From Alloacidobacterium dinghuense (lineage in GTDB: Bacteria; Acidobacteriota; Terriglobia; Terriglobales; Acidobacteriaceae), in NCBI RefSeq assembly GCF_014274465.1, contig NZ_CP060394.1, positions 2,604,001 to 2,668,000 of the forward strand: a stretch of DNA of 64,000 nucleotides. The letters are read 5' to 3'. Below are positions 1 through 64,000 of this stretch, in pieces (the first letter of the stretch is position 1; each line of letters begins with the position of its first letter). Below the pieces are notes generated by a model. It had not been told where the DNA came from, searched no databases, and worked only from the letters and a program-made list of their open reading frames with translations. The position numbers and the translations under genes were made by a program.

Positions 1-64
1 GCGATAAAACGAGCAAATTCGCTGACTTGCTGACTCGCTCGCACCGGCGTGCCGACTCGCTGCA

Positions 65-679
65 TCAGTTCACCTGCTGCAGGCGAGCGATCAGCTTCTG
101 CGCCAGGCTCTCGCCTGATTCCGACCACAACAGCCGTGAAGAAATGCCGCAGTGCTGCTGTACGCCGTTCGTGAAATCCACCAGCATCTGCACATTCTGT
201 TTGACGTGTTCCGCAGCCTCCGCGTCGAGATCCACACCTTCCTGCAGAAACGGCGTGTCTGCCCCGAAATCGATTCGGATTTGGCCATTCTGCTCATAGG
301 AGCTCTCGTCGAACTCCGGTCCGTACCCGATGATACGTACGGTGCGCGGCTCTTTGCGCCAGATCGGATCGAGATCGCCTGCTTGCTCCTGCGCCCACAA
401 CTCCCACGTCAGCTCAAATTCATAAGCAAAATCGTCGTGGAGCAGTTCAAGCGCCGCAGGCACGGCCTGTTCCGGCGCTGCGGCTTCCGGCTCATCGTCA
501 TCGTAGACGCGCTGATATGCGGGAGCCTCATTCCACGAAATAGGATAGGCATTCGCGGCCTTTACCAGTCCTGAGCCACCGGCGATAGTGAATTGGCGTA
601 TGACGCCCAATAACGCCGGGCCCAGTGAAGTCAAACGGAAGTTCGGGTACCACAGGCTTAAATACAGTTGATCTGCCAT
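65..679 (-). CDS. Conserved-looking hypothetical protein, 204 aa
   Basis: I do not recognise this family. The protein is acidic, has no signal peptide or membrane segment and is probably cytoplasmic. A low-complexity acidic/alanine stretch (DDDEPEAAAPEQA, about residues 60-73) separates an aromatic N-terminal part (YLSLWYPNFRL) from a C-terminal part rich in Asp, Glu and Val. The ATG at 679 lies 36 nt downstream of the stop of the permease gene on the same strand, so it may be the last gene of a permease operon. Only a weak GAG precedes the start. The long reading frame and the lack of a competing frame make it likely real; its function is open. Confidence 0.6.
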   Translation of the reverse strand: MADQLYLSLWYPNFRLTSLGPALLGVIRQFTIAGGSGLVKAANAYPISWNEAPAYQRVYDDDEPEAAAPEQAVPAALELLHDDFAYEFELTWELWAQEQAGDLDPIWRKEPRTVRIIGYGPEFDESSYEQNGQIRIDFGADTPFLQEGVDLDAEAAEHVKQNVQMLVDFTNGVQQHCGISSRLLWSESGESLAQKLIARLQQVN

Positions 680-715
680 CTCACTATTGTAGATGGCACC
701 GGCGCCGCAGAAGAC

Positions 716-3244
716 TCACTCTGCTCGGAGTGCTTCCATTGGATCTACAGATGTCGCGCGTCGGGCCGGCAGATAACCAGCCGCCAGAATCACCACAACA
801 AGCACGAGGCCAGCGAGCAATTGCAGCCCGACTGGCGCCGGTTGCAATCCGCCATTTTGCCGAAGCAGTCGTACTGCCACCCAAGCCAGGGCAGAGCCCA
901 TAGCCAGACCGACAGCCGCTAATCCTCCAACGTGGCGCAGCACCAGTCCTGAAATGTTGCCCTTATCTGCCCCCATGGCGATGCGGATGCCAATCTCCCG
1001 CGTGCGTTGCGCCACTGCAAAGGACAGAACTCCATAGAGCCCGACGGCGGCGAGAGTCAGCGCCAGCCCACCCATACTCAGGGTGAGCATGCTCATCAGC
1101 CGCGTCTGCGAAATCGCGTTGTCGAGATGCTCTCGCATGGTTTCAACACCAGTGACCGGAAGATTTCGATCAACGTCGTGCACAATGGTCCGCATCATAC
1201 TGGCGAACTGCCCCGGATCACCGCTGGTCCGGATAAAAAACGTTGCCGGGCGGCTGCGGCTGTAATGTCCGCCTGCGGCAAATACCTGTGCATAGGGCAA
1301 GTAAATGAATGGAACCGGCGGCGGCTCTTCGAGACTGATCGCTCGAATCGTCGGGATGACGCCGACGATCTGAATGTCGGGCCTGACATCGTTGCCTGCC
1401 CCAAACGCGAATTGCCCGCGCAACGCCTTCCTTACATCCCCGTCAAAATAGTGCTTCACAAAGGCTTCATCGACAATGGCGACTTTCTGCAAAGCAGCCG
1501 TATCTTGACCAGAAAATTCGCGTCCAGCCAGAAGCGGAATCTGCATCGTGGAGAAAAATCCGGAACTGACCCAATTGAAATCCGGGCTCGGGTCGTTGTC
1601 CCTTGTTTCATACCCGGCGACCGTAATGTTGCGTCCGCTCTCGTCACCGGTAATCAAGCCCCCTCTGGCATAGACCACGCTACGCGCGCCCGGCTGACGC
1701 AAAGCGGCGTTGCGTATGCTTTCGTAATCGTTCTCAACTTGTGGACCGGACTTGCCAAGCGCTGAGGAATCCACTTGAAACGTAAGAACGTGATCGGCGC
1801 CGAATCCGGGATCGACGTTTCGCAGCTGATACAGCGTCCAGCTAAAGACCGTTGCCGCAACCAGCAAAGCAAGGCTGAGAGCGATCTCGCCGGTCACAAA
1901 AAGATTCCGCAGCCAGCTGCCCTTTGCTGAAACAGCGCCTGTCTGACCATGCAGAGCGCGCAGCAGTTCGACGCGCATGCTTACGAGCGCCGGCGCCAGG
2001 CTGAACAGTACGCTCGTGACGATACCCGCCAATGCACAGAATGTAATCGCGTGCCAATCCATCGAGGATGAGAGCAGATCATGCAGCGAACTCACATCTG
2101 GGACAAATTTCAGCAACAGCTTCAGGCTAAGCCATCCGATACCCAGTCCAGCGACGGCTCCTGCCGCTCCCAGTAGAGTCCCTTCAGCAAGAACTTGTTG
2201 AAAGATTCGCCTGCGATTAGCCCCAAGCGCTGCGCGCAATGCAAGGTCTGCGTGCTTTCCGGCCGCTTTCACCAGCAACAGGTTCGCCACATTCGCGCAG
2301 GCAATCAAAAGCACAACCAGCGCCATTGCCTGCAGCGCTCGTATGGGACTGCCGAGATGTTTTGAATAAAGAGAAATGCCGCGCGACCCGTTTGTTAGAA
2401 AGAGATGGGTCTTGAGCCAATCTGTTTTGTCCCCGATATGGTGGCTCTGCAAATTCAGCGTGTCGCGCCGCCAGTTCCACCACAGAGTGTTCAGTTCCTC
2501 TTCAGCCTGCGCGCGCGCCACGCCAGGAGACAGGCGGCCAATGATATTGAGCCAGCGGTCCAGAGCATTTCCCAACTGGTCTCCGTGCCCGATATCGAGT
2601 TGAGGCTGCATCGTAATCGGAAGGAAGATTGCGGCACGGTTGTCATCCATCAGACCTGTGTGGGGCACAACGCCTACTACAGTCGTCGCAACACCGTTTA
2701 CCCGAATGGCCTGATTCAAAATCGAAGGGTCGCCGCCGAAACGGCTGCGCCAGTAGTCCGCACTCAACACGGCAACAGGATTCGCCGCGTGATAAACGTC
2801 ATCAGCGGGTATCAACAACCTGCCCAGGACGGGTGAGAGCCCCATCACCGAGAAGTAGTTGCCACTCACCAGCTGCATCATGTTCTGGTCGGCGTCTTTC
2901 GCCGTCACAATGCTTGCGGGCTGTACTGCAGCGGCAGCAAGCCCCCGCAGCGTACGGTCGCCGTCGCGGAGTGTCTGATATGCCGGGTACGCAAAGTAGA
3001 GCGGGTTGTCGCCACCGTAACTGTTCAACCCGCCGGTTTCATACTTGGATTGCTCTTCCAGCATCACCAGTTCGCCCGGCTTCTGCACTGGCATGGTTCG
3101 CAACAGAACCTGATTGAAGACCGTGAAAACAGCAGCATTCACGCCAATCCCAAGCGCCAGCGTAAGCACGGCGGTTAGCGCAAAGTCGGGAGATTTCCTC
3201 AGCTGCCGAAATGCGTAACGAAAATCGCCCCAGATTGTCGTCAC
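716..3244 (-). CDS. ADOP-type ABC transporter permease (FtsX/MacB-like), 842 aa
   Basis: This is an inner-membrane permease of the acidobacterial duplicated orphan permease type. The N-terminus (FRYAFRQLRKSPDFALTAV) leads into the first membrane helix. A MacB-like periplasmic domain follows, then an FtsX block near residues 300-430 (ALVVLLIACANVANLLLVKA), a second periplasmic domain, and a C-terminal FtsX block ending in PARRATSVDPMEALRAE, the usual family terminus. The GTG start at 3244 has an AGGAGA ribosome site about 6 nt upstream. It follows the paralogous gene at 3254 with a 9-nt gap. No ATPase gene is adjacent, which is typical of these orphan permeases. The substrate is unknown; efflux or envelope transport is inference. 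Confidence 0.9.
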   Translation of the reverse strand: MTTIWGDFRYAFRQLRKSPDFALTAVLTLALGIGVNAAVFTVFNQVLLRTMPVQKPGELVMLEEQSKYETGGLNSYGGDNPLYFAYPAYQTLRDGDRTLRGLAAAAVQPASIVTAKDADQNMMQLVSGNYFSVMGLSPVLGRLLIPADDVYHAANPVAVLSADYWRSRFGGDPSILNQAIRVNGVATTVVGVVPHTGLMDDNRAAIFLPITMQPQLDIGHGDQLGNALDRWLNIIGRLSPGVARAQAEEELNTLWWNWRRDTLNLQSHHIGDKTDWLKTHLFLTNGSRGISLYSKHLGSPIRALQAMALVVLLIACANVANLLLVKAAGKHADLALRAALGANRRRIFQQVLAEGTLLGAAGAVAGLGIGWLSLKLLLKFVPDVSSLHDLLSSSMDWHAITFCALAGIVTSVLFSLAPALVSMRVELLRALHGQTGAVSAKGSWLRNLFVTGEIALSLALLVAATVFSWTLYQLRNVDPGFGADHVLTFQVDSSALGKSGPQVENDYESIRNAALRQPGARSVVYARGGLITGDESGRNITVAGYETRDNDPSPDFNWVSSGFFSTMQIPLLAGREFSGQDTAALQKVAIVDEAFVKHYFDGDVRKALRGQFAFGAGNDVRPDIQIVGVIPTIRAISLEEPPPVPFIYLPYAQVFAAGGHYSRSRPATFFIRTSGDPGQFASMMRTIVHDVDRNLPVTGVETMREHLDNAISQTRLMSMLTLSMGGLALTLAAVGLYGVLSFAVAQRTREIGIRIAMGADKGNISGLVLRHVGGLAAVGLAMGSALAWVAVRLLRQNGGLQPAPVGLQLLAGLVLVVVILAAGYLPARRATSVDPMEALRAE

Positions 3245-3253
3245 GAAGCTCTC

Positions 3254-5764
3254 CTATTCAGTGCGTAATGCCTGCATCGGTTCGATCGACGCTGCCCGTC
3301 GCGCAGGCAGCAGTGCTGCCAGCGAAGCAACAATACCAATCATCACAATCCCGCTCAAATATACCAGTGGATCAGCGGGCGAAACGCCGAAGAGCTGTTC
3401 ACGCAGCTTGTGCGTTAACACAAACGCAATCGGCAGCGTCACCAGAATGGTCCCCGCAGCAAGCACCAGAACCTCCCGCAGAATCAACTTCGCCACTGTG
3501 AACCGCTGCGCGCCAAGCGCCATGCGAATGCCAATTTCCCGCGTGCGTTGTGCAGTCGAGTAAGCCAGCACACCATACAGCCCAATGCCAGCCAGGAGTG
3601 CCGCAAGCGCGCCAAATACGGAAGCCAGCATGGCAATCATCCGTTCCGTGCTGATCGTGTCATCAATCTGGTTTTGCAGCGTCCGCAAATCATCCACGAT
3701 CAGCTTTCCATCGATGCGCTGCACCGCAGCGCGAATCTCGTTCGACGCGGCTTCCGGCGTCTGCCATGTCCGCACATAAAAGCTGAGATATGTTGGTTTC
3801 TCGCCTTGCACAAAGGGTCTGTAGACCGTCGGACGAATCTCATCGCGCACCGTCGTATGCTTCGCATCTCGCACTACGCCGACAATCGCCGTATCTGTCA
3901 CAGGACGACGGCTACGACTCACATGATGCCCCAGTGCATTGGCAGGCGAGCCAAAGTACTTGCGGGCGAACATCTCGTTCACCACTGCTATTTTTTGCGC
4001 TCCGGCCACATCAGCCTTCGTAAAGCCACGTCCCGCCACGAGCGGAATACCTATGGTCGAAAAATAATCCTGACTTACCCATGGCACTTCAGCCTCCACC
4101 TCCTCATCAGGCTTCGGTGTGTATCCGGCGATATCCATGCTGCCGTTAATATCGTCGTCTGCCAATTCAGGATCATTGGTCGCCGCCACGCCGCGCACTC
4201 CCGGCAGCCCCGAGATCGCATCCAGCACTCTCACCTCAACGGCTGCAACAGAATCGCCTTGGTATCCCGCCATCTCCGGCGAGAGACCGAACGTCAGCAG
4301 ATGATCCGTAGCAAACCCAACATTCACTGCATGCAGATTCTGGATCGTACGCATGAAAAGTCCCGCACCCACAAGTAGCAGAAGACTGAAGCCAATCTGC
4401 AGGGCCACGCAGCTTCTGCGAAACTTCAGCGATGCTGCCGTACCCGTGCCGCTCTGCTGCTTGAGTGAATCAACAAGATTCGGCTTCATAAATTGCAGCG
4501 CCGGCGCAAGGCTGAAGAGCACGCTCACCAGCAAGGTCGTAATCAACGCAAACGCCAGAATGTCCGGATTGAGCTCTGCTGAGAACGGCGTATCAGGCAT
4601 CGACGAACTCAGCCAGGCAATCAACAACCGCACCATCTGCGGCGCCATGATAATCCCTAAGATCGCTCCGCAGACCCCCAGCAGCACCCCTTCGGTCAGC
4701 AGTTGCAGAACAACGTCACGCGTGCTCGCCCCCAGCGCATAGCGCATGGAAAATTCGCGCACTCTTCCCGCTGCGCGCACTAACAAAAGGCTGGCCATGT
4801 TTACCGCCGCCATCGCAACCACGAGCAGCACCATGCCCATCAGGATTTTCAATGGCGTCTCCACGCTTTCGCGCATGGGCGAGAAGCCCTTCGCTGCGTC
4901 CGTAACACTCAGATGCGATGTCGTTACAAATTTCTCCCGCGCACGCGCCGACTGGTCATGAAAGCCCTTGAACTCCATCTCGCGCAGCGAGGTCCACAGT
5001 GGATTCAACCCCGCTTCCGCCTGCTTCGTCGTTCTTCCCTCTGGCAAACGCCCAATAATCTTGAGCCAGATCGAACGGCGATCTGCCATATCGTTGTCTG
5101 GAGCGATCGCCTTCTGCATTGTCATCGGAATGAAAAGGCGTGGCCGGTCTCCCCACACCACGCTCTGAAATCCAGGCGCAACAACACCGACGACCGTAAA
5201 CGCCGTGCCGTTCAAAGTGATAGATTGCCCAACGATGGTGGGGTCCTCGTTGAAGCGCCTCTTCCAGTAGTCGAAGCTCAGCACCGCCACTGGATTCGCG
5301 CCCGGAGCCGTCTCATCGCTACCCGCAAACAGCCTTCCGACTGCAGGGCCCACTCCAAGCACTTCGAAATAGTTCCCGCTCACAATCTCCGCCGGAACCG
5401 CCTCCGCGCTGTTATGCCAGCTCACACCAGCGCTGCCGACGGCGGTAGCAATCAGTCCATTGAAAACGGAACTCTTATCCCGTAAGTCGCGATACATGGG
5501 ATAGGAAAAATATGGGTGTGCACCCTCATGATCGCCGCCCTGCTCATTTACATGCCCAACGTTGTCTCCGGAAAACCGCAGTAACGCCAGCTTCTGCGGA
5601 TCTTTCACTGGCAAACTACGCAACAGAGCCTGATCAAAGAGCGTAAAAATCGCCGTGCTCGCCCCAATTCCGAGTGCCAGGGTCAGCACCGCCGTGACCG
5701 TGAAGCCCGGAGACTTTCTCAACTGTCGCAGAGCGTAACGCACATTGCTCAGCAAAGATGACAT
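3254..5764 (-). CDS. ADOP-type ABC transporter permease (FtsX/MacB-like), 836 aa
   Basis: A paralogue of the gene at 716-3244 with the same plan: a short N-terminal leader, two copies of periplasmic domain plus FtsX membrane block, and the terminal motif PARRAASIEPMQALRTE. An in-frame upstream start exists at 5806, but the ATG at 5764 (MSSLLSNVRYALRQLRKSPGF) aligns residue for residue with the start of the paralogue (MTTIWGDFRYAFRQLRKSPDF), so I prefer it. It is first in a minus-strand operon with the second permease and the unknown protein at 65-679. No ATPase partner is near. Role beyond membrane permease is unknown. Confidence 0.9.
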   Translation of the reverse strand: MSSLLSNVRYALRQLRKSPGFTVTAVLTLALGIGASTAIFTLFDQALLRSLPVKDPQKLALLRFSGDNVGHVNEQGGDHEGAHPYFSYPMYRDLRDKSSVFNGLIATAVGSAGVSWHNSAEAVPAEIVSGNYFEVLGVGPAVGRLFAGSDETAPGANPVAVLSFDYWKRRFNEDPTIVGQSITLNGTAFTVVGVVAPGFQSVVWGDRPRLFIPMTMQKAIAPDNDMADRRSIWLKIIGRLPEGRTTKQAEAGLNPLWTSLREMEFKGFHDQSARAREKFVTTSHLSVTDAAKGFSPMRESVETPLKILMGMVLLVVAMAAVNMASLLLVRAAGRVREFSMRYALGASTRDVVLQLLTEGVLLGVCGAILGIIMAPQMVRLLIAWLSSSMPDTPFSAELNPDILAFALITTLLVSVLFSLAPALQFMKPNLVDSLKQQSGTGTAASLKFRRSCVALQIGFSLLLLVGAGLFMRTIQNLHAVNVGFATDHLLTFGLSPEMAGYQGDSVAAVEVRVLDAISGLPGVRGVAATNDPELADDDINGSMDIAGYTPKPDEEVEAEVPWVSQDYFSTIGIPLVAGRGFTKADVAGAQKIAVVNEMFARKYFGSPANALGHHVSRSRRPVTDTAIVGVVRDAKHTTVRDEIRPTVYRPFVQGEKPTYLSFYVRTWQTPEAASNEIRAAVQRIDGKLIVDDLRTLQNQIDDTISTERMIAMLASVFGALAALLAGIGLYGVLAYSTAQRTREIGIRMALGAQRFTVAKLILREVLVLAAGTILVTLPIAFVLTHKLREQLFGVSPADPLVYLSGIVMIGIVASLAALLPARRAASIEPMQALRTE

Positions 5765-5917
5765 GGCACACCACCCCCGCTCTCCCATGAGCAAACTTTC
5801 TGCCAACTGGTAGGGTAAGCCAACCTGCTCAATACACGCGGCTTTCCATTGCTGTAGCCATGTACCGCAGGACGTGATGATGTCCGGAATCGCTCACAAT
5901 CGTTCGGAAACGGACAC

Positions 5918-6214
5918 TTAAGCTTCGAAATCCAGTTCCACCGGCTCAATCAAGGGCATCAACCAGCTCAACAATTTTTGATGTACCGGATTCTGACCAT
6001 AGGCCTCAAAACTGGACTTATCGGAAAACTTCATCACACCGCCAAACGCATATCCCTGCCCGCGCGGCGACTCATTTCGCCCGACGTACGTTTCCAACAG
6101 TCCAGGAATATGCCCCTGGAATGCGCGAATCTCAACTGCAGCGCGCTCGATCTGCTCATCCGTCACGCCCGGTTTCCAACGAAAAGCGAAGCAATGAATG
6201 TACATAAGCGTCAT
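5918..6214 (-). CDS. Dabb-family (stress-responsive alpha/beta barrel) protein, 98 aa
   Basis: A small cytoplasmic protein of the dimeric alpha-beta barrel fold. Family marks are the N-terminal strand with a His followed by F-x-W (MYIHCFAFRWKPGVTDEQIERA), the central GLLETYVGRNES region, the GGVMKFSDKSSFEAY helix and a C-terminal P-V-H. Length is normal for a single-domain Dabb protein. The start is ATG 6214 or ATG 6205; neither has a clear ribosome site. It is divergent from the exporter gene at 6297, leaving about 80 nt for both promoters. Members of this fold include stress proteins and polyketide cyclase-like enzymes, so the exact role cannot be assigned. Confidence 0.75.
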   Translation of the reverse strand: MTLMYIHCFAFRWKPGVTDEQIERAAVEIRAFQGHIPGLLETYVGRNESPRGQGYAFGGVMKFSDKSSFEAYGQNPVHQKLLSWLMPLIEPVELDFEA

Positions 6215-6296
6215 CTTAAAACACCCTCACAACTGTTACTCTGGAGAGAACTCAAAGAACAAGTTCATTTGCCCCAAATGACGACACGGTAAAGGC

Positions 6297-7889
6297 GTGC
6301 CAGACCACATCGACTATCACAATTGGAAGCCAAGACATAACCCTTGGCTAGTTGCGCTCACAGTCACTCTGGCCACATTCATGGAGGTGCTTGACACCTC
6401 CATCGCCAACGTAGCCCTGCCGCATATGGCCGGGTCGCTCGGCGCCAGTCAGGAAGAAGCCACATGGGTCCTCACCAGCTATCTCGTTTCGAGCGCCATC
6501 GTGCTCCCCATCTCGGGTTGGCTTGCCACGCGCTACGGACGCAAGCGCTTCTACATGACCTGCGTCGTCATGTTTACCGTCTGCTCCTTCCTTTGCGGAA
6601 TTGCACAGTCGCTCCCTATGCTCATCCTTGCCCGCATCCTGCAAGGCGCAGGCGGGGGCGGCCTCGCCCCCAGCGAGCAGGCCATCCTCGCCGATACATT
6701 TCCAGTCAGCAAACGAGGGCAGGCTTTCGCCGTCTACGGAATGGCTGTTGTCGTCGCGCCCGCCATCGGTCCCACGCTCGGCGGTTGGATCACCGACAAT
6801 TTCAACTGGCACTGGATTTTCTTCATCAACATCCCCATCGGGATTCTGTCTTTCTTCCTCAGCCAGCGCATGGTCGAAGACCCACCCTACTTGCAGGAGC
6901 AGCGCAAGAAAGTCGGCAAAGTCGACACCATGGGCCTAGGCCTCATCACTGTTGGCGTGGGCTTCCTTGAATTCGTGCTCGACAAGGGCCAGGAAAAGGA
7001 TTGGTTCGGCGATACGAAGATCACCACCTTTTTTATCTTGGCCATGTGCACGCTGGTTGCCTTCGTCATTTGGGAGTGGAACCATCCAGATCCCATCGTT
7101 GACCTCAGGCTGCTCAGGAATCGCAACTTCGGGACCGCCATCTTCCTGCAGTTCATTCTTGGAATGGTCCTCTTCGGCTCAACCGTGCTGATTCCGCAAT
7201 TCCTGCAAGTGCTCATGGGCTACACCGCCGAACGCGCAGGCATGGCGCTGTCACCCGCAGGCTTCCTCATGATGCTCATGATGCCCATCGCCGGCCGCAT
7301 AGTCAGCAAAGGCAAAATGGACGCACGCCTGCTCGTCTCCATCGGGTACGCCATCACCGCGATCGGCCTCTACAACCTCACCCACCTCGACCTCGAAACC
7401 AACTTCAGCACCATCGTGCTCTGGCGTATGTTACAGGTCAGCGGACTTGCGTTCATCTTCATCCCCATCAGCACACTGAACTACGTGGGTGTCCCATTCA
7501 ACAAGAACAACCAGATCTCCAGCTTCTCCAACTTCGCCCGCAATCTTGGCGGCAGCGTTGGCACGGCGATGCTGACAACCTTTCTGCAACGGACGCAGCA
7601 AGTTCACCAGTCCACGCTTGGAGCTAATGTTGTCGCGGGAAGCGAGCGCTACTCGCAGTTTATGGACACAACCAAGCAATCGCTTATGCGCCTCGGCCAG
7701 GGGTCTGATCAAGCATCAGCGACAGCCATGGGGCATGCTTACCAGATGCTGTTGCAGCAGTCCTCAATGTTGAGCTATATGAATGCCTTCTGGGTGTTGA
7801 GCGTCATCATCGCCTGCCTGATTCCCCTGCCGTTCATCATGCGCAAGCCCCCGGCTATGAAGAAACCGCAGGAGGCCATGGGCCACTAG
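6297..7889 (+). CDS. DHA2-family MFS drug-efflux permease (EmrB/QacA type), 530 aa
   Basis: An inner-membrane drug:H+ antiporter with about 14 hydrophobic segments, as expected for the DHA2 branch. The DHA2 motif D1 is clear near residues 26-40 (FMEVLDTSIANVALP), motif A follows (GWLATRYGRKRFY) and the motif C region has GMAVVVAPAIGPTLGGWI. Length fits the family. The GTG start at 6297 is needed to include the first helix; an AAGG lies only 1-2 nt before it, too close for a normal ribosome site, so the start is tentative. No membrane-fusion (EmrA-like) or outer-membrane gene flanks it. Substrate unknown. Confidence 0.92.
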   Translation: MPDHIDYHNWKPRHNPWLVALTVTLATFMEVLDTSIANVALPHMAGSLGASQEEATWVLTSYLVSSAIVLPISGWLATRYGRKRFYMTCVVMFTVCSFLCGIAQSLPMLILARILQGAGGGGLAPSEQAILADTFPVSKRGQAFAVYGMAVVVAPAIGPTLGGWITDNFNWHWIFFINIPIGILSFFLSQRMVEDPPYLQEQRKKVGKVDTMGLGLITVGVGFLEFVLDKGQEKDWFGDTKITTFFILAMCTLVAFVIWEWNHPDPIVDLRLLRNRNFGTAIFLQFILGMVLFGSTVLIPQFLQVLMGYTAERAGMALSPAGFLMMLMMPIAGRIVSKGKMDARLLVSIGYAITAIGLYNLTHLDLETNFSTIVLWRMLQVSGLAFIFIPISTLNYVGVPFNKNNQISSFSNFARNLGGSVGTAMLTTFLQRTQQVHQSTLGANVVAGSERYSQFMDTTKQSLMRLGQGSDQASATAMGHAYQMLLQQSSMLSYMNAFWVLSVIIACLIPLPFIMRKPPAMKKPQEAMGH

Positions 7890-8040
7890 GGTCGGATGAC
7901 TTCGTGCGCCAATCCGCCGACCGTCTTCGTTCCGGCCGATGCCAGTTTCTCTCGATCACATTGACGACGTGGGCGAGAACGAAGGCGAGGACAATTGCCA
8001 GCGGCCAGAGTACGTAGGGGATACGCGGGGAATCGATCAT
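7855..8040 (-). CDS. Small single-pass membrane protein, 61 aa
   Basis: A short ORF starting at ATG 8040, preceded by a GAGG ribosome site (8047-8050) at a 6-nt spacing. The sequence has one strong membrane segment (IPYVLWPLAIVLAFVLAHVV, about residues 6-25), then a basic hydrophilic tail rich in Arg and Ser, giving an inside-positive C-terminus. It overlaps the 3' end of the exporter gene by 35 nt on the opposite strand. I do not recognise it. The good ribosome site and the clean hydrophobic segment argue for a real gene; the overlap and small size argue for caution. Confidence 0.45.
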   Translation of the reverse strand: MIDSPRIPYVLWPLAIVLAFVLAHVVNVIERNWHRPERRRSADWRTKSSDPSGPWPPAVSS

Positions 8041-8265
8041 TTTCAACCTCAGTCATTAATTTGGCTCCAAAGTCAGCAGATCTTGCTCTATTTTTTGCTT
8101 CGGGTATTTACTCTGTGGATGACTCTCGCCGCTCCAAGTCTCCTACCCCGGCGAAATTTGTTCTTCGAAATTCACCCAGCCAGTACGCAATTCTCGGTAC
8201 GTGCCGTATGATCTTTTCTGCATCGAAACTTAAGGCACAACGCTCTTCTGCGAAAGGAACAGGAA

Positions 8266-8823
8266 TTGGGAAAAAGCATGGTCCCAAAGCGGCTGTTTTT
8301 TACCAAAGGCGTAGGCAAGCACAAAGAACGGCTCACCTCTTTTGAATTGGCGCTCCGCGATGCCGGAATAGCCGCGCAGAATCTTGTTCGCGTGTCGTCC
8401 ATCTTTCCTCCCCAGGCCAAACTGATCCCACGCAAAGAGGGCTTGACGTATCTCTCTCCCGGAGAAGTCGTCTTCGCCGTAGTCGCCGAAAACTCAACCC
8501 GTGAACCGCACCGCCTCGTCGCTTCGAGCATTGGCGTAGCCATCCCTACCGACCGCAACATGTACGGCTACCTGAGCGAGCACCATAGCTTCGGAGAAAC
8601 CGAAGAGCAGGCCGGCGAGTACGCCGAAGAACTTGCCGCTGAAATGCTCGCCACAACGCTCGACGTTGACTTCGACCCTGACAAGAGCTGGGACGAAAAG
8701 AAGGAAATCTACCGCATCTCAAACAAGATCGTCCGCACGGCGAACGTCACCCAGTCTGCTATAGGCGACAAGCGCGGACTCTGGACCACGGTGATCGCAG
8801 CAGCCATCCTGATTTTTGAATAA
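8266..8823 (+). CDS. pdaD: Pyruvoyl-dependent arginine decarboxylase, 185 aa
   Basis: Converts L-arginine to agmatine with a self-generated pyruvoyl cofactor. The protein matches the archaeal-type family in length and layout: N-terminal [20 protein letters not shown], the self-cleavage region [11 protein letters not shown] with the Ser44-Ser45 pair at which the chain should split into beta and alpha subunits, then [18 protein letters not shown] and the SIGVAIP strand. The start is either TTG 8266, with AAAGGAA about 8 nt upstream, or ATG 8278. The next two genes on this strand encode the enzymes that take agmatine to putrescine, which supports arginine as the substrate. Confidence 0.9.
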
Positions 8824-9072
8824 AATTGACGGTGAGGCGTATCTAACCTGTTGTAGAGGAAATCGAGGCGCGGGGCCGAAGGTGCCTGCGCCTTTTCTCT
8901 GTCTTTTGATCGAATTTTCTCTCTTCCACTGGCCGTCATTCTGACGACCAGCGGGAGGAAGAATCTCAGCGATGAGCGTGTCGCCGAGACCGGAGTTACA
9001 TGGCGTTTACATTCTGTTTGTAAATTTGCCTGAACAGTTTTGTTTGTGCGAAGCAGCAAAGGAAGAATAGTC
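8824..9072. other. Intergenic region before aguB
   Basis: No gene seen. The stretch around 8936-8985 (GTCATTCTGACGACCAGCGG, then GAAGAATCTCAGCGATGAGCG) resembles a degenerate intergenic repeat of the CATTCTGAGCGAAGCGAAGAATCT kind that I associate with many bacterial genomes. That resemblance is from memory and was not checked. The region must also hold the aguB promoter, which I cannot place. Confidence 0.3.
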
Positions 9073-9996
9073 ATGCCGTCCAATCCTAATTATCGAATCG
9101 GTCTCGTGCAGATGTCCTGCAGCCCCGACCCCGACGCCAACCTCGACAAGGCCGCAGACCGCGTCCGCGAAGCCGCCCGCGAAGGCGCAAACGTCGTCTG
9201 CCTGCCCGAGCTTTTTCGCGCCCAGTACTTCTGCCAGCGAGAAGATATCGCCCTCTTCGACCTCGCCGAGCCTATCCCGGGCCCCAGTACGGAACGCCTC
9301 AGCGCGATCGCACGCGAGGAGAAAGTCGTTGTCGTCGCTTCCCTCTTCGAGCGGCGCGCCGCCGGTCTCTACCACAACACCGCCGCCATCCTTCAGCAGG
9401 ACGGCAGCCTCGCCGGCCTCTACCGCAAGATGCACATCCCCGATGACCCGCTCTACTACGAGAAGTTCTACTTCACCCCCGGCGATCTCGGCTTCAAGGC
9501 CTTCGATACTGCCTTCGGAAAAGTAGGCACGCTCGTCTGCTGGGACCAGTGGTATCCCGAGGGCGCGCGCATCACCGCATTGCAGGGCGCGAACGTCCTC
9601 TTCTATCCCACAGCCATCGGCTGGCACCCGGCAGAGAAAGAAGAGTTCGGCACCGCGCAGTATGAAGCATGGCAAACCATCCAGCGTGCTCATGCCATCG
9701 CGAATGGCGTTTACGTCGGAGCCGTCAATCGCGTCGGCCACGAACAGGGCGACATCCGCGGCAACCGCGTCGAAGGCCCGGGCCTCGACTTCTGGGGCGG
9801 CTCCTTTATTGCTGACCCCTTCGGCCGCGTTATCGCGAAAGCATCGCACGATAAGGAAGAAATCTTGATCGGCGAAATAGACATCCGTTCGATGGAAGAC
9901 GTGCGCCGCAACTGGCCGTTCCTGCGCGATCGCCGCATCGACGCCTATGCCCCGATCGTGAACCGCTTCCTCGACGCAACAACGCTGGAAAAATAA
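9073..9996 (+). CDS. aguB: N-carbamoylputrescine amidohydrolase, 307 aa
   Basis: A nitrilase-superfamily amidase that hydrolyses N-carbamoylputrescine to putrescine, CO2 and ammonia. The Glu-Lys-Cys triad is visible: Glu in VVCLPELF, Lys in LYRKMHIPDD and Cys in GTLVCWDQWYPE. The C-terminal region (EVDIRSMEDVRRNWPFLRDRR-like) is also typical. Start ATG 9073 is preceded by AAAGGAAG at 9058-9065; reading frames opening further upstream lack this. It follows the arginine decarboxylase by about 250 nt and precedes agmatine deiminase by 167 nt, so each gene may have its own promoter. Confidence 0.93.
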   Translation: MPSNPNYRIGLVQMSCSPDPDANLDKAADRVREAAREGANVVCLPELFRAQYFCQREDIALFDLAEPIPGPSTERLSAIAREEKVVVVASLFERRAAGLYHNTAAILQQDGSLAGLYRKMHIPDDPLYYEKFYFTPGDLGFKAFDTAFGKVGTLVCWDQWYPEGARITALQGANVLFYPTAIGWHPAEKEEFGTAQYEAWQTIQRAHAIANGVYVGAVNRVGHEQGDIRGNRVEGPGLDFWGGSFIADPFGRVIAKASHDKEEILIGEIDIRSMEDVRRNWPFLRDRRIDAYAPIVNRFLDATTLEK

Positions 9997-10163
9997 TGCT
10001 GCCATCCTGACACTGACCCTGAGCAAAGCGAAGGGGAAGTGGAAGGATCTGCTTTTAAGCGTCGATCAGCACGAAAACGGGTGCCCCATCCTTTCGCGTA
10101 GTTTGCGCAAGTGTGGGAAAGCAAATCAGCGGACTGGCCGGACAGTAAGCAGAAGGAACCGAA
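9997..10163. other. Intergenic region before aguA, repeat-like
   Basis: Between aguB and aguA. It contains CCTGAGCAAAGCGAAGG (10018-10034 region) and further on ACGGGTGCCCCATCC (about 10078-10092). Both read like pieces of dispersed intergenic repeats that I recall from Terriglobia genomes. No hairpin with a T-run was seen. AGAAGGAACC just before 10164 is the aguA ribosome site. Confidence 0.3.
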
Positions 10164-11213
10164 ATGCAAGACACCCCGAGAGACCACAACTACCGCATGC
10201 CCGCCGAGTGGCACCCGCACAGCGCCACCTGGATCGCCTGGCCCCACAACGCCACCGACTGGCCGGGAAAATTCGCTGCCATCCCCTGGGTCTACGCCGA
10301 CATCGTCCGCCACCTCTCCCGCGTCGAGGACGTCCACATCCTCGTCAACGATGCTGCCGCCGCCAAACGCGCCGACGGAATCCTGAAGCGCGCAGGCGCA
10401 AGAATCTCTCACGTGTACTTCCATCAGTGGCCCACCGACCGCGTCTGGACCCGCGACTCCGGCCCCATCTTCGTCAGGAACGAAAACTTCACCGCCATCA
10501 CCAACTGGAAATTCAACGCCTGGGCAAAGTACGACAACTGGCAGCTCGACAACGAAGTCCCTGACCACGTCGCCAAGGAACTCCGCCTGCAGCAATGGCA
10601 ACCGATGATAGTAGACCACCGCGTTGTCCTCGAGGGAGGCTCCATCGACGTAAATGGGGCAGGCACCCTCATTACCACCGAAGAATGCCTTCTGAGCACA
10701 GTCCAGCAGCGCAACCCCGGCATCAGCCGTGAGCAGCTTGAAAAGGCATTTTCCGACTATCTCGGCATCGACCAGGTTCTCTGGATGAACGGCGGCATCG
10801 CCGGCGACGACACCCACGGCCACATCGACGACATTACCCGCTTCGTTAACGAGAACACCATCGTCACCGTAGTCGAGCCTAACCGCGAAGATGACAACCA
10901 CCTGCCGCTCGCCGAAAATCTCGACCGCCTCAAGTCAGCCCGAAACCTGAAGGGCGAGCCATTCAACATCGTCGAGTTGCCCATGCCATCGCCTGTCGTT
11001 TTCGAAGGCCAGCGCCTGCCCGCCAGCTATGGGAATTTCTACATTGCCAACAACCTCGTCCTCGTGCCAACGTTCAACGATGTCAACGACCGGAAGGCGC
11101 TCGGCATCTTCGCAGACCTGTTCACCACGCGCGATGTCATCGGTATTCACTGCGGCGACCTCATCTGGGGATTGGGGGCGCTACATTGCATGACCCAGCA
11201 GCAACCAGCGTAA
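10164..11213 (+). CDS. aguA: Agmatine deiminase, 349 aa
   Basis: Hydrolyses agmatine to N-carbamoylputrescine and ammonia. It belongs to the peptidyl-arginine-deiminase-like (guanidino-modifying) fold. Visible family marks: MPAEWHPHSATWIAWPHN at the N-terminus, VWTRDSGPIFV, VLEGGSIDVNG, GDDTHGHIDDITRFV with the catalytic His/Asp region, and the C-terminal GLGALHCMTQQQPA, where Cys342 is the expected nucleophile. ATG 10164 has AGAAGGAA about 8 nt upstream. It is the third gene of an arginine decarboxylase, carbamoylputrescine amidase, agmatine deiminase set, which together make putrescine. Confidence 0.94.
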   Translation: MQDTPRDHNYRMPAEWHPHSATWIAWPHNATDWPGKFAAIPWVYADIVRHLSRVEDVHILVNDAAAAKRADGILKRAGARISHVYFHQWPTDRVWTRDSGPIFVRNENFTAITNWKFNAWAKYDNWQLDNEVPDHVAKELRLQQWQPMIVDHRVVLEGGSIDVNGAGTLITTEECLLSTVQQRNPGISREQLEKAFSDYLGIDQVLWMNGGIAGDDTHGHIDDITRFVNENTIVTVVEPNREDDNHLPLAENLDRLKSARNLKGEPFNIVELPMPSPVVFEGQRLPASYGNFYIANNLVLVPTFNDVNDRKALGIFADLFTTRDVIGIHCGDLIWGLGALHCMTQQQPA

Positions 11214-11227
11214 AATTCGCTAAATAT

Positions 11228-11243
11228 CGTATAAAATCGTCGC
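11228..11243 (+). promoter_or_regulatory. Candidate -10 box abutting the HTH-TOBE start
   Basis: TATAAA (11230-11235) lies 8 nt before ATG 11244 in an A+T-rich stretch, and no ribosome site is visible. If it is a -10 element, transcription would begin at or next to the start codon. No convincing -35 hexamer was found at 16-18 nt. Confidence 0.3.
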
Positions 11244-11645
11244 ATGGTATCTCTCCTCACCCCGCGTGAAGCCGCGTTGCGTCTCGGGATTTCGTATCCG
11301 ACTATCAAGCAATGGCTATATCACGGAAAGATCAAGGCGGTGAAAACACCCGGCGGCCACTATCGCATTCCCGAAGCCGAGTTGGACGGTCTGCTCCACA
11401 AAGCGAAGCAGCCGGACACTCCGAAACGACAGATGATGCGCACCTTGAGTGGTCGCAATCAGCTCGTAGGGCGCATCGTAGAAATCAAAATCGATGGCCT
11501 CCTCGCTCAGGTAAAGCTCTCGATTGGCGGACAGATTATCAACTCCATCATTACTGCGGAGGCTGTACGCGAAATGCAGCTACAGACAGGTGAAACTGTT
11601 GCCGCATTGATCAAATCCACTGAGGTCATGGTGCTTCGTGTATAG
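11244..11645 (+). CDS. HTH-TOBE molybdate-responsive regulator or Mo-binding protein, 133 aa
   Basis: A two-domain protein. Residues 1-50 form an excisionase/MerR-like winged helix (LTPREAALRLGISYPTIKQW, then TPGGHYRIPEAELDGLL). Residues about 67-133 form a single TOBE/Mop domain (LVGRIVEIKIDGLLAQVKL, then ITAEAVREMQLQTGETVAAL). TOBE domains bind molybdate or tungstate oxyanions. It is followed by modA with an 8-nt overlap, so it is co-transcribed with the uptake system. The simplest reading is an autogenous molybdate sensor. Its modC partner lacks the usual C-terminal TOBE domain, so this protein may supply oxyanion sensing for the operon. Confidence 0.85.
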   Translation: MVSLLTPREAALRLGISYPTIKQWLYHGKIKAVKTPGGHYRIPEAELDGLLHKAKQPDTPKRQMMRTLSGRNQLVGRIVEIKIDGLLAQVKLSIGGQIINSIITAEAVREMQLQTGETVAALIKSTEVMVLRV

Positions 11646-12399
11646 GCTCGTGGCCTTGCTCCTGTTCGCACCTTTAGCCATGGCGCAGAGCCTGCGGCTG
11701 GCAGCAGCCGCCGATCTGCAATCCGTACTCCCGCCTATCCTTGCTCAACTTGAACGCCAGACACACATTCACGTTGACGCTTCCTACCAGTCTTCTGCAA
11801 CCTTGGCGACCCAGATTCAGAACGGTGCTCCTTTTGATCTCTTTATGGCAGCCGATATGTCTTTTCCGCAGCGGATAATTTCTGAAGGGCTCGCGGATGC
11901 AGACAAGGCCGTCCCATATGCGCGAGGAACTCTCGTTCTCTGGGTGCGTGACGACTCTCCATTCAGGCAGCTCTCCGTGCATACGCTGAGCGATCCAGCG
12001 CTGAAGACGCTCGCCATCGCCAATGCCGAACACGCGCCATATGGACGCGCCGCTGAAGCCTCGCTCAAAAGCCTGTGTCTTTACGATCAACTCAAGCCGA
12101 AGTTCGTCATCGCGGAAAATATTGCGCAAACTGCGCAGTACGTCGACTCGGGCAATGCGCAGGCTGGATTGATTTCTCTCACATCCGCACTCACCGAACG
12201 GCTTCGGGCAAATGGGCACTACATTGCAATGCCTCGCGATTCCTATCCGCCGATCCTGCAAGGCGCAGTCGTGCTAAAGAATTCCTCCAACCGAACTCAG
12301 GCGCACCAACTTTTGGAATTCCTGCTCTCGTCTCCTATCCAGAAGGAACTTGCTGTGTATGGTCTTGAGCCCGCTAATACCCCTGAGACCGGACATTGA
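11638..12399 (+). CDS. modA: Molybdate ABC transporter, periplasmic binding protein, 253 aa
   Basis: Binds molybdate in the periplasm and delivers it to ModB. The N-terminus is a short signal peptide (YRLVALLLFAPLAMAQS), followed by the typical start of the mature protein, LRLAAAADLQSVLPPIL, and the family motifs FMAADMSFPQRI and ALSDPALKTLAIANAEHAPYGRAA-like region. The start is GTG 11638, inside the end of the HTH-TOBE gene (8-nt overlap). Its TGA overlaps the ATG of modB. Length fits ModA. Confidence 0.93.
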   Translation: MYRLVALLLFAPLAMAQSLRLAAAADLQSVLPPILAQLERQTHIHVDASYQSSATLATQIQNGAPFDLFMAADMSFPQRIISEGLADADKAVPYARGTLVLWVRDDSPFRQLSVHTLSDPALKTLAIANAEHAPYGRAAEASLKSLCLYDQLKPKFVIAENIAQTAQYVDSGNAQAGLISLTSALTERLRANGHYIAMPRDSYPPILQGAVVLKNSSNRTQAHQLLEFLLSSPIQKELAVYGLEPANTPETGH

Positions 12400-13061
12400 T
12401 GGATCTACAGGCTCTCTGGCTTACGCTCAAATTGGCCTCTGTTACGACCCTCCTCTTGTTATGCGCTTCAATTCCGCTTTCTTATTGGCTCGTATTCGGT
12501 AAGACGCGATGGAAGAGCATTGTCGAAGCGGTTGCGACGCTCCCCCTGCTGCTACCGCCCACGGTTCTTGGCTTTTACCTGCTCGTCTTACTCGGGCCGC
12601 GTACATTACCGGGCCGATTTCTGATTCACCTCATCGGCCATCCGATCGCGTTTTCCTTCAGCGGTCTGGTGATCGGATCGATGATCTACAGCCTGCCGTT
12701 CGCCGTGCAGCCGATTACCAGCGGTTTTTCAACCATCGCCACCGAGATCCTCGATGCGGCGATTCTTCTCGGGGCAAATCGTCTGACAATTCTGACGAGC
12801 CTGGTGCTGCCGCTGGCGCAACGCTCAATCTTCACCGCAGCTGTGCTCTGCTTCACGCACACGATTGGTGAGTTTGGCGTTGTCCTTATGATTGGGGGAG
12901 ACATTCCTGGCGCGACGCGGACGCTCTCCATCGCCATGTACGACCAGGTACAGGACTTCCGCTACAGCCAGGCTAACCACACTGCCCTTCTTCTTCTCGC
13001 CATCTCTCTCGGAGCACTCATTCTGGTCTACGGATGGAGAAAGCAGCTGCGTCGTGTCTGA
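12399..13061 (+). CDS. modB: Molybdate ABC transporter permease, 220 aa
   Basis: The membrane subunit of the molybdate importer, with five to six hydrophobic helices. The binding-protein-dependent transport EAA-type loop is visible around EILDAAILLGANRLTILTSLVLP, followed by GEFGVVLMIGGDIPGATRT, which is characteristic of ModB. ATG 12399 shares its A with the modA TGA (TGATGG), a standard coupled start; a TTG one codon earlier is also possible. The 3' end overlaps the GTG of modC by 8 nt. Confidence 0.93.
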   Translation: MDLQALWLTLKLASVTTLLLLCASIPLSYWLVFGKTRWKSIVEAVATLPLLLPPTVLGFYLLVLLGPRTLPGRFLIHLIGHPIAFSFSGLVIGSMIYSLPFAVQPITSGFSTIATEILDAAILLGANRLTILTSLVLPLAQRSIFTAAVLCFTHTIGEFGVVLMIGGDIPGATRTLSIAMYDQVQDFRYSQANHTALLLLAISLGALILVYGWRKQLRRV

Positions 13062-13827
13062 AACCGCATTTCTAACAGCCGATATTGAATACCGCAGCGG
13101 GACCTTCGATCTCCACATTAACTTCAGCCTAAACTCGTTGTGGACCGTGCTTTTTGGGCAATCCGGTGCCGGAAAAAGCACGATCCTTCGCATTCTTGGC
13201 GGTCTGCTCCAACCGCAAGACGCAAGAATCGTGATGCAAAATCATGTCCTTTTGGACGTGAAGCAGGGCATATCCATCCCTGCAGGCAAACGAAAGATCG
13301 GCTATGTGACTCAGCGGCCCGCCCTCTTTCCACATATGACGGTGCACCGTAATGTTGCATTTGGACTACATACCCTCCCAGCCAAACAAAGAGGTGAGCG
13401 CGTCCATGAAATGCTGCGCCTGTTCCGCGTTGCAGACCTCTCAGAGCGGATGCCAAAGGAACTCTCTGGCGGCGAATATCAGCGGGTCGCGCTGGCTCGT
13501 GCCTTGGCGCCTGAACCGAAACTGCTTATGCTCGATGAACCATTCACCGGTCTGGATGCCGATTTAAAGGAATCTATCTTAGCTGAGCTGACGGTATGGC
13601 TGGCAGCGCGTCAGGTACCTGCTCTCTACGTCTCCCACGATCTTGGCGAAGCCTACCAGACCGCAGCGGACGTTATCGTAGTGGGCAAAGGCAGAATAGA
13701 GATCCAAGGCCCGGTACAAGAGGTGCTTGCGCCACGCCGCGACCGCCTTCTGCGCCAACTGGGGGTTGTCAGCCGACCCACACCGGCTCCGGTTCTAGAC
13801 GAATCTCAAACTTTGCCGCGACCTTAG
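13054..13827 (+). CDS. modC: Molybdate ABC transporter ATP-binding protein lacking a TOBE domain, 257 aa
   Basis: The ATPase of the molybdate importer. Walker A is FGQSGAGKST, the signature is LSGGEYQRVALARAL, Walker B is LLMLDEPFTGLD and the switch His is in ALYVSHDLGEAY. The coding frame is open further upstream inside modB, but GTG 13054 overlaps the modB stop and begins at the right place for the nucleotide-binding domain. Classical ModC has about 350 residues with a C-terminal TOBE/Mop domain; here the protein stops soon after the ATPase domain. The 3' end overlaps murB, on the other strand, by 59 nt. Confidence 0.9.
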   Translation: MSETAFLTADIEYRSGTFDLHINFSLNSLWTVLFGQSGAGKSTILRILGGLLQPQDARIVMQNHVLLDVKQGISIPAGKRKIGYVTQRPALFPHMTVHRNVAFGLHTLPAKQRGERVHEMLRLFRVADLSERMPKELSGGEYQRVALARALAPEPKLLMLDEPFTGLDADLKESILAELTVWLAARQVPALYVSHDLGEAYQTAADVIVVGKGRIEIQGPVQEVLAPRRDRLLRQLGVVSRPTPAPVLDESQTLPRP

Positions 13828-14803
13828 CGATAATTGCATCTCTCAAGGCGGCAATATCACTTGCAGAGGCGCCATCGCGGTTGATCAACGCCAATGTATG
13901 CTTTCTTGAGATTCCTGCTTTCCCCATCGTGTACCCCTTGTGGAAACCCGCTTGATCGAGCAGCCACGCCGCCGGAACTTTTACCTGTCCCTCCCCCGCG
14001 GGATAATTTGGCACCTCCGACTCGGCACTCTCGGCAATCTGCGCGAAAAGCCCCGAAGGAATAACAGGATTCTTGAAGAAGCTGCCTGCACTCCGACAAT
14101 CCGGGTCACCCGGCACGATAAGCATTCCCTTGCTCTGGCGGATCTTGCGCACAGCGGAACTAGCTTCTGTCAGAGTAGGAAGACCATCATGGTCCTGAAA
14201 GTATCGCTTTAAGTCTATATAGGAAACTACAGGAGATGCATTGTTTTTCAGTTCATACTCAACGTGCGTAACAATATAACGATTTCGACTCGAGGTGTTG
14301 AAGATACTGCGTCGATATGCAAACCCACACTCCTGCGCCTTCAAATCCACAAAGGACTGGGTCTGTAAATCGAACACCCGCACTCTCCGAATCGTCTCCG
14401 CCACTTCCTGCCCGTAAGCGCCGACGTTCTGTACTGGCGTTCCACCCACACTGCCGGGAATCCCGGTGAGACATTCAATTCCTCCGCAGTTCTGGTCCAC
14501 GGCTTGGCTTACAAACGTGTTCCAATCCTCCCCTGCCGCCACAGAAAACCGTGTCACAGATCCAAGACTCTGCTGCTCAATTCCCCTTAGGGCCACGTGC
14601 AAAACCACGCCAGGAAATCCGGAATCACTGACCAGAAGATTGCTTCCGCCGCCAAGAACAAAGAGAGAGAGATTTTGCTCGCGAACAAATCTAACGGCCT
14701 CGATGATCTCATTCTCCGAGGACGCCTCAATAAACCAACGTGCCGGGCCGCCGATTCCAAACGTTGTGTAGGAAGCAAGAGGAACGTGTTCTAAAACCTG
14801 CAT
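13769..14803 (-). CDS. murB: UDP-N-acetylenolpyruvoylglucosamine reductase (MurB), 344 aa
   Basis: Reduces UDP-GlcNAc-enolpyruvate to UDP-MurNAc in peptidoglycan precursor synthesis, cytoplasmic, FAD and NADPH dependent. The FAD-binding region is clear (FVLGGGSNLLVSDSGFPGVV), as is GIECLTGIPGSVGGTPVQNVGAYGQE, and the C-terminal half has the Ser acid in SAGSFFKNP with the AAWLLDQAGFKG-like block. ATG 14803 is preferred over TTG 14812. Length matches the E. coli-type enzyme. Its last 59 nt lie antisense to the end of modC. Confidence 0.95.
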   Translation of the reverse strand: MQVLEHVPLASYTTFGIGGPARWFIEASSENEIIEAVRFVREQNLSLFVLGGGSNLLVSDSGFPGVVLHVALRGIEQQSLGSVTRFSVAAGEDWNTFVSQAVDQNCGGIECLTGIPGSVGGTPVQNVGAYGQEVAETIRRVRVFDLQTQSFVDLKAQECGFAYRRSIFNTSSRNRYIVTHVEYELKNNASPVVSYIDLKRYFQDHDGLPTLTEASSAVRKIRQSKGMLIVPGDPDCRSAGSFFKNPVIPSGLFAQIAESAESEVPNYPAGEGQVKVPAAWLLDQAGFHKGYTMGKAGISRKHTLALINRDGASASDIAALRDAIIAKVAAKFEIRLEPEPVWVG

Positions 14804-14900
14804 CAGCTTCAAGATATATCAGCGGCAGGGCTTGGCGCGTGGATGCTGACTTCGTACAATAGAGGAGCCGGGCTTCGTCCAGGCTGGAGGAAACAAGAAC

Positions 14901-15326
14901 ATGTACCCAGAGATTATGGTCATTCCTATGCGCGAAGAGTTGACTCGCGCCGGAATCAAAGAAGCGCGAACGGCTGACGACGTTGATGCTGCGCTGGCAA
15001 AGCCTGGAACCACTATGCTTGTAGTCAATTCGATTTGCGGATGTGCTGCAGGCAAAATGCGCCCCGGAGTACGTCTCGCGCTGCAAAACACAACGGTTCC
15101 CGATCAGGCGATTACGGTGTTTGCAGGACAGGATCGCGAAGCCACCGAGCGTGCGCGCTCTTACTTCGAGGGCAATCCACCCACATCACCAGCGATCGCG
15201 ATTCTGCGCGATGGCAAGCTCGTCTATCTGATGCAGCGTTTCATTATCGAAAACAATACCGCTCAGGGCATAGCTCAGGAACTCGCCCGCGCGTTCAACG
15301 AACTCTGCGCGAAGGCCACTGCATAG
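14901..15326 (+). CDS. Bacilliredoxin, BrxA/BrxB (YphP/YqiW) family, 141 aa
   Basis: A thioredoxin-fold protein carrying the CGC motif typical of the family (Cys46-Gly-Cys48 in VVNSICGCAAGKMRPG). In Firmicutes these proteins remove bacillithiol from mixed disulfides; Acidobacteriota members occur but the thiol partner here is not shown by the sequence. The start ATG 14901 has GGAGGAAA about 8 nt upstream. It is divergent from murB and ends just before a strong bidirectional terminator. Confidence 0.9.
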   Translation: MYPEIMVIPMREELTRAGIKEARTADDVDAALAKPGTTMLVVNSICGCAAGKMRPGVRLALQNTTVPDQAITVFAGQDREATERARSYFEGNPPTSPAIAILRDGKLVYLMQRFIIENNTAQGIAQELARAFNELCAKATA

Positions 15327-15340
15327 CCTCTGTGATCTGC

Positions 15341-15376
15341 AAAACAAAAGCCCGGCTCGTACCGGGCTTTTGTTTT
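15341..15376 (+). terminator. Bidirectional rho-independent terminator
   Basis: A perfect inverted repeat: a 15-nt arm (15341-15355, ending AAAAGCCCGG), loop CTCGTA (15356-15361) and the complementary arm CCGGGCTTTTGTTTT (15362-15376). Each strand gives a GC stem followed by a T-rich tail. It sits between the convergent bacilliredoxin gene and the secreted-protein gene, so it should stop both transcripts. Confidence 0.9.
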
Positions 15377-15388
15377 GGATTGCGGAAT

Positions 15389-16171
15389 TCAGTTCGTTCC
15401 AGCAGGCACGACAAAATCTACACCCGCCGCCTGATTCATTCGTTCCGTCGCCGAGATATCGATCTGATCGAGAGAAATCTCCGGTCTACGGCCGGAAGCA
15501 GCATCATCCAGAATGTAGAGGGTCGTCTTTGTCATCGCGTAATTGCGGATCTGCCGGTAATGTCCGTCCTTAAAGACCAGCGTGACAGCGGCCTGCGGGA
15601 GCGGTTCACCCGGACCGGCCGGTGGCGGGGGAGGGACGTCCTGCGTCTGCTGAGGTTCATAGTCATACGGCGTAGGCTCAGCTTGGTAACCAGCATTACT
15701 TTCAGCCTGCCCCTGTCCCTGATCCGAATACGCCGATTGATCTCCTGAATACGAGTTGTCCGGGTAATCCCAGTAAGAATTCAGCAATCCCGGTACGAGG
15801 TACGTGGACCTCGCGTAGAAATACGGTACGTAAGGTTGCCTATAGTGAGATGCGGGATAGGATGGGTGACTGTGATGCCAGTCAGGAGCCGGCGAATTGT
15901 ACCGGTTCCGCGACGACGAAGGCTGATTGCTGCCATAGCGGGCAGGCATACTCCAGTGATATTGGGGTGGCGCGCTGAAGTTTCGCTGGGGCATCATCGG
16001 AGCAGAGGAAAAATGCGAGCCTGTACTGAACCCGCCATTCATGTGAGGTGCTGAGAATCCATGCGGAGCAGAGAAGCCGCCGCCTGCATGTCCCGTAGAA
16101 CCGGCGTGCTGAGCGACAGCGGGAGCAATGATTAGTCCAGCCATCAAAGATGCAGTCAGTAGCCGGCGCAT
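15389..16171 (-). CDS. Secreted low-complexity protein, 260 aa
   Basis: A predicted exported protein of unknown function. It has a signal peptide (MRRLLTASLMAGLIIAPAVAQ), then a long region rich in His, Gly, Ser, Pro and Tyr (repeated GFSAPH, PSYPASHYRQPYVPYFY) and a Pro run (PPPPPAGPGEP). A compact C-terminal module of about 65 residues follows (VTLVFKDGHYRQIRNYAMTK and ISLDQIDI). That module resembles a short ligand- or matrix-binding beta unit seen in other acidobacterial exported proteins, which is inference. ATG 16171 is supported by GAGG at 16177-16180 with 5-nt spacing. Confidence 0.75.
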   Translation of the reverse strand: MRRLLTASLMAGLIIAPAVAQHAGSTGHAGGGFSAPHGFSAPHMNGGFSTGSHFSSAPMMPQRNFSAPPQYHWSMPARYGSNQPSSSRNRYNSPAPDWHHSHPSYPASHYRQPYVPYFYARSTYLVPGLLNSYWDYPDNSYSGDQSAYSDQGQGQAESNAGYQAEPTPYDYEPQQTQDVPPPPPAGPGEPLPQAAVTLVFKDGHYRQIRNYAMTKTTLYILDDAASGRRPEISLDQIDISATERMNQAAGVDFVVPAGTN

Positions 16172-16250
16172 AAACACCTCTGAGTTATTAGACTCCTTTT
16201 GGTAGCGAGTAGTTCAAGAAATTCGACAATGCTCGGTGTGGTCAAATCAG

Positions 16251-18953
16251 CTATCCGGCAGATTCTGCAAGGTTGGCCGCTGCTGTCACGGCCCTTTCAC
16301 TAAGCGCCTGTTTCGTAAGCCAAAAGTCCTCCCACGGGTCATTTTTCAAGCGCTTCTTCCATGTATTGAAATTTGCTACACCGTACTCGATGGGATTGCC
16401 CTTGTGCAGTTCCTCCCATTGCAAAGGGATAGCAACGCGCACGCCTTTCCTTGCGCGAGGCGAATACGAAGCAATGGCCGTAGAGCCTCGGTCGTTCCGC
16501 AGGTAGTCCAGAAAAATTCGGCCTTTGCGCGCTGATTTCGTCATTTTGATCAGGTATCGATCAGGATGGTTGGCTTCGAGGATTCGCGCGACATTGCGAG
16601 TGAATTCCTTTACGTCAGCCCATTCGTGTTTTGGTTCGATCGGTACAACAACATGCAATCCCTTTCCCCCAGTCGACTTCACGAAGGATACGAGCTTCAG
16701 TTCTTTCAATACGTCTCGCACTTCATGTGCGCCCTCAACCAGTGTCTTCCACTCGACGGCCGGATCGGGATCGAGGTCGAAGATGAGTTGGTCCGGTGTC
16801 TCTAGCGAATCGTTGCGCGAACCCCAGGGATGGATCTCAAGTACACCCATCTGTGCAAGCCCAACCAAGCCTTCCTGAGTCGAAACTGTGATGTACTCCT
16901 CTGACCCTTCGCCTTTCTTGTTTGGAACCAAAACGCTGTCGATCCCTCTTGCGACTCCCTGTCCTACGTGCTTTTGAAAGAAACACGGCTTACCACAACC
17001 CTCAGGACAACGCACGATACTTAACGGGCGCCCAGCGATGAACGGCAACAAATGATCGGCAATTTCGAAGTAGTATTCTGCAAGCTGCTTCTTCGTCACG
17101 TTGCTCTCATCGTCCAGTATCTTCTCGGGATGCGTCAGCCGCATGTCTCCGATTACGCTCGTTGCTTTGCTGCTCGTCTTCTCTACCGGCGCATTGTGGG
17201 AACTTTCTTTGCGAGTGCGGGAAGGCTTTGGCATAGCAATAGGCTCCTCACGTCGAATCTCCATAGCGGGCTTATCTTCTCGCAGCCCTTGGAAAGAAGC
17301 CTGCCGCACGCGATGATCGCCAGTCCACGTGGCGAATTGCACCTCGGCCACGAGGTCGGGCTTTACCCAGACGGCGTCTTTCCGCGCATCGGCGGTCAAC
17401 TCTGCAAATGACGCCTTGGATTGTTGCAGTTCATCAAGCTGCTTTCTCAAGGCCTTTTGCGACGCGTGCGTAAAGCCCGTTCCCGTTCGTCCCGCATACA
17501 TCAGCTTTCCGTCCTGGTAGTAGCCGAGTAAGAGCGAGCCGACTCCATCGGCGCCATCTCCGGGTGGCGTGAAGCCCCCGATTACAAACTCCTGCTGATG
17601 TACGCACTTTGCCTTCAGCCAGGTTTTACTACGTCCGGAGCTGTATTTCGAAGAGGCTAGCTTTGAAATGATGCCCTCGGCTCCCAGCTTGCATGCATTT
17701 CTGAATGTTTCCTCTCCTCGAGCACGAATATGCGCGCTGAACCGCAGGATGCTGTCATCACCAAGCTCCCCGAGCAAGCCCTCTAGAATCGCTTTCCGCT
17801 GATCAAGAGCCAGATCGCGCACATTGTGACCATCCAAGTGCAGCAGATCAAACGCGACGTAGGTTAGATGGGCGTCCTTTTCTTCCTGAAATGCAGCCTG
17901 CAGGTCGGCAAAGCTAGTCTTGCCGGAGGGGTCCAGCACCACCACTTCACCATCAATCAAGGCGCTCTTTACCGGCAATTCTGCTGCCGCTTTCGCGATA
18001 TCCGGCATGCGATGCGTCCAGTCAAGACCACCCCGGGTATAGATGAAGACATTGCGCTTACCAGGCTCTTCCTCAACGACATGAAGCTGAATGCGATATC
18101 CATCGAGCTTCAACTCATGAATCCAGTCCTCGCCATCCGGAGGAACGGAGACCTGCGCCGCCAGATGTGGCGGAATGAACTCCGGCATTTTTTCTTCTGG
18201 AATTCCGTTCAGCACGTTGGAACGATCGGGGGCGTCGACTTGCGTTGTTCTCTCCCTGAATCGCAAGCGCTTTTGAGCCAAACGCGATAGATTCCGCTTC
18301 TTGCTCTCCTTCGATTGCCAGACATGATCTTCTTGCGTACCGATCGCCTCTATATCCCGACCGGTGACCACGCTGTCCGGCTTGCTCTCGGTAATCGCCT
18401 GCTCCTCGGGGCCGCGCTCATATTCGTCGTGTTCTTTAATCAGAAGCCAATTTGGTTTAGCTTCGCGTGCGGCTCGGCCGCCCATGCGAACCAGCGTCCA
18501 CTTACCCTTCAGTTTCTGGCCATGCAAGACAAACTTCAATCGACCAGTACGGAAGCCTTCATCCGCATCGCCCTGGGGTTCCCAGGTTCCTTGATCCCAC
18601 ACCATCACCGTGCCGCCGCCGTACTGCCCTTTGGGAATTGTGCCCTCAAACCCTCCATATTCCATGGGATGGTCTTCCACCTGCACTGCAAGCCTCTTGT
18701 CGCCGGGATAATAGCTTGGACCCTTGGCCACAGCCCAACTCTTCAACACGCCTTGCCAGCCAAGGCGAAAGTCATAGTGGAGCCTTGTTGCAGCATGCTT
18801 CTGAATCACAAAAGGCAACTCACTTTCGCTTCCCTTTTGCCTACTGCCACTTGGTTCGGCAGTCATCGAGAAGTCACGCATGGCACGGTAACGTGCCAGT
18901 TGCTCATCAACTGCGTCAGAAGGAGAAACCTGCTTTGCTTTCTTGCGAGCCAT
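16251..18953 (-). CDS. ligD: Multifunctional ATP-dependent DNA ligase D (PE-LIG-POL), 900 aa
   Basis: The bacterial non-homologous end-joining ligase. Domain order is 3'-phosphoesterase, ligase, polymerase. The phosphoesterase domain (about 45-190) has conserved His53, His59 and His95 (KHAATRLHYDFRL, VEDHPMEYGGFEG). The ligase domain (about 255-560) has the adenylated Lys282 in ELKLDGYR, and LIDGEVV. The primase-like polymerase domain (about 600-890) has the catalytic DLDPD at 726-730 and STGGKGLHV. All key residues appear present. This is the Pseudomonas-type order. A Ku gene, usually the partner, is not in the window. Confidence 0.96.
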   Translation of the reverse strand: MARKKAKQVSPSDAVDEQLARYRAMRDFSMTAEPSGSRQKGSESELPFVIQKHAATRLHYDFRLGWQGVLKSWAVAKGPSYYPGDKRLAVQVEDHPMEYGGFEGTIPKGQYGGGTVMVWDQGTWEPQGDADEGFRTGRLKFVLHGQKLKGKWTLVRMGGRAAREAKPNWLLIKEHDEYERGPEEQAITESKPDSVVTGRDIEAIGTQEDHVWQSKESKKRNLSRLAQKRLRFRERTTQVDAPDRSNVLNGIPEEKMPEFIPPHLAAQVSVPPDGEDWIHELKLDGYRIQLHVVEEEPGKRNVFIYTRGGLDWTHRMPDIAKAAAELPVKSALIDGEVVVLDPSGKTSFADLQAAFQEEKDAHLTYVAFDLLHLDGHNVRDLALDQRKAILEGLLGELGDDSILRFSAHIRARGEETFRNACKLGAEGIISKLASSKYSSGRSKTWLKAKCVHQQEFVIGGFTPPGDGADGVGSLLLGYYQDGKLMYAGRTGTGFTHASQKALRKQLDELQQSKASFAELTADARKDAVWVKPDLVAEVQFATWTGDHRVRQASFQGLREDKPAMEIRREEPIAMPKPSRTRKESSHNAPVEKTSSKATSVIGDMRLTHPEKILDDESNVTKKQLAEYYFEIADHLLPFIAGRPLSIVRCPEGCGKPCFFQKHVGQGVARGIDSVLVPNKKGEGSEEYITVSTQEGLVGLAQMGVLEIHPWGSRNDSLETPDQLIFDLDPDPAVEWKTLVEGAHEVRDVLKELKLVSFVKSTGGKGLHVVVPIEPKHEWADVKEFTRNVARILEANHPDRYLIKMTKSARKGRIFLDYLRNDRGSTAIASYSPRARKGVRVAIPLQWEELHKGNPIEYGVANFNTWKKRLKNDPWEDFWLTKQALSERAVTAAANLAESAG

Positions 18954-19050
18954 ATTTCAAAAGATTCCTGTTTTTCGTTGAAGGCTGCCAGCTTGCCACA
19001 TGGCACCCCATCATTGTCTACTCATCTGGCTATCCCTTTCGAGAAAACGC

Positions 19051-20553
19051 ATGCCCTATATCCTTTCGCTTGATCAGGGAACTACCAGTTCGCGCGCGAT
19101 CCTCTTTGCTCAAGATGGCTCGATCGTCGCGTCTTCCCAGAAAGAATTTCGACAAATCTATCCGAATTCTGGATGGGTCGAGCATGACCCATACGACATC
19201 CTGACCTCACAGCTCAGCTCAGCGATCGATGCGTTAACACGTGCTGGCGCCCGTCCGCGGGACATATCCGCGCTAGGCATTACGAACCAACGCGAAACCG
19301 TGATTGTGTGGGACCGTGAAACCAGCAAACCCATCTACAACGCAATTGTCTGGCAGGATCGCCGCACAGCAGGTACCTGTCAACAACTCGTCCAGAATGG
19401 GATGGAAGACACAGTGCGCTGCAAGACAGGGCTTCTTATCGATCCGTATTTCTCAGCCAGCAAGATCGCATGGATATTGGACAACATTGAGGGAGCAAGA
19501 GAAAAAGCCGAAGCTGGCAAGCTGGCATTCGGCACCGTTGATAGCTGGCTTATCTGGAACCTGACCAGCGGCAAGAAACACGTCACTGATTATACGAACG
19601 CTTCTCGCACCATGCTCTTCAATATTGTCGAAGGCACCTGGGACAAAGACCTCCTAACTCTTTTCAAAATCCCATCGCAGATGATGCCCGAAGTAACGTG
19701 GTCGAGCGGCGAGATTGGTGAGGTGACCACGACACTCGGACTTGGCTCTATCCCCATCGCGGGAATTGCAGGAGATCAACAGGGCGCTCTCTTCGGCCAA
19801 CTATGCTTGAAAGCTGGCGATGCCAAAAACACCTACGGCACGGGCTGCTTTCTGCTCCAGAACATCGGCCAAACATTCGTTTCATCCAAACACCGCCTGA
19901 TTACAACGCTGATCTGTAGTCTGAACCGGCGCCTCGAATACGCGTTTGAAGGCAGCATCTTTATCGGCGGGGCAGTCGTGCAATGGTTGCGCGATAACCT
20001 GAAACTCATTCGCGCCTCTTCCGAAGTGGAGGCACTCGCTCAATCGGTAAAAGACTCCGACGGTGTTGTCCTTGTACCGGCCTTTGTCGGCCTTGGCGCC
20101 CCGCACTGGGACGCGCACGCCAGCGGCCTGCTGATTGGATTACGCCGCAGCACGCAACCGGGACACATCGCCCGTGCCGCACTTGAAAGCATTGCCTTCC
20201 AAGTCTCTGATGTCATCGACGCGATGAATTCGGAATCGGCCAACTGGTTTTTCGAGCTGCGCGTGGATGGAGGCGCCGCAGTCAATGACATGCTTATGCA
20301 ATTTCAGGCCGATCTTCTCGGAATTCCTGTCCTGCGTCCGGCCGTAACGGAAACCACAGCGCTGGGCGCCGCTTATCTCGCAGGTCTCGCAGTCGGCTTC
20401 TGGGAGAACCCCGAACAAATCTGGTCGCTGAGAAAAAATGACACGCGGTTTGAACCGAAAGCCGATCCCAAAGAAACAGCTCGCTTGCGCGAGCGTTGGC
20501 ACAATGCGGTCGAACGCTCGAAGCACTGGACACAGGATGAAAAACAGGCATGA
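19051..20553 (+). CDS. glpK: Glycerol kinase, 500 aa
   Basis: Phosphorylates glycerol to sn-glycerol 3-phosphate, cytoplasmic. The FGGY-kinase marks are clear: the phosphate loop DQGTTSSRAILF near the N-terminus, GITNQRETVIVWDRETSKP, the substrate region NAIVWQDRRT, GDQQGALFGQ, and GLGAPHWD. The frame is open upstream, but ATG 19051 (MPYILSLDQG) is where the family normally starts. It overlaps glpD by 4 nt (ATGA), so the two are translationally coupled. Confidence 0.96.
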   Translation: MPYILSLDQGTTSSRAILFAQDGSIVASSQKEFRQIYPNSGWVEHDPYDILTSQLSSAIDALTRAGARPRDISALGITNQRETVIVWDRETSKPIYNAIVWQDRRTAGTCQQLVQNGMEDTVRCKTGLLIDPYFSASKIAWILDNIEGAREKAEAGKLAFGTVDSWLIWNLTSGKKHVTDYTNASRTMLFNIVEGTWDKDLLTLFKIPSQMMPEVTWSSGEIGEVTTTLGLGSIPIAGIAGDQQGALFGQLCLKAGDAKNTYGTGCFLLQNIGQTFVSSKHRLITTLICSLNRRLEYAFEGSIFIGGAVVQWLRDNLKLIRASSEVEALAQSVKDSDGVVLVPAFVGLGAPHWDAHASGLLIGLRRSTQPGHIARAALESIAFQVSDVIDAMNSESANWFFELRVDGGAAVNDMLMQFQADLLGIPVLRPAVTETTALGAAYLAGLAVGFWENPEQIWSLRKNDTRFEPKADPKETARLRERWHNAVERSKHWTQDEKQA

Positions 20554-22115
20554 ATCGTGAACAAATGATCGCGCAGATCGCGCATCGTTCGACTCCGTGG
20601 GACATCGTCGTGATCGGCGGCGGAGCAACAGGGATGGGTGTCGCTGTGGATGCCGCAACCCGTGGCTTCGATGTATTGTTGCTCGAAGCTAAGGACTTCG
20701 GCAAGGGCACATCGAGCCGCAGCACGAAACTGGTCCACGGAGGCGTACGCTATCTTGAACAAGGCAATGTTTCGCTGGTAATGGAGGCGCTGAAGGAACG
20801 CGGCCTTCTGCGTCAGAACGCGCCGCACTTAGTCAGCGATCTTGCCTTCATCGTTCCTAATTACTCCTGGTGGGAAGCGCCCTTTTACGGCATCGGCCTA
20901 AAACTGTATGACATGCTTGCGGGCAAATACGGTTTCGGCAAATCTCGCGTTCTTTCCGCGGATGAAACGCTGGAGCGCCTGCCCACGCTTCAAACTGATG
21001 GCCTCCGCGGCGGTGTTATCTATTACGACGGACAGTTCGACGATTCGCGTCTGCTCATTCATCTCGCGGCAACTGCCGCTGATCATGGCGCTGCCCTCGC
21101 AAACTACATGCCGGTAACGAGCCTTCTCAAAGATGAAGAGGGCTATCTCAATGGCGTCACCGCGCGCGATGATGAAACCGGCCTTGAATACCAGATTCAC
21201 GCTCAGGTAGTGGTGAATGCCACTGGCATGTTCACCGATCACATTCGACGGATGGCCGATCCGGAATCCGCTGCCATAGTAGAACCCAGCCAGGGCATTC
21301 ATCTCGTCTTCGAACGATCGTTTCTCGAAGGCGACGCCGCCATCATGGTGCCTCATACGAGTGACGGCCGTGTGATGTTTGCTATTCCCTGGCACGGGCA
21401 CACACTCGTCGGCACAACTGACACGCCGATCGAGCAGCCATCTTATGAGCCACGACCGTTTGAGCAGGAAATCCAATTCATCCTCGACACGGCAGCACTT
21501 TACTTAAGCCGTCCGCCAAAACGAAGCGACGTGCTAAGCGTCTACGTGGGAATCCGCCCTCTGGTTAAGGCCGGCGGTCCTGCGGCAAAAACTTCTGCGA
21601 TCGCACGCGACCACACGATCCATGTCGACAATTCCGGATTACTCACGATCACGGGGGGCAAGTGGACAACCTATCGCCACATGGCTGAAGATTGCGTCGA
21701 TCATGCAATCACGCTGGGAAAACTCCGCGAAGAACCTTGTATAACCAAAACACTCAAGATTCACGGCTATAGCAAACATACTGAGGATCTGGGTAGCCTA
21801 TGGGTCTATGGCTCAGACGCAACTTCGATCCTGGACATTGCAGCACGTGATTCAAAGCTAAGCAAGCCGCTGCATCCCGAACTTCCTTACATTGGCGCAG
21901 AAGTGGCATGGGCAACGCGGCAGGAGATGGCTCGCAAAGTAGAGGATGCTCTGGCGCGCCGAACCCGCGCGTTGTTCCTCAATGCACAGGCCGCACACGA
22001 AATGGCATTATCAGCGGCGCGCATTATGGCGGAAGAACTGCACCAGGGAGAAGACTGGATCAAACAACAGGTCTCCGAATTTCAAGCCCTCGCGAGTCAA
22101 TACAGTTTACGATGA
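20550..22115 (+). CDS. glpD: Aerobic glycerol-3-phosphate dehydrogenase, 521 aa
   Basis: A membrane-associated FAD enzyme that oxidises glycerol 3-phosphate to dihydroxyacetone phosphate and passes electrons to quinone. The N-terminal dinucleotide fold has VVIGGGATGMGVAVDAATRG, followed by the family motif KGTSSRSTKLVHGGVRYLEQG. Further marks are GTTDTP, and the C-terminal GlpD domain with AEVAWATRQEMARKVEDALARRTRA. Length fits. Coupled to glpK by ATGA, and followed by glpF after 64 nt. Confidence 0.95.
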   Translation: MNREQMIAQIAHRSTPWDIVVIGGGATGMGVAVDAATRGFDVLLLEAKDFGKGTSSRSTKLVHGGVRYLEQGNVSLVMEALKERGLLRQNAPHLVSDLAFIVPNYSWWEAPFYGIGLKLYDMLAGKYGFGKSRVLSADETLERLPTLQTDGLRGGVIYYDGQFDDSRLLIHLAATAADHGAALANYMPVTSLLKDEEGYLNGVTARDDETGLEYQIHAQVVVNATGMFTDHIRRMADPESAAIVEPSQGIHLVFERSFLEGDAAIMVPHTSDGRVMFAIPWHGHTLVGTTDTPIEQPSYEPRPFEQEIQFILDTAALYLSRPPKRSDVLSVYVGIRPLVKAGGPAAKTSAIARDHTIHVDNSGLLTITGGKWTTYRHMAEDCVDHAITLGKLREEPCITKTLKIHGYSKHTEDLGSLWVYGSDATSILDIAARDSKLSKPLHPELPYIGAEVAWATRQEMARKVEDALARRTRALFLNAQAAHEMALSAARIMAEELHQGEDWIKQQVSEFQALASQYSLR

Positions 22116-22179
22116 CTGACAGCCGACGCCAGGCTACATTGCGTTCGAAATACACAAACTGCAAGGTGAAAAGAAACGA

Positions 22180-22908
22180 ATGAGGTCACCATTCTTCGGT
22201 GAGTTTATGGGCACGCTGGTGCTCATCCTGCTCGGCAACGGTGTAGTTGCTGGTGTGCTTTTGAAACGCTCGAAAGCAGAAAACAGCGGCTGGATGGTGA
22301 TTGCTACCGGCTGGGCCTTTGCCGTACTCTGCGGAATCTTTACCGCGGTTCTTTGCGGCAGCCAGGATGCGCACCTCAATCCTGCAATCACGCTTGCCAT
22401 GGCTGTACAGTCGGGCGACTTCAGCAAGGTTGCTGTATTTATACCTGCTCAGATGCTTGGCGCCTTCGTCGGAGCTATCCTTGTGTGGCTGCACTACTTG
22501 CCACATTGGAAAGCCACGGAAGATCCGCAGGCCAAGCGCGCAATCTTTTGCACTGCCCCTGCTATCCGGAGTCTGCCAGCCAACTTCTTCTCTGAAGTAG
22601 TTGGCACAGCCGTCCTCGTATTTGTAGTGGGAGCGATGAGCTCAAAGCTGGTTCTTTCCACTGGGATCGCAGGCGGGCTCTCACCCTACCTTATCGGTTG
22701 CCTTGTCTGGTCCATCGGCCTTTCACTCGGGGGAACCACAGGTTATGCGATCAATCCCGCTCGCGACCTCGGCCCACGCATAGCCCATGCAACGCTTCCA
22801 ATCGCCGGCAAAGGAAACAGCGATTGGGGCTATGCGCTTATTCCGGTCTTCGGTCCATGCACAGGAGCGGTTCTTGCAGCCCTGCTGTTGCGCGCCCTTG
22901 GCGCTTAG
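22180..22908 (+). CDS. glpF: Glycerol uptake facilitator (MIP/aquaglyceroporin), 242 aa
   Basis: An inner-membrane channel for glycerol. Both half-helix NPA motifs are present: LNPAITLAMA in the first half and INPARDLGPR in the second. The Asp after the second NPAR is typical of glycerol-conducting members rather than strict water channels. Six hydrophobic helices fit the fold. It is last in the glpK-glpD-glpF operon. Its stop overlaps the convergent gene at 22905 by 4 nt, so no terminator lies between them. Confidence 0.94.
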   Translation: MRSPFFGEFMGTLVLILLGNGVVAGVLLKRSKAENSGWMVIATGWAFAVLCGIFTAVLCGSQDAHLNPAITLAMAVQSGDFSKVAVFIPAQMLGAFVGAILVWLHYLPHWKATEDPQAKRAIFCTAPAIRSLPANFFSEVVGTAVLVFVVGAMSSKLVLSTGIAGGLSPYLIGCLVWSIGLSLGGTTGYAINPARDLGPRIAHATLPIAGKGNSDWGYALIPVFGPCTGAVLAALLLRALGA

Positions 22909-23609
22909 AAGTGGTGTAGCTTTTCTTCGATTGGTGCCTCCAGCGGTCGATGCGCTTCTCGTTCCAGTGACCGGCTCACCAGATCGCGCGAGCCAAGCCC
23001 GACTGCTAGCGCCAGCGCAAGCACAATTCCGCCGAAGAGAATGCCGAAAGCGAGATCGACAATTGCACCGCCAATCGCAAGGTGATCGAGCACCATGGCA
23101 GCCGTAAGTACGAAGACGAGCCAACGCACGCCCGTGGCCAGCAATCGCGCATATTGCAGATTGAGATTGACCGCGCTGATGAGCACACTTCGCGAAAGAA
23201 ACCGCCCAATGACGGTTCCGAGGAACAGCAATACCGCGGCACCAATCACACGCGGCACATAGGCGAAGACGTAGGCAGAAATCCCAGACTCTGCCGAAGC
23301 CGCCTCAAATGCTGAAACTCCGACAAGCACCCCGATGGTAACGAACGACCAGAAAACAATCCGTGTCATGAGAATTGTCGGCGTATGGATCGGCGACCAC
23401 TCCGTCAGCGTACTCGCACCAGAACTCATTCGCTCATCAAACTTCGCCGCGGTGAGCACGCTTCGCACCAGCATTGCCAGCAGCCACGCAATCGCGAGAA
23501 AGATAAGGAACACAAGCACGAAAGCAAGAATTCCCGGCAACAGAGTCGCGATCTTCGTGAAGACTCGCCCCATGGACTCACGCAATGATTCTTCAACTTG
23601 TTGCCACAT
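22905..23609 (-). CDS. Conserved TM-helix (small-conductance channel-like) membrane protein, 234 aa
   Basis: A predicted inner-membrane protein with four to five hydrophobic segments, including LLPGILAFVLVFLIFLAIAW and AAVLLFLGTVIGRF. The pattern matches the conserved TM-helix repeat found in mechanosensitive channel relatives. It lacks the soluble beta domain of MscS, so gating by tension is not implied. AAGGAG lies upstream of ATG 23609. It starts just after the glycosyltransferase-like gene on the same strand, with a 15-nt gap, and may be the last gene of the trehalose/glucan operon starting at glgE. A role in osmotic response is inference from that context. Confidence 0.75.
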   Translation of the reverse strand: MWQQVEESLRESMGRVFTKIATLLPGILAFVLVFLIFLAIAWLLAMLVRSVLTAAKFDERMSSGASTLTEWSPIHTPTILMTRIVFWSFVTIGVLVGVSAFEAASAESGISAYVFAYVPRVIGAAVLLFLGTVIGRFLSRSVLISAVNLNLQYARLLATGVRWLVFVLTAAMVLDHLAIGGAIVDLAFGILFGGIVLALALAVGLGSRDLVSRSLEREAHRPLEAPIEEKLHHF

Positions 23610-23624
23610 GATTCTTCTCCTTCT

Positions 23625-24872
23625 CTACGGATTGAACCGGTCCGGCCATCTCCAACGCGATACGAGATAAGGCTTCCCGTCTTCATAAGCCTTCGCCAGT
23701 TGCTCAAATCGCTGCTCTGCCGCGACCGGTGACTTCGCCGCAACTTCCTGAACGTAGGAAGCCACCCACCCCAAATAGAGTGGAGTGAAAGCTCCCATGA
23801 GATGTCCGCGATTAATAGTGCGTAACCGGTAAGCCAGAGCAAAGTCATAAACAATACGCACCCACAACTCATCTGGCATACGAAAAGACTCTGGCGCACA
23901 ACGTGCAAGCTTCTTTAAATCGAGCAGTGTAACTGGAGGAAGAACCAGCCCCCACACTTCCTGCAAGTTACGAGATCCGAGCGCAAAGGAATCAACCAGC
24001 GGCCTTGTGTCCACTGGTTCACCCTCGGTGATTTGTTGCGCAATATTCCCAGAACTCGCTGTTGTCTGGGAATTACGCACACGCTGCCAGTGCGAGGCAT
24101 AAGCCTCCATTTCTGCGAAAACCGGCCCCACCACACTTGCGAGCACTGCGCTCAACTCATGGCCTTCCGTCTGGGTGGCGTGCAGCACATCTACATTCGC
24201 CTGGCACACCTGATAACCGTTCAGCGCAGCAAGCGTAGCCGGCCAGAGCAAGACTCCTTCATTGCGCTCCCGGACAGCGGACAATTCGCTAAGCTTCTGA
24301 AGCATTCGGGTCGAGCAGGCGAAATCCTGCGCGAGCGGATACCTTACGCGCTGTCCATACAGAGCACGTGTGAGCGGCGCCAGAATGCTGTGATTCAACA
24401 ACCCGTCAAATTTTCTAGATGGATAAACCGGAAATACTAGATCGCATTGCTTTTCCAGAAGTGGTTGCGTGAGCAAGCGCAATCGTTCAGGCGTCAACAT
24501 TGCGAGGTCTGAATGAAGAACGACGCATGACTTGGCATCGATTTCTTTCGCCAGAGAGCAAATTGCCCTTTGGGCAGACGCAGCGATCACCCACGGAAGA
24601 CTGGTTGGATCGGATACAGCCAGAGAGTACGTGATCATTCGCGAAGCGCCTGTCGGGGAATCGCCGCCGACCGCTTGATCCTCGGTGTTTCCCGGATATG
24701 CGATCACGCTTCCCGGAAATACAGCATCTACTTGAAACCCGACATCGAGACCCACTGTGTGCTGTCGCAGATCATCCGCTGTCACCGCGCCGGCAATTCC
24801 AACCAACAGATCCACAGGGTCTGTTAATGGCATCTCAGCTTTTGTCTCGTCTGCCAGATCGCTCTTCGGCAT
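23625..24872 (-). CDS. GT-A-fold glycosyltransferase-like protein with altered motifs, 415 aa
   Basis: Resembles glycosyltransferases related to the glucosyl-3-phosphoglycerate synthase group. The N-terminal strand DLLVGIAGAVTADDL matches the usual nucleotide-binding start. The block LVFPVYPSRKFDGLLNHSIL followed by LTRALYGQRVRYPLAQDF matches a core seen as RHKYDGTITN and LTRALYGKRVRQP in such enzymes. Where those have a metal-binding DSD, this protein has His120-Ser-Asp122 (VVLHSDLAMLTPERL), and the usual N-S-D-G-G-S region reads AYPGNTED. It may be inactive or use a different donor. GAGG precedes ATG 24872. It lies 18 nt after the treS fusion gene in a glucan operon. Exact role not known. 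Confidence 0.6.
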   Translation of the reverse strand: MPKSDLADETKAEMPLTDPVDLLVGIAGAVTADDLRQHTVGLDVGFQVDAVFPGSVIAYPGNTEDQAVGGDSPTGASRMITYSLAVSDPTSLPWVIAASAQRAICSLAKEIDAKSCVVLHSDLAMLTPERLRLLTQPLLEKQCDLVFPVYPSRKFDGLLNHSILAPLTRALYGQRVRYPLAQDFACSTRMLQKLSELSAVRERNEGVLLWPATLAALNGYQVCQANVDVLHATQTEGHELSAVLASVVGPVFAEMEAYASHWQRVRNSQTTASSGNIAQQITEGEPVDTRPLVDSFALGSRNLQEVWGLVLPPVTLLDLKKLARCAPESFRMPDELWVRIVYDFALAYRLRTINRGHLMGAFTPLYLGWVASYVQEVAAKSPVAAEQRFEQLAKAYEDGKPYLVSRWRWPDRFNP

Positions 24873-24890
24873 CTGAACTTCCTCTATTTG

Positions 24891-27800
24891 TTACGACAAC
24901 AGTGACAATATTCCTACAAGCGGAATGCGGACCCAATCCGGCCGATTGTTAAGCTCATAACCAAGCTCATAGAGGGCCTTATCCAGCACATATGCATTCA
25001 GGACAAGCTGAAACGCCTCATCATTGCGTGGAACGATCGTAGACTCTGCGGCCGTTTGTCGATAGGCGCGCAGAAATTCTTCAGCGACCGCTGAAACCCA
25101 TAACCTCGCCCATGGCTCCATCTGGTGAGGATCTTCCGGACGCCGCGTTGTATGTTTCGCCATCGCTGAGAATGCAGCGTAATGAAAGGATCGCAGCATC
25201 CCTGCCACGTCTTTCAAGGGCACCTGCTTTCGTCTTCGCTCTACAAGAGTGCGAGCTGGCTCACCTTCAAAGTCAAGAATTACAAAGTCGGCCTTCGCTC
25301 TGAGTACTTGTCCGAGGTGATAGTCACCATGGATTCGGGTCCGCACAAGATTTTCTTTCACTTTGGCCAACTGGCGTAAGCCGGCGATTGTGTCTCGCCT
25401 CTTGCTTAAGACCAGAGCCCCCATTTCAACAGAATCGTCCGCGAGATGAGATAGATTGGCCTTCAACAGTTCCATCATTTGTGCCGCATGGTTCGCAAGT
25501 TCGGCGCTGATCTGCTCTATCTCCTTTGCCGAAACAATTTCCGGCCGAAACTCTTCGATCTCATCAGACGATGCGAGCGCCAAATGCATCTCGGCAGTTC
25601 TGCGGCCGAGCATACTCGCCGCTTCAAGGTAAAAGCCCGCATGCGAACGCACCGACTCAATCTCGGTCGCCGCATGGCTGTCCAGCGGAAGTGAAGCCGA
25701 AGCGCAGCTTTCGAAATAGCGCTCCAATTCTTCCAGCGTCCATTGCCATCCATCACCTTGGTTGGCAACAAGTCCCTGGAGCATTACAAGTGTTGCAGGC
25801 GACTGGCCGTCTCTCGAGTATTCAATCGATCCGCCAAACGGTGCAATCTGCGTGAAATTGGTGCGCTCGGTAAAAAACCGCGCAATTTCCGTATCAGGAT
25901 TCGGCCCGAATTCCTGTTTACGGAAACACTTCATTATAAGTTGATCACCAAACAGGATCGATGTGTTGCTCTGTTCTGCCGAACTACGTCGCACAGAAAC
26001 ATCATCATCCACACCACGCATTAGTTCGGCGAGCACCCTGCTCGACGACCCGCGAATGGTTCCATACCTGCTCTGGATCGTCTCATCTTGCGAGATAACC
26101 GAAAGAAGCTTGCGGCAAGCGCTCTCACGGACTGGAGCGTCGCACAAAAGTCCCTCGCTATCAGATGTGCGGACATTTGCGACAATCGCATTCGAATTTG
26201 TGTCTCTCACCACCTGTGCAGCTTCGCCGTAAAGAACGCTCAATGGCACGAAGTAGCTCTCCATCCCGCCCTCGACGAACTCAACGTTTACCATCACAAG
26301 CGCAGAGCGGCCATCATCGAACGGACACCAGTCTGTGACCGTCGCAGACATGATTTGCTTTGACTTGGATCCAAACCAACGTTGCCGTTGCAGGAACTCC
26401 GGCAGTACAGTCGCTTTCAGCTGATCGCCGTTGGGACCGGTAAAAATGGCTTCCCAATCAGCTTCACGAGCAGTCTCAATCGCCACCTTCGGGCTCTCAT
26501 TGACCGCGGGCTCACCCCAATTCGCCGACGCGGGCTGGATCTCCAGCCAGAGAAAGCCATAGGGACCGATCGTCAAAGGATACGCCTGCTTGGTAATCGT
26601 CGGAAATTCCACGTAGCCAAGCATTTCAATCGGCGTCATCCCCTCGAACTCAGCTAAGTCGAGTTGCACGGGCTGCGCGAAACGCGAGAGATTCGCCAGG
26701 CATAGTACCTGCTCATTACCGTACTGACGAACGTACGCAAGCACTTTTCTGTTCGCTGACGGCAAAAACTTGAGCGTCCCTCGTCCGAAAACCTGAAACA
26801 GCTTGCGCAAAGCGATCATGTTGCGCATCCAGTTCAGAAGCGATGACGCATCGCTCTGCTGCGCTTCTACGTTGATCGCCTGATACCCCCAGACTGGATC
26901 CATAATTACTGGGCTGTAGAGTTGCGCTGGGTTGGCCCGCGAAAATCCTGCATTGCGATCAGCCGTCCACTGCATTGGGGTACGTACGCCATTGCGATCA
27001 CCGAGATAAATGTTATCGCCCATCCCGATCTCGTCGCCGTAATAGAGAATGGGCGTTCCTGGAAAAGAAAACAAAATACTATTCAGTAGCTCGATGCGTC
27101 GACGGTTGTTGTCAACGAGCGCAGCCAGCCTGCGCCGTATTCCGATATTGATGCGCATTCGTGGGTCCGCACTATATGCCAAATACATGTAGTCGCGCTC
27201 ATCATCCGTCACCATTTCGAGTGTCAACTCATCATGGTTACGTAAAAACAAACCCCATTGACAGCTCTCGGGAATCTCGGGCGTCTGCGCCATGATTTCC
27301 GTAATTGGCAGACGGTCTTCCTGGCGCAGCGCCATGTAAATGCGCGGCATCAGCGGAAAGTGAAATGCCATGTGGCATTCGTCGCCGTCGCCAAAATACG
27401 GACGCACATCCGTCGGCCACTGGTTCGCTTCCGCCAGAATTACCCGATTGCTGTAGCCCTCATCCATCGCGGCACGAATTTTCTTGATCGTCGCGTGGGT
27501 TTCCGGGAGATTTTCGCAGTTGGTGCCGTCGCGCTCGACGATGTATGGAATCGCATCCAAACGCAGCGCATCCACCCCCATGTCAAGCCAATAACGGAGG
27601 ATCTTTAGCACCTCTTCCATAACCAGCGGGTTGTCGTAGTTCAAATCCGGCTGATGCGAAAAGAAGCGATGCCAGAAATATGCCTGCGCCACCGGATCCC
27701 ATGTCCAGTTTGATTTCTCTGTGTCAGTGAAAATGATGCGGGCGTCTTTGTACTTCTGGTCTGTATCGCTCCAGACGTAGAAATCGCGCTCGGGTGACCC

Positions 27801-28220
27801 TGAGGGTGCATGGCGCGCGCGCTGGAACCATGGATGCTGATCGGACGAGTGATTGATAACCAGCTCAATCATCACCTGCAGGCCACGCTGGTGTGCCGCA
27901 TCCAGGAAGGCCTTGAAATCGTCGAGCGTTCCATAGCTGGGGTGGACTGTCAGATAATCGGCGATGTCATAGCCGTCATCACGTAGGGGCGACGGAAAGA
28001 ATGGCAAAAGCCATAAGCAGGTAACACCCAGGTCCTGCAGATAATCGAGCTTCTGCATCAGCCCCGGGAAGTCGCCGATGCCATCACTATTGCTGTCTGC
28101 GAAGGCACGCACATGCAACTCATAGATGATCGCGTCCTTATACCAAAGAGGATCACTTGCACTGCCCGCTTTTTTTGCTCTTCTCACTGGAGTTATGTGC
28201 GTGCCCATCGTCGCGCCCAC
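24891..28220 (-). CDS. treS: Trehalose synthase-maltokinase fusion (TreS-Pep2), 1109 aa
   Basis: Interconverts trehalose and maltose, then phosphorylates maltose to maltose 1-phosphate, the donor for GlgE. The N-terminal GH13 domain (about 20-580) shows [29 protein letters not shown], the nucleophile Asp in [10 protein letters not shown], the acid Glu in ILAEANQW and [12 protein letters not shown]. The C-terminal maltokinase domain (about 610-1100) has the kinase-like block [12 protein letters not shown] followed by [10 protein letters not shown]. Fusion of the two enzymes is known in several phyla. Start is GTG 28220, 2 nt after the glgE stop, or ATG 28208; neither has an obvious ribosome site, suggesting translational coupling. 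Confidence 0.95.
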
Positions 28221-28222
28221 TA

Positions 28223-30214
28223 TTACAAGTAATAATCAAAATCTTTTTCAGTTCGAACTCGCCGCATCACGCGCATGACGTGTGCCGGAATCTCAAATGG
28301 AGAGAGTTCGACATAGTTTCTCGATCCTTGCCACAGATAACGTTTGTCCGCAAGCTGGTCATGTAACTGAAACGGCTCACGTGGATTCAGCCCCAGTCTA
28401 TTGAGATCTAACTCAACCCATCCCGCTTGAACATGGAAAGGATCGAGATTCACAACTACCAGGACCGTATTGTCGCCTTCCGCACTTCTCTTGCTATAGC
28501 AAATGAGGTAAGGATTATCCGTCGTATGAAAGAACAACTCATGGTTCATTTGCAGAGCAGCATTCTCTCGCCGTGCTTGATTTACCAACCGGATCACGGC
28601 GGTCAGACTTCTCTGAGCAACGATGTCCCACTGTTTTAGCTCATATTTCTCTGAGTTCAAGTATTCTTCGCCGCCTGGCTTCGCCGGGACGTTTTCTAGT
28701 AGCTCAAATGCCGGGCCGTATATCCCATAGTTTGTTCCTAAGGTTCCCGCTAGAACGAGACGCGACACAAACGCTGCCTTGCCGTCTATCTGTAACGATT
28801 CCGGCAAAATGTCGGGCGTATTTGGCCAGAAATTAGGACGGAAGTATTCTTTGATCTCAGTACGCATCAACTGTTCAAGATATTCCGTGATTTCCGGCTT
28901 CGTGTTTCTCCATGTGAAATACGTGTAGGACTGCGAGAATCCGAGTTTTGCAAGACGTTCCATCACGCGAGGACGCGTGAATGCCTCCGCCAGGAAAAGC
29001 ACATCCTCGTGGTCGCGCTTGATTTCAGCGATGGCCCACTCCCAGAACAGAAACGCCTTCGTGTGTGGATTATCGACGCGGAAAATACGGACACCCTGTT
29101 CAATCCAGAAGACGAACACGCCTTTCAGCGCATCCCAGAGTTCCGACCAATCTTCGCTCTCAAAATCTAGAGGATAAATATCCTGGTATTTCTTCGGCGG
29201 GTTTTCCGCGTATTGGATAGACCCATCGGCTCGATGCTTAAACCATGAAGGATGCTCTTTCACCCATGGGTGATCCGGCGAGCATTGAAAGGCGATGTCC
29301 ATGGCCATTTCCAGCCCAAAGTCTTTCGCCCTTGCCTCCAGACGTTTGAAATCGTCAAGCGTCCCCAGCTCGGGATGGATCGATGTATGACCACCCAGAT
29401 GAGAACCAATCGCCCATGGGCTTCCGACATCGCCTGTTTCTGCAGTTACGGAATTGTTTTTGCCTTTTCGAAAACTCTGCCCTATCGGATGTATTGGAGG
29501 TAGATAGAGAACATCAAAGCCCATGCCCGCGACGTATTCCAAGCGTGCTTCTGCATCCTGGAACGTTCCATGCTTTCCAGGAATAGCTGAACATGAACGC
29601 GGAAACATCTCATACCAACTGGAGAAGCGCGCCTTATTACGATCGACAACAACGCGCAGTTCCCGCTCATATTTTGTTTCGAGGTCAGTGTCCGGGTAGC
29701 GCTCCATCGTTGCGGCAAGTTTTGCGTCAAGAGCTACTACCTTGGTGTCTTCATCTCCACTCTTAGTTCTCAGGATGCGAGCCCATTCGCTCAGTTGGAT
29801 TGCATCCTCGCCTTTCGCGCGCTTCGCTACCTGCTCCACGAGAATGCCGCCCGTTTGTAGTTCCAGAGCGACATCTTGACCAGCCTCAAGCCGCTTCATC
29901 AAGTCGCTTCGCCAAGTGCCGAAGTGATCGACGCTCCCTACGATCGCGTAGAAGTATTCTCCCTGCCGATTGACGCGGAATGAAGCCTGCCAGCGATCAT
30001 TCCCCAGCGACTCCATCTTGACGCGAAGCGGAGCTTCATCCTTGCGGCGGAACAAGAGATAGCAGACCACTCGATCATGTCCGTCCCCAAAGACGTTTGC
30101 TTCTATTCGAACCGAGTCGCCAACAATACGCTTGATTGGAAAACGGCCTGCGTCGATCTCAGGATCAACGCCTTCAATCACTACGCGTTTTCTTCCATCT
30201 ACAGGCTTCGTCAT
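28223..30214 (-). CDS. glgE: Alpha-1,4-glucan:maltose-1-phosphate maltosyltransferase, 663 aa
   Basis: Extends alpha-1,4-glucans using maltose 1-phosphate. GH13_3 marks are clear: an N-terminal carbohydrate-binding-like domain (about 1-120), the catalytic-domain region [20 protein letters not shown], the nucleophile Asp in [11 protein letters not shown], the acid Glu in [12 protein letters not shown] and [15 protein letters not shown], which is specific to GlgE. Length matches. It leads the operon glgE, treS-maltokinase, GT-like protein, channel-like protein, so donor synthesis and use are encoded together. ATG 30214 has no strong ribosome site. Confidence 0.96.
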
Positions 30215-30460
30215 GATCTAACCGTTCTAACTGAAATAGACGCACGATACCCCTCGCGCCTGCTGGATGGCCGGACCTCTCCAGTAAGAAGATGCCTCCT
30301 GGAGAGAATTCGTTCCTTGCGATCCGAAAGTATTTTGGGGTGAAGCACGTGCGCGAAAACAATATACGCCATGGCGTTGTCGCGAAACGCATAATGGCCC
30401 AGAAGTAGACTAGAACATGTTGGGATACTTGCGCCGCCAGGCTCCTGACGGCGCTGGCCG
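30215..30460. other. Intergenic region upstream of glgE
   Basis: No gene is visible. It must hold the glgE promoter. At 30431-30454 an imperfect GC hairpin (GCGCCGCCAG, loop GCTC, CTGACGGCGC, one mismatch) lies just past the stop of the GT2 gene; it lacks a T-run, so termination is uncertain. Confidence 0.3.
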
Positions 30461-31453
30461 CTAATTCTCCTGCAGCAGACTCGGCTCCTCGGGCGACCGC
30501 AGACGCACAAGCCGGTCAATCGTGTAAGGAGCGCGCTGCGTTGCAGTGTGGTAATGCCGCACTTGAAGTTCACCAAGAAGCCCAATCGCAAGCATTTGAA
30601 TGCCCGCGAGAATCAACACGCCGGCGATCACAAAGAGCGGCCCGTGCTGGTCCATCACATGCTGATGCGTGAACAGTTTCAGCAGCAACAGAAAGAACGA
30701 AATTGCTCCTCCACCAAGCATGCTCAGCGCGCCGAAACTGCCGAAGAAGTGCAACGGACGCGTCATGTACTTCAACAGAAAACGAATCGTCAGCAGATCG
30801 AAGAAGACGCGGAAGGTCCGGCCAATACCGTAGTGCGATTTTCCTCTCTCGCGATTCACATTCTTGATCGGAACTTCGCAGATGCTGGCTCCATACCAGG
30901 AGGCCAATGCGGGAATAAACCGATGCATCTCGCCGTAGAGCGGAATATTGTGGATGACTTCCCGGCGATACGCCTTGAATGTCGTGCCAAAATCGTGGAT
31001 ATCCACACCCGAGAGTTTGGCCATCAGCCAATTAGCACAACGTGACGGAATCCGCCGCATCACGAAGTTGTCGATGCGCTCCTTGCGCCATCCGCTTACG
31101 ACGTCGTAGCCCTCTTCCAGCTTTTCGAGGAAGTTCGGAATCTCATAAGGATCATGCTGCAGGTCGCCATCCATGGCCAGAATGAATTCGCCTTGGGCAT
31201 GATCGAAACCGGCCGCCAGGGCCGACGTCTGACCAAAATTGCGCCGCAGCTTGACAACCAGCACGCGGCTGTCGACCGCGGCAATCTCTTCCAGCATCTT
31301 GTAAGTGCGGTCGCTCGATCCGTCATCCACAAACACCAGTTCGAAGCTGTCGCCTACCTGCTCCATCACGGCCTTCAGACGGTCATAAAGAGTGGTTACA
31401 TTATCTTCTTCGTTGTGAAAAGGGACGACGATGGAATACTTCGGCATATCCAT
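30461..31453 (-). CDS. Family 2 glycosyltransferase, GtrB/DPM1-like, with two membrane helices, 330 aa
   Basis: Transfers a sugar from a nucleotide donor to a polyprenyl phosphate, by similarity to the GtrB/ArnC/dolichol-phosphate mannosyltransferase group. The GT-A core has YSIVVPFHNEEDNV, FVDDGSSD, the metal-binding region FILAMDGDLQHDP and DFGTTFKAYRR. Two C-terminal membrane helices (about 240-265 and 280-305) are typical. Start is ATG 31453 (MDMPKYS) or ATG 31447 (MPKYS); an upstream TTG-type extension has no support. A TATAAT sequence (31457-31462) lies right before the start codon. Confidence 0.88.
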   Translation of the reverse strand: MDMPKYSIVVPFHNEEDNVTTLYDRLKAVMEQVGDSFELVFVDDGSSDRTYKMLEEIAAVDSRVLVVKLRRNFGQTSALAAGFDHAQGEFILAMDGDLQHDPYEIPNFLEKLEEGYDVVSGWRKERIDNFVMRRIPSRCANWLMAKLSGVDIHDFGTTFKAYRREVIHNIPLYGEMHRFIPALASWYGASICEVPIKNVNRERGKSHYGIGRTFRVFFDLLTIRFLLKYMTRPLHFFGSFGALSMLGGGAISFFLLLLKLFTHQHVMDQHGPLFVIAGVLILAGIQMLAIGLLGELQVRHYHTATQRAPYTIDRLVRLRSPEEPSLLQEN

Positions 31454-31456
31454 ATA

Positions 31457-31462
31457 ATTATA
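31457..31462 (-). promoter_or_regulatory. TATAAT box adjoining the GT2 start codon
   Basis: A perfect TATAAT on the minus strand ends 3 nt before ATG 31453 and 9 nt before ATG 31447. If used as a -10 box the message would start near 31450, making ATG 31447 essentially leaderless. No consensus -35 is seen at the usual distance. Confidence 0.35.
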
Positions 31463-31601
31463 GACTTTCGACCCGCCGAACCGGCTCAAACATTCACCGA
31501 GCAGAATCCGAACCCGCACCTCTCACTACTGACACCATGCTGTCAGCAGCCCTCTCGTACGCTGATTTTGCAGTCAATTCCGCCCCATCAGAGAGGACAT
31601 T

Positions 31602-31985
31602 ATGCCAACCGCACAGGAAACAGCTACATCCACAATCGTGTGGTTTGAGATTCCCGCCACCGACTTTCCCCGCGCCATTCAGTTCTACGAAACAATTCTT
31701 GGCTCGCCTTTGATTCACCAGGCTGCCTGGCCGAATCTGGCCATCTTCCCCTATCAAAAACCAGGCGTCTCAGGTGCCATCGGCTATGGTGAAGGGTTCA
31801 AACCGGCAGGAGACGGCGTCATTATCTACCTCAATTGCGATGGCAAATTCGACGCGGTTCTTAACCGCGTGGAAACGGCCGGCGGAGCCATCGTTGAGCC
31901 AAAGAACCATTTGCCCGGAGTAGGTTGGATTGCTCAAATCCGTGACAGCGAAGGTAACCGTATTGGCTTGCATGCCGCAGCCTAG
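31602..31985 (+). CDS. VOC-superfamily (glyoxalase/bleomycin-resistance fold) protein, 127 aa
   Basis: A single vicinal-oxygen-chelate domain. The N-terminus has VWFEIPATDFPRAIQFYETILG, the classic first beta-alpha module; the C-terminus has GWIAQIRDSEGNRIGLHA with the terminal metal-ligand region. The start ATG 31602 is preceded by AGAGAGGAC. Proteins of this size range over glyoxalase-like enzymes, dioxygenases and resistance proteins; the substrate cannot be told. It stands 38 nt before a WYL regulator on the same strand and may be co-transcribed. Confidence 0.85.
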   Translation: MPTAQETATSTIVWFEIPATDFPRAIQFYETILGSPLIHQAAWPNLAIFPYQKPGVSGAIGYGEGFKPAGDGVIIYLNCDGKFDAVLNRVETAGGAIVEPKNHLPGVGWIAQIRDSEGNRIGLHAAA

Positions 31986-32023
31986 GGAGTGGATCCCAAA
32001 CAAAAGCTCTAAGATGGTCCGGT

Positions 32024-32722
32024 ATGCGTCGCGCCGACCGGCTCTTTCGAATCGTCCAACTGTTGCGCTCTGGGCGGCTGCAAACAGCGCGCCATCTCGC
32101 CGAAAAGCTACAGGTCTCACACCGCACCATTTACCGCGATGTGCAAGACCTGCAGCTTTCCGGGGTTCCCATCACCGGCGAAGCGGGCGTCGGCTATACG
32201 CTGCGTCGCGACTTCGACATTCCGCCGCTGATGTTTGATCGCGAAGAAATTGCCGCGCTCGTCCTCGGAGCACGCATGGTGCAAGCCTGGGGTGGCATGC
32301 AGCTTGCTGAGGCTGCCAATCGCGCCATTCGCAAGATTGAAGCCGTACTTCCGACCGACCTGCGTGAGCGCGTTGACGATGTCTTGCTCTACGCGCCAGG
32401 TTTTCGCGCCCCCGCAGAAGTTCGCACCAGACTCGATACATTGCATACAGCGGCACAGGACCGCCGAGTTGTCCTCATCGCTTACGCGCGCGAAGACGGT
32501 CAACAAAGCGTACGACGCGTGCATCCGCTGGCTCTTTATTTCTGGGGTGGCGCATGGACGCTGGCTGCCTGGTGTGAGCTGCGAAACGATTTCCGTAGTT
32601 TTCGTGTAGACAGAATGGAACATCTGGAGAGCTTGGGCGAGATATTCGTTCCCAAAGCAGGCCAAATGCTCTCTGATTTCCTGCGGCATATTCGCGCCGA
32701 ACTCGACCGTAGAGATTCATGA
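32024..32722 (+). CDS. YafY-type HTH-WYL transcriptional regulator, 232 aa
   Basis: A DNA-binding regulator. The N-terminal HTH_11 (DeoR-like) domain is clear: ADRLFRIVQLLRSGRLQTARHLAEKLQVSHRTIYRDVQDL. A WYL domain occupies about residues 140-225 (VLIAYAREDGQQSVRRVHPLALYFWGGAWTLAAWCELR, with FRSFRVDRM). WYL domains are thought to sense ligands, in some cases nucleic acids. It follows the VOC gene closely and probably controls it or itself; this is inference. Confidence 0.9.
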   Translation: MRRADRLFRIVQLLRSGRLQTARHLAEKLQVSHRTIYRDVQDLQLSGVPITGEAGVGYTLRRDFDIPPLMFDREEIAALVLGARMVQAWGGMQLAEAANRAIRKIEAVLPTDLRERVDDVLLYAPGFRAPAEVRTRLDTLHTAAQDRRVVLIAYAREDGQQSVRRVHPLALYFWGGAWTLAAWCELRNDFRSFRVDRMEHLESLGEIFVPKAGQMLSDFLRHIRAELDRRDS

Positions 32723-32740
32723 ATCGATGAAAAGTCACGC

Positions 32741-32773
32741 CAAGAATGAAAGGGCGGAACCGAGGTCCCGCCC
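32741..32773 (-). terminator. Likely terminator of the TonB-receptor gene
   Basis: On the minus strand, GGGCGG (32768-32773) pairs with CCGCCC (32752-32757) and is followed by TTTCATTCTT. It lies 20 nt beyond the receptor stop. Confidence 0.55.
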
Positions 32774-32792
32774 GGAGCCATTAGCTGCCTAA

Positions 32793-35700
32793 TCAGAAAG
32801 TGAAACGTGCGCCTATCTGAATCAGACGGGGACTGGCCGCCGCCGTGATCTTGCCGTTCAGTGTGGACGCAAGGTTCGCCGTCGGCGCATTGAGGCTCAC
32901 CATATTGAAGGCGTTCGTGGCCTCACCGCGTAACTGCAACGTGAAGCGCTCAAAACTAATATTGCGGAATACCCCCAAGTCGATATCCCGGTAACCCGGT
33001 GCACGAAGATAGTCGCGCGGCGTGTTGCCATCCGCGCCACCCGGACCAATACCCAGACCCGGACCGTTAGCCGTAAATGCATTGATGTTGAACCACTCGG
33101 CGGCAGCGGTAGCGCGCTTTCGATGGGAATTCAGAAATGCGTTCTGACCGGCAACAAGGTTTGGGCGGCTGTTATTGGCGCTGTCAAAGTTCTTGTTTGA
33201 ACCGGTTACGATGTTCACCGGTGCGCCGCTGTTGAGAGTTGCGATCGACGATATCGTCCAGCCATTCGCAAGCTGCTTCATGAAGAAGTTCCCACCCCTG
33301 TAGTAGTCGATATTCCAGATGCCCGAGATGCTGGCCATGCTGCGTCGATCATTGTCCGTCGGGCCTCGTTCCTCCCATAAATTGGCGAAATCCTGCGCAT
33401 AGGCAATTCCGACAGCTGACTCATTGGAGCTTTGGAACGAATGGCTCCAGACATAAAAGCCGTTGAGCATGAGGTTGTGCGTCAATCGCCGCTGCACTGA
33501 AAACTGCATAGAGTTATACGAAGCGGTCTGGTTTGTTGTAAGAAATATGTTCTGCCCCAAAACACCCGGATCGTAGGGACGCCGCGCATTGATGCTGGTC
33601 TGCGAGGTGCTAGCTCCCGGCGCATAGGGTGCGTAATTGTCGTCGATCATGATCGGAAGATCGTGCGACAACGTACCAACGTAGGCGAGCGTCGCGGTGA
33701 ACTGGCCCGGCAACTGTTGCTGAACCGAGCTGTTGATTTGATAGACAAGCGGCCATTGGGCGTCTTTTGAAATGCTCTCGATGCTTGCGGCGGGCAGGAA
33801 GCGTGGATTCGACGGAGTGTACGTATATGGAAATGGATCTCCATTAGGAAAAGATGCCGGATTTCCGTAGACGTTCGTAAACGAGACAATCGAGTTGAAA
33901 GTCTGGCGAATGGCGAAGGGCTGCGCGTTGGCTGGCTGGTTCCACTCATTGCCGCTTACGCTGCCATAGAAAATACCTCCAGCGGCGCGAACTGCCGTTT
34001 TTCCGTCACCGAAGGGATCCCATGCCAGGCCGACACGAGGCGAGATGTGGTGCCAGCGCAGGTCGGCGATGCCTCGCGGTATGCCTTTGTCACCTGGAAA
34101 AAGCATGCCCAGAGGTGCGCTGGGAACGACCGTTGATTGAACATTAGGCACAAAACTAGCGGTAAGGTTCGAAGACTCGACAGGCGGGACGTCAATATCC
34201 CACCGCAATCCCAGGTTCGCCATCAGCCTCGGGGTCAAGCGGTAATCGTCCTCGATAAATAGCGCGGTATGCCAGTCGCTCAGGAGCCCATGGTAAGGAG
34301 TGTCCTGTTCCATCGTATTGACCTGACCGGTGACAAAATCGGCGAGCGCGTTCCCGGTGGTCGTGGGGGCGGATGTTTGAAAGGTGAAAACTCCGAAGTT
34401 ATACAGGTTTCCCACGATCATGTTCTTGTCCAGCGCCAGCTCGCCGCCGAAATTGAGCGAGTGTTTGCCCTTGGTCATGGTGACCAGGTCGCGTAATGAA
34501 TAGAAGTCCGTGGTAGTCACCGGGCCCGCGAGCGCTCCCCCAACACCGAAATATCCGGAGACGGTAAGCTGAGGCAACGCTTTCGGCCCTTGAATCGTGA
34601 AATTTGATCCGAGATCCCCAAGAGAAGTCGCCGGGAGATTGACCCGTCCTCCCGCTACTCTCGTAAAGCCGATCCAGGTCTGATTGGCGGTCGTTGGGCT
34701 GAAAGTATGAACATCGCTGATATTCACGTTTTGCTGGGTAGAGAATGACTGGTTGATATCCCAGAGCAGATTGGTGGTCGTCGACCCGTTGGCATTTTGG
34801 GTGGATTTGAGATAGAAGTAGGTCGCTGAAAGATGATCCTTGGTGCCAAGAACTTGATCGTATTTCCCCAGATATTCGTTCTGATTTGTCGGACCGGTGA
34901 AAAACCCCGTCCAGGCATTGTTCGCGCTATTAGGCAGAGGAATGTACTTGCCAATGATGTTTGCGGCTGTAGGGTCTAACAACGCAGACGGAACGCATCC
35001 CACAGTCGGCACCTGGCAGTTAGGAGAACCGTTGGTGCCATCCACCTTGGTCTTGGTGCCGGGCAAATTCGGAATCACCTTCGATTGCGTGAAGTCACCC
35101 TGCCGCTCCAGCGCTGTGGGAACCACGCCGCCGCTGAGGAACTGCCCCACAGTTTGCCGCAATCCGGCATAGCTGAAGAAAAAGAAGGCCTTATCGCGCT
35201 TGATCGGACCGCCGACCGTGCCGCCAAACTGGTTGCGGTGATATGGCGGGTTCAGGGTTGCATTCCACGGAGTCGCGTTCAAATCAGTATTGCGCACGAA
35301 TTCAAATAGAGAACCGTGAAACTGATTCGTCCCCGAGCGCGTTACCGTATTGACTACAGCGCTCGACATACGGCCATACTGGGCAGAGAAGTTGCTGGTT
35401 TCTACGCGAAACTCCTCAAGCGCATCCGGGTTGGGCAGCGGGTTTCCATAGTTGCGGATGCCGGTCATGTTGCTGCCGCCGTCCAGATAAAAGCTGACCA
35501 TGGGAACGCCGCCGTCTATACCTCCATTAACCACAACCTGCGTCGACGGCACGCCAATCACGTAGTTGGGAGTACCACTGGGATTGGTGGCAGGACTGGC
35601 GCTGTTGGATTGCACGCCCGGCGTGAGCGAAAGCTCCGCATACGCATTGCGATTCACCAGAGGTAGACCAATAATCTCGGCCGGCTGCACGGTTCTCGCC

Positions 35701-36155
35701 AGTGTCGCCGAGTTGGTATCAATAAGGGCTGGCGTTTCTGTAACTGTGACGGTCTGAGTTTCTGCGCCGACTGCCAGAGTAATACTCAGAGCTTGCGTCT
35801 GATCGAGCGCTACAGCAAGATTCTGCTGCACAAATTTCTTAAATCCGGCCTGCTCCACTTCAACGTTGTATGTGCCAACCGGAAGATATTGGATGAAATA
35901 GCTTCCTTCACTGTCTGTTGTGGCCGACCGCGAGAGACCGGTTTCGACATTCGTTGCTCTCACGGCTGCTGCAGGGATCGCCGCACCCTGTTCGTCCTTA
36001 ACGGTTCCTCTGATCGCCCCGGTAATCTGCTGAGCGCCGGAATCGATCGCAAAGCTTACGAGGAATAGTCCGACGGCAAAAACGGCCACAAGAGCGCTGC
36101 GGACGACTCCTTTCCTGCCTCCAAAGAAAATAGACTGCCTCTCAATTGTTTTCAC
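32793..36155 (-). CDS. Oar-like TonB-dependent outer-membrane receptor, 1120 aa
   Basis: A large outer-membrane protein of the acidobacterial Oar-like type. After a signal region (ALVAVFAVGLFLVSFAIDSGAQQ) comes a carboxypeptidase-regulatory-like domain (GAIRGTVKDEQGAAIPAAAVRATN), then a plug-like section (LPLVNRNAYAELSLTPGVQ, and NYGNPLPNPDALEEFRVETSNFSAQYGR) and a long beta barrel ending in ASPRLIQIGARFTF with a terminal Phe. I prefer the GTG start at 36155 (MKTIERQS), which has GGGAG 6 nt upstream, over an extension to 36206. Such receptors may take up oligosaccharides or other large solutes; the substrate is unknown. Confidence 0.92.
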   Translation of the reverse strand: MKTIERQSIFFGGRKGVVRSALVAVFAVGLFLVSFAIDSGAQQITGAIRGTVKDEQGAAIPAAAVRATNVETGLSRSATTDSEGSYFIQYLPVGTYNVEVEQAGFKKFVQQNLAVALDQTQALSITLAVGAETQTVTVTETPALIDTNSATLARTVQPAEIIGLPLVNRNAYAELSLTPGVQSNSASPATNPSGTPNYVIGVPSTQVVVNGGIDGGVPMVSFYLDGGSNMTGIRNYGNPLPNPDALEEFRVETSNFSAQYGRMSSAVVNTVTRSGTNQFHGSLFEFVRNTDLNATPWNATLNPPYHRNQFGGTVGGPIKRDKAFFFFSYAGLRQTVGQFLSGGVVPTALERQGDFTQSKVIPNLPGTKTKVDGTNGSPNCQVPTVGCVPSALLDPTAANIIGKYIPLPNSANNAWTGFFTGPTNQNEYLGKYDQVLGTKDHLSATYFYLKSTQNANGSTTTNLLWDINQSFSTQQNVNISDVHTFSPTTANQTWIGFTRVAGGRVNLPATSLGDLGSNFTIQGPKALPQLTVSGYFGVGGALAGPVTTTDFYSLRDLVTMTKGKHSLNFGGELALDKNMIVGNLYNFGVFTFQTSAPTTTGNALADFVTGQVNTMEQDTPYHGLLSDWHTALFIEDDYRLTPRLMANLGLRWDIDVPPVESSNLTASFVPNVQSTVVPSAPLGMLFPGDKGIPRGIADLRWHHISPRVGLAWDPFGDGKTAVRAAGGIFYGSVSGNEWNQPANAQPFAIRQTFNSIVSFTNVYGNPASFPNGDPFPYTYTPSNPRFLPAASIESISKDAQWPLVYQINSSVQQQLPGQFTATLAYVGTLSHDLPIMIDDNYAPYAPGASTSQTSINARRPYDPGVLGQNIFLTTNQTASYNSMQFSVQRRLTHNLMLNGFYVWSHSFQSSNESAVGIAYAQDFANLWEERGPTDNDRRSMASISGIWNIDYYRGGNFFMKQLANGWTISSIATLNSGAPVNIVTGSNKNFDSANNSRPNLVAGQNAFLNSHRKRATAAAEWFNINAFTANGPGLGIGPGGADGNTPRDYLRAPGYRDIDLGVFRNISFERFTLQLRGEATNAFNMVSLNAPTANLASTLNGKITAAASPRLIQIGARFTF

Positions 36156-36501
36156 TGGAATCTCCCTTTCAACTTCAGAACGGCCCATCATCCATACGCC
36201 CTTCATCGCTGCCGGACTGAAGGGACGCTGGACTATCTAGCAGTAAGTACAAGTATGCAAAAATGACTGTCAATGAATGGCACTGGCAGTTATCTCGCTA
36301 GGTGGTACGACGGTGCGTTTTAGGGAATATCGGTTCTCAGAGCGGTACACTGCGAGCTGTCAACGGAAGAGCCATGGCGATTTCCTTCGGCTTCAATTCG
36401 CCAATGGATGACACCTTGTCTTCTGCGTCCCCGCGGCACTCTTGCTCGCATCACGCCGCGCAAATGAATGCGGCTAGAATGTTTTCATTCGAGGAAAGAA
36501 C
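36156..36501. other. 346-nt divergent intergenic region with a candidate promoter
   Basis: No gene is evident. On the minus strand a TTGACA (36268-36273) lies about 115 nt upstream of the receptor start in an A+T-richer patch. No convincing -10 follows at 17 nt, so a promoter there is only possible. On the plus strand GAGGAAAG just before 36502 is the ribosome site of the next gene. Confidence 0.35.
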
Positions 36502-36954
36502 ATGCGTCGAATCACGTTGATTGCCACAGCAATCTTTGCGATCTTCACCGCAGCAACCGGTCTGGCAGCCGATTCAAAACAAGACAAGGACCTCTTTACC
36601 GTGCGCGAAGCTGTCTGGCGCAGTTGGTTCGCCGGCGACATCCAGACACTCGAAAAGCTCGTTCCCAAAGACACCATCGCCATCAATTCTGGTGAAGAAA
36701 AATGGCAGAATCAGGCCGAGATATTCCAGGAGTCCACGCAGTTTCACGCCTCTGGGGGAAAACTGATCCGGCTGGAATTCCCTCATACCGATATACAACG
36801 CTTCGGGAACGTCGCAATTCTCTACAGCAAGTTCGTGTACGAGATTGAGTCCAATGGCAGGCGATCCGTTAGCTCAGGACGCGCCATGGAAGTCTTCGTC
36901 CTCACAAACGATCAATGGACAAATCCCGGCTGGCATACCGATCGTGAAGATTAA
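36502..36954 (+). CDS. Exported NTF2-like (DUF4440/SnoaL-type) protein, 150 aa
   Basis: A small secreted protein with a signal peptide (RRITLIATAIFAIFTAATGLAADS) and an NTF2-like domain: VREAVWRSWFAGDIQTLEKLVPKDTIAI, then IFQESTQFHASGGKLIRLEFP and a C-terminal GRAMEVFVLTNDQWTNPGWHTD. This matches the DUF4440 pattern in which a helix-turn-helix cap precedes a curved sheet. Start ATG 36502 is preceded by GAGGAAAG with good spacing. Ligand or enzymatic role is unknown. Confidence 0.8.
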   Translation: MRRITLIATAIFAIFTAATGLAADSKQDKDLFTVREAVWRSWFAGDIQTLEKLVPKDTIAINSGEEKWQNQAEIFQESTQFHASGGKLIRLEFPHTDIQRFGNVAILYSKFVYEIESNGRRSVSSGRAMEVFVLTNDQWTNPGWHTDRED

Positions 36955-37042
36955 CGCGCTCGTCAATATTGAATGGCTGGTCGATTGAAGGGCTGGTCGG
37001 CGAATCTTCTCATCACAGCAGATCGAGCCAATTGCACGTTAG

Positions 37043-38125
37043 CTAGAGCTTTCCAATCTCCTCGACAGCGATACGGGCAGCTTCCTCGCACGCAGCGCGG
37101 TCCACGTCATGATGCGTAACGAACCGAACCGAATTTCTTCCCACTGTCCCGCACAAAACACCACGCTGCTTAAGACGCAATACCAATTCCTCAGCCTTGC
37201 CCCTTTCCTTTAGGCCAAAGATGACGATGTTCGTCTGCACTGTCAGGAGGTCAAGCTCAATCTGAGGCAACCCGGACAACCGCTCAGCTAAATACCGGGC
37301 GTTCGCATGATCATCAGCCAGCCGCTTTGGCATTTCTTCCAGAGCAATCAGCCCGGCAGCCGCCAGTACTCCCGCCTGACGCATGCCACCACCAAGTGCT
37401 TTGCGTACCATGCGGCCACGTTCGATCACCTTGCGGCTACCAACGAGCATCGATCCAACAGGCGCGCACAATCCCTTCGACAAGCAGAACATCACCGTGT
37501 TGAAGCCGCTGGTAAGCACGGCCACGGGAACATTCAAAGCAACTGAGGCGTTGAAGATCCGAGCACCATCCAGATGCAGAGGAATCCCCATCTCGTGCGC
37601 GCCATTCCATATCTCACCAAAGACCGCAAGAGGGGTCACGGTTCCGCCAGCCATATTGTGCGAATTTTCCAGTGAGATCAAACCTGTCGGCGCATTGTTG
37701 AAAGTCGGGCGCTTGATGGCAGGCTCAATGTGCTTCCAGGTCACAATCCCGCGCTCCGCAGCCACCGCGCGGAATTGGCAGCCGGAGAAAGCCGCGGCCA
37801 TAGCCATTTCCCAATCGACGATGTGCGCTCGCGACTCGCAGATAATCTCCTGCCCTGGTTGCGTGTGCAGTCGAATCGCAATCTGGTTTCCCATCGTGCC
37901 GGTAGGAACAAAAAGTGCCGCCTCGCGTCCAAATATCTGCGCTGCGCTAGCCTCCAACAAGTTAACCGTTGGATCTTCGCCGTAAACGTCGTCACCCACT
38001 TCAGCCGCAGCCATCGCGGAACGCATGGCTTTTGTTGGCCGGGTTACAGTATCGCTGCGTAAATCGATGAATCCAACCGGGCTCTGTGACAACACCTCAT
38101 CCCTGCGCTCTGTTTCAGTCGACAT
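37043..38125 (-). CDS. ltaE: Low-specificity L-threonine aldolase, 360 aa
   Basis: A PLP enzyme that cleaves threonine to glycine and acetaldehyde. Marks: DLRSDTVTRPTKAMRSAMAAAEVGDDVYGEDPTVN at the N-terminus, FVPTGTMGNQIAI, HLDGARIFNASVAL, and the PLP-binding Lys in VMFCLSKGLCAPVGSML. Length fits. It follows hemW on the same strand with a 9-nt gap, so it is probably co-transcribed although the two functions are unrelated. Confidence 0.94.
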   Translation of the reverse strand: MSTETERRDEVLSQSPVGFIDLRSDTVTRPTKAMRSAMAAAEVGDDVYGEDPTVNLLEASAAQIFGREAALFVPTGTMGNQIAIRLHTQPGQEIICESRAHIVDWEMAMAAAFSGCQFRAVAAERGIVTWKHIEPAIKRPTFNNAPTGLISLENSHNMAGGTVTPLAVFGEIWNGAHEMGIPLHLDGARIFNASVALNVPVAVLTSGFNTVMFCLSKGLCAPVGSMLVGSRKVIERGRMVRKALGGGMRQAGVLAAAGLIALEEMPKRLADDHANARYLAERLSGLPQIELDLLTVQTNIVIFGLKERGKAEELVLRLKQRGVLCGTVGRNSVRFVTHHDVDRAACEEAARIAVEEIGKL

Positions 38126-38134
38126 ATTTCTGTT

Positions 38135-39322
38135 TTACACCGAGGCGGGTTCGCCAATATCGATGACATCCAAAAACCGCGCGAAGACCTCGTTCGACAG
38201 CATCCGGCCCCGCAGACTCAGGGCAATCTGACGAGCACCGGGGGTGAGAAGCCCGTCTGAGGACAAATCCTCGATAAGAGGTTTGTATGGTTCTACGAGT
38301 TCCCTGTCAAATTCCGTCTCCATCTGCTGCAGGTCCACGCCTTCATTCAACCGAAGACCTAGGAACCAAGCTTCTTCGAGTTCCTCCAGTCGCGTGAGCG
38401 ATCTCGCATCTTCCCATCCTGGTGAAGACAGATAGCTCTGCAGGTCATCGGTAGTGGCAAAGCGAATCGCAGTGCCGTTTTCCGTTCGCAACATCGAATG
38501 AGCGTCCAGGCCGAGTCCCAGATAAGGCAGCCGCCGCCAGTACTTCAAATTGTGAACGGATGCAGCACCCATTCGTGCAAAATTCGAAATCTCGTACTGT
38601 GCCAACCCACGCTTGGCGAGCACATCGACCGCTTCGGTATACATATCGGCAATCGCGTCGTCTGACGGGATCGCCGCTGCAAAGTATCGCGCGCCGCCGC
38701 CCAGCACCTCGCGCCCCAGACGCGACTCGTCATCCACTTCCAGCATGTAAATGCTCGCGTGATCGACACCAGAATCCATGAGAACATCCAGCGACTCAGT
38801 CCATGATGCTGCCGTCTGATGAGGCAAACCTGCAATTAGGTCGGCATTAACCCTTTCAACCCCCGCTCGGTACACCCGGTCTATGTCTTCGAGCGCAATC
38901 GCTCGTGTGTGCAGCCGGCCCGTAGCCTTGGCCTCCTGGTCGACGAATGACTGCACGCCGAAGCTAATGCGGTTCACGCCACAATCCACCATGGCATCCA
39001 ACGAATCCTCTGCCAGTTGACCCGGAGCGCACTCGATCGTAATCTCCGCATCGCCCTTGACCAGAAAATGCTCGCGAATAGCGCCGAAAAGCGTCTTCAG
39101 CAGGTCAGGCGGCAGCAGGCTGGGCGTACCTCCACCCAAATAAACCGAGTCCGCGACGCGAGGCAAACCCGAAAATCGTCTGACCGCGGCTCTCAGGTCT
39201 TCGCACACCCTGTCGACATACCGCGCCATATAGCTCGATGGAAAAACCCCTGACGCGAAGTTGCAGTAGGTGCACTTCGAGCGGCAGAACGGCACGGAAA
39301 TGTAGATGCCGAGGCTATCCAT
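38135..39322 (-). CDS. hemW: Radical SAM heme chaperone HemW, 395 aa
   Basis: Binds heme and delivers it to respiratory proteins; older annotations call it an oxygen-independent coproporphyrinogen III oxidase. The radical SAM cluster ligands are Cys13, Cys17 and Cys20 (PFCRSKCTYCNF). Then come VYLGGGTPSLLP, FGVQSFVDQEAKATGR and the C-terminal HemN domain with AHSMLRTENGTA and LRLNEGVDLQQ. It lacks the N-terminal extension and extra cysteine typical of true HemN. Start ATG 39322 lies 43 nt from the divergent GNAT start. Confidence 0.92.
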   Translation of the reverse strand: MDSLGIYISVPFCRSKCTYCNFASGVFPSSYMARYVDRVCEDLRAAVRRFSGLPRVADSVYLGGGTPSLLPPDLLKTLFGAIREHFLVKGDAEITIECAPGQLAEDSLDAMVDCGVNRISFGVQSFVDQEAKATGRLHTRAIALEDIDRVYRAGVERVNADLIAGLPHQTAASWTESLDVLMDSGVDHASIYMLEVDDESRLGREVLGGGARYFAAAIPSDDAIADMYTEAVDVLAKRGLAQYEISNFARMGAASVHNLKYWRRLPYLGLGLDAHSMLRTENGTAIRFATTDDLQSYLSSPGWEDARSLTRLEELEEAWFLGLRLNEGVDLQQMETEFDRELVEPYKPLIEDLSSDGLLTPGARQIALSLRGRMLSNEVFARFLDVIDIGEPASV

Positions 39323-39365
39323 GGAAGGTTCTATCCTCTATTTTCTCATTGTGGACGCTTCGCCA

Positions 39366-39923
39366 ATGACGATCCTTCAAACATCACGCCTCATCCTGCG
39401 CCGTTGGCGAGACTCCGACCGCCGGCCCTTCGCAGAAATAAACGCCGACCCACGCGTGATGGAGTTCTTCCCAAACCTCTTGACGCGCGAGCAGAGCGAT
39501 CGTGCCATTGACAGGATCGAAGCCAGTTTTACAAAGCACGGCTTCGGTTTGTGCGCTGTAGAGCAACTCTCCAGCCATGAATTTCTCGGCTTCATCGGCC
39601 TTTCCGTACCAAATTTCGAGGCCGCCTTCACGCCCTGTGTAGAAATCGGCTGGCGCCTCGCCGCACACGCCTGGGGACAGGGATTTGCCACCGAAGGTGC
39701 CAAAGCGATCGTCGCCTATGCTTTCGAGACACTAAAGCTCGCCTCGCTGGTCTCTTTCACGGCCGAACAGAACATGCGATCCCGTCGTGTGATGGAAAGA
39801 ATCGGAATGACCTTTGATACCGCCGACAGCTTTGATCATCCAATCCTGCCCGAAGGTCATCTATTAAGACGGCATGTGCTCTATCGGCTTCGCGCCCCAG
39901 GAGTCCGCCAACCCGTAAAATAG
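39366..39923 (+). CDS. GNAT-family N-acetyltransferase, RimJ/RimL-like, 185 aa
   Basis: An acetyl-CoA-dependent acetyltransferase. The start MTILQTSRLILRRWRDSDRRPF is the normal RimJ/RimL beginning, so ATG 39366 is preferred to the open frame from 39306, which would overlap hemW. The acetyl-CoA loop region is IGWRLAAHAWGQGFATEGAKAIVAYAF, followed by SRRVMERIGM. The substrate may be a ribosomal protein N-terminus or a small molecule; the sequence does not decide. It ends 12 nt before the ABC exporter gene. Confidence 0.88.
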   Translation: MTILQTSRLILRRWRDSDRRPFAEINADPRVMEFFPNLLTREQSDRAIDRIEASFTKHGFGLCAVEQLSSHEFLGFIGLSVPNFEAAFTPCVEIGWRLAAHAWGQGFATEGAKAIVAYAFETLKLASLVSFTAEQNMRSRRVMERIGMTFDTADSFDHPILPEGHLLRRHVLYRLRAPGVRQPVK

Positions 39924-39935
39924 AGTCAGGAGCGC

Positions 39936-41936
39936 ATGGCCGAACAGGAAAAGCCGAAAACCGGGGTCCCCGACACGCGCGGTTCTCGCGTGGTGGGGCA
40001 AAAACAAGCTCAGCAGCAGGAAGACGAAGTCGTCGGCAAAGCATACGACGGTCGTCTGATGCGCCGCCTCATCCGATACTTGTATCCCTACAAGCTGCCT
40101 GCATTTATCTCTCTTGCCGCAATCCTCATCAAGGCCGGCTCTGACGTTCTCGGTCCATATCTCACCAAAGTCGCCGTCGATCGCTACATGACCGCCCAGG
40201 TAGCGGCCAAACCCTCATGGCTCGCGCGCCATCTTAGTCCAAACGCATTCACCGGCATCAGCCAGCTCGCCGGCCTGTATCTCGCCTCGCTCGTGCTGAG
40301 CTATTTCCTCGAATTCGTCCAGACGTACCTGATGCAATGGACCGGCCAGAAAGTTATGTTCGACATGCGCAGTCAGATCTTCCGCCATCTGCAGCACATG
40401 CACATCGGCTATTTCGACCGCAATCCTGTCGGACGCCTGGTTACGCGACTCACCAGCGACGTCGACGCATTGAACGAGATGTTCACCTCCGGCGTCTTCG
40501 CTATCTTTGAAGACGTCTTCGTGCTGGCCGGAATCGTCATCGTCATGCTGCGCATGAGCTGGTGGCTGGCTTTGCTCTCGTTTGCCGTCCTGCCATTCAT
40601 CCTGCTGGTCACGCGACTCTTCCGCAAACATGTGCGCGATTCCTACCGCCGCATTCGATCTGCGATTGCCCGGATTAACTCCTACACGCAGGAACACGTC
40701 AGCGGCATGACAGTCGTGCAACTCTTCAATCGCCAGGAACGCTCTTTCAAAGAATTTAAGGCGGTCAACCAGCAGCACATGGACGCCTTCAAAGACGCGA
40801 TCATGGCCTATGCACTCTACTATCCGGCAGTCGAAGTCCTAAGCTCCATTGCCATCGCCCTGGTCATCTGGCGCGGAGGATATGGTGTCCTCCATACAAC
40901 CGTTACACTCGGCGTTCTCGTCGCCTTCATGCAGTACGCGCAACGCTTCTTCCGCCCCATTCAGGACCTGAGCGAGAAATACAACATCCTCCAAGCCGCG
41001 ATGGCCGCAAGCGAGCGCATTTTCAAGCTGCTTGATACGACCCCGGAGATTGTCCGTCCCGCTCACCCGAAAGAAGGCGACAACTCAGGCCGAATCGAAT
41101 TCCGCAACGTCTGGTTCACCTATCAGCGACTTGATGAAGCCCAGAAAGACCGCATCCACCACGCCAATGCTACCGAGTTGGCCGCGATGGATGACATCGA
41201 ATGGATCCTGCGCGGTGTCTCCTTTGCCGTTGAACCCGACCAGACCGCGGCCATCGTCGGCCACACGGGAGCAGGAAAGACAACCATCATCAGCCTGATG
41301 ATGCGGTTCTACGATATCCAGCACGGCAGCATCCTGGTCGATGGCGTCGATGTGCGCGAGCACGACCTCACCAAGCTCCGCCAGCGCTTCGGTGTCGTTC
41401 TGCAGGACCCATTTCTCTTTTCCGGGACCATTGCCGACAACATCCGCCTGGGCTCGCAGTGGATTTCAGACGAACGCCTCGAAGAAGCGGCCGACGAAGT
41501 CAACGTCCGCGACTTCATCCATTCGCTGCCTGAGGGTTTTGCCGAACCTGTGCGCGAACGCGGGAATGGACTGTCGACGGGCCAGAAGCAGCTCATTAAC
41601 TTCGCCCGCGCTTTGGCGCACGACCCAAGAATCCTCATCCTCGACGAAGCCACATCGAGCGTAGACACAGAAACCGAAATGCGCGTTCGCCTTGCCCTTG
41701 AGCACATGATCGAAGGCCGAACCTCTGTCGTCATCGCTCACAGGCTCTCGACTGTTCAGCGCGCGGACGTCATCCTCGTCATGCATAAAGGACAATTGCG
41801 CGAGGCGGGCACACACCAGGAGTTGCTCACGCAACGCGGAATCTACTGGAAGCTCTATCAGCTCCAATACAAGGATCAGGAACTGCCGGAATCTTTCCCC
41901 ACACTCAATCCAAGCCTTGCCGTCGGGACCGACTAA
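39936..41936 (+). CDS. ABC exporter half-transporter (MsbA/MdlB-like), 666 aa
   Basis: A membrane-ATPase fusion. The transmembrane domain spans about 45-370 with the FDMRSQIFRHLQHMHIGYFDRNPVGRLVTRLTSDVD block of type I exporters. The nucleotide-binding domain follows with Walker A GHTGAGKTT, signature LSTGQKQLINFARAL (a Thr in place of the usual second Gly), Walker B ILILDEATSSVD and the switch His in VVIAHRLSTVQ. Unusually, about 27 extra residues (RLDEAQKDRIHHANATELAA) lie between FRNVWFTYQ and WILRGVSF. AGGAG precedes ATG 39936. It is followed 6 nt later by lpxB, which suggests export of lipid A or a related lipid; that is inference. Confidence 0.9.
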   Translation: MAEQEKPKTGVPDTRGSRVVGQKQAQQQEDEVVGKAYDGRLMRRLIRYLYPYKLPAFISLAAILIKAGSDVLGPYLTKVAVDRYMTAQVAAKPSWLARHLSPNAFTGISQLAGLYLASLVLSYFLEFVQTYLMQWTGQKVMFDMRSQIFRHLQHMHIGYFDRNPVGRLVTRLTSDVDALNEMFTSGVFAIFEDVFVLAGIVIVMLRMSWWLALLSFAVLPFILLVTRLFRKHVRDSYRRIRSAIARINSYTQEHVSGMTVVQLFNRQERSFKEFKAVNQQHMDAFKDAIMAYALYYPAVEVLSSIAIALVIWRGGYGVLHTTVTLGVLVAFMQYAQRFFRPIQDLSEKYNILQAAMAASERIFKLLDTTPEIVRPAHPKEGDNSGRIEFRNVWFTYQRLDEAQKDRIHHANATELAAMDDIEWILRGVSFAVEPDQTAAIVGHTGAGKTTIISLMMRFYDIQHGSILVDGVDVREHDLTKLRQRFGVVLQDPFLFSGTIADNIRLGSQWISDERLEEAADEVNVRDFIHSLPEGFAEPVRERGNGLSTGQKQLINFARALAHDPRILILDEATSSVDTETEMRVRLALEHMIEGRTSVVIAHRLSTVQRADVILVMHKGQLREAGTHQELLTQRGIYWKLYQLQYKDQELPESFPTLNPSLAVGTD

Positions 41937-41942
41937 CCGCGC

Positions 41943-43115
41943 ATGGCTCCAGCCTCCGATCAGCCCAAAATCTTCATCTCTACAGGCGAAGCCAGCGGAG
42001 AACATTACGCCGCACAGCTCATCCCGGCAATCCGCAAGCTGGCCCCGAACGCCGAATTCTTCGGTCTTGGAGGCCAGCGCATGGAAGCGCTGGGCTTCCG
42101 CCGCATCGTCCGCGCCGAAGATGTCGCGGTCATGGGGATCACCGAAATCATCCAGCACATTCCGCGAATCTACGGCGAATATCGCAAGCTCAAGGTCAGC
42201 ATTGCGAAGGAGCGGCCCGACGCCGCGATTCTGATCGACTTCCCCGACGTGAATCTCTCGCTTGCCCGCACCCTGCACAAGCTCGGCGTCCCGGTCATCT
42301 ATTTCGTCAGCCCGCAGCTCTGGGCGTGGAAGAAGTACCGCATCCACAAGGTAAGACGCTTCGTGGACCGGATGCTCGTCATCTTCCCCTTCGAACAGTC
42401 GTTTTACCGCGAGCATGGGGTCAACGCTAGGTTTGTCGGCCACCCGCTTGCCGAAGTGCCCCTGCCTTCCATCTCACGAAAAGACTTTGCTGACCAATAC
42501 AGTCTCGACCCGTCCAAATCATGGGTGGGTCTGCTGCCTGGCAGCCGCTTCAAGGAGGTTCGCCTCAACCTTCCGGAAATGATCGAAGCCGCCAGTCAAC
42601 TGCAGGAACCACTCGAATTCCTCGTACCGCTCGCCCCCACGCTGACGCCGGAACATGTCGCCCACGTCCGCACTATGCTTCCCGCCGACGGGCTGCCCGC
42701 CGGCGGCCCACGCATCACGCTGGTCGAAGATGCCCGCGCCACGCTGCATCATGCGCGCGCCAGTGTCGTGGCCAGCGGCACGGCCACAGTCGAGGCCGCT
42801 CTCATCGGCAATCCCTTCATCGTCGTCTACCGTGTTTCTCAGTTGACGTATTCTGTTGCCAAGCGGGTTGTGAAGGTCCCGCATGTGGCTATGGTCAATC
42901 TCATTGCCGGACGCGAAGTGGTTCCAGAACTGATCCAGAGTGACTTTACGGCGGGAAACGTCGCCTCACACTTGCAGAACTTGCTGCACAATGAACGGGC
43001 CCGCGCCAAAATGCATGCGGATCTGGCACAGGTGAGCGCAACTCTGCATGCGGATAAGAGTCCCATTGAGCAAGTGGCCAGCATCACAGTAGAGTTAATG
43101 GGTCCAGCACGATGA
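41943..43115 (+). CDS. lpxB: Lipid-A-disaccharide synthase, 390 aa
   Basis: Condenses UDP-diacylglucosamine with lipid X to make the lipid A disaccharide; peripheral inner-membrane GT19 enzyme. Marks: IFISTGEASGEHYAAQLIPAI, FFGLGGQRMEALGF, VMGITEIIQHIPRI, LIDFPDVNLSLARTLHKLG, YFVSPQLWAWKKYRI and FVGHPLAE. It implies a Gram-negative outer membrane. It sits between an MsbA-like exporter and a secreted peptidase-like gene, which it overlaps by 4 nt (ATGA). Confidence 0.96.
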   Translation: MAPASDQPKIFISTGEASGEHYAAQLIPAIRKLAPNAEFFGLGGQRMEALGFRRIVRAEDVAVMGITEIIQHIPRIYGEYRKLKVSIAKERPDAAILIDFPDVNLSLARTLHKLGVPVIYFVSPQLWAWKKYRIHKVRRFVDRMLVIFPFEQSFYREHGVNARFVGHPLAEVPLPSISRKDFADQYSLDPSKSWVGLLPGSRFKEVRLNLPEMIEAASQLQEPLEFLVPLAPTLTPEHVAHVRTMLPADGLPAGGPRITLVEDARATLHHARASVVASGTATVEAALIGNPFIVVYRVSQLTYSVAKRVVKVPHVAMVNLIAGREVVPELIQSDFTAGNVASHLQNLLHNERARAKMHADLAQVSATLHADKSPIEQVASITVELMGPAR

Positions 43116-45097
43116 AGATAAGAATGATGAAGCACTGCAGTACTTTTCGCCCTGGAGCTTCTTTCTGGGGAGCAGTTCTGTTGTTGACGGCCGCTGCTTC
43201 AGCATCTGCCCAGCAAAAGCAGACGATCAACATCACCGGCTACACCATCAATGCCCAGTTGAGCCCCTCCGATCACAAGCTCTCCGCTACGGCACAGGTC
43301 ACTTTCACTGCGCTCGACAACACTGATACTGCGATCTTCGAACTGCACGGCGCGCTCAAGGTCGAGAAGGTTACGACGACGTCCAACCTGCCGCTCAGCG
43401 GCGAGCGCGGTCCCAATGCCACAGTCATCGTCACGCCAACGACTCCGCTGGTCAAAGGGCAGCAGTACACCTACATTTTTACCTATGACGGCATGCTCGA
43501 CGGCGATGCCGGCAGCCCGGTTGAAGGGCTGAAGCTGGCACAGGTCGGCGACCCAACGAGCTACCTGCTCTACGCTGGCCGCTGGTTCCCGATGGTTGGC
43601 TACATGACCGATCGCTTTACCGCCGACATTCACGTCACGCTTCCCGCGGGCTATCGCGTGATCGGGAGTGGCCCCACGACATCTGCGCCCGGCGCTGGCG
43701 GCGAACAGCATAACTTCCATTGGAGCAAGCCCGGATTCCCCGGAACGATCATCGCCGGCAAGTTTGACGCGCCTGTGTCTCCCGCGTCGAATATCCATGT
43801 CTACGCCATGGAAGATAAGAAACAATCCGCGCAGGATTATGGCCAGACTGCGTTGCGCGAGTTTGCCTTCTTCACCAGCACTTTCGGCGTGCCTGAATCC
43901 ACGCAGTTGAATGTCGTGGAGTTGCCCAACGACACGGTTCCCGCGGCCTGGGCGCCGGAAATCGCCGCAATCGCAGGCTCGCGCATCGGCAACAAGAACG
44001 ACTTCCGGCTCCTTTCCAATACGATTGCCCATCAATGGTGGGGCAGCGAGATCAGCCCCGCAACCCTGAATGACGCCTGGATCACCAACGGCATGTCGCG
44101 CTACGGCGAGCTCATGTACCTGGAAGACACAGCTGGCCGCAGCGCCATGAATGCAGCCATTCTGGACGTCTCCTCTGGCGCTCTTGCATATGACACAATT
44201 CCGCTCACCAGCGCAGGCCGGCTCGACGCCTTTTCGCCACAATTCCAATCCATGACCCTTGAGAAAGGCGGGCTGGTCTATCACATGTTGCGCTGGGAAG
44301 TAGGCAATGACAGCTTCTCGAAGATTCTCCGCGCAACGCTTTCGCAATTCACCGACAAATCGATCAGGACGAGCGACTTCGAAAAGCTCGCCGAGGCGCA
44401 GTCGCAACAGCAGCTCACACCGTTCTTCGCGCAATGGCTCGACGGCACTGGCGCACCGCAATTCAACAACAAATACGCCGTCTACCGCCTCGGCAACAAC
44501 AAGGGATTCCGAACGATCGGGGAAATTCAGCAGGATCTCGACCTCTTCAACATGCCGGTCGAGCTGCGCATCGAGACGGACGGCAAAACCGAGATCCGCC
44601 GCGTCGACGTCGTCGGCTCCGACTCGCAATTCGTCGTCGATACCTTCGGGCGTCCACGCCACATCACCATCGACCCCGACAACTGGATCCTGAAAAACTC
44701 GCCTGACATGCAGGTGCGCATCCACATCCTGCGCGGACAGCAGCTCGTGGCCCAGGGAGACACGACTGGGGGTCTCGCAGAGTATCAGAATGCGCTCAAG
44801 GCCAATCCGAACAGCTCGCTGGCAAGCTACCGTATCGGCGAAGTGCTCTTTACCATGCGCAACTACCAGGCAGCGATCAACTCCTATCGCGACGCGCTAC
44901 GCGGCGATGATGATCCCAAGTGGACCGAAGTATGGAGCCACATTCAGATCGGCAAGATCTTCGACGTGACCGGTCAGCGCGAACGCGCCGTGCCCGAATA
45001 CCGCCAGGCGCTGCAGACCAACGACAACACACAGGGCGCGCTCAACGAAGCCCGCAAGTACCTGCAGACGCCGTACAAGCGCGAGGAAAACGAGTAA
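43112..45097 (+). CDS. M1-peptidase homologue with degenerate zinc site and C-terminal TPRs, 661 aa
   Basis: An exported protein (signal region FWGAVLLLTAAASASAQQ) built like an M1 aminopeptidase: beta-rich N-terminal domain, catalytic-like domain, then TPR-like repeats (about 555-655, LAEYQNALKANPNSSLASYRIG and AINSYRDALRG). In M1 enzymes the site is HExxH-x18-E. Here the matching segment is NTIAHQWWG: Asn303 and Thr304 replace His-Glu, His307 is kept, and Asn326 (WITNGMS) replaces the distal Glu at exactly the right spacing. The fold is kept but zinc binding and catalysis should be lost. A scaffold or binding role is inference. It is coupled to lpxB by ATGA. Confidence 0.85.
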   Translation: MKIRMMKHCSTFRPGASFWGAVLLLTAAASASAQQKQTINITGYTINAQLSPSDHKLSATAQVTFTALDNTDTAIFELHGALKVEKVTTTSNLPLSGERGPNATVIVTPTTPLVKGQQYTYIFTYDGMLDGDAGSPVEGLKLAQVGDPTSYLLYAGRWFPMVGYMTDRFTADIHVTLPAGYRVIGSGPTTSAPGAGGEQHNFHWSKPGFPGTIIAGKFDAPVSPASNIHVYAMEDKKQSAQDYGQTALREFAFFTSTFGVPESTQLNVVELPNDTVPAAWAPEIAAIAGSRIGNKNDFRLLSNTIAHQWWGSEISPATLNDAWITNGMSRYGELMYLEDTAGRSAMNAAILDVSSGALAYDTIPLTSAGRLDAFSPQFQSMTLEKGGLVYHMLRWEVGNDSFSKILRATLSQFTDKSIRTSDFEKLAEAQSQQQLTPFFAQWLDGTGAPQFNNKYAVYRLGNNKGFRTIGEIQQDLDLFNMPVELRIETDGKTEIRRVDVVGSDSQFVVDTFGRPRHITIDPDNWILKNSPDMQVRIHILRGQQLVAQGDTTGGLAEYQNALKANPNSSLASYRIGEVLFTMRNYQAAINSYRDALRGDDDPKWTEVWSHIQIGKIFDVTGQRERAVPEYRQALQTNDNTQGALNEARKYLQTPYKREENE

Positions 45098-45179
45098 TTC
45101 GCGGTGAAATTCGGCGAGCCCGATGGGCACCACCCCCCTCCCCCCTGGGGTGGCTTCGCGCGTCATGTGTTTTCAATCA
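45098..45179. other. Intergenic region left of the transposon
   Basis: Holds a GC-rich hairpin, CCACCCC (45130-45136) pairing with GGGGTGG (45147-45153), which may help end the preceding transcript but has no T-run. It also holds the first copy of the 24-nt repeat into which the transposon inserted. Confidence 0.45.
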
Positions 45180-45187
45180 CTTAGCGG
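45167..45187 (+). repeat. 24-nt direct repeat, copy 1 (interrupted by the transposon)
   Basis: GTGTTTTCAATCACTTAGCGG; if the transposon is removed the sequence continues GGG at 47582. It matches copy 2 at 47633-47656 over 24 nt with a single difference (C versus A at position 12). The transposon interrupts this copy at its last bases. Confidence 0.8.
45180..45187 (+). repeat. Target-site duplication, left
   Basis: CTTAGCGG, identical to 47574-47581. Eight bases is the duplication length expected for IS1595-family insertion. Confidence 0.85.
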
Positions 45188-45213
45188 GGCAACAACATAC
45201 TTGCCACACCATG
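45188..45213 (+). repeat. Terminal inverted repeat, left
   Basis: Begins GGCAACAACATACTTGCCAC. It pairs with the right end at 22 of 26 positions. The TTGCCA inside it (45201-45206) sits where the right repeat has a perfect -35 TTGACA. Confidence 0.88.
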
Positions 45214-45229
45214 CGGAAAGAGGGAGAAT
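45201..45229 (+). promoter_or_regulatory. Possible promoter of the cargo gene, overlapping the left repeat
   Basis: TTGCCA (45201-45206), 17 nt, then GAGAAT (45224-45229), partly overlapping the ribosome site AGGGAG (45221-45226). The geometry mirrors the transposase promoter in the other repeat but both hexamers are weaker. Confidence 0.3.
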
Positions 45230-45232
45230 GAA

Positions 45233-46369
45233 ATGACTCCCATAATATCTTCCGCCGAGGTTCTTGGACCGTACATCATGGAGCGCAGATACACTAATGC
45301 CGCTTTCAACCGGGCAGGGGACTTCATCGCGAGCAGAGGCGATGAATGGCTACAACTAATCAAGACTGATTTCCAGTCATGGAACGCACGTTTTAGCAAA
45401 GAGTTCGGCATCATGGCAGAGTGGCGCAATCTTCATGCCATGCCTTTAAAAGCTGTATCCGCGTTGCTGTCTTCTGAGGCTACTAACATTGACGGAGCAC
45501 CTATTGTGGTTGAGCGGCTGAAGCGTTATCTATCAATTCGCTCAAAGTTGCAGAGATTTCCCGTTACGAACCTGACAACGATACAGGATATTGCGGGATG
45601 CCGCGCTGTCGTTCAGGATGTGCGTCACGCATATGAATTGAGAGACCGCATTGTGCAGCGTTTTGGCTCTCGATCTGATGGACCGCAGATTGTCCCGAAG
45701 TGGTGCAGGGACTATATCGCGGAACCTAAGCCCGATGGTTATAGGTCCATTCATGAGGTCGCTAAATTTTACAGCCTAGATCCATCGGTTTCTCATTGCA
45801 ACGATCTCAGGGTAGAGATTCAGATTCGGTCGCGAATGCAGCATGCGTGGGCTATGGCGGTCGAGACCGCTTCTGCGGTAACTAACCAAGCATTGAAATC
45901 CGGAGACGGTGAAGCACTTTGGAAAAGGTTCTTCTTCCTTGTTGCCGAGATCATGGCCTTCAATGAGGGGACCCAGAACGTCTTTGCAAACAAAGAGGAG
46001 CATTTCAATGCACGTCGCGAAGCTTCTGGACTTGCTACGCAATTGCGTGTCGTAAATCTCCTGAGTGGCATGCAGCACGTTCTAGAGAGCTACTCTACTT
46101 TTGAGGGTAAAGGGGGCAATGACCTATACCTGCTTGAATTGCATGCACAAAATAGAGAAATCGGATATATGGGTTATGGAAAAGAAGACTTTAAGAAAGC
46201 ATCGGAAGAATATGCGGAAAAAGAGCAGGCGAACCGCAACAACGAGGACATTCACATCGTCCTGGTTACTGCGGAATCTCTTAGCGATTTGAAGAGCGCA
46301 TATCCTAGCTTTTTCTTGAATAGCGTTGGTTTTATTGACCTTATCAACGAGCAGGTCTTTGGCTCCTGA
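45233..46369 (+). CDS. RelA/SpoT-domain nucleotidyltransferase (putative toxSAS-type effector), 378 aa
   Basis: The single enzymatic domain (about 85-215) is a RelA/SpoT synthetase without the HD hydrolase, TGS or ACT regions of long RSH proteins. Synthetase residues look intact: Asp119 in TIQDIAGCRAVV, the G-loop KPDGYRSIHEV with Tyr170 and His174, and Glu195 in RVEIQIRSRMQHAWA. An N-terminal helical region and a roughly 160-residue C-terminal region of unknown type surround it. Family members make (p)ppGpp or (p)ppApp, or pyrophosphorylate tRNA as toxins; which applies is not visible. AGGGAG sits 6 nt before ATG 45233. Codon use is more A+T-rich than in neighbours, fitting transfer as transposon cargo. 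Confidence 0.85.
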   Translation: MTPIISSAEVLGPYIMERRYTNAAFNRAGDFIASRGDEWLQLIKTDFQSWNARFSKEFGIMAEWRNLHAMPLKAVSALLSSEATNIDGAPIVVERLKRYLSIRSKLQRFPVTNLTTIQDIAGCRAVVQDVRHAYELRDRIVQRFGSRSDGPQIVPKWCRDYIAEPKPDGYRSIHEVAKFYSLDPSVSHCNDLRVEIQIRSRMQHAWAMAVETASAVTNQALKSGDGEALWKRFFFLVAEIMAFNEGTQNVFANKEEHFNARREASGLATQLRVVNLLSGMQHVLESYSTFEGKGGNDLYLLELHAQNREIGYMGYGKEDFKKASEEYAEKEQANRNNEDIHIVLVTAESLSDLKSAYPSFFLNSVGFIDLINEQVFGS

Positions 46370-46389
46370 CAGTGAGTTATGATAACGCC

Positions 46390-46557
46390 ATGAAGCCGCC
46401 ACCGAAGAACGTTGAGTTTGAGCGATTCACTGAAGCTATGCGGGGCATCATGAAGGTGTCGAAGGCGGATCTTCAAAGGCGTATAGAGACAGAAAAGCGG
46501 AAGCCTAAAGCCTCCGCTTCCCGCGCTTCTGGCGCTTCAACCAAACAGGAAGATTAG
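46390..46557 (+). CDS. Small helical ORF behind the RelA/SpoT gene, possible antitoxin or partner, 55 aa
   Basis: Starts at ATG 46390, 20 nt after the RelA/SpoT stop; an in-frame GTG at 46372, 2 nt after that stop, is an alternative. The protein reads as one amphipathic helical block (NVEFERFTEAMRGIMKVSKA, then DLQRRIETEKRK) with a Ser/Ala/Lys tail. I recall similar short proteins (F-x-x-A-M-x-x-I-M-x-V-S-K) as unnamed genes in many bacteria. Its position directly behind a stand-alone synthetase suggests a partner such as an antitoxin, but nothing in the sequence proves it. Its TAG overlaps the transposase stop. Confidence 0.6.
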   Translation: MKPPPKNVEFERFTEAMRGIMKVSKADLQRRIETEKRKPKASASRASGASTKQED

Positions 46558-47525
46558 AAGCTCGTTTCTCCCACCTTGCCAGTCAGTTCTGCATAGGTAA
46601 GGCGCTTGCCTGCTATCTGCGATACTGCCAGCATGAAGCGGTCGGTATCATCCAGCGGATTGTCTTTGGTAGCGCGGTTGTTGAACCTGAAAACCTGCTC
46701 GTCCACGTAGCGATCAAGATGAAATGGTTCTACGGCAACGTAAGTGCCACGCAGACCGCGCTTCAATAGGCTCCAGAAGTTCTCGATGCCCTGAGTGTGA
46801 ACCTGTCCGCGAACATATTCTTCTACGTGGTTCACAGTCTCGTGAACGTATTCTTGAGCGGCTAAATTGTCATATCCGGTGTAGCGGTCGGTATAGACCT
46901 TGGAGCCTTTTTCAATCTGATTCAGAATCTCGTTCTGCAAAGTCTCGCGCTTCACATTGGGTACAACCTTGGCGCGAACCTGACGGCTCTCGCGATCAAG
47001 CATGCCGAAGACTACAGGCTTCTGGTATCCCTCTTTGGCGAGCCTAGTACGCTTGCCAGCATGCATCTTGCGAGTGTTCGGACCAAAATGAGTCTCATCT
47101 ACTTCGATAGCGCCATTACCGCCGATCTTCTCCCATGAAGTGTTCTTGAGCGCCAAACGGATGCGATGAAGCATGAACCATGCAGACTTCTGAGTGACCT
47201 TCAAATCCCGCATCAGTTCATAGCTACTGATGCCGTTCTTGCAGTTCACAACCAGCCATACAGCAGTGAGCCATTTATCAAGAGTGATTGGAGAATCTTC
47301 AAAGACGCTGCCAGTTTTCACGCTAAACTGCTTGTGACAATCCTTCGCCATGCATTTCCAGATGCGGCGGGAACTTAGGTAAGAGACGCGCTGACCATCG
47401 CAGTGAGGACAGGTCACTCCATCGGGCCAGCGCATCGAAGCAACAAAGTCCACGCACACATCGGGATCGGCGAAATAGCGGATTGCTTCAAGCATGCTTT
47501 TAGGGAATTTGTCGTCAATCTGCAT
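46554..47525 (-). CDS. IS1595-family (ISXO2-like) transposase, 323 aa
   Basis: Catalyses transposition of the element. The N-terminal zinc ribbon has CPHCDGQRVSYLSSRRIWKC then CHKQF. An HTH region follows (ISSYELMRDLKVTQKSAWFMLHRIR). The catalytic domain has Asp in AIEVDETHFG, Asp in KVYTDRYTGY and the third acidic/Asn position in TQGIENFWSLLKRGLRG, the family hallmark. Length is full, with no frameshift or stop, so it should be functional. ATG 47525 has no ribosome site and lies 6 nt from a -10 box, suggesting leaderless translation. Confidence 0.95.
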   Translation of the reverse strand: MQIDDKFPKSMLEAIRYFADPDVCVDFVASMRWPDGVTCPHCDGQRVSYLSSRRIWKCMAKDCHKQFSVKTGSVFEDSPITLDKWLTAVWLVVNCKNGISSYELMRDLKVTQKSAWFMLHRIRLALKNTSWEKIGGNGAIEVDETHFGPNTRKMHAGKRTRLAKEGYQKPVVFGMLDRESRQVRAKVVPNVKRETLQNEILNQIEKGSKVYTDRYTGYDNLAAQEYVHETVNHVEEYVRGQVHTQGIENFWSLLKRGLRGTYVAVEPFHLDRYVDEQVFRFNNRATKDNPLDDTDRFMLAVSQIAGKRLTYAELTGKVGETSF

Positions 47526-47531
47526 GAAGTA

Positions 47532-47560
47532 ATAGTACTCAATGACTCATGGTGTGTCAA
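47532..47560 (-). promoter_or_regulatory. Strong transposase promoter overlapping the right terminal repeat
   Basis: On the minus strand: TTGACA (47555-47560), 17-nt spacer, TACTAT (47532-47537). The -35 hexamer lies inside the inverted repeat, so transposase bound at the end could repress its own gene. The predicted start of transcription falls on or next to ATG 47525. Confidence 0.7.
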
Positions 47561-47573
47561 GTATATTTATGCC
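47548..47573 (-). repeat. Terminal inverted repeat, right
   Basis: Read inward (minus strand) it begins GGCATAAATATACTTGACAC. It matches the left repeat at 22 of 26 positions. Confidence 0.88.
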
Positions 47574-47581
47574 CTTAGCGG
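47574..47581 (+). repeat. Target-site duplication, right
   Basis: CTTAGCGG, identical to 45180-45187. Confidence 0.85.
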
Positions 47582-47598
47582 GGGATCATCCCCCGCTA
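47576..47598. repeat. 23-nt perfect palindrome beside the transposon
   Basis: Arm TAGCGGGGGAT (47576-47586), central C, and the complementary arm ATCCCCCGCTA (47588-47598). Once the transposon is removed it overlaps the end of repeat copy 1. It could be a hairpin terminator core or a palindromic mobile repeat; no T-run follows. Confidence 0.7.
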
Positions 47599-47632
47599 GG
47601 CCGTTGATTCTAATTGACTTAAGTCGATCCTA

Positions 47633-47656
47633 GTGTTTTCAATAACTTAGCGGGGG
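47633..47656 (+). repeat. 24-nt direct repeat, copy 2
   Basis: Begins GTGTTTTCAATAACTTAGCG and ends GGGG. It is 23/24 identical to copy 1. Without the transposon the two copies would start 72 nt apart. Confidence 0.8.
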
Positions 47657-47852
47657 TCCTCGTCGCTGAGATTGTTCGGCGCCGTGCTCGTCTGAATGAC
47701 GGTTTGCATTCGATTGCGCAAACTCTCAGAAATCTGCCCTTATTTCCATTATAGTTTTTGCGGCAAAATTGTACGCCAGTATTTGTTGTAACAGATATAC
47801 AGTGGTTTGAATAAGATACACAGCATTTCTTCAGCTGACCTCTTGACAGGGC
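47657..47852. other. Intergenic region right of the repeats
   Basis: No gene seen. An A+T-rich stretch (about 47735-47825) has no clear promoter or hairpin. It is the space between the transposon insertion and the end of the rhamnosidase gene. Confidence 0.4.
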
Positions 47853-50261
47853 TCAATTTCCAATCGGCAGACTGATCTCCTGTTTACCCGGATGCAGCTG
47901 ATATTCCTGGCCATTCCACACCAACTTGCCGCTAAGTTCTCCTGGCAGCGTGATTGTGGCCACCCACTCTTTCGCGTTCCGGCGATAAGCGGTTGCGATA
48001 TTGCCGTCGCCGTGGGGCATTGAGGCCTCAATTTCATGCAACGCGCCGAGATGCGGCTCGATTCTTACTTGAGAAAAGCCAGGGGCGCCCGGATGAATCC
48101 CTGCCACGACGGTTAGCAGGTCGTAATTTGGATGGGCGCTCCACGCATGGCAGTCAGAGCGCGTCGGTTCCGGCTGCTCGGCCCAGGTTGACAGTCCGAG
48201 CTTCAGCATGTCGTACCACGGCTTCAACTGGCTGACATACAAGTCAGCCATCCCGGCATGTTCCAGCGCCCGGGCCAGGTAAAAGCGGAAGTAGTAGCTC
48301 ATCGCCGACATGGGCGGAACTGCCTTGCCATGGGCCTGCGTCTCTCTGCCTTCCTGCGAAGCAAGAACGCGCTGCAGAATCGCCTTCTGCTCTGCGCGCG
48401 GAGCAACATCCTGCCACACAGCCAACACGTTTGCCTGCTGGCTGTAGCTCTTCTTCGCCGGAGTGTCTGCATACACCCCCTGCTCGGCATCCCAGTTCAG
48501 ACGGTTCAAAGCTGCGGATGATTTCTCAATCGTTTTCCGATAGACCGCCGCCCGTTCCTTGCTCCCGTACTCCTGCTCAAGCTCGGCCGCATCGCGCAGA
48601 GCCTCAATGAACTGCGCGGTGAGAAATGTCGAGCCGCCATCGGCTTCCTGCGGCGGGTCTCCACCCTGATAGCCGCTCGTCCAGTCGCCGAACTCCCACC
48701 ACTTCACGCGGCCCATCAGACCATCGTCGCGTAGGTGCAACGCATACCAATCGATCACGCCACGCGTGCGCGGCAGCGTTTCACGCACCAGGGCCTCGTC
48801 GTTCACGTACATCCAGTAGTCGTGCAGCATGTCCACCCAGAGCAGTGAGAACGGCGGGATGAACTGCGGCAGGCGCGATGGATAACGGCTCTGCGTAAGC
48901 CCTTCGGGAATAATGGACGATTGAATGTTCGTGATGGCCTGTTTGCCAAGCCGGCTATCACCGGAAACGGCATAGGAGATGAGGGCTTGGATGCGCGTGT
49001 CGCCAACATACTGCAACTGCTCCCAGTAGGGAGCGTCCATGTACGTCTCATGCGCGCAAAGGCGTGCCGTGCGCCAACCTGTGTCCCAGAGCTTTTTCAA
49101 GTCGGGAATGTCTCCGGTGATGCTGGCTCTTTCGACAAATGGATACGCATTGAACCACCCATCGAGTTTTTCCAGTTTCAATGGAGCTGATTTTGTCGTC
49201 ACATCCACCTGCAGATAGCGCCATGTGCGCCACCACAGCGGTTGAAATGCGCGCTGGTCGGTGCCATCACTGATGAATATGTCCGACACACCCTCGATAT
49301 GCCGCCCTTCTATCTCGTTGCGATTGCCCTTCTCTCCCTTCGCGTCATAAAGGGCCTCGGCATAGGTCAGGCGAATCTCCGCATCTCGTCCGCCACTCAC
49401 CGTCAGTTCAGGATAGGCACTCTGCAACACTTGGTTGTCGAACAGCAGTGTCGCGTGTGTATTCGCCGGAATCTCCAGCACGCCCTGAGGATTAGAGATA
49501 ATGCCCGACACTCCATTCATGCGGACGATACGGCCTGCCATCGTCGGTCGATGCTCCATCGCCGGAAGCTGGTCCTGAACCAGTTCCCAGTTGTTGTCGG
49601 CATCCTGCGCCTCGCGCGTTGCAGCTTCTCCAATCGCTTCGGCCGCATGCCATGCGGCAGTATCGGAGACCGCGGGTGCATCCCAATCCCACGTAACCAT
49701 GCGGCCATCCACGGTCTCACCGGGACCAGCAGCGTAATATCCAGCGACCCCGTTCGTCGCAGCCAAGCCGCGACCTTTCTCCTGCTTCACTTGCCATGAA
49801 GCATCCGTGTTCGCGACTTCTTCCGCAGACGTATCGCCCTGCAAGAGGAAGCCGGTGCGATTTGTCATCTGCGCAATCGGGGCGCGCGTGCCGAAATTCC
49901 ATACCGTCGCCGCAAGAACGTTCTTGCCTGGCTTCAACATCGGAGCGAGATCGATTGTCTCGAAGCGCCAGTGAAAGAGATCGCCGCGCGCCGGGCCTTC
50001 ACCCGCGTATTGCCCGTTCACATGCAGCAGGAAGCGATTGTCGGCGCTCACGTGCACCCAGAAATGCTCCGGGGCCATCGCGAACGTAAGTTCTTTTCGG
50101 AAGTAGAAAATGCCGACGTCCTTCTGTGGAGCATCCGGACACGTGATCCAATGCGCATGCCACTTGCTTTCGACCAAAGCAGGATTGAGAGGCTTTGCTT
50201 CCTGCGCCGCCATGGCTGCGGCAGAAAAGAGCACCACTGCGAACAGAAGTACGCGAGACAT
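47853..50261 (-). CDS. Exported GH78 alpha-L-rhamnosidase-like protein, 802 aa
   Basis: A secreted or periplasmic glycosidase. After a signal peptide (SRVLLFAVVLFSAAAMAAQ) comes an N-terminal galactose-binding-like domain (WHAHWITCPDAPQKDVGIFYFRKEL, WVHVSADNRFLLHVNGQ). The (alpha/alpha)6 barrel has AHETYMDAPYWEQLQYVGDTRIQALISYAVSGD, which carries the acidic pattern of GH78, WWEFGDWT and RSDCHAWSAHPNYDLL, and a C-terminal beta domain ends the chain. The motifs match family GH78 well. The substrate is probably a rhamnosyl-containing plant glycoside or polysaccharide. It ends next to the transposon region. Confidence 0.88.
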   Translation of the reverse strand: MSRVLLFAVVLFSAAAMAAQEAKPLNPALVESKWHAHWITCPDAPQKDVGIFYFRKELTFAMAPEHFWVHVSADNRFLLHVNGQYAGEGPARGDLFHWRFETIDLAPMLKPGKNVLAATVWNFGTRAPIAQMTNRTGFLLQGDTSAEEVANTDASWQVKQEKGRGLAATNGVAGYYAAGPGETVDGRMVTWDWDAPAVSDTAAWHAAEAIGEAATREAQDADNNWELVQDQLPAMEHRPTMAGRIVRMNGVSGIISNPQGVLEIPANTHATLLFDNQVLQSAYPELTVSGGRDAEIRLTYAEALYDAKGEKGNRNEIEGRHIEGVSDIFISDGTDQRAFQPLWWRTWRYLQVDVTTKSAPLKLEKLDGWFNAYPFVERASITGDIPDLKKLWDTGWRTARLCAHETYMDAPYWEQLQYVGDTRIQALISYAVSGDSRLGKQAITNIQSSIIPEGLTQSRYPSRLPQFIPPFSLLWVDMLHDYWMYVNDEALVRETLPRTRGVIDWYALHLRDDGLMGRVKWWEFGDWTSGYQGGDPPQEADGGSTFLTAQFIEALRDAAELEQEYGSKERAAVYRKTIEKSSAALNRLNWDAEQGVYADTPAKKSYSQQANVLAVWQDVAPRAEQKAILQRVLASQEGRETQAHGKAVPPMSAMSYYFRFYLARALEHAGMADLYVSQLKPWYDMLKLGLSTWAEQPEPTRSDCHAWSAHPNYDLLTVVAGIHPGAPGFSQVRIEPHLGALHEIEASMPHGDGNIATAYRRNAKEWVATITLPGELSGKLVWNGQEYQLHPGKQEISLPIGN

Positions 50262-50306
50262 GTGGGACAGACTACCAGAACAACTCTGGGCGAGGCGCTG
50301 AAACTG

Positions 50307-50681
50307 CTAGCGCTTGCCGATAGCAAAGCGCATGGCAAGGAATGCTGAGAAAAATGCGATGAGCAGTGAAACGGCAAGCCAGATTGCATTCATCTGCGTT
50401 AACGCGTGAGTGACCGCTTGAGGCAGCAGCGGCTGCTGTGTGACGGAAGCCGGGCCGCGAAGAATTTCGACGGCTCCTGCGATGAGCATAGCCACCGCAG
50501 CAACCAGCGCGATCATGATAGGCAGCGCACGCAGCCATGGGAATGCAATCGGCGGAAGCGGGGCGGGCTCAGAAGCTGCAGCCTCGCGGCGCACAGCATC
50601 CATAACCGACATAACAAAGCCCGAAGACGGCACGATCTCGTCTTGCCTGGACAGCATACGATCCAATTCGTCTTCCATCAT
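50307..50681 (-). CDS. Membrane protein coupled to the sigma factor, possible anti-sigma, 124 aa
   Basis: A short protein with a cytoplasmic N-terminal region (DELDRMLSRQDEIVPSSGFVMSVMDAV) and two membrane helices (LRALPIMIALVAAVAMLIAG and AIWLAVSLLIAFFSAFLAMR). Its ATG overlaps the sigma-factor stop by 4 nt, the classical arrangement of an ECF sigma factor and its membrane anti-sigma. It lacks the zinc-binding HxxxCxxC motif of zf-HC2 anti-sigma factors, so sequestration of the sigma factor is inference from position and topology only. Confidence 0.7.
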   Translation of the reverse strand: MMEDELDRMLSRQDEIVPSSGFVMSVMDAVRREAAASEPAPLPPIAFPWLRALPIMIALVAAVAMLIAGAVEILRGPASVTQQPLLPQAVTHALTQMNAIWLAVSLLIAFFSAFLAMRFAIGKR

Positions 50682-51283
50682 GCCTCCTTCAGTCTCGGCA
50701 CATCGAGTAACTGCGGCAACTTGCTGCGCAGAATCTCGCGTCCCCGAAACAATCTTGCCTTTACCGTACCTTCAGGCAGCCCCAGACTTTTTGATGCTGC
50801 CGGCACATCCATCTCATGAAAATAGTACAGAATCATGGCGTCGCGATACTTTGCCGGAAGAGCCATCACGGCTTTCCGGACCATCCTGTCACGTTGATGC
50901 TTCTCAAACTCGGCGGAGTGCGAGTGCTTGTCCTTCAACTCGGCGACTTCGTCCAGGGCGACATTTCCAGCGGGTATCCGCTTCAGTTCTGAACGGTAAA
51001 GATTTGCCGCCACCGCGAAGAGCCACGTGGAGAAAGCCGCGTCTCGCCGCCAACTGGAAAGCGAACGATAGATACGCAGAAAGGCTTCCTGGGCCATCTC
51101 CTCCGCGCGGCCGCGATCGTTGCAGAAGCGATAGGCCATATTCACTAGTGGTCCCTGCCAGCGGCGCACGATGCCTTCGAAAGACGCAATGTCTCCCGCC
51201 AGCACCCGCTCCACATTCGCCAGATCTTCTGCAGCGCTCACGCTTCGGTGTTTCCTCGCAGAGTACGACCGCCCCGCATCCAT
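50678..51283 (-). CDS. ECF-type RNA polymerase sigma factor, 201 aa
   Basis: A sigma-70-family alternative factor with only regions 2 and 4. Region 2 is visible as RRWQGPLVNMAYRFCNDRGRAEEMAQEAFLRIYRSL with WRRDAAFSTWLFAVAANLYRSE, and region 4 as LPAKYRDAMILYYFHEMDVPAASKSLGLPEGTVKARLFRGREIL. ATG 51283 is preferred to a TTG at 51355. No ribosome site is seen at 51283, and the upstream 40 nt are A+T-rich with a perfect palindrome. It is divergent from the DUF6249-like gene. Confidence 0.9.
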   Translation of the reverse strand: MDAGRSYSARKHRSVSAAEDLANVERVLAGDIASFEGIVRRWQGPLVNMAYRFCNDRGRAEEMAQEAFLRIYRSLSSWRRDAAFSTWLFAVAANLYRSELKRIPAGNVALDEVAELKDKHSHSAEFEKHQRDRMVRKAVMALPAKYRDAMILYYFHEMDVPAASKSLGLPEGTVKARLFRGREILRSKLPQLLDVPRLKEA

Positions 51284-51294
51284 GATGGTTGCAT

Positions 51295-51314
51295 TTTTAT
51301 TTTTGAAAATAAAA
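51295..51314. promoter_or_regulatory. Perfect A+T palindrome in the divergent promoter region
   Basis: TTTTATTTT (51295-51303), TG, AAAATAAAA (51306-51314). It lies 11 nt upstream of the sigma-factor ATG and about 50 nt upstream of the divergent gene. It may be an operator or part of a promoter; both are inference. Confidence 0.45.
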
Positions 51315-51365
51315 CGCAACCGGTGCCTGAGGCTGCAGGTCTTACTCGGCGTCAAGGAGGTTGTT

Positions 51366-51779
51366 ATGTTCTTTCAAGGTCCGGGGGTTATTTTCCTTTT
51401 TCTCAGCGTTGGGGCAGTTGCTCTATTCGGTTTTCTTGCGGTAGCTGCGTGGTCGGGTGCGCGCCAGCAGGAGCGCGAAAGCTATTACCGGAATGACATG
51501 CTGAAAAAGCTGGCTGAGTCAGATACGCAGAGCTCCGCTGCTACGATTGCCTATCTGCAGGAAAAGGAGCGCGCAGCCGAAGCGAAAAGCCACGCGAAAA
51601 AGCGCGAGGGGTATGTTGTTGGCGGGCTGGTCAACATAGGAGTCGGCATTGCGCTGATAGCTTTTCTCGCTGAAATTGCGCCCAACAGGGCTGTTGGATT
51701 AGTTGGCCTCATCCCTGCCCTGATCGGCGTTGCCCTGCTCATTTCTGCATTTTTGTTTGCGCCCAGAAAGGCGGCCTAG
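51366..51779 (+). CDS. DUF6249-like membrane protein, 137 aa
   Basis: Starts at ATG 51366, which has a perfect AAGGAGG (51354-51360) 5 nt upstream; the frame is open further back without support. Topology: an N-terminal membrane helix (GVIFLFLSVGAVALFGFLAVAAW), a charged coiled-coil-like middle (YYRNDMLKKLAESDTQSSAA, IAYLQEKERAAEAKSHAKKR) and two C-terminal helices (VGGLVNIGVGIALIAFLAEI and GLVGLIPALIGVALLISAFL). The pattern agrees with what I recall of DUF6249. Divergent from the ECF sigma gene, and plausibly one of its targets, by inference. Confidence 0.8.
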   Translation: MFFQGPGVIFLFLSVGAVALFGFLAVAAWSGARQQERESYYRNDMLKKLAESDTQSSAATIAYLQEKERAAEAKSHAKKREGYVVGGLVNIGVGIALIAFLAEIAPNRAVGLVGLIPALIGVALLISAFLFAPRKAA

Positions 51780-51799
51780 CAGCCGCCTTGTCGTGCACA

Positions 51800-52357
51800 T
51801 CATGCGACATCGGCGGCAGCCAAGGAGGGCTTGCGATAGCCTTCCGTCGCCATATGTTTTCCCATCGTCGCGTACATCGATTCATCACGCGGCTGCCACG
51901 TTCCCAGCCCATCGACATAGCGGTTATACATACAGAATGCGGCTGCAATCAGCACTGTGTCGTGAATCTCTACGTCAGTTGCGCCGAGATCACGCGCCTT
52001 CTGAATATCGCCTGCTGTGACATGCTTGCCGCCCTTCTGCACTTTTCCGGCAATCGCCAGCAGCGCCTTTAACTTCTCGGAGATGTCCGCGTGCTGGAAA
52101 TCAGCCTTTACCCGCTTCACGATTTCGTCGTCACCGAAATGAGCGGCGGCGGCAGCGCCATGACTCGTCTGGCAGAAATAGCAATCGTTCTGAGACGAGA
52201 CATGCATTGCAATCAGCTCGCGCTCGCCGGGAGTGAGGCTGTTCGGCTCATGCAATAGAATGTGCGCGAGTTCGCGCATGGGCTTGGCTGTCTCGGGGCG
52301 AAATGCAAACCCGGCGGTGATGCCGGGTAGATCTTCAGGCAGTGTAATGTGCGGCAT
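51800..52357 (-). CDS. AhpD-like carboxymuconolactone-decarboxylase-family peroxidase, 185 aa
   Basis: An all-helical AhpD-fold protein. The redox motif is SSQNDCYFCQTSHGAAA (Cys-x-x-Cys followed by His), the usual alkylhydroperoxidase site. The opening MPHITLPEDLPGITAGFAFRPETA and the block KADFQHADISEKLKALLAIA mark the peroxidase-related subfamily. It is clearly a tandem duplicate of the next gene upstream (52371-52943). AAGGAGAGG lies before ATG 52357. It is last in a three-gene operon with an amino-acid permease. The substrate peroxide is unknown. Confidence 0.88.
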   Translation of the reverse strand: MPHITLPEDLPGITAGFAFRPETAKPMRELAHILLHEPNSLTPGERELIAMHVSSQNDCYFCQTSHGAAAAAHFGDDEIVKRVKADFQHADISEKLKALLAIAGKVQKGGKHVTAGDIQKARDLGATDVEIHDTVLIAAAFCMYNRYVDGLGTWQPRDESMYATMGKHMATEGYRKPSLAAADVA

Positions 52358-52370
52358 TTTCCTCTCCTTG

Positions 52371-52943
52371 TTAGCGGACCACCGCGTAGGTGGTCAGATA
52401 TTCCTTGCTCACTGTCACGTAGCCATCGCGGGCGACACGCTTGCCGCGTTCGCGATAGCTCGCCTCGTCGAGCGGCTGCAGGGTCGCCAGGCCATCGACG
52501 TAGCGGTTGTACATGCAGAAGGCCGCGGCGATCAGAACGGTGTCGTGAATCTCGATATCTGTTGCGCCCTGGCTGCGCGCGACTTCCACATCTTCGGCAG
52601 TGACGTGCTTGCCGCCCTTCTGGACCTTTCCGGCGATTACCAGCAGTGCCTTCAGCTTGTCAGAAATGTCGGCGTGTTGAAAATCAGCCTTGACGCGCTT
52701 CACCAACTCTTCGTCGTCATTCAAGTGGGCTGCGGCAATTGCACCGTGACTCATCTGGCAGTAGTAGCAGTCATTCAGATAAGAGACATACGTCGCGATG
52801 AGTTCGCGTTCACCGGGCGTCAACGAGTGCGGATCACGCAGCAAGACTTCGACCAATTCATTCAGGGGCTTTGCTGTTTCCGGACGGAAAGCCATTGCGC
52901 TACGAATACCGGGCAGTTCTTTGGGCAAGTTGATGTGAGGCAT
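52371..52943 (-). CDS. AhpD-like carboxymuconolactone-decarboxylase-family peroxidase, 190 aa
   Basis: Paralogue of 51800-52357 with the same start (MPHINLPKELPGI) and a redox motif of LNDCYYCQMSHGAIA. Long identical stretches (KVQKGGKHVTA, VEIHDTVLIAAAFCMYNRYVDG-like) show tandem duplication rather than distant kinship. AAAGGA precedes ATG 52943. It lies 15 nt after the amino-acid permease gene. Confidence 0.88.
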   Translation of the reverse strand: MPHINLPKELPGIRSAMAFRPETAKPLNELVEVLLRDPHSLTPGERELIATYVSYLNDCYYCQMSHGAIAAAHLNDDEELVKRVKADFQHADISDKLKALLVIAGKVQKGGKHVTAEDVEVARSQGATDIEIHDTVLIAAAFCMYNRYVDGLATLQPLDEASYRERGKRVARDGYVTVSKEYLTTYAVVR

Positions 52944-52958
52944 TTTTCAAAAATCCTT

Positions 52959-54308
52959 TCAGAGAAGAGAAGATTCGGCGGCCTCGGTGGCCGTTACGGG
53001 TCTGGCTGAGATAAGCCAGCGTCGCAGCAGATCGCCGCACAACACAACGGCAACTCCGATGAGCGCGGGCACGGGATCATGCATAAGGATAAGCAGCGCA
53101 ATGATGCCGCTGCCCACAAGAAATACGATGGGAGCCAAGGGATACCACCAGCGACGGACCGGCTCTTTCAGACGGAACAATGACGCGGCGGAAAGCGAGA
53201 GGAAGCAAATCGCGGAAAAGATGATGTAAGCGAGGATGCGGTCAAAGGCTCCAAAGCATAGCACCAGCAGCGCGCCGCCCATCTGGAGCAAAACGGCGTT
53301 CGCAGGCGTTCCAAAGCGCGGATGCAACCGCCCAAACACCGAGAAGAAGGCACCGTCTCTCGCCATCGCATAATAGACTCGCGGCACGACCATCGTGAGC
53401 GCCATCAATCCGCCGATAACAGAAAGCAGGACGCACGCCGAGAGGACTTTCCCGCCTGCGGATCCAAAGAGCGCCTGCCCAAACTGCGCCACGAAGGCTG
53501 TATTGGAAACAATGCGCTCCAGCGGTACTACCAATAGAAATGCAAAGCTGACGAGCAGATATACGGCCGTAACCAGCAGCACGCCGCAAACAAAGGCAAG
53601 GGGCAGCGTGCGCTTTGGATTCTTGACCTCACCGGCTAGTTTGCCCGCTTCCCACCATCCACCGAAGCTGAAGAACGCGTTGACTGTGGCTCCGGCGATG
53701 GCTCCAAAAAGTGCTTCAGAGCCGGGCCGCCGCGTGGTTAGTGGCAGCAGGTTCGCAGTCGAAGCGTGACCGGAAACAAACGCCCAGGCTACCAGCGCGA
53801 AGAGCACAGCAATTTTCACCAGATTTGCAGTAGCCATTACGCGGCTGCTCAGGCGCGTTCCCACATAGTTGATGATGCCGAGAGATATCAGGATCGCCGC
53901 TGGCAGCAACGTTGCGGTTCGCGGTGAAACCGTAACAATGGATTGCACGTAAGGCACGGCACCGACTGAGAGAGCTGCGGCCAGTCCCGGATCGATCACC
54001 GCAGCCGACATCCATCCGTAAAGAAAGGCGACGCGGCTGCCGTATCCTTCGCGCAGATAAACATACTCTCCGCCGGCCTGAGGAAACCGCACGGCGAGTT
54101 CCGAATAACAAAGCGCGCCGCTGATGGCGACCAGCGCCATGCCGCACCAAACCGCAGCCAGCAGGAGCGGCGAGCCCAAGGACTTCGCCATCGCCGCCGG
54201 TGTCAGAAAGATGCCTAGCGCAATCGACTCGCCGGTGACGACAGCAACGGCGGAGGCCAATCCCATCTGTCTACCGAGTTTCGCCTGGCCTGGTAGTTCC
54301 ATTCGCAT
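52959..54308 (-). CDS. APC-superfamily amino-acid permease, 449 aa
   Basis: An inner-membrane transporter with about 12 hydrophobic segments. The first helices show LASAVAVVTGESIALGIFLTP, and the next SELAVRFPQAGGEYVYLREGYGSRVAFLYGWMS, a common APC pattern. FFSFGGWWEAGKLAGEVKNPKRTLPLA matches the family helix 6 region. The substrate is probably an amino acid or amine. It is first in an operon with two AhpD-like proteins, an association that might link uptake to oxidative stress; that is inference. Confidence 0.9.
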   Translation of the reverse strand: MRMELPGQAKLGRQMGLASAVAVVTGESIALGIFLTPAAMAKSLGSPLLLAAVWCGMALVAISGALCYSELAVRFPQAGGEYVYLREGYGSRVAFLYGWMSAAVIDPGLAAALSVGAVPYVQSIVTVSPRTATLLPAAILISLGIINYVGTRLSSRVMATANLVKIAVLFALVAWAFVSGHASTANLLPLTTRRPGSEALFGAIAGATVNAFFSFGGWWEAGKLAGEVKNPKRTLPLAFVCGVLLVTAVYLLVSFAFLLVVPLERIVSNTAFVAQFGQALFGSAGGKVLSACVLLSVIGGLMALTMVVPRVYYAMARDGAFFSVFGRLHPRFGTPANAVLLQMGGALLVLCFGAFDRILAYIIFSAICFLSLSAASLFRLKEPVRRWWYPLAPIVFLVGSGIIALLILMHDPVPALIGVAVVLCGDLLRRWLISARPVTATEAAESSLL

Positions 54309-54381
54309 GCCATCCTACGGGGAAAGGCATGACGCTGGCATCCACCAAAAGTTTGAAACGGGCGGTTGCTGCGGAAAAGAG

Positions 54382-55620
54382 TTATTCGTAGCGCAGCGCT
54401 TCGATCGGATTCAGATTGGCCGCTTTGATTGCAGGAATCATGCCGCTCACCATGCCGACGACAATCAGAATTCCGGTCGCAACAATCACAATCATCGGTG
54501 AGATGAGCAGGCGGATGTCCGCGGCCTCGGCATTCGCAGCAAGAGCGCTGTAAAACGTGATGCGTCCCACTGCGATAGAGACAGCATATGCGAGCACGAT
54601 GCCAATCGCGCCGCCAACCCCGGTGATCACCAAGGCCTCGGCCATAAATTGGATCAGGATATGGCGCTTGCGCGCGCCAAGCGCTTTTTCAATACCGATT
54701 TCACGCGTGCGCTGCTGCACGGCGACCAACATGATGTTCATCAGTCCAATGCCGGCGATGCCCAGCGTTAGCGCGCCAATAAACAGGAGCAGCACCTGCA
54801 GCGCAAGTGTGAGCATGCGGAACTGCTTTAACTGCTCCATCAGATTCGCAACAAAAATGGCATTGTGATCCGACGGCCGGAAATTGTGTGCCGCTGCAAG
54901 CGTGTTGCGAATCGCCTGCTCCACGACCATGTGGTTGCCGGTATAGTTCAGCCAGATGCCGTCCAGGTATTTCAGATCCTTGATGTCCCCCATGGTATTG
55001 AGGGGCACATATATCTGGCGGTTGATATCGTCGTCTCCCTCCTGCATCTTTGGCTTGAGAACGCCGATAATCGTAAAACTGATGCCATTCAAACGGACAC
55101 GCTGCCCGACCGCATATTCTCCGGAGAAGAGCTTGGTCTTGGCCTCCGAGCCGACAACAGCAACATGACTGCGCTGCTGATCGTCCAGATCTGTGAAAAA
55201 TCTACCCGAATCCACATCGAACTTGAGAATGTCCTGAATCTGCGGGCGGTAGCCAATCACCGACCAGGTATAGGTGTGCAGATCATTCGCAACAGGAACA
55301 TCTTTGGAGATCATCGGCGAGATATGCTGCAGATTCGGCACCATGGTCCACAGGCGGTCCACATCCTCCTGCGTAAAGCGCACCTGCACACCTGCCTTTG
55401 TGCCCCCAGCCTGCTCACTCGTCCTTCCCGGAAACACACCGATCATCTGCGTGCCCCACTGCGCGAAGATGGCTTCAATCGCCGCCCCAAATCCTGCGCC
55501 GTACGCCAGCAACAGAACCACGGTGGCAATGCCCCAGGCCATGCCGACAATCGTGATCGTCGTGCGCCGACGGTTGTAGACCATCGCCTCATAAGCCTGT
55601 CCCCAGAGATCGCGCAGCAT
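54382..55620 (-). CDS. MacB-like ABC transporter permease, 412 aa
   Basis: A four-helix permease of the MacB type: N-terminal helix (RRRTTITIVGMAWGIATVVLLLAYGAGFG), a periplasmic MacB_PCD domain of about 230 residues, then three helices with the FtsX block (LTLGIAGIGLMNIMLVAVQQRTREIGIEKALGARKRHILIQF) and the terminal MIPAIKAANLNPIEALRYE. No ATPase is fused or adjacent. It follows a paralogous permease by 9 nt, so the two may form a heterodimer with an ATPase encoded elsewhere. Confidence 0.9.
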   Translation of the reverse strand: MLRDLWGQAYEAMVYNRRRTTITIVGMAWGIATVVLLLAYGAGFGAAIEAIFAQWGTQMIGVFPGRTSEQAGGTKAGVQVRFTQEDVDRLWTMVPNLQHISPMISKDVPVANDLHTYTWSVIGYRPQIQDILKFDVDSGRFFTDLDDQQRSHVAVVGSEAKTKLFSGEYAVGQRVRLNGISFTIIGVLKPKMQEGDDDINRQIYVPLNTMGDIKDLKYLDGIWLNYTGNHMVVEQAIRNTLAAAHNFRPSDHNAIFVANLMEQLKQFRMLTLALQVLLLFIGALTLGIAGIGLMNIMLVAVQQRTREIGIEKALGARKRHILIQFMAEALVITGVGGAIGIVLAYAVSIAVGRITFYSALAANAEAADIRLLISPMIVIVATGILIVVGMVSGMIPAIKAANLNPIEALRYE

Positions 55621-55629
55621 GTTGACTCC

Positions 55630-56907
55630 TTATTCGCGCCGTAGCGCTTCCACGGGTTCTAGCGCAGCAGCCTTGCCCGCCGGGTACAAGCCCGCGATGA
55701 TTCCGCTCACACTGAGCGAAAGAAGCGCGAGCGCCGCCGACCACGGCACCAGTCTCGGCGGATCGAAACCCGGCATGCTATTTCCCAAAGTACTCTGGAG
55801 CACGTACATCAAGAGCGCTGATCCACCAATGCCAATCAGCCCGCTCACTCCTGTCAGCAACAGTCCTTCAAGGAAAAACTGCGTCATGATGCTACGCGAG
55901 GTTGCGCCGAGCGCCTTGCGCAAACCGATCTCGCGTGTCCGCTCGCTCACTGAAACCAGCATGATGTTGATAATGCCGACGGCGCCCAGAGCCAATGTCA
56001 CAATACCGACTCCGCCGAGGAAGACATCCATCGCCGTCCATATCTTGCCCACCATCTGCTCTTCCTTGATGGTGTCCCATTCGTTGAACGCGTCTTTTGA
56101 ACCAGGATCGAAGCCGTGCCGCTTGGCGATAATCTCATGCACCTGCCGCATTGCCGCGGCATTCTCGCCGCGAATTCGCGGCTGATATTGAATCGAAGTC
56201 ACCGAATCCGCAGGAATGTTTTCGCCCTTTAACGGAAACATCTCAAGCATGGTGGAGAGTGGAATGTAGATTTTCTGATTATCGTTATCGTTGTTGCCCC
56301 GTCCCGTCTTGTCGGCAATGCCGACGACCACGAAGTTCGAACCGTTCAAAAGCACCGTCTCACCCAGTGCCGGACGCCCCGGAAACAACAGTTTCGCGCT
56401 CTTGTCGCCCAGCACGATGACTCGGCGCCGGTCGCGCAAGTCGGCATCGTTGATGAAACGACCTTCCCGGATGGGCATAAAACGGATGCCGCTGTAGTTG
56501 GGCTCGGCCCCAATCGCCTGTCCCCCCGCGCTCTCGTAAGCGCTCTGCTGCTTGATGTCGTTGCGATTGATAAATGCAGTGGCGTTACGCACCTCAGAAG
56601 CCTGCGAGCGAATCGCATCCGCATCGGAGAGCGTCAGGTTATACGGCCGCATCCCGGTGTGCTGATTCGCCACCGCCGGAATCGTTCCGCCCCACATCAT
56701 GATGAGGTCGTTGCCGAGCGTCGCCAACTGCCGTCGCTGGCCTGAGCGGAAACCTTCGCCCACGCTGATAAGCAGCAGCATCGAGCCAACACCCCAGGCA
56801 ATGCCAAACATGGTCAGGAATGAGCGAAGCTTGTTCGCCCAAATGGCACGGAATACCTGCCCGAAAATATCTTCGACGTTCTGCATCTTATAGCCGGAAG
56901 TACGCAT
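55630..56907 (-). CDS. MacB-like ABC transporter permease, 425 aa
   Basis: Same architecture as the downstream gene: N-terminal helix (NKLRSFLTMFGIAWGVGSMLLLISVGEGF), MacB-like periplasmic domain, FtsX block (LALGAVGIINIMLVSVSERTREIGLRKALGATSRSIM) and the end LYPAGKAAALEPVEALRRE. ATG 56907 has GGGAG 7 nt upstream; ATG 56886 has none. First of a two-gene operon lacking its ATPase. Confidence 0.9.
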   Translation of the reverse strand: MRTSGYKMQNVEDIFGQVFRAIWANKLRSFLTMFGIAWGVGSMLLLISVGEGFRSGQRRQLATLGNDLIMMWGGTIPAVANQHTGMRPYNLTLSDADAIRSQASEVRNATAFINRNDIKQQSAYESAGGQAIGAEPNYSGIRFMPIREGRFINDADLRDRRRVIVLGDKSAKLLFPGRPALGETVLLNGSNFVVVGIADKTGRGNNDNDNQKIYIPLSTMLEMFPLKGENIPADSVTSIQYQPRIRGENAAAMRQVHEIIAKRHGFDPGSKDAFNEWDTIKEEQMVGKIWTAMDVFLGGVGIVTLALGAVGIINIMLVSVSERTREIGLRKALGATSRSIMTQFFLEGLLLTGVSGLIGIGGSALLMYVLQSTLGNSMPGFDPPRLVPWSAALALLSLSVSGIIAGLYPAGKAAALEPVEALRRE

Positions 56908-57065
56908 CCGGCTGCTCCCAGGTTCCCCGGCTTTTAGACGAGCCGGAAAGAAAAATGGTTCGGGAGCAATCTCTGTAGTCTTAAGTTACGTCTTATTCCG
57001 GCCAATACGAAATGCCGATCCCCCGTCGGGGCCGCAAAATCACAGCTTAAAAACCCGCTTCCAGG
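56908..57065. other. Intergenic region upstream of the MacB-like operon
   Basis: No gene seen. It separates the end of the small ORF at 57066 from the permease operon, and must hold the permease promoter, which I cannot place. No obvious hairpin with T-run was found. Confidence 0.3.
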
Positions 57066-57248
57066 CTATTTGCCTTGCAGGGAGGAAATCACTGCCTCCA
57101 CACTCGGCTGGGCATTCTTAAGATAGTCGCTGACGCGCTTCCTTTCTTCAGGGGTAAGCGTCTGAGCGAGGGCAAGCACGCGGCGCAGGGTAACGGACAC
57201 ATCGTCAACATAGTTCATCAATCGAATAGCTTCGCCGGAAAGGGGCAT
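57066..57248 (-). CDS. Small hypothetical protein, 60 aa
   Basis: Begins at ATG 57248 with a GAGGA ribosome site about 5 nt upstream; the frame is open further but those codons are less plausible. The sequence (PLSGEAIRLMNYVDDVSVTL, then ALAQTLTPEERKRVSDYLKN) is helical, soluble and of mixed charge. I do not recognise it. It is divergent from treY, with 117 nt between them. The good ribosome site supports a real gene. Confidence 0.5.
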   Translation of the reverse strand: MPLSGEAIRLMNYVDDVSVTLRRVLALAQTLTPEERKRVSDYLKNAQPSVEAVISSLQGK

Positions 57249-57365
57249 CACTTCCTCGTTATCTTTGATCTCCTTTCTATTGTCTCCGCGACACTCGGTT
57301 TCGTAAAGTCGCAGGCCTGAAAACTGCTCAGTCTGTTTCTGCATCCAAGAGACGTACCTGCCAAC

Positions 57366-60338
57366 ATGTCTGACATCAAGGAATGCATTGATCAGGTAGT
57401 GCACAGCGACGCACGCGCGCCTCTATCGACCTATCGCGTGCAGATGCACTCTCAATTCACGTTTGCCGACGCGCAAAAGATTCTGCCGTACCTCGAACGG
57501 CTTGGGATCAGCGACCTGTACAGCTCACCCATTTTCGAAGCTCGCCCGGGAAGCCAACATGGATATGACGTGATCCGGCACGATCGCCTGAATCCGGAAC
57601 TTGGCGGCGACGATGGCTTCAGCGAGCTTTCTTGCGCACTGCGCGTAGCCAACATGGGCCTGCTGCTCGATATCGTGCCCAACCACATGGGCATTAGTAA
57701 CAACTCGGTGTGGTGGCAGGACGTGTTGGAAAATGGTCGCGCTTCAGAACATGCAACTTTTTTCGATATCGAATGGGAGCCGCTCAAGCCCGACATGCGC
57801 GGCAAACTCCTGCTTCCTATTCTTGGCAAACAGTACGGCGAGGAGCTTGAGGACAAAAAGATCCAGGTCGCTTTTGAAGATGGCCACTCTCGCATTCGTT
57901 ACTACGAACACATATTTCCGATCGCTCCGCGCACCATTCCGCTGCTTTTTCCCGAAGAAGACGACAGCAAAGACGGCGTACCGCAATCGTTTCGCGATCT
58001 GCTGAAAGAGCTGGCTCACATTCCTCCGCACGACACAGCGGACCCGAATCTTGCAATACAGCGTCGCGCGCAGCTGGCCGATCTTCGCCCCCGGCTGCAG
58101 CAAGCGCTGCTGTCGGCTGAGCTGCAACCGGCCCTCAAACGGGCTGAAGAGCGCGTGAACGGAGTCGAAGGCAAGCCTGAGAGCTTCGATCTGCTTCATG
58201 CCCTGCTTGAAATCCAGCCCTACAGGCTTGCGTACTGGCGCGTATCGGGGGAAGAGATCAACTACCGCCGCTTTTTCGATGTTAACGATCTGGTTGGCCT
58301 GCGCATGGAAGATCCCGAAGCTTTTGCGCAGACGCACTCACTCGTTCGTAAGCTACTGGCAACGCAACAGGTCACCGGCTTACGCATCGATCACTGCGAT
58401 GGCATGTTCAATCCGCGCCAATATCTCATCCGGCTGCAGTTGCTTTATGTCGCCAGCCAGTGCGCGGGGCCAACGGCAAAAGATCCAGTTGGCGAAAACG
58501 GAATTGAACTGGAGATACGCGAGGCGCTCCACGGCTATGACTGGACAGAGAGCCGGGGGCCACTCTATACGGTGGTCGAAAAGGTCCTTGAGCCGCGAGA
58601 AGCTCTTCCCCGCGAGTGGCCGGTGAGCGGAACGACCGGATACGACTTCCTTCACCTCGTAAATCATGTTTTCATCCAGCCGCAGAATGAGACACGTTTT
58701 GATGCGCTCTACACGAAGATCCTGGGACGTGAAGTTGATCCCAGCGAGCTGATTTATCGCTCCAAGCTGCAGGTCATGCAGACGTCGCTGGCCAGTGAAG
58801 TGTATGTACTCATCAATCTGCTCAATCATCTGGCATCGAACGATCGCAGAGCGCGTGACTTCACCGAGAGCATACTCGAAAGCGTCATCCGCGAGACGAT
58901 CGCATGCTTCGCCGTGTATCGAACGTACTTTGATGATCGCGGCCAATACACGGAGCGCGACATTGCCTTCATTGCTCAGGCAATCTGGCGCGCAAAGTAT
59001 CGCAACCCGGATATCGACGTGTCCGCTTTCGAATTCCTCCAGAACACGCTTTTGCTGGGAGATCCGAACGACGAGAAATATCCTGCGCGCCTTTATTTCG
59101 CGTTGAAGTTTCAGCAACTCACCGGCCCGGTAATGGCAAAGGGTGTCGAAGACACGGCCTTCTACGTCTACACTCGATTTCTCTCGGCAAATGAAGTTGG
59201 CAGTTCGATCAAGGCCTTCGGCATTTCCAGCGATCTCTTCCACGCCACCAATCAGGATCGCCTGCTGAACACGCCCGATACCATGCTGGCGACGTCAACC
59301 CATGACACGAAGCGGAGCGAGGATGTGCGCAACCGTCTCAACGTGCTTTCTGAAATGCCCACGCAATGGTCTTCCATCATCCGGCGCTGGGTCCGCATGA
59401 ACGCGAGGCACAAGGGCAAGCTGGCGGATGGCCGCATCGCTCCCGATGCGAATGAGGAATACCTGATCTACCAGACCATCATTGGTGCGTGGCCGTGGCA
59501 GATGGAAACGATGGATGATCGTGAAGATTTTCTGGAGCGGGTCAAACAATACTGCGCAAAGGCCCTGAATGAAGCCAAAGTCAATCTCAGCTGGATCAAT
59601 CCGAACCCGGCATATCTTGAAGCAGTGAACAACTTCCTGACTGCGATTCTGCTGCCGGAAGAACGCGCGCGGGAAACACGTTTCGTACAAACACTGAAGG
59701 CGGTCCTTCCCGCGCTGCAACTCTTCGGAGCGGTCAACTCACTTGCGCAGGTGGTGCTCAAGATTGCATCTCCGGGCGTGCCCGACTTTTATCAGGGCAG
59801 CGAACTTTGGGATCTGAGTCTCGTCGATCCTGATAACCGTCGTCCTGTCGATTACGCCCTCCGACAACAGACTCTCGATGGATTGCTGGAACTGCACGAG
59901 CGAGAAGGAGCTGCAGCCGTTTGCTCCGAGGTATTGCGCACTTTACATGATGGCCGCATCAAGCTGTGGACCATGCATCGGGCCCTTTGCACACGACGCG
60001 AACTTCATTCTGTTTTCCGTCATGGTGAATACATTCCGCTGAACGTCGAGCAGGAAAAGCACTCAAATGCCATCGCTTTTCTCCGCCAGAGCCGAAGCAC
60101 GAAGCGATCCGTTCTCATTGTGGTTCCGCGCTTCGCATGTTCCCTGACACATGCCAAACCACATCTGCCGCTCGCAGAGGTATGGGATAAGGCTGTGCTT
60201 TCGATTCCGGATCAGACTTTGAGAGAGTTCATCAATGTATTCACCGGGAAGGAGATTCAGGCAGACGAGACATGTCGCCTCAATCTCAGCGACATTTTCG
60301 CTGACTTCCCCGTAGCGATGCTGGTCAGTAAAGCATGA
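57366..60338 (+). CDS. treY: Malto-oligosyltrehalose synthase, 990 aa
   Basis: Converts the reducing end of a malto-oligosaccharide into a trehalose unit. Marks of GH13_26: STYRVQMHSQFTFADAQKILPYLERLGISDLYSSPIFEARPGSQHGYDV, LLLDIVPNHMGI, NYRRFFDVNDLVGLRMED with GLRIDHCDGMFNP (nucleophile Asp), YTVVEKVLEPREALP (acid Glu) and ATSTHDTKRSEDVRNRLN. Length is at the long end of the family. The partner TreZ that releases trehalose is not in the window. malQ is convergent 10 nt downstream. Product trehalose can feed TreS-GlgE. Confidence 0.95.
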   Translation: MSDIKECIDQVVHSDARAPLSTYRVQMHSQFTFADAQKILPYLERLGISDLYSSPIFEARPGSQHGYDVIRHDRLNPELGGDDGFSELSCALRVANMGLLLDIVPNHMGISNNSVWWQDVLENGRASEHATFFDIEWEPLKPDMRGKLLLPILGKQYGEELEDKKIQVAFEDGHSRIRYYEHIFPIAPRTIPLLFPEEDDSKDGVPQSFRDLLKELAHIPPHDTADPNLAIQRRAQLADLRPRLQQALLSAELQPALKRAEERVNGVEGKPESFDLLHALLEIQPYRLAYWRVSGEEINYRRFFDVNDLVGLRMEDPEAFAQTHSLVRKLLATQQVTGLRIDHCDGMFNPRQYLIRLQLLYVASQCAGPTAKDPVGENGIELEIREALHGYDWTESRGPLYTVVEKVLEPREALPREWPVSGTTGYDFLHLVNHVFIQPQNETRFDALYTKILGREVDPSELIYRSKLQVMQTSLASEVYVLINLLNHLASNDRRARDFTESILESVIRETIACFAVYRTYFDDRGQYTERDIAFIAQAIWRAKYRNPDIDVSAFEFLQNTLLLGDPNDEKYPARLYFALKFQQLTGPVMAKGVEDTAFYVYTRFLSANEVGSSIKAFGISSDLFHATNQDRLLNTPDTMLATSTHDTKRSEDVRNRLNVLSEMPTQWSSIIRRWVRMNARHKGKLADGRIAPDANEEYLIYQTIIGAWPWQMETMDDREDFLERVKQYCAKALNEAKVNLSWINPNPAYLEAVNNFLTAILLPEERARETRFVQTLKAVLPALQLFGAVNSLAQVVLKIASPGVPDFYQGSELWDLSLVDPDNRRPVDYALRQQTLDGLLELHEREGAAAVCSEVLRTLHDGRIKLWTMHRALCTRRELHSVFRHGEYIPLNVEQEKHSNAIAFLRQSRSTKRSVLIVVPRFACSLTHAKPHLPLAEVWDKAVLSIPDQTLREFINVFTGKEIQADETCRLNLSDIFADFPVAMLVSKA

Positions 60339-60348
60339 AGGCCGCGTC

Positions 60349-61893
60349 TTACTTCTGAGCAGCTTCGCTCTTTTCTTCCTCTTGAACGCGATCACGATCC
60401 GCAACGAGGGTGAGATCTCCCAGCTTTTTCGCGAGTTCCGGCGTCAGCATTCCCTCGGGGCAACGCCAGCCCCAGTTGTCCCCTGAGCGAGATGGCACAT
60501 TCATCCGGGCCTCTGAGCCAAGCTCCAGAATGTCCTGCAGCGGAAAGAGGCAGATATCGGCAACTGAAGTCGAAGCAGCGCGAATCAGCGGCCACACTAC
60601 TCCTTCGCGGGTTCCTGGATGCACATACGTCTTCACCGCTCCTTTCTCAACCTTGGTCGCGCCATTCTCCCACCAGCCGCGGGTCGTGTCGTTATCATGC
60701 GTGCCGGTGTACACGACGGTGTTCTTCTCGTAACGATGCGGCAGATAGTTGTGCGCTCCGCGATTTGAAAACCCGAACTGAAGAATCCGCATTCCCGGCA
60801 GATTGAACTGTTCGCGCAAAGCATCCACTTCCGGCGTAATCAATCCGAGATCTTCGGCAATGAAAGGAAGCTCGCCGAGCGCCTCCCGCAGCCTTGAAAA
60901 CAAAGCTGCTCCGGGAGCCTTCACCCATTCGCCATTGACCGCCGTATCGTCTTCAGCCGGAATCGACCAGTACGCCTCAAAGCCGCGGAAGTGATCCAGC
61001 CGAATCACATCGTAAAGCGAGTGGGCCCGACGAATGCGATCGATCCACCAATCAAACCCGCGCTCCTCCAGCACATCCCACTTATACAGAGGATTCCCCC
61101 ACCGTTGCCCAGTCGCGCTGAAGTAGTCAGGCGGCACGCCCGAAACGCGAATCGGCGAGAGATCCTCATTCAGGTCGAAGATATCCCGCTGGGTCCAGAC
61201 ATCCGCGCTGTCGTAACTCACAAAAATGGCGACATCTCCAATAAAACGGATATCCCGCTCCGCGCAATAGGCTCGCAATGCCATCCATTGCTCCTCGAAG
61301 GCAAACTGAATGACCTGCTCAATGGCCAGCTCTTCGCCGCTTTCTTTCTCCAGAAGCGAAATCGCATCTGGCTCGTGATATGCGTACTCGTTCCGCCATT
61401 CATTCCAGCAGGCCAGGCTGAACTTCCGCCGCAGCACGTTGTAGTGTGCGTAATTGTTTAGCCATGTGGCATTCGTTCTGCAGTAGGCATCGAAGCGCGT
61501 CCACTGCGCAGACAAATGCAGTTCCTCATGCCGCTGCAGAAAATTCCGTGCTGCTTCCACCAGCAGCGGCATTTTCTTCTTCTCTACGTCATCGAAATGG
61601 ATGTTGCCTGAACGCCCCGGCAGATCGGCGATGCGCTTGCCCTCGATCCATCCCCAATCAGCCAGCTTCTCAAGACTCACGAGCAAAGGATTGCCGGCAA
61701 ACGCGGAGAGCGCCGCATAGGGCGAGCTGCCATATCCTGTCGGGCTGAGGGGAAGCACCTGCCACAGCCGCTGCTTCGCCGCGGCGAGAAAGTCCGCAAA
61801 CTGATATGCGGCAGGACCAAGGTCCCCAATGCCGCCATAAGAAGGCAGCGAAGTGATGTGCAGCAGTATTCCCGATGACCGCTCAAATGACAT
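60349..61893 (-). CDS. malQ: 4-alpha-glucanotransferase (amylomaltase), 514 aa
   Basis: Rearranges alpha-1,4-glucans by disproportionation; GH77, cytoplasmic. Marks: SSGILLHITSLPSYGGIGDLGPAAYQFADFLAAAKQRLWQVLPL at the N-terminus, GYGSSPYAALSAFAGNP, VIRLDHFRGFEAYW with the nucleophile Asp, PFIAEDLGLITPEVDALR (acid Glu) and VYTGTHDNDTTRGWW. Length fits the bacterial amylomaltase. Convergent with treY. It lies downstream of the ppiD gene, separated from it by a terminator. Confidence 0.95.
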   Translation of the reverse strand: MSFERSSGILLHITSLPSYGGIGDLGPAAYQFADFLAAAKQRLWQVLPLSPTGYGSSPYAALSAFAGNPLLVSLEKLADWGWIEGKRIADLPGRSGNIHFDDVEKKKMPLLVEAARNFLQRHEELHLSAQWTRFDAYCRTNATWLNNYAHYNVLRRKFSLACWNEWRNEYAYHEPDAISLLEKESGEELAIEQVIQFAFEEQWMALRAYCAERDIRFIGDVAIFVSYDSADVWTQRDIFDLNEDLSPIRVSGVPPDYFSATGQRWGNPLYKWDVLEERGFDWWIDRIRRAHSLYDVIRLDHFRGFEAYWSIPAEDDTAVNGEWVKAPGAALFSRLREALGELPFIAEDLGLITPEVDALREQFNLPGMRILQFGFSNRGAHNYLPHRYEKNTVVYTGTHDNDTTRGWWENGATKVEKGAVKTYVHPGTREGVVWPLIRAASTSVADICLFPLQDILELGSEARMNVPSRSGDNWGWRCPEGMLTPELAKKLGDLTLVADRDRVQEEEKSEAAQK

Positions 61894-61917
61894 ATCTTTT
61901 TTCCACGCAGCGCTGCC

Positions 61918-61956
61918 AAAAAGGCCCGTGATTCGACAGATTCGAAACCACGGGCC
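61918..61956 (-). terminator. Rho-independent terminator downstream of the PpiD-like gene
   Basis: On the minus strand GGCCCGTG (61949-61956), an 18-nt loop, CACGGGCC (61923-61930), then TTTTT (61918-61922). It lies 30 nt after the foldase stop and before malQ. Confidence 0.8.
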
Positions 61957-61985
61957 CTCGTTGCTCTCTGTTTGTAATTACATCG

Positions 61986-63965
61986 TTACGATTGTGGCGC
62001 TCCCGGCAATCCAGGCTGCTGCTGCATCCGCTTATTCACGCGGATACGGCCTTCCTTCTGGTACTGGTCCGTCAGGTTCGTCACAAAGACCGAGAACATA
62101 TCCTCACGCCTCTGATTGAGAAGTGCATCGCGCGTCTGTTCGAAATTCTTCTGAATCTCATCCGGCGTCGGCTGTTGCTTTTCCGTCAGCTTCGCAACGA
62201 CTCCGGTGCGCTGGCTATTGATCGGCTGGCTGATCTGTCCAACGTTCAGATCGAACAGAGTCGGAGCCGTAGACGACAACTGGCCCACATCGGGAACCTG
62301 AGCGTCGCGACCCACCAGGTCGCTGCTCTTCATCGTCGCGCCGACTTCCTTTGCGGCCTTCGCCAGATCGTTCTCAGCTTTCGCCTTATCCGCAAGCTCA
62401 TTGGTTTTGCGCGTCAGCAGCTGCGGCAGCTGGTCATCACGAAAGTCGTCAAGAATATGCGACTTGTACTCATCGAACGTCGGGGCATGCGCTGCGTGCA
62501 CATCCTGCACCTCAAAGATCGCGAAGCCATCGCCGGTAGACGCAACCGCGGGAGCAGCGCCCTGCTTGGCTGAAAATGCGCTTGTCAGCATCTGCGATCC
62601 GTCGGCCAGCGTAGGAATGATCGCATTCTGCGCGAGATAATCGGTCGTCACCACCTGCAGATGATGGGCAGCCGCCGTCTGCGCCATGCCGCTCTTCTGC
62701 GCCTCGCTTGCCAGTTGCTGAGCGAATGCCTGTTGCGCCTGCGCTTCCTTCTGGCGCGTCAACACGGCCACAATCGTCGGCTTCACCTCATCCAGCGAAC
62801 GCGTATGCGCCGTCTGCTTCTCCTCCGTTTGAATGATGTGGTAGCCGAACTTCGTGCGCACCAGGTCGGAAGTCTGTCCCGGCTGCAGTGCGAAGGCCGC
62901 CTTGTCGAACTCCGGCACGGTGACGCCATGCTTGATGAAGCCAAGCTCGCCGCCCTGCTCCTTGCTGCCCGGATCATCGGAATTCTTCTTAGCAAGATCC
63001 GCGAAGTTGCCGCCATTGTGAAGCTGCTTGAGGATGTCTTCTGCCTTCTCCTTCGCCGCGGCATCCGCCTTCGCATCGGCATTCGGATCAACCTTGATCA
63101 GGATGTGCCGCACTTTTACCTGGTCTTCGACCTTGTAGTCGCTCTGGTGCTGGTTGTAGTACTGTTGCACCTCGGCATCAGTCACCTGCGGAGCGCCGCC
63201 GGGCAGATTCGCGGTCGTGAATGCGACGTACTCAATCTTCCGCGTCTCCGGAATCGCCTTCGCATACCGCGTCGTGTTCTGCTTGAAGAAGGCCTGCAAT
63301 TCGGTGTCGGTGGGATTGATGGTCTTCCGCAGGTCGTCCGCGCTCACTACCGCGTAGTCAAACTTGATCTTCGTCGCCTGCTGTACGTAGGAATCGCGCA
63401 CCTGCTGGTCGGAAACCGTAACACCCGCAGTTACAAATGACCGGAGCCGGTTTTCCTGCAGCTCCTTTTTCAGTTCTTTCTCAAACATCTCGCGCGAGAT
63501 GCCGAAGTTCTGCGAGACGAGACTCGCATACTGCTCATCGCCGACATAGTGTCCGTTCGGAAAGAGCACCTGGCCCCAGGTTCCGGTCCTCAGAAATGCG
63601 CGCAGATCCTCATCCGTCACATTCACTCCCAGACGGCCCGCTTCCTGCAACTCAATGTGCTGCTGAATGAGGCCCTGCCCGACGCGCTGCATCATGAAGG
63701 GCAGCACAAAATCAGGCAACTGCTGACGCTGCATCATGCGCTGCGCAAGCTGCTGCACTTCCTGTGTGGTAACGTCGTCCGTCGAACCAAAGATGCGGCC
63801 GAAGAAACCGGCTCCGCGAATCGTCGCGTAAGTATCGGAACTCGAAGTCGAATCACTGAAGATGCCCGGAACGAGCGTGATGACCATGGTGATGCAGGCA
63901 ACGGAAATAATGACGATGAAGATCGCCTTCACCGTGCGGCTGTCTTTCTGAAGAAAACGAATCAT
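61986..63965 (-). CDS. ppiD: PpiD-like peptidyl-prolyl isomerase, 659 aa
   Basis: A membrane-anchored periplasmic foldase. One N-terminal helix (AIFIVIISVACITMVITLVPG, about 14-34) is followed by a SurA-N-like chaperone region with long helices (GLIQQHIELQEAGRLGVNVTDEDLRAFLR), and a parvulin domain (VKVRHILIKVDP, SDDPGSKEQGGELGFIKHG, FALQPGQTSDLVRTKFGYHIIQTEE), then a second, degenerate C-terminal region and a Gln-rich tail. This is the usual PpiD plan. It assists outer-membrane protein biogenesis in relatives. Start ATG 63965; the upstream context runs out of the window. Confidence 0.9.
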   Translation of the reverse strand: MIRFLQKDSRTVKAIFIVIISVACITMVITLVPGIFSDSTSSSDTYATIRGAGFFGRIFGSTDDVTTQEVQQLAQRMMQRQQLPDFVLPFMMQRVGQGLIQQHIELQEAGRLGVNVTDEDLRAFLRTGTWGQVLFPNGHYVGDEQYASLVSQNFGISREMFEKELKKELQENRLRSFVTAGVTVSDQQVRDSYVQQATKIKFDYAVVSADDLRKTINPTDTELQAFFKQNTTRYAKAIPETRKIEYVAFTTANLPGGAPQVTDAEVQQYYNQHQSDYKVEDQVKVRHILIKVDPNADAKADAAAKEKAEDILKQLHNGGNFADLAKKNSDDPGSKEQGGELGFIKHGVTVPEFDKAAFALQPGQTSDLVRTKFGYHIIQTEEKQTAHTRSLDEVKPTIVAVLTRQKEAQAQQAFAQQLASEAQKSGMAQTAAAHHLQVVTTDYLAQNAIIPTLADGSQMLTSAFSAKQGAAPAVASTGDGFAIFEVQDVHAAHAPTFDEYKSHILDDFRDDQLPQLLTRKTNELADKAKAENDLAKAAKEVGATMKSSDLVGRDAQVPDVGQLSSTAPTLFDLNVGQISQPINSQRTGVVAKLTEKQQPTPDEIQKNFEQTRDALLNQRREDMFSVFVTNLTDQYQKEGRIRVNKRMQQQPGLPGAPQS

Positions 63966-64000
63966 GAATGGGTAATGACCTTCTTGATCTGGCGCTTTGC

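Follow-up and report, generated by a model that had tools for sequence, protein, structure and literature searches.

The window, that is the whole stretch of 64,000 nucleotides from Alloacidobacterium dinghuense that was analysed, carries directly behind lpxB a gene for a protein which combines the fold of the M1 metallopeptidases with C-terminal TPRs. The original prediction had placed this reading frame at 43112–45097 and had proposed that it is coupled to lpxB by ATGA. Both could be confirmed, as lpxB extends from 41943 to 43115 and ends at this overlap. The features of the locus are as follows:

39936–41936, plus strand: ABC exporter of the MsbA type, upstream of lpxB (MsbA_lipidA is the best NCBIfam match, scoring 430.9 under a cut-off of 602)
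41943–43115, plus strand: lpxB, lipid-A-disaccharide synthase (TIGR00215, 274.3 bits vs a cut-off of 190.25)
43112–43115, plus strand: ATGA, stop of lpxB overlapping the start of the pseudopeptidase gene (sequence)
43112–45097, plus strand: M1-fold pseudopeptidase with C-terminal TPRs, ATG start, 661 aa (Pfam, AlphaFold2 model, structure matches)
43112–43210, plus strand: probable signal peptide, residues 1–33 (boundary between ASA and QQ placed by eye; no lipobox seen)
44018–44032, plus strand: NTIAH, residues 303–307, at the position of HExxH (sequence and alignment)
44087–44089, plus strand: Asn326, at the position of the distal zinc ligand Glu (sequence and alignment)
44492–44701, plus strand: beta domain III, residues 461–530, strongly conserved (column entropy, model)
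44717–45079, plus strand: TPR region, residues 536–656, most conserved part of the family (Pfam, alignment, entropy)

The M1 fold had been predicted before, and the profile match, the structural model and the structure matches agree with it. The protein matches PF01433 (Peptidase_M1) with 50.6 bits at a cut-off of 27.7 (residues 305–442 on profile positions 75–218), and over residues 536–642 several TPR models (TPR_2, TPR_16, TPR_11 and others) score above the Pfam cut-off. The AlphaFold2 model of residues 36–661, calculated from an alignment of 95 sequences including the window's own, has a mean pLDDT of 94.7 and a pTM of 0.91. Its best structural matches are M1 enzymes, with LTA4 hydrolase (3fui) at Z 34.2 (414 aligned residues, rmsd 3.1, 16% identity) and ERAP1, IRAP and aminopeptidase N at Z of about 32–33. 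With these metallopeptidases and the Deinococcus M1 enzyme 6ifg the modelled protein shares the N-terminal, the catalytic and the beta domain fold (Z 32–34 over about 400–550 residues), and QWWG-like letters after the active helix are common to both. In contrast to the enzymes, the window protein has neither HExxH-x18-E nor a GxMEN-type sequence, carries Leu383 in place of a Tyr and has the TPRs at its C-terminus in addition. Thus, by profile and predicted structure the protein is of the M1 fold, yet judged by the letters of its site it is not an M1 peptidase.

The zinc site in the window's family and in the phylum

Residues N303, T304, H307 and N326 fall exactly on HExxH-x18-E, within NTIAH-QWWG...ITNG and with 18 residues between H307 and N326, so that the site positions named in the original prediction (Asn303, Thr304, Asn326, His307, the QWWG and the conserved spacing) are all found in the window sequence. 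We compared the site with a close set of 96 sequences scoring above 640 bits, which comprises the coded family f1 with the window's own copy, named Acidobacteriaceae and two unplaced MAGs. HExxH is present in none of these 96 sequences, the own copy included. The letters at positions 303, 304, 307 and 326 are NTHN in 51 sequences, NTRN in 14, NTHD in 13, NAHD in 7 and others in 11. Asn303 is present in 94 and Thr304 in 84 of the 96; position 307 is His in 79 and Arg in 17, and position 326 is Asn in 67 and Asp in 25. As Asn303 is kept in 94 of 96 sequences and HExxH is found in none, chance is ruled out as the source of the window's site letters.

Other parts of the M1 active site differ as well. 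GxMEN is the motif of the M1 exopeptidases; the window protein reads PAAWAPEI at this position and the paralogues L188–L190 read SGGMEAAS or SGGMESAS. Leu383 stands where we presume, from our own alignment and general knowledge of the family, the M1 catalytic Tyr before the [DE]KG motif, and among the close sequences this position is Leu in 56, Thr in 25 and Tyr in 9. The same genome provides a control: five of its six other M1 matches retain, as judged by eye, HExxH and the downstream Glu, and the sixth (L247) reads HGMAH. Since the general-base Glu and two of the three zinc ligands have given way to other residues, and since relatives often have Arg for the one His that is left, the function of a zinc peptidase appears to be gone, and these comparisons strongly support that the window protein's family is non-catalytic as a zinc peptidase.

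The genome searches spanned the phylum Acidobacteriota. At E<=1e-30 the gene is found in 190 of 200 genomes of the window's own family (the window's genome included). At E<=1e-10 there are matches in 393 of 399 genomes of the class and in 240 of 297 genomes of the phylum sample, a threshold which in the latter also takes in other M1 proteins; among the phylum matches listed, most rows at about 1e-25 to 1e-32 stop near query residue 525–535, before the TPRs. Outside the class about 66 genomes, counted by hand, have a best E of <1e-40. Named relatives are found in Acidobacterium sp. S8 (86%), Silvibacterium and Terriglobus, and a contig scan with the single protein, which reaches close relatives, returned 24 loci, all from Acidobacteria or genera of that group.

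From these searches a phylum table of 209 rows was compiled (33 coded families plus named records; 96 rows belong to the window's family and at least three rows repeat one gene). The zinc site is complete in six rows (L123, L132, L194, L210, L236 and L238), namely three of ten in f5, two of three in f10 and the one row of f11, and these six members may be active judging from their site. It is incomplete in 203 of the 209 rows, where loss means loss of the canonical set, as HEHD, HEHN and HEQE may still bind metal. Several lineages hold letters of their own: DEQY in f2 (7/7 rows, five genes), NQRN in f6 (18/21), QEQH in f8 (5/6), RRYD in f41 (3/5) and REYQ in f34 (5/5), f83 (3/3), f73, f90 and part of f23 and f45. 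Other families are mixed, with 11 sets of letters in the 12 rows of f7 and four sets in the four rows of f13.

Homologues with an intact site as the rule would have spoken for a recent loss; they are the exception, at none of the 96 close sequences and six of the 209 phylum rows. Whether the same substitutions are fixed among homologues, as the original prediction had asked, has a divided answer: inside the window's own family they largely are (Asn303 and Thr304), and other families carry other letters. The retention of His307 does not really hold, given Arg in 17 of the 96 close sequences and His in only 97 of the 209 phylum rows.

Probable repeated loss of the site, and the conserved C-terminus

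All trees were built without the site columns. The careful tree comprises 97 rows, with four M1 paralogues whose sites are complete (L187–L190) as the outgroup; in L188, the one outgroup paralogue scanned, no Pfam TPR was found. If regain is excluded, 13 losses are counted on this tree; in the 200 bootstrap trees evaluated out of 1000 the count is 10–15, or 10–14 for HExxH alone. Unordered parsimony, which allows regain, yields 7 changes on 131 rows and 6 on 97 rows. In the quick tree complete and incomplete sites are sisters inside f5 (L194 with L205, and L236 with L235) at SH-aLRT values of 99–100, and with the same support L132 and L210 group with L135 in f10 and L123 (f11) with L124 (f3). 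A single ancestral loss, i.e. a tree with all complete-site rows and the outgroup on one side, was rejected (AU p 2.2e-8), whereby the tested group was picked after the first tree had been seen, the model was LG+G4 with no mixture, and the pattern could in principle include regains.

The site is also complete in two distant proteins, L183 and L185, whose TPR matches stay below the Pfam cut-offs and beside which we saw no lpxB. L185 forms a long branch of unsure place which falls into the ingroup in the quick tree and was omitted from the 97-row tree, and L183 scored too low for either. These two proteins, unplaced in the tree as they are, hint at an active, TPR-bearing ancestor.

The constraint on the protein is distributed unevenly. 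Over 95 sequences the mean column entropy is 2.29 bits in the N-terminal domain, 2.13 in the catalytic domain, 1.70 in domain III and 1.50 in the TPR region, and the site columns 303, 304, 307 and 326 reach 2.36–2.62 bits. W604, G614, D618, R623 and Y630 of the TPR region are invariant in 208 of 208 rows with letters. Judged by this alignment, the conserved core of the family is the C-terminus, not the active site. The original prediction regarded the TPRs as added; we see no sign of a lineage-specific addition, as the other members of the family have an alignable TPR region, and both full-site members scanned (L236 and L132) have Pfam TPRs.

Against the five relatives L009–L013 the dN/dS of the mature protein is 0.062, 0.057, 0.079, 0.103 and 0.078, with a dS above 1, near saturation, wherever it is defined (in 3 of 20 domain-wise comparisons it is undefined); in the comparison with L009 the value is 0.015 for domain III and 0.029 for the TPR region. 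These ratios indicate strong purifying selection on the gene. The two marks of a pseudopeptidase, a conserved absence of the catalytic residues and purifying selection, are thus both found, and the non-enzymatic role foreseen in the original prediction appears well supported, the site being incomplete almost everywhere and dN/dS lying at 0.057–0.103. In addition, the protein is probably exported and periplasmic: of the 207 rows in which the N-terminus is long enough, 201 have a hydrophobic 12-mer ahead of the mature start, lipobox-like strings are seen in 14 rows, and inspection of the window protein revealed no second hydrophobic anchor.

The pairing with lpxB

The coupling to lpxB turned out to be stronger than the window alone could tell. 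Among the 196 loci that extend far enough to be scored (ten further loci are too short), 174 have a homologue of lpxB upstream and in the same orientation, and these include all six complete-site members. In the linked loci 34 to 705 bases separate the lpxB stop from the codon aligned with residue 38, and when the start codon closest to the end of lpxB is taken, 36 of the 174 have the –4 overlap. The unlinked loci are all five of f4, all 14 counted loci of the clade f23/f34/f45/f73/f82/f83/f90, one of two f30 loci and two f1 loci, one of which (L087) is in a genome, G029, where another copy sits behind lpxB.

When genomes with exceptions to the pair and genomes without the gene were checked, lpxB was found in 17 of 18, and in 12 of 12 from f4 and the clade just named. 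In G078 (95% complete) lpxB was not found, and the pseudopeptidase gene has no match at E<=1e-30. G012 and G116 of the window's family have lpxB, and the pseudopeptidase gene is found neither beside it nor elsewhere at E<=1e-10. As these two genomes carry lpxB alone, the gene is not strictly needed with lpxB, and the tie is strong, not absolute.

A larger conserved operon was considered and rejected. In 20 longer loci the cluster of the gene itself occurs in 18 and that of lpxB in 16, and the next clusters reach 6, 5 and 4. L287 and L289 share five upstream genes, L280 and L281, which are from one family, share several, and three of the 20 (f5, f7, f9) resemble the window in having an MsbA-like ABC exporter upstream. 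The linkage was counted apart from this set because greedy ORF picking had missed the gene or lpxB there (L275, L282, L283, L290).

A putative role in the cell envelope

The gene order suggests a link of the protein to lipid A or the outer membrane. As to its molecular role, we infer a docking, scaffolding or chaperone factor. The nearest working analogue would be BepA of E. coli, an M48 gluzincin whose C-terminal TPR cups the peptidase domain and which contacts BAM and LptD; beside proteolysis a chaperone-like role on LptD assembly is described in passages of PMC7950410 and PMC8423444. The likeness lies in a periplasmic metallopeptidase-fold domain with a C-terminal TPR, which for the window protein is a prediction. 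The difference is that BepA, an M48 protein, carries an unaltered HExxH and is a protease of LptD and BamA, whereas the window protein is of the M1 type; in fact the 18 Pfam families which the window protein matches at E<=1 do not include PF01435 (M48), which places the window protein outside the BepA family, and the C-terminal TPR that marks BepA is detected by Pfam. According to a passage of PMC8423444, the protease-dead BepA E137Q has a weakened, only partial effect in LptD maturation. This analogue is therefore not simply independent of its activity.

We suggest that the window protein acts in the periplasm without catalysis, as a TPR scaffold or chaperone in outer-membrane or LPS assembly which works like BepA without being one, a proposal to which we give an even chance. 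Co-production with LpxB would let the level of the protein track the output of lipid A. Domain III and the TPR would form the conserved working surface. The TPR would dock onto a machine of the envelope, and the former substrate cleft may still hold an extended peptide or an immature outer-membrane protein. The process served would be outer-membrane assembly or LPS export.

The pairing with lpxB could also do no more than secure constitutive expression, the role (e.g., that of a general periplasmic peptide-binding chaperone) being unrelated to LPS. The f4 loci and the REYQ clade, which split the pair yet retain the gene and, in the 12 genomes checked, lpxB, fit such a reading, which we hold to be unlikely since the pair persists in 20 loci from many families while most neighbours differ. 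Rather improbable is also a sensor or regulator whose pseudo-cleft detects peptide, LPS or lipid A as its ligand in the periplasm and adjusts the synthesis of lipid A, as pseudoenzymes regulate pathways elsewhere: the gene is encoded with LpxB, and NTHN, NQRN, DEQY and REYQ are held within lineages as if the pocket were still constrained, but the pocket letters vary between families while the TPR parts are constant, and a direct link between a protein that looks exported and the cytoplasmic LpxB is not evident. That the remodelled pocket forms a zinc-free hydrolase or another enzyme is very doubtful; Asn303 and Thr304, so frequent in the window's family, could be catalytic or structural, but across the phylum the four site columns vary (about 2.4–2.6 bits) and no common new catalytic set emerges. 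Finally, an ordinary M1 peptidase which recently lost its site in this strain and is becoming a pseudogene would account for the letters missing in the window copy and is refuted by the lack of any intact copy among the 96 close sequences, by the dN/dS values and by the presence of the gene in 190 of the 200 genomes searched in the family.

Returning to the non-catalytic scaffold, there may be a parallel for an M1-derived domain in a structural role. TAF2/TAF150 of TFIID is a eukaryotic transcription factor, not a secreted protein, and we take its M1-like domain to be inactive. A passage of PMC1199594 mentions the aminopeptidase domain. The reuse of metallopeptidase folds for binding is described for ADAM, M14 and further pseudoenzymes in parts of PMC11266112, in the searched text of which the terms "M1 family", "family M1" and "TAF2" have no match. 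The lpx gene clusters are described in PMC3087551, in passages that mention no such partner. In open-licence PMC, by titles and abstract openings, we found no literature on the family or on the M1–lpxB pair. Pseudopeptidases as such are known; an M1 family that is spread over a phylum and paired with lpxB and that, as it appears from our comparisons, has lost its site repeatedly, we did not find described.

Taken as a whole, our tentative view, held with somewhat less than even confidence, is that the protein is an undescribed envelope-biogenesis factor of the Acidobacteriota which forms a two-gene unit with lpxB and has the TPR scaffold as its conserved working part. The M1 activity would have become dispensable early, and some ten or more independent losses of the site would have followed, with different residues taking its place each time and then being kept.

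To our knowledge, pseudoenzymes are usually met as single losses. Here one family across much of a phylum seems to lose the same site repeatedly, and the rest of the protein and mostly the link to lpxB stay. It would be a natural experiment on the way from peptidase to scaffold, for which one coded family, f5, contains both complete and broken sites. In the literature searched we found little on envelope assembly in Acidobacteriota, and the gene offers a specific candidate for outer-membrane biogenesis that can be knocked out. The mostly lpxB-adjacent relatives across this phylum of soil bacteria suggest that the Acidobacteriota may employ an overlooked non-enzymatic helper in building their outer membrane.

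Genes downstream of the pseudopeptidase

Two genes sit between the gene of the pseudopeptidase, the M1-fold protein encoded directly behind lpxB, and the gene at 47853–50261 of the window:

45233–46369, protein with a RelA/SpoT-type synthetase domain (YjbM-like, match below cut-off)
46554–47525, transposase-like gene, named by eye

The 47853–50261 gene has a homologue behind the pseudopeptidase gene in the relatives L008, L009, and L011, where a synthetase gene was not found. Thus, the synthetase and transposase-like pair may be a recent insertion in the window.

Further M1-like proteins

Two M1 proteins of other Acidobacteriota (L183 and L185) both have the complete zinc site, their TPR matches are weak and under the Pfam cut-offs, and no lpxB neighbour was seen at either locus. 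They are possibly active early branches of the pseudopeptidase's family.

The organism's own genome encodes a further M1-like protein (L247, a 664-aa frame around G000:C1:1154526-1154879), whose PF01433 match is slightly under the cut-off (24.9 vs 27.7 bits) and in which the Pfam scan found no TPR. Its motif reads HGMAH...WLNEG with glycine in place of the general-base glutamate, and it is possibly another M1 pseudopeptidase.

Genome G029 has two copies of the pseudopeptidase gene: L087, which is unlinked, and L254, which is linked to lpxB.

Zinc sites within family f5

In the 10 compared loci of the coded family f5 (L127, L194, L202, L203, L205, and L234–L238) lpxB precedes the gene in every case. 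The residues corresponding to positions 303/304/307/326 read HEHE, TEHE, HEHN, HEHD, HERQ, HERD, or LERD. As complete and broken sites thus coexist in one family, these sequences suggest that loss of the zinc site may still be under way in f5.
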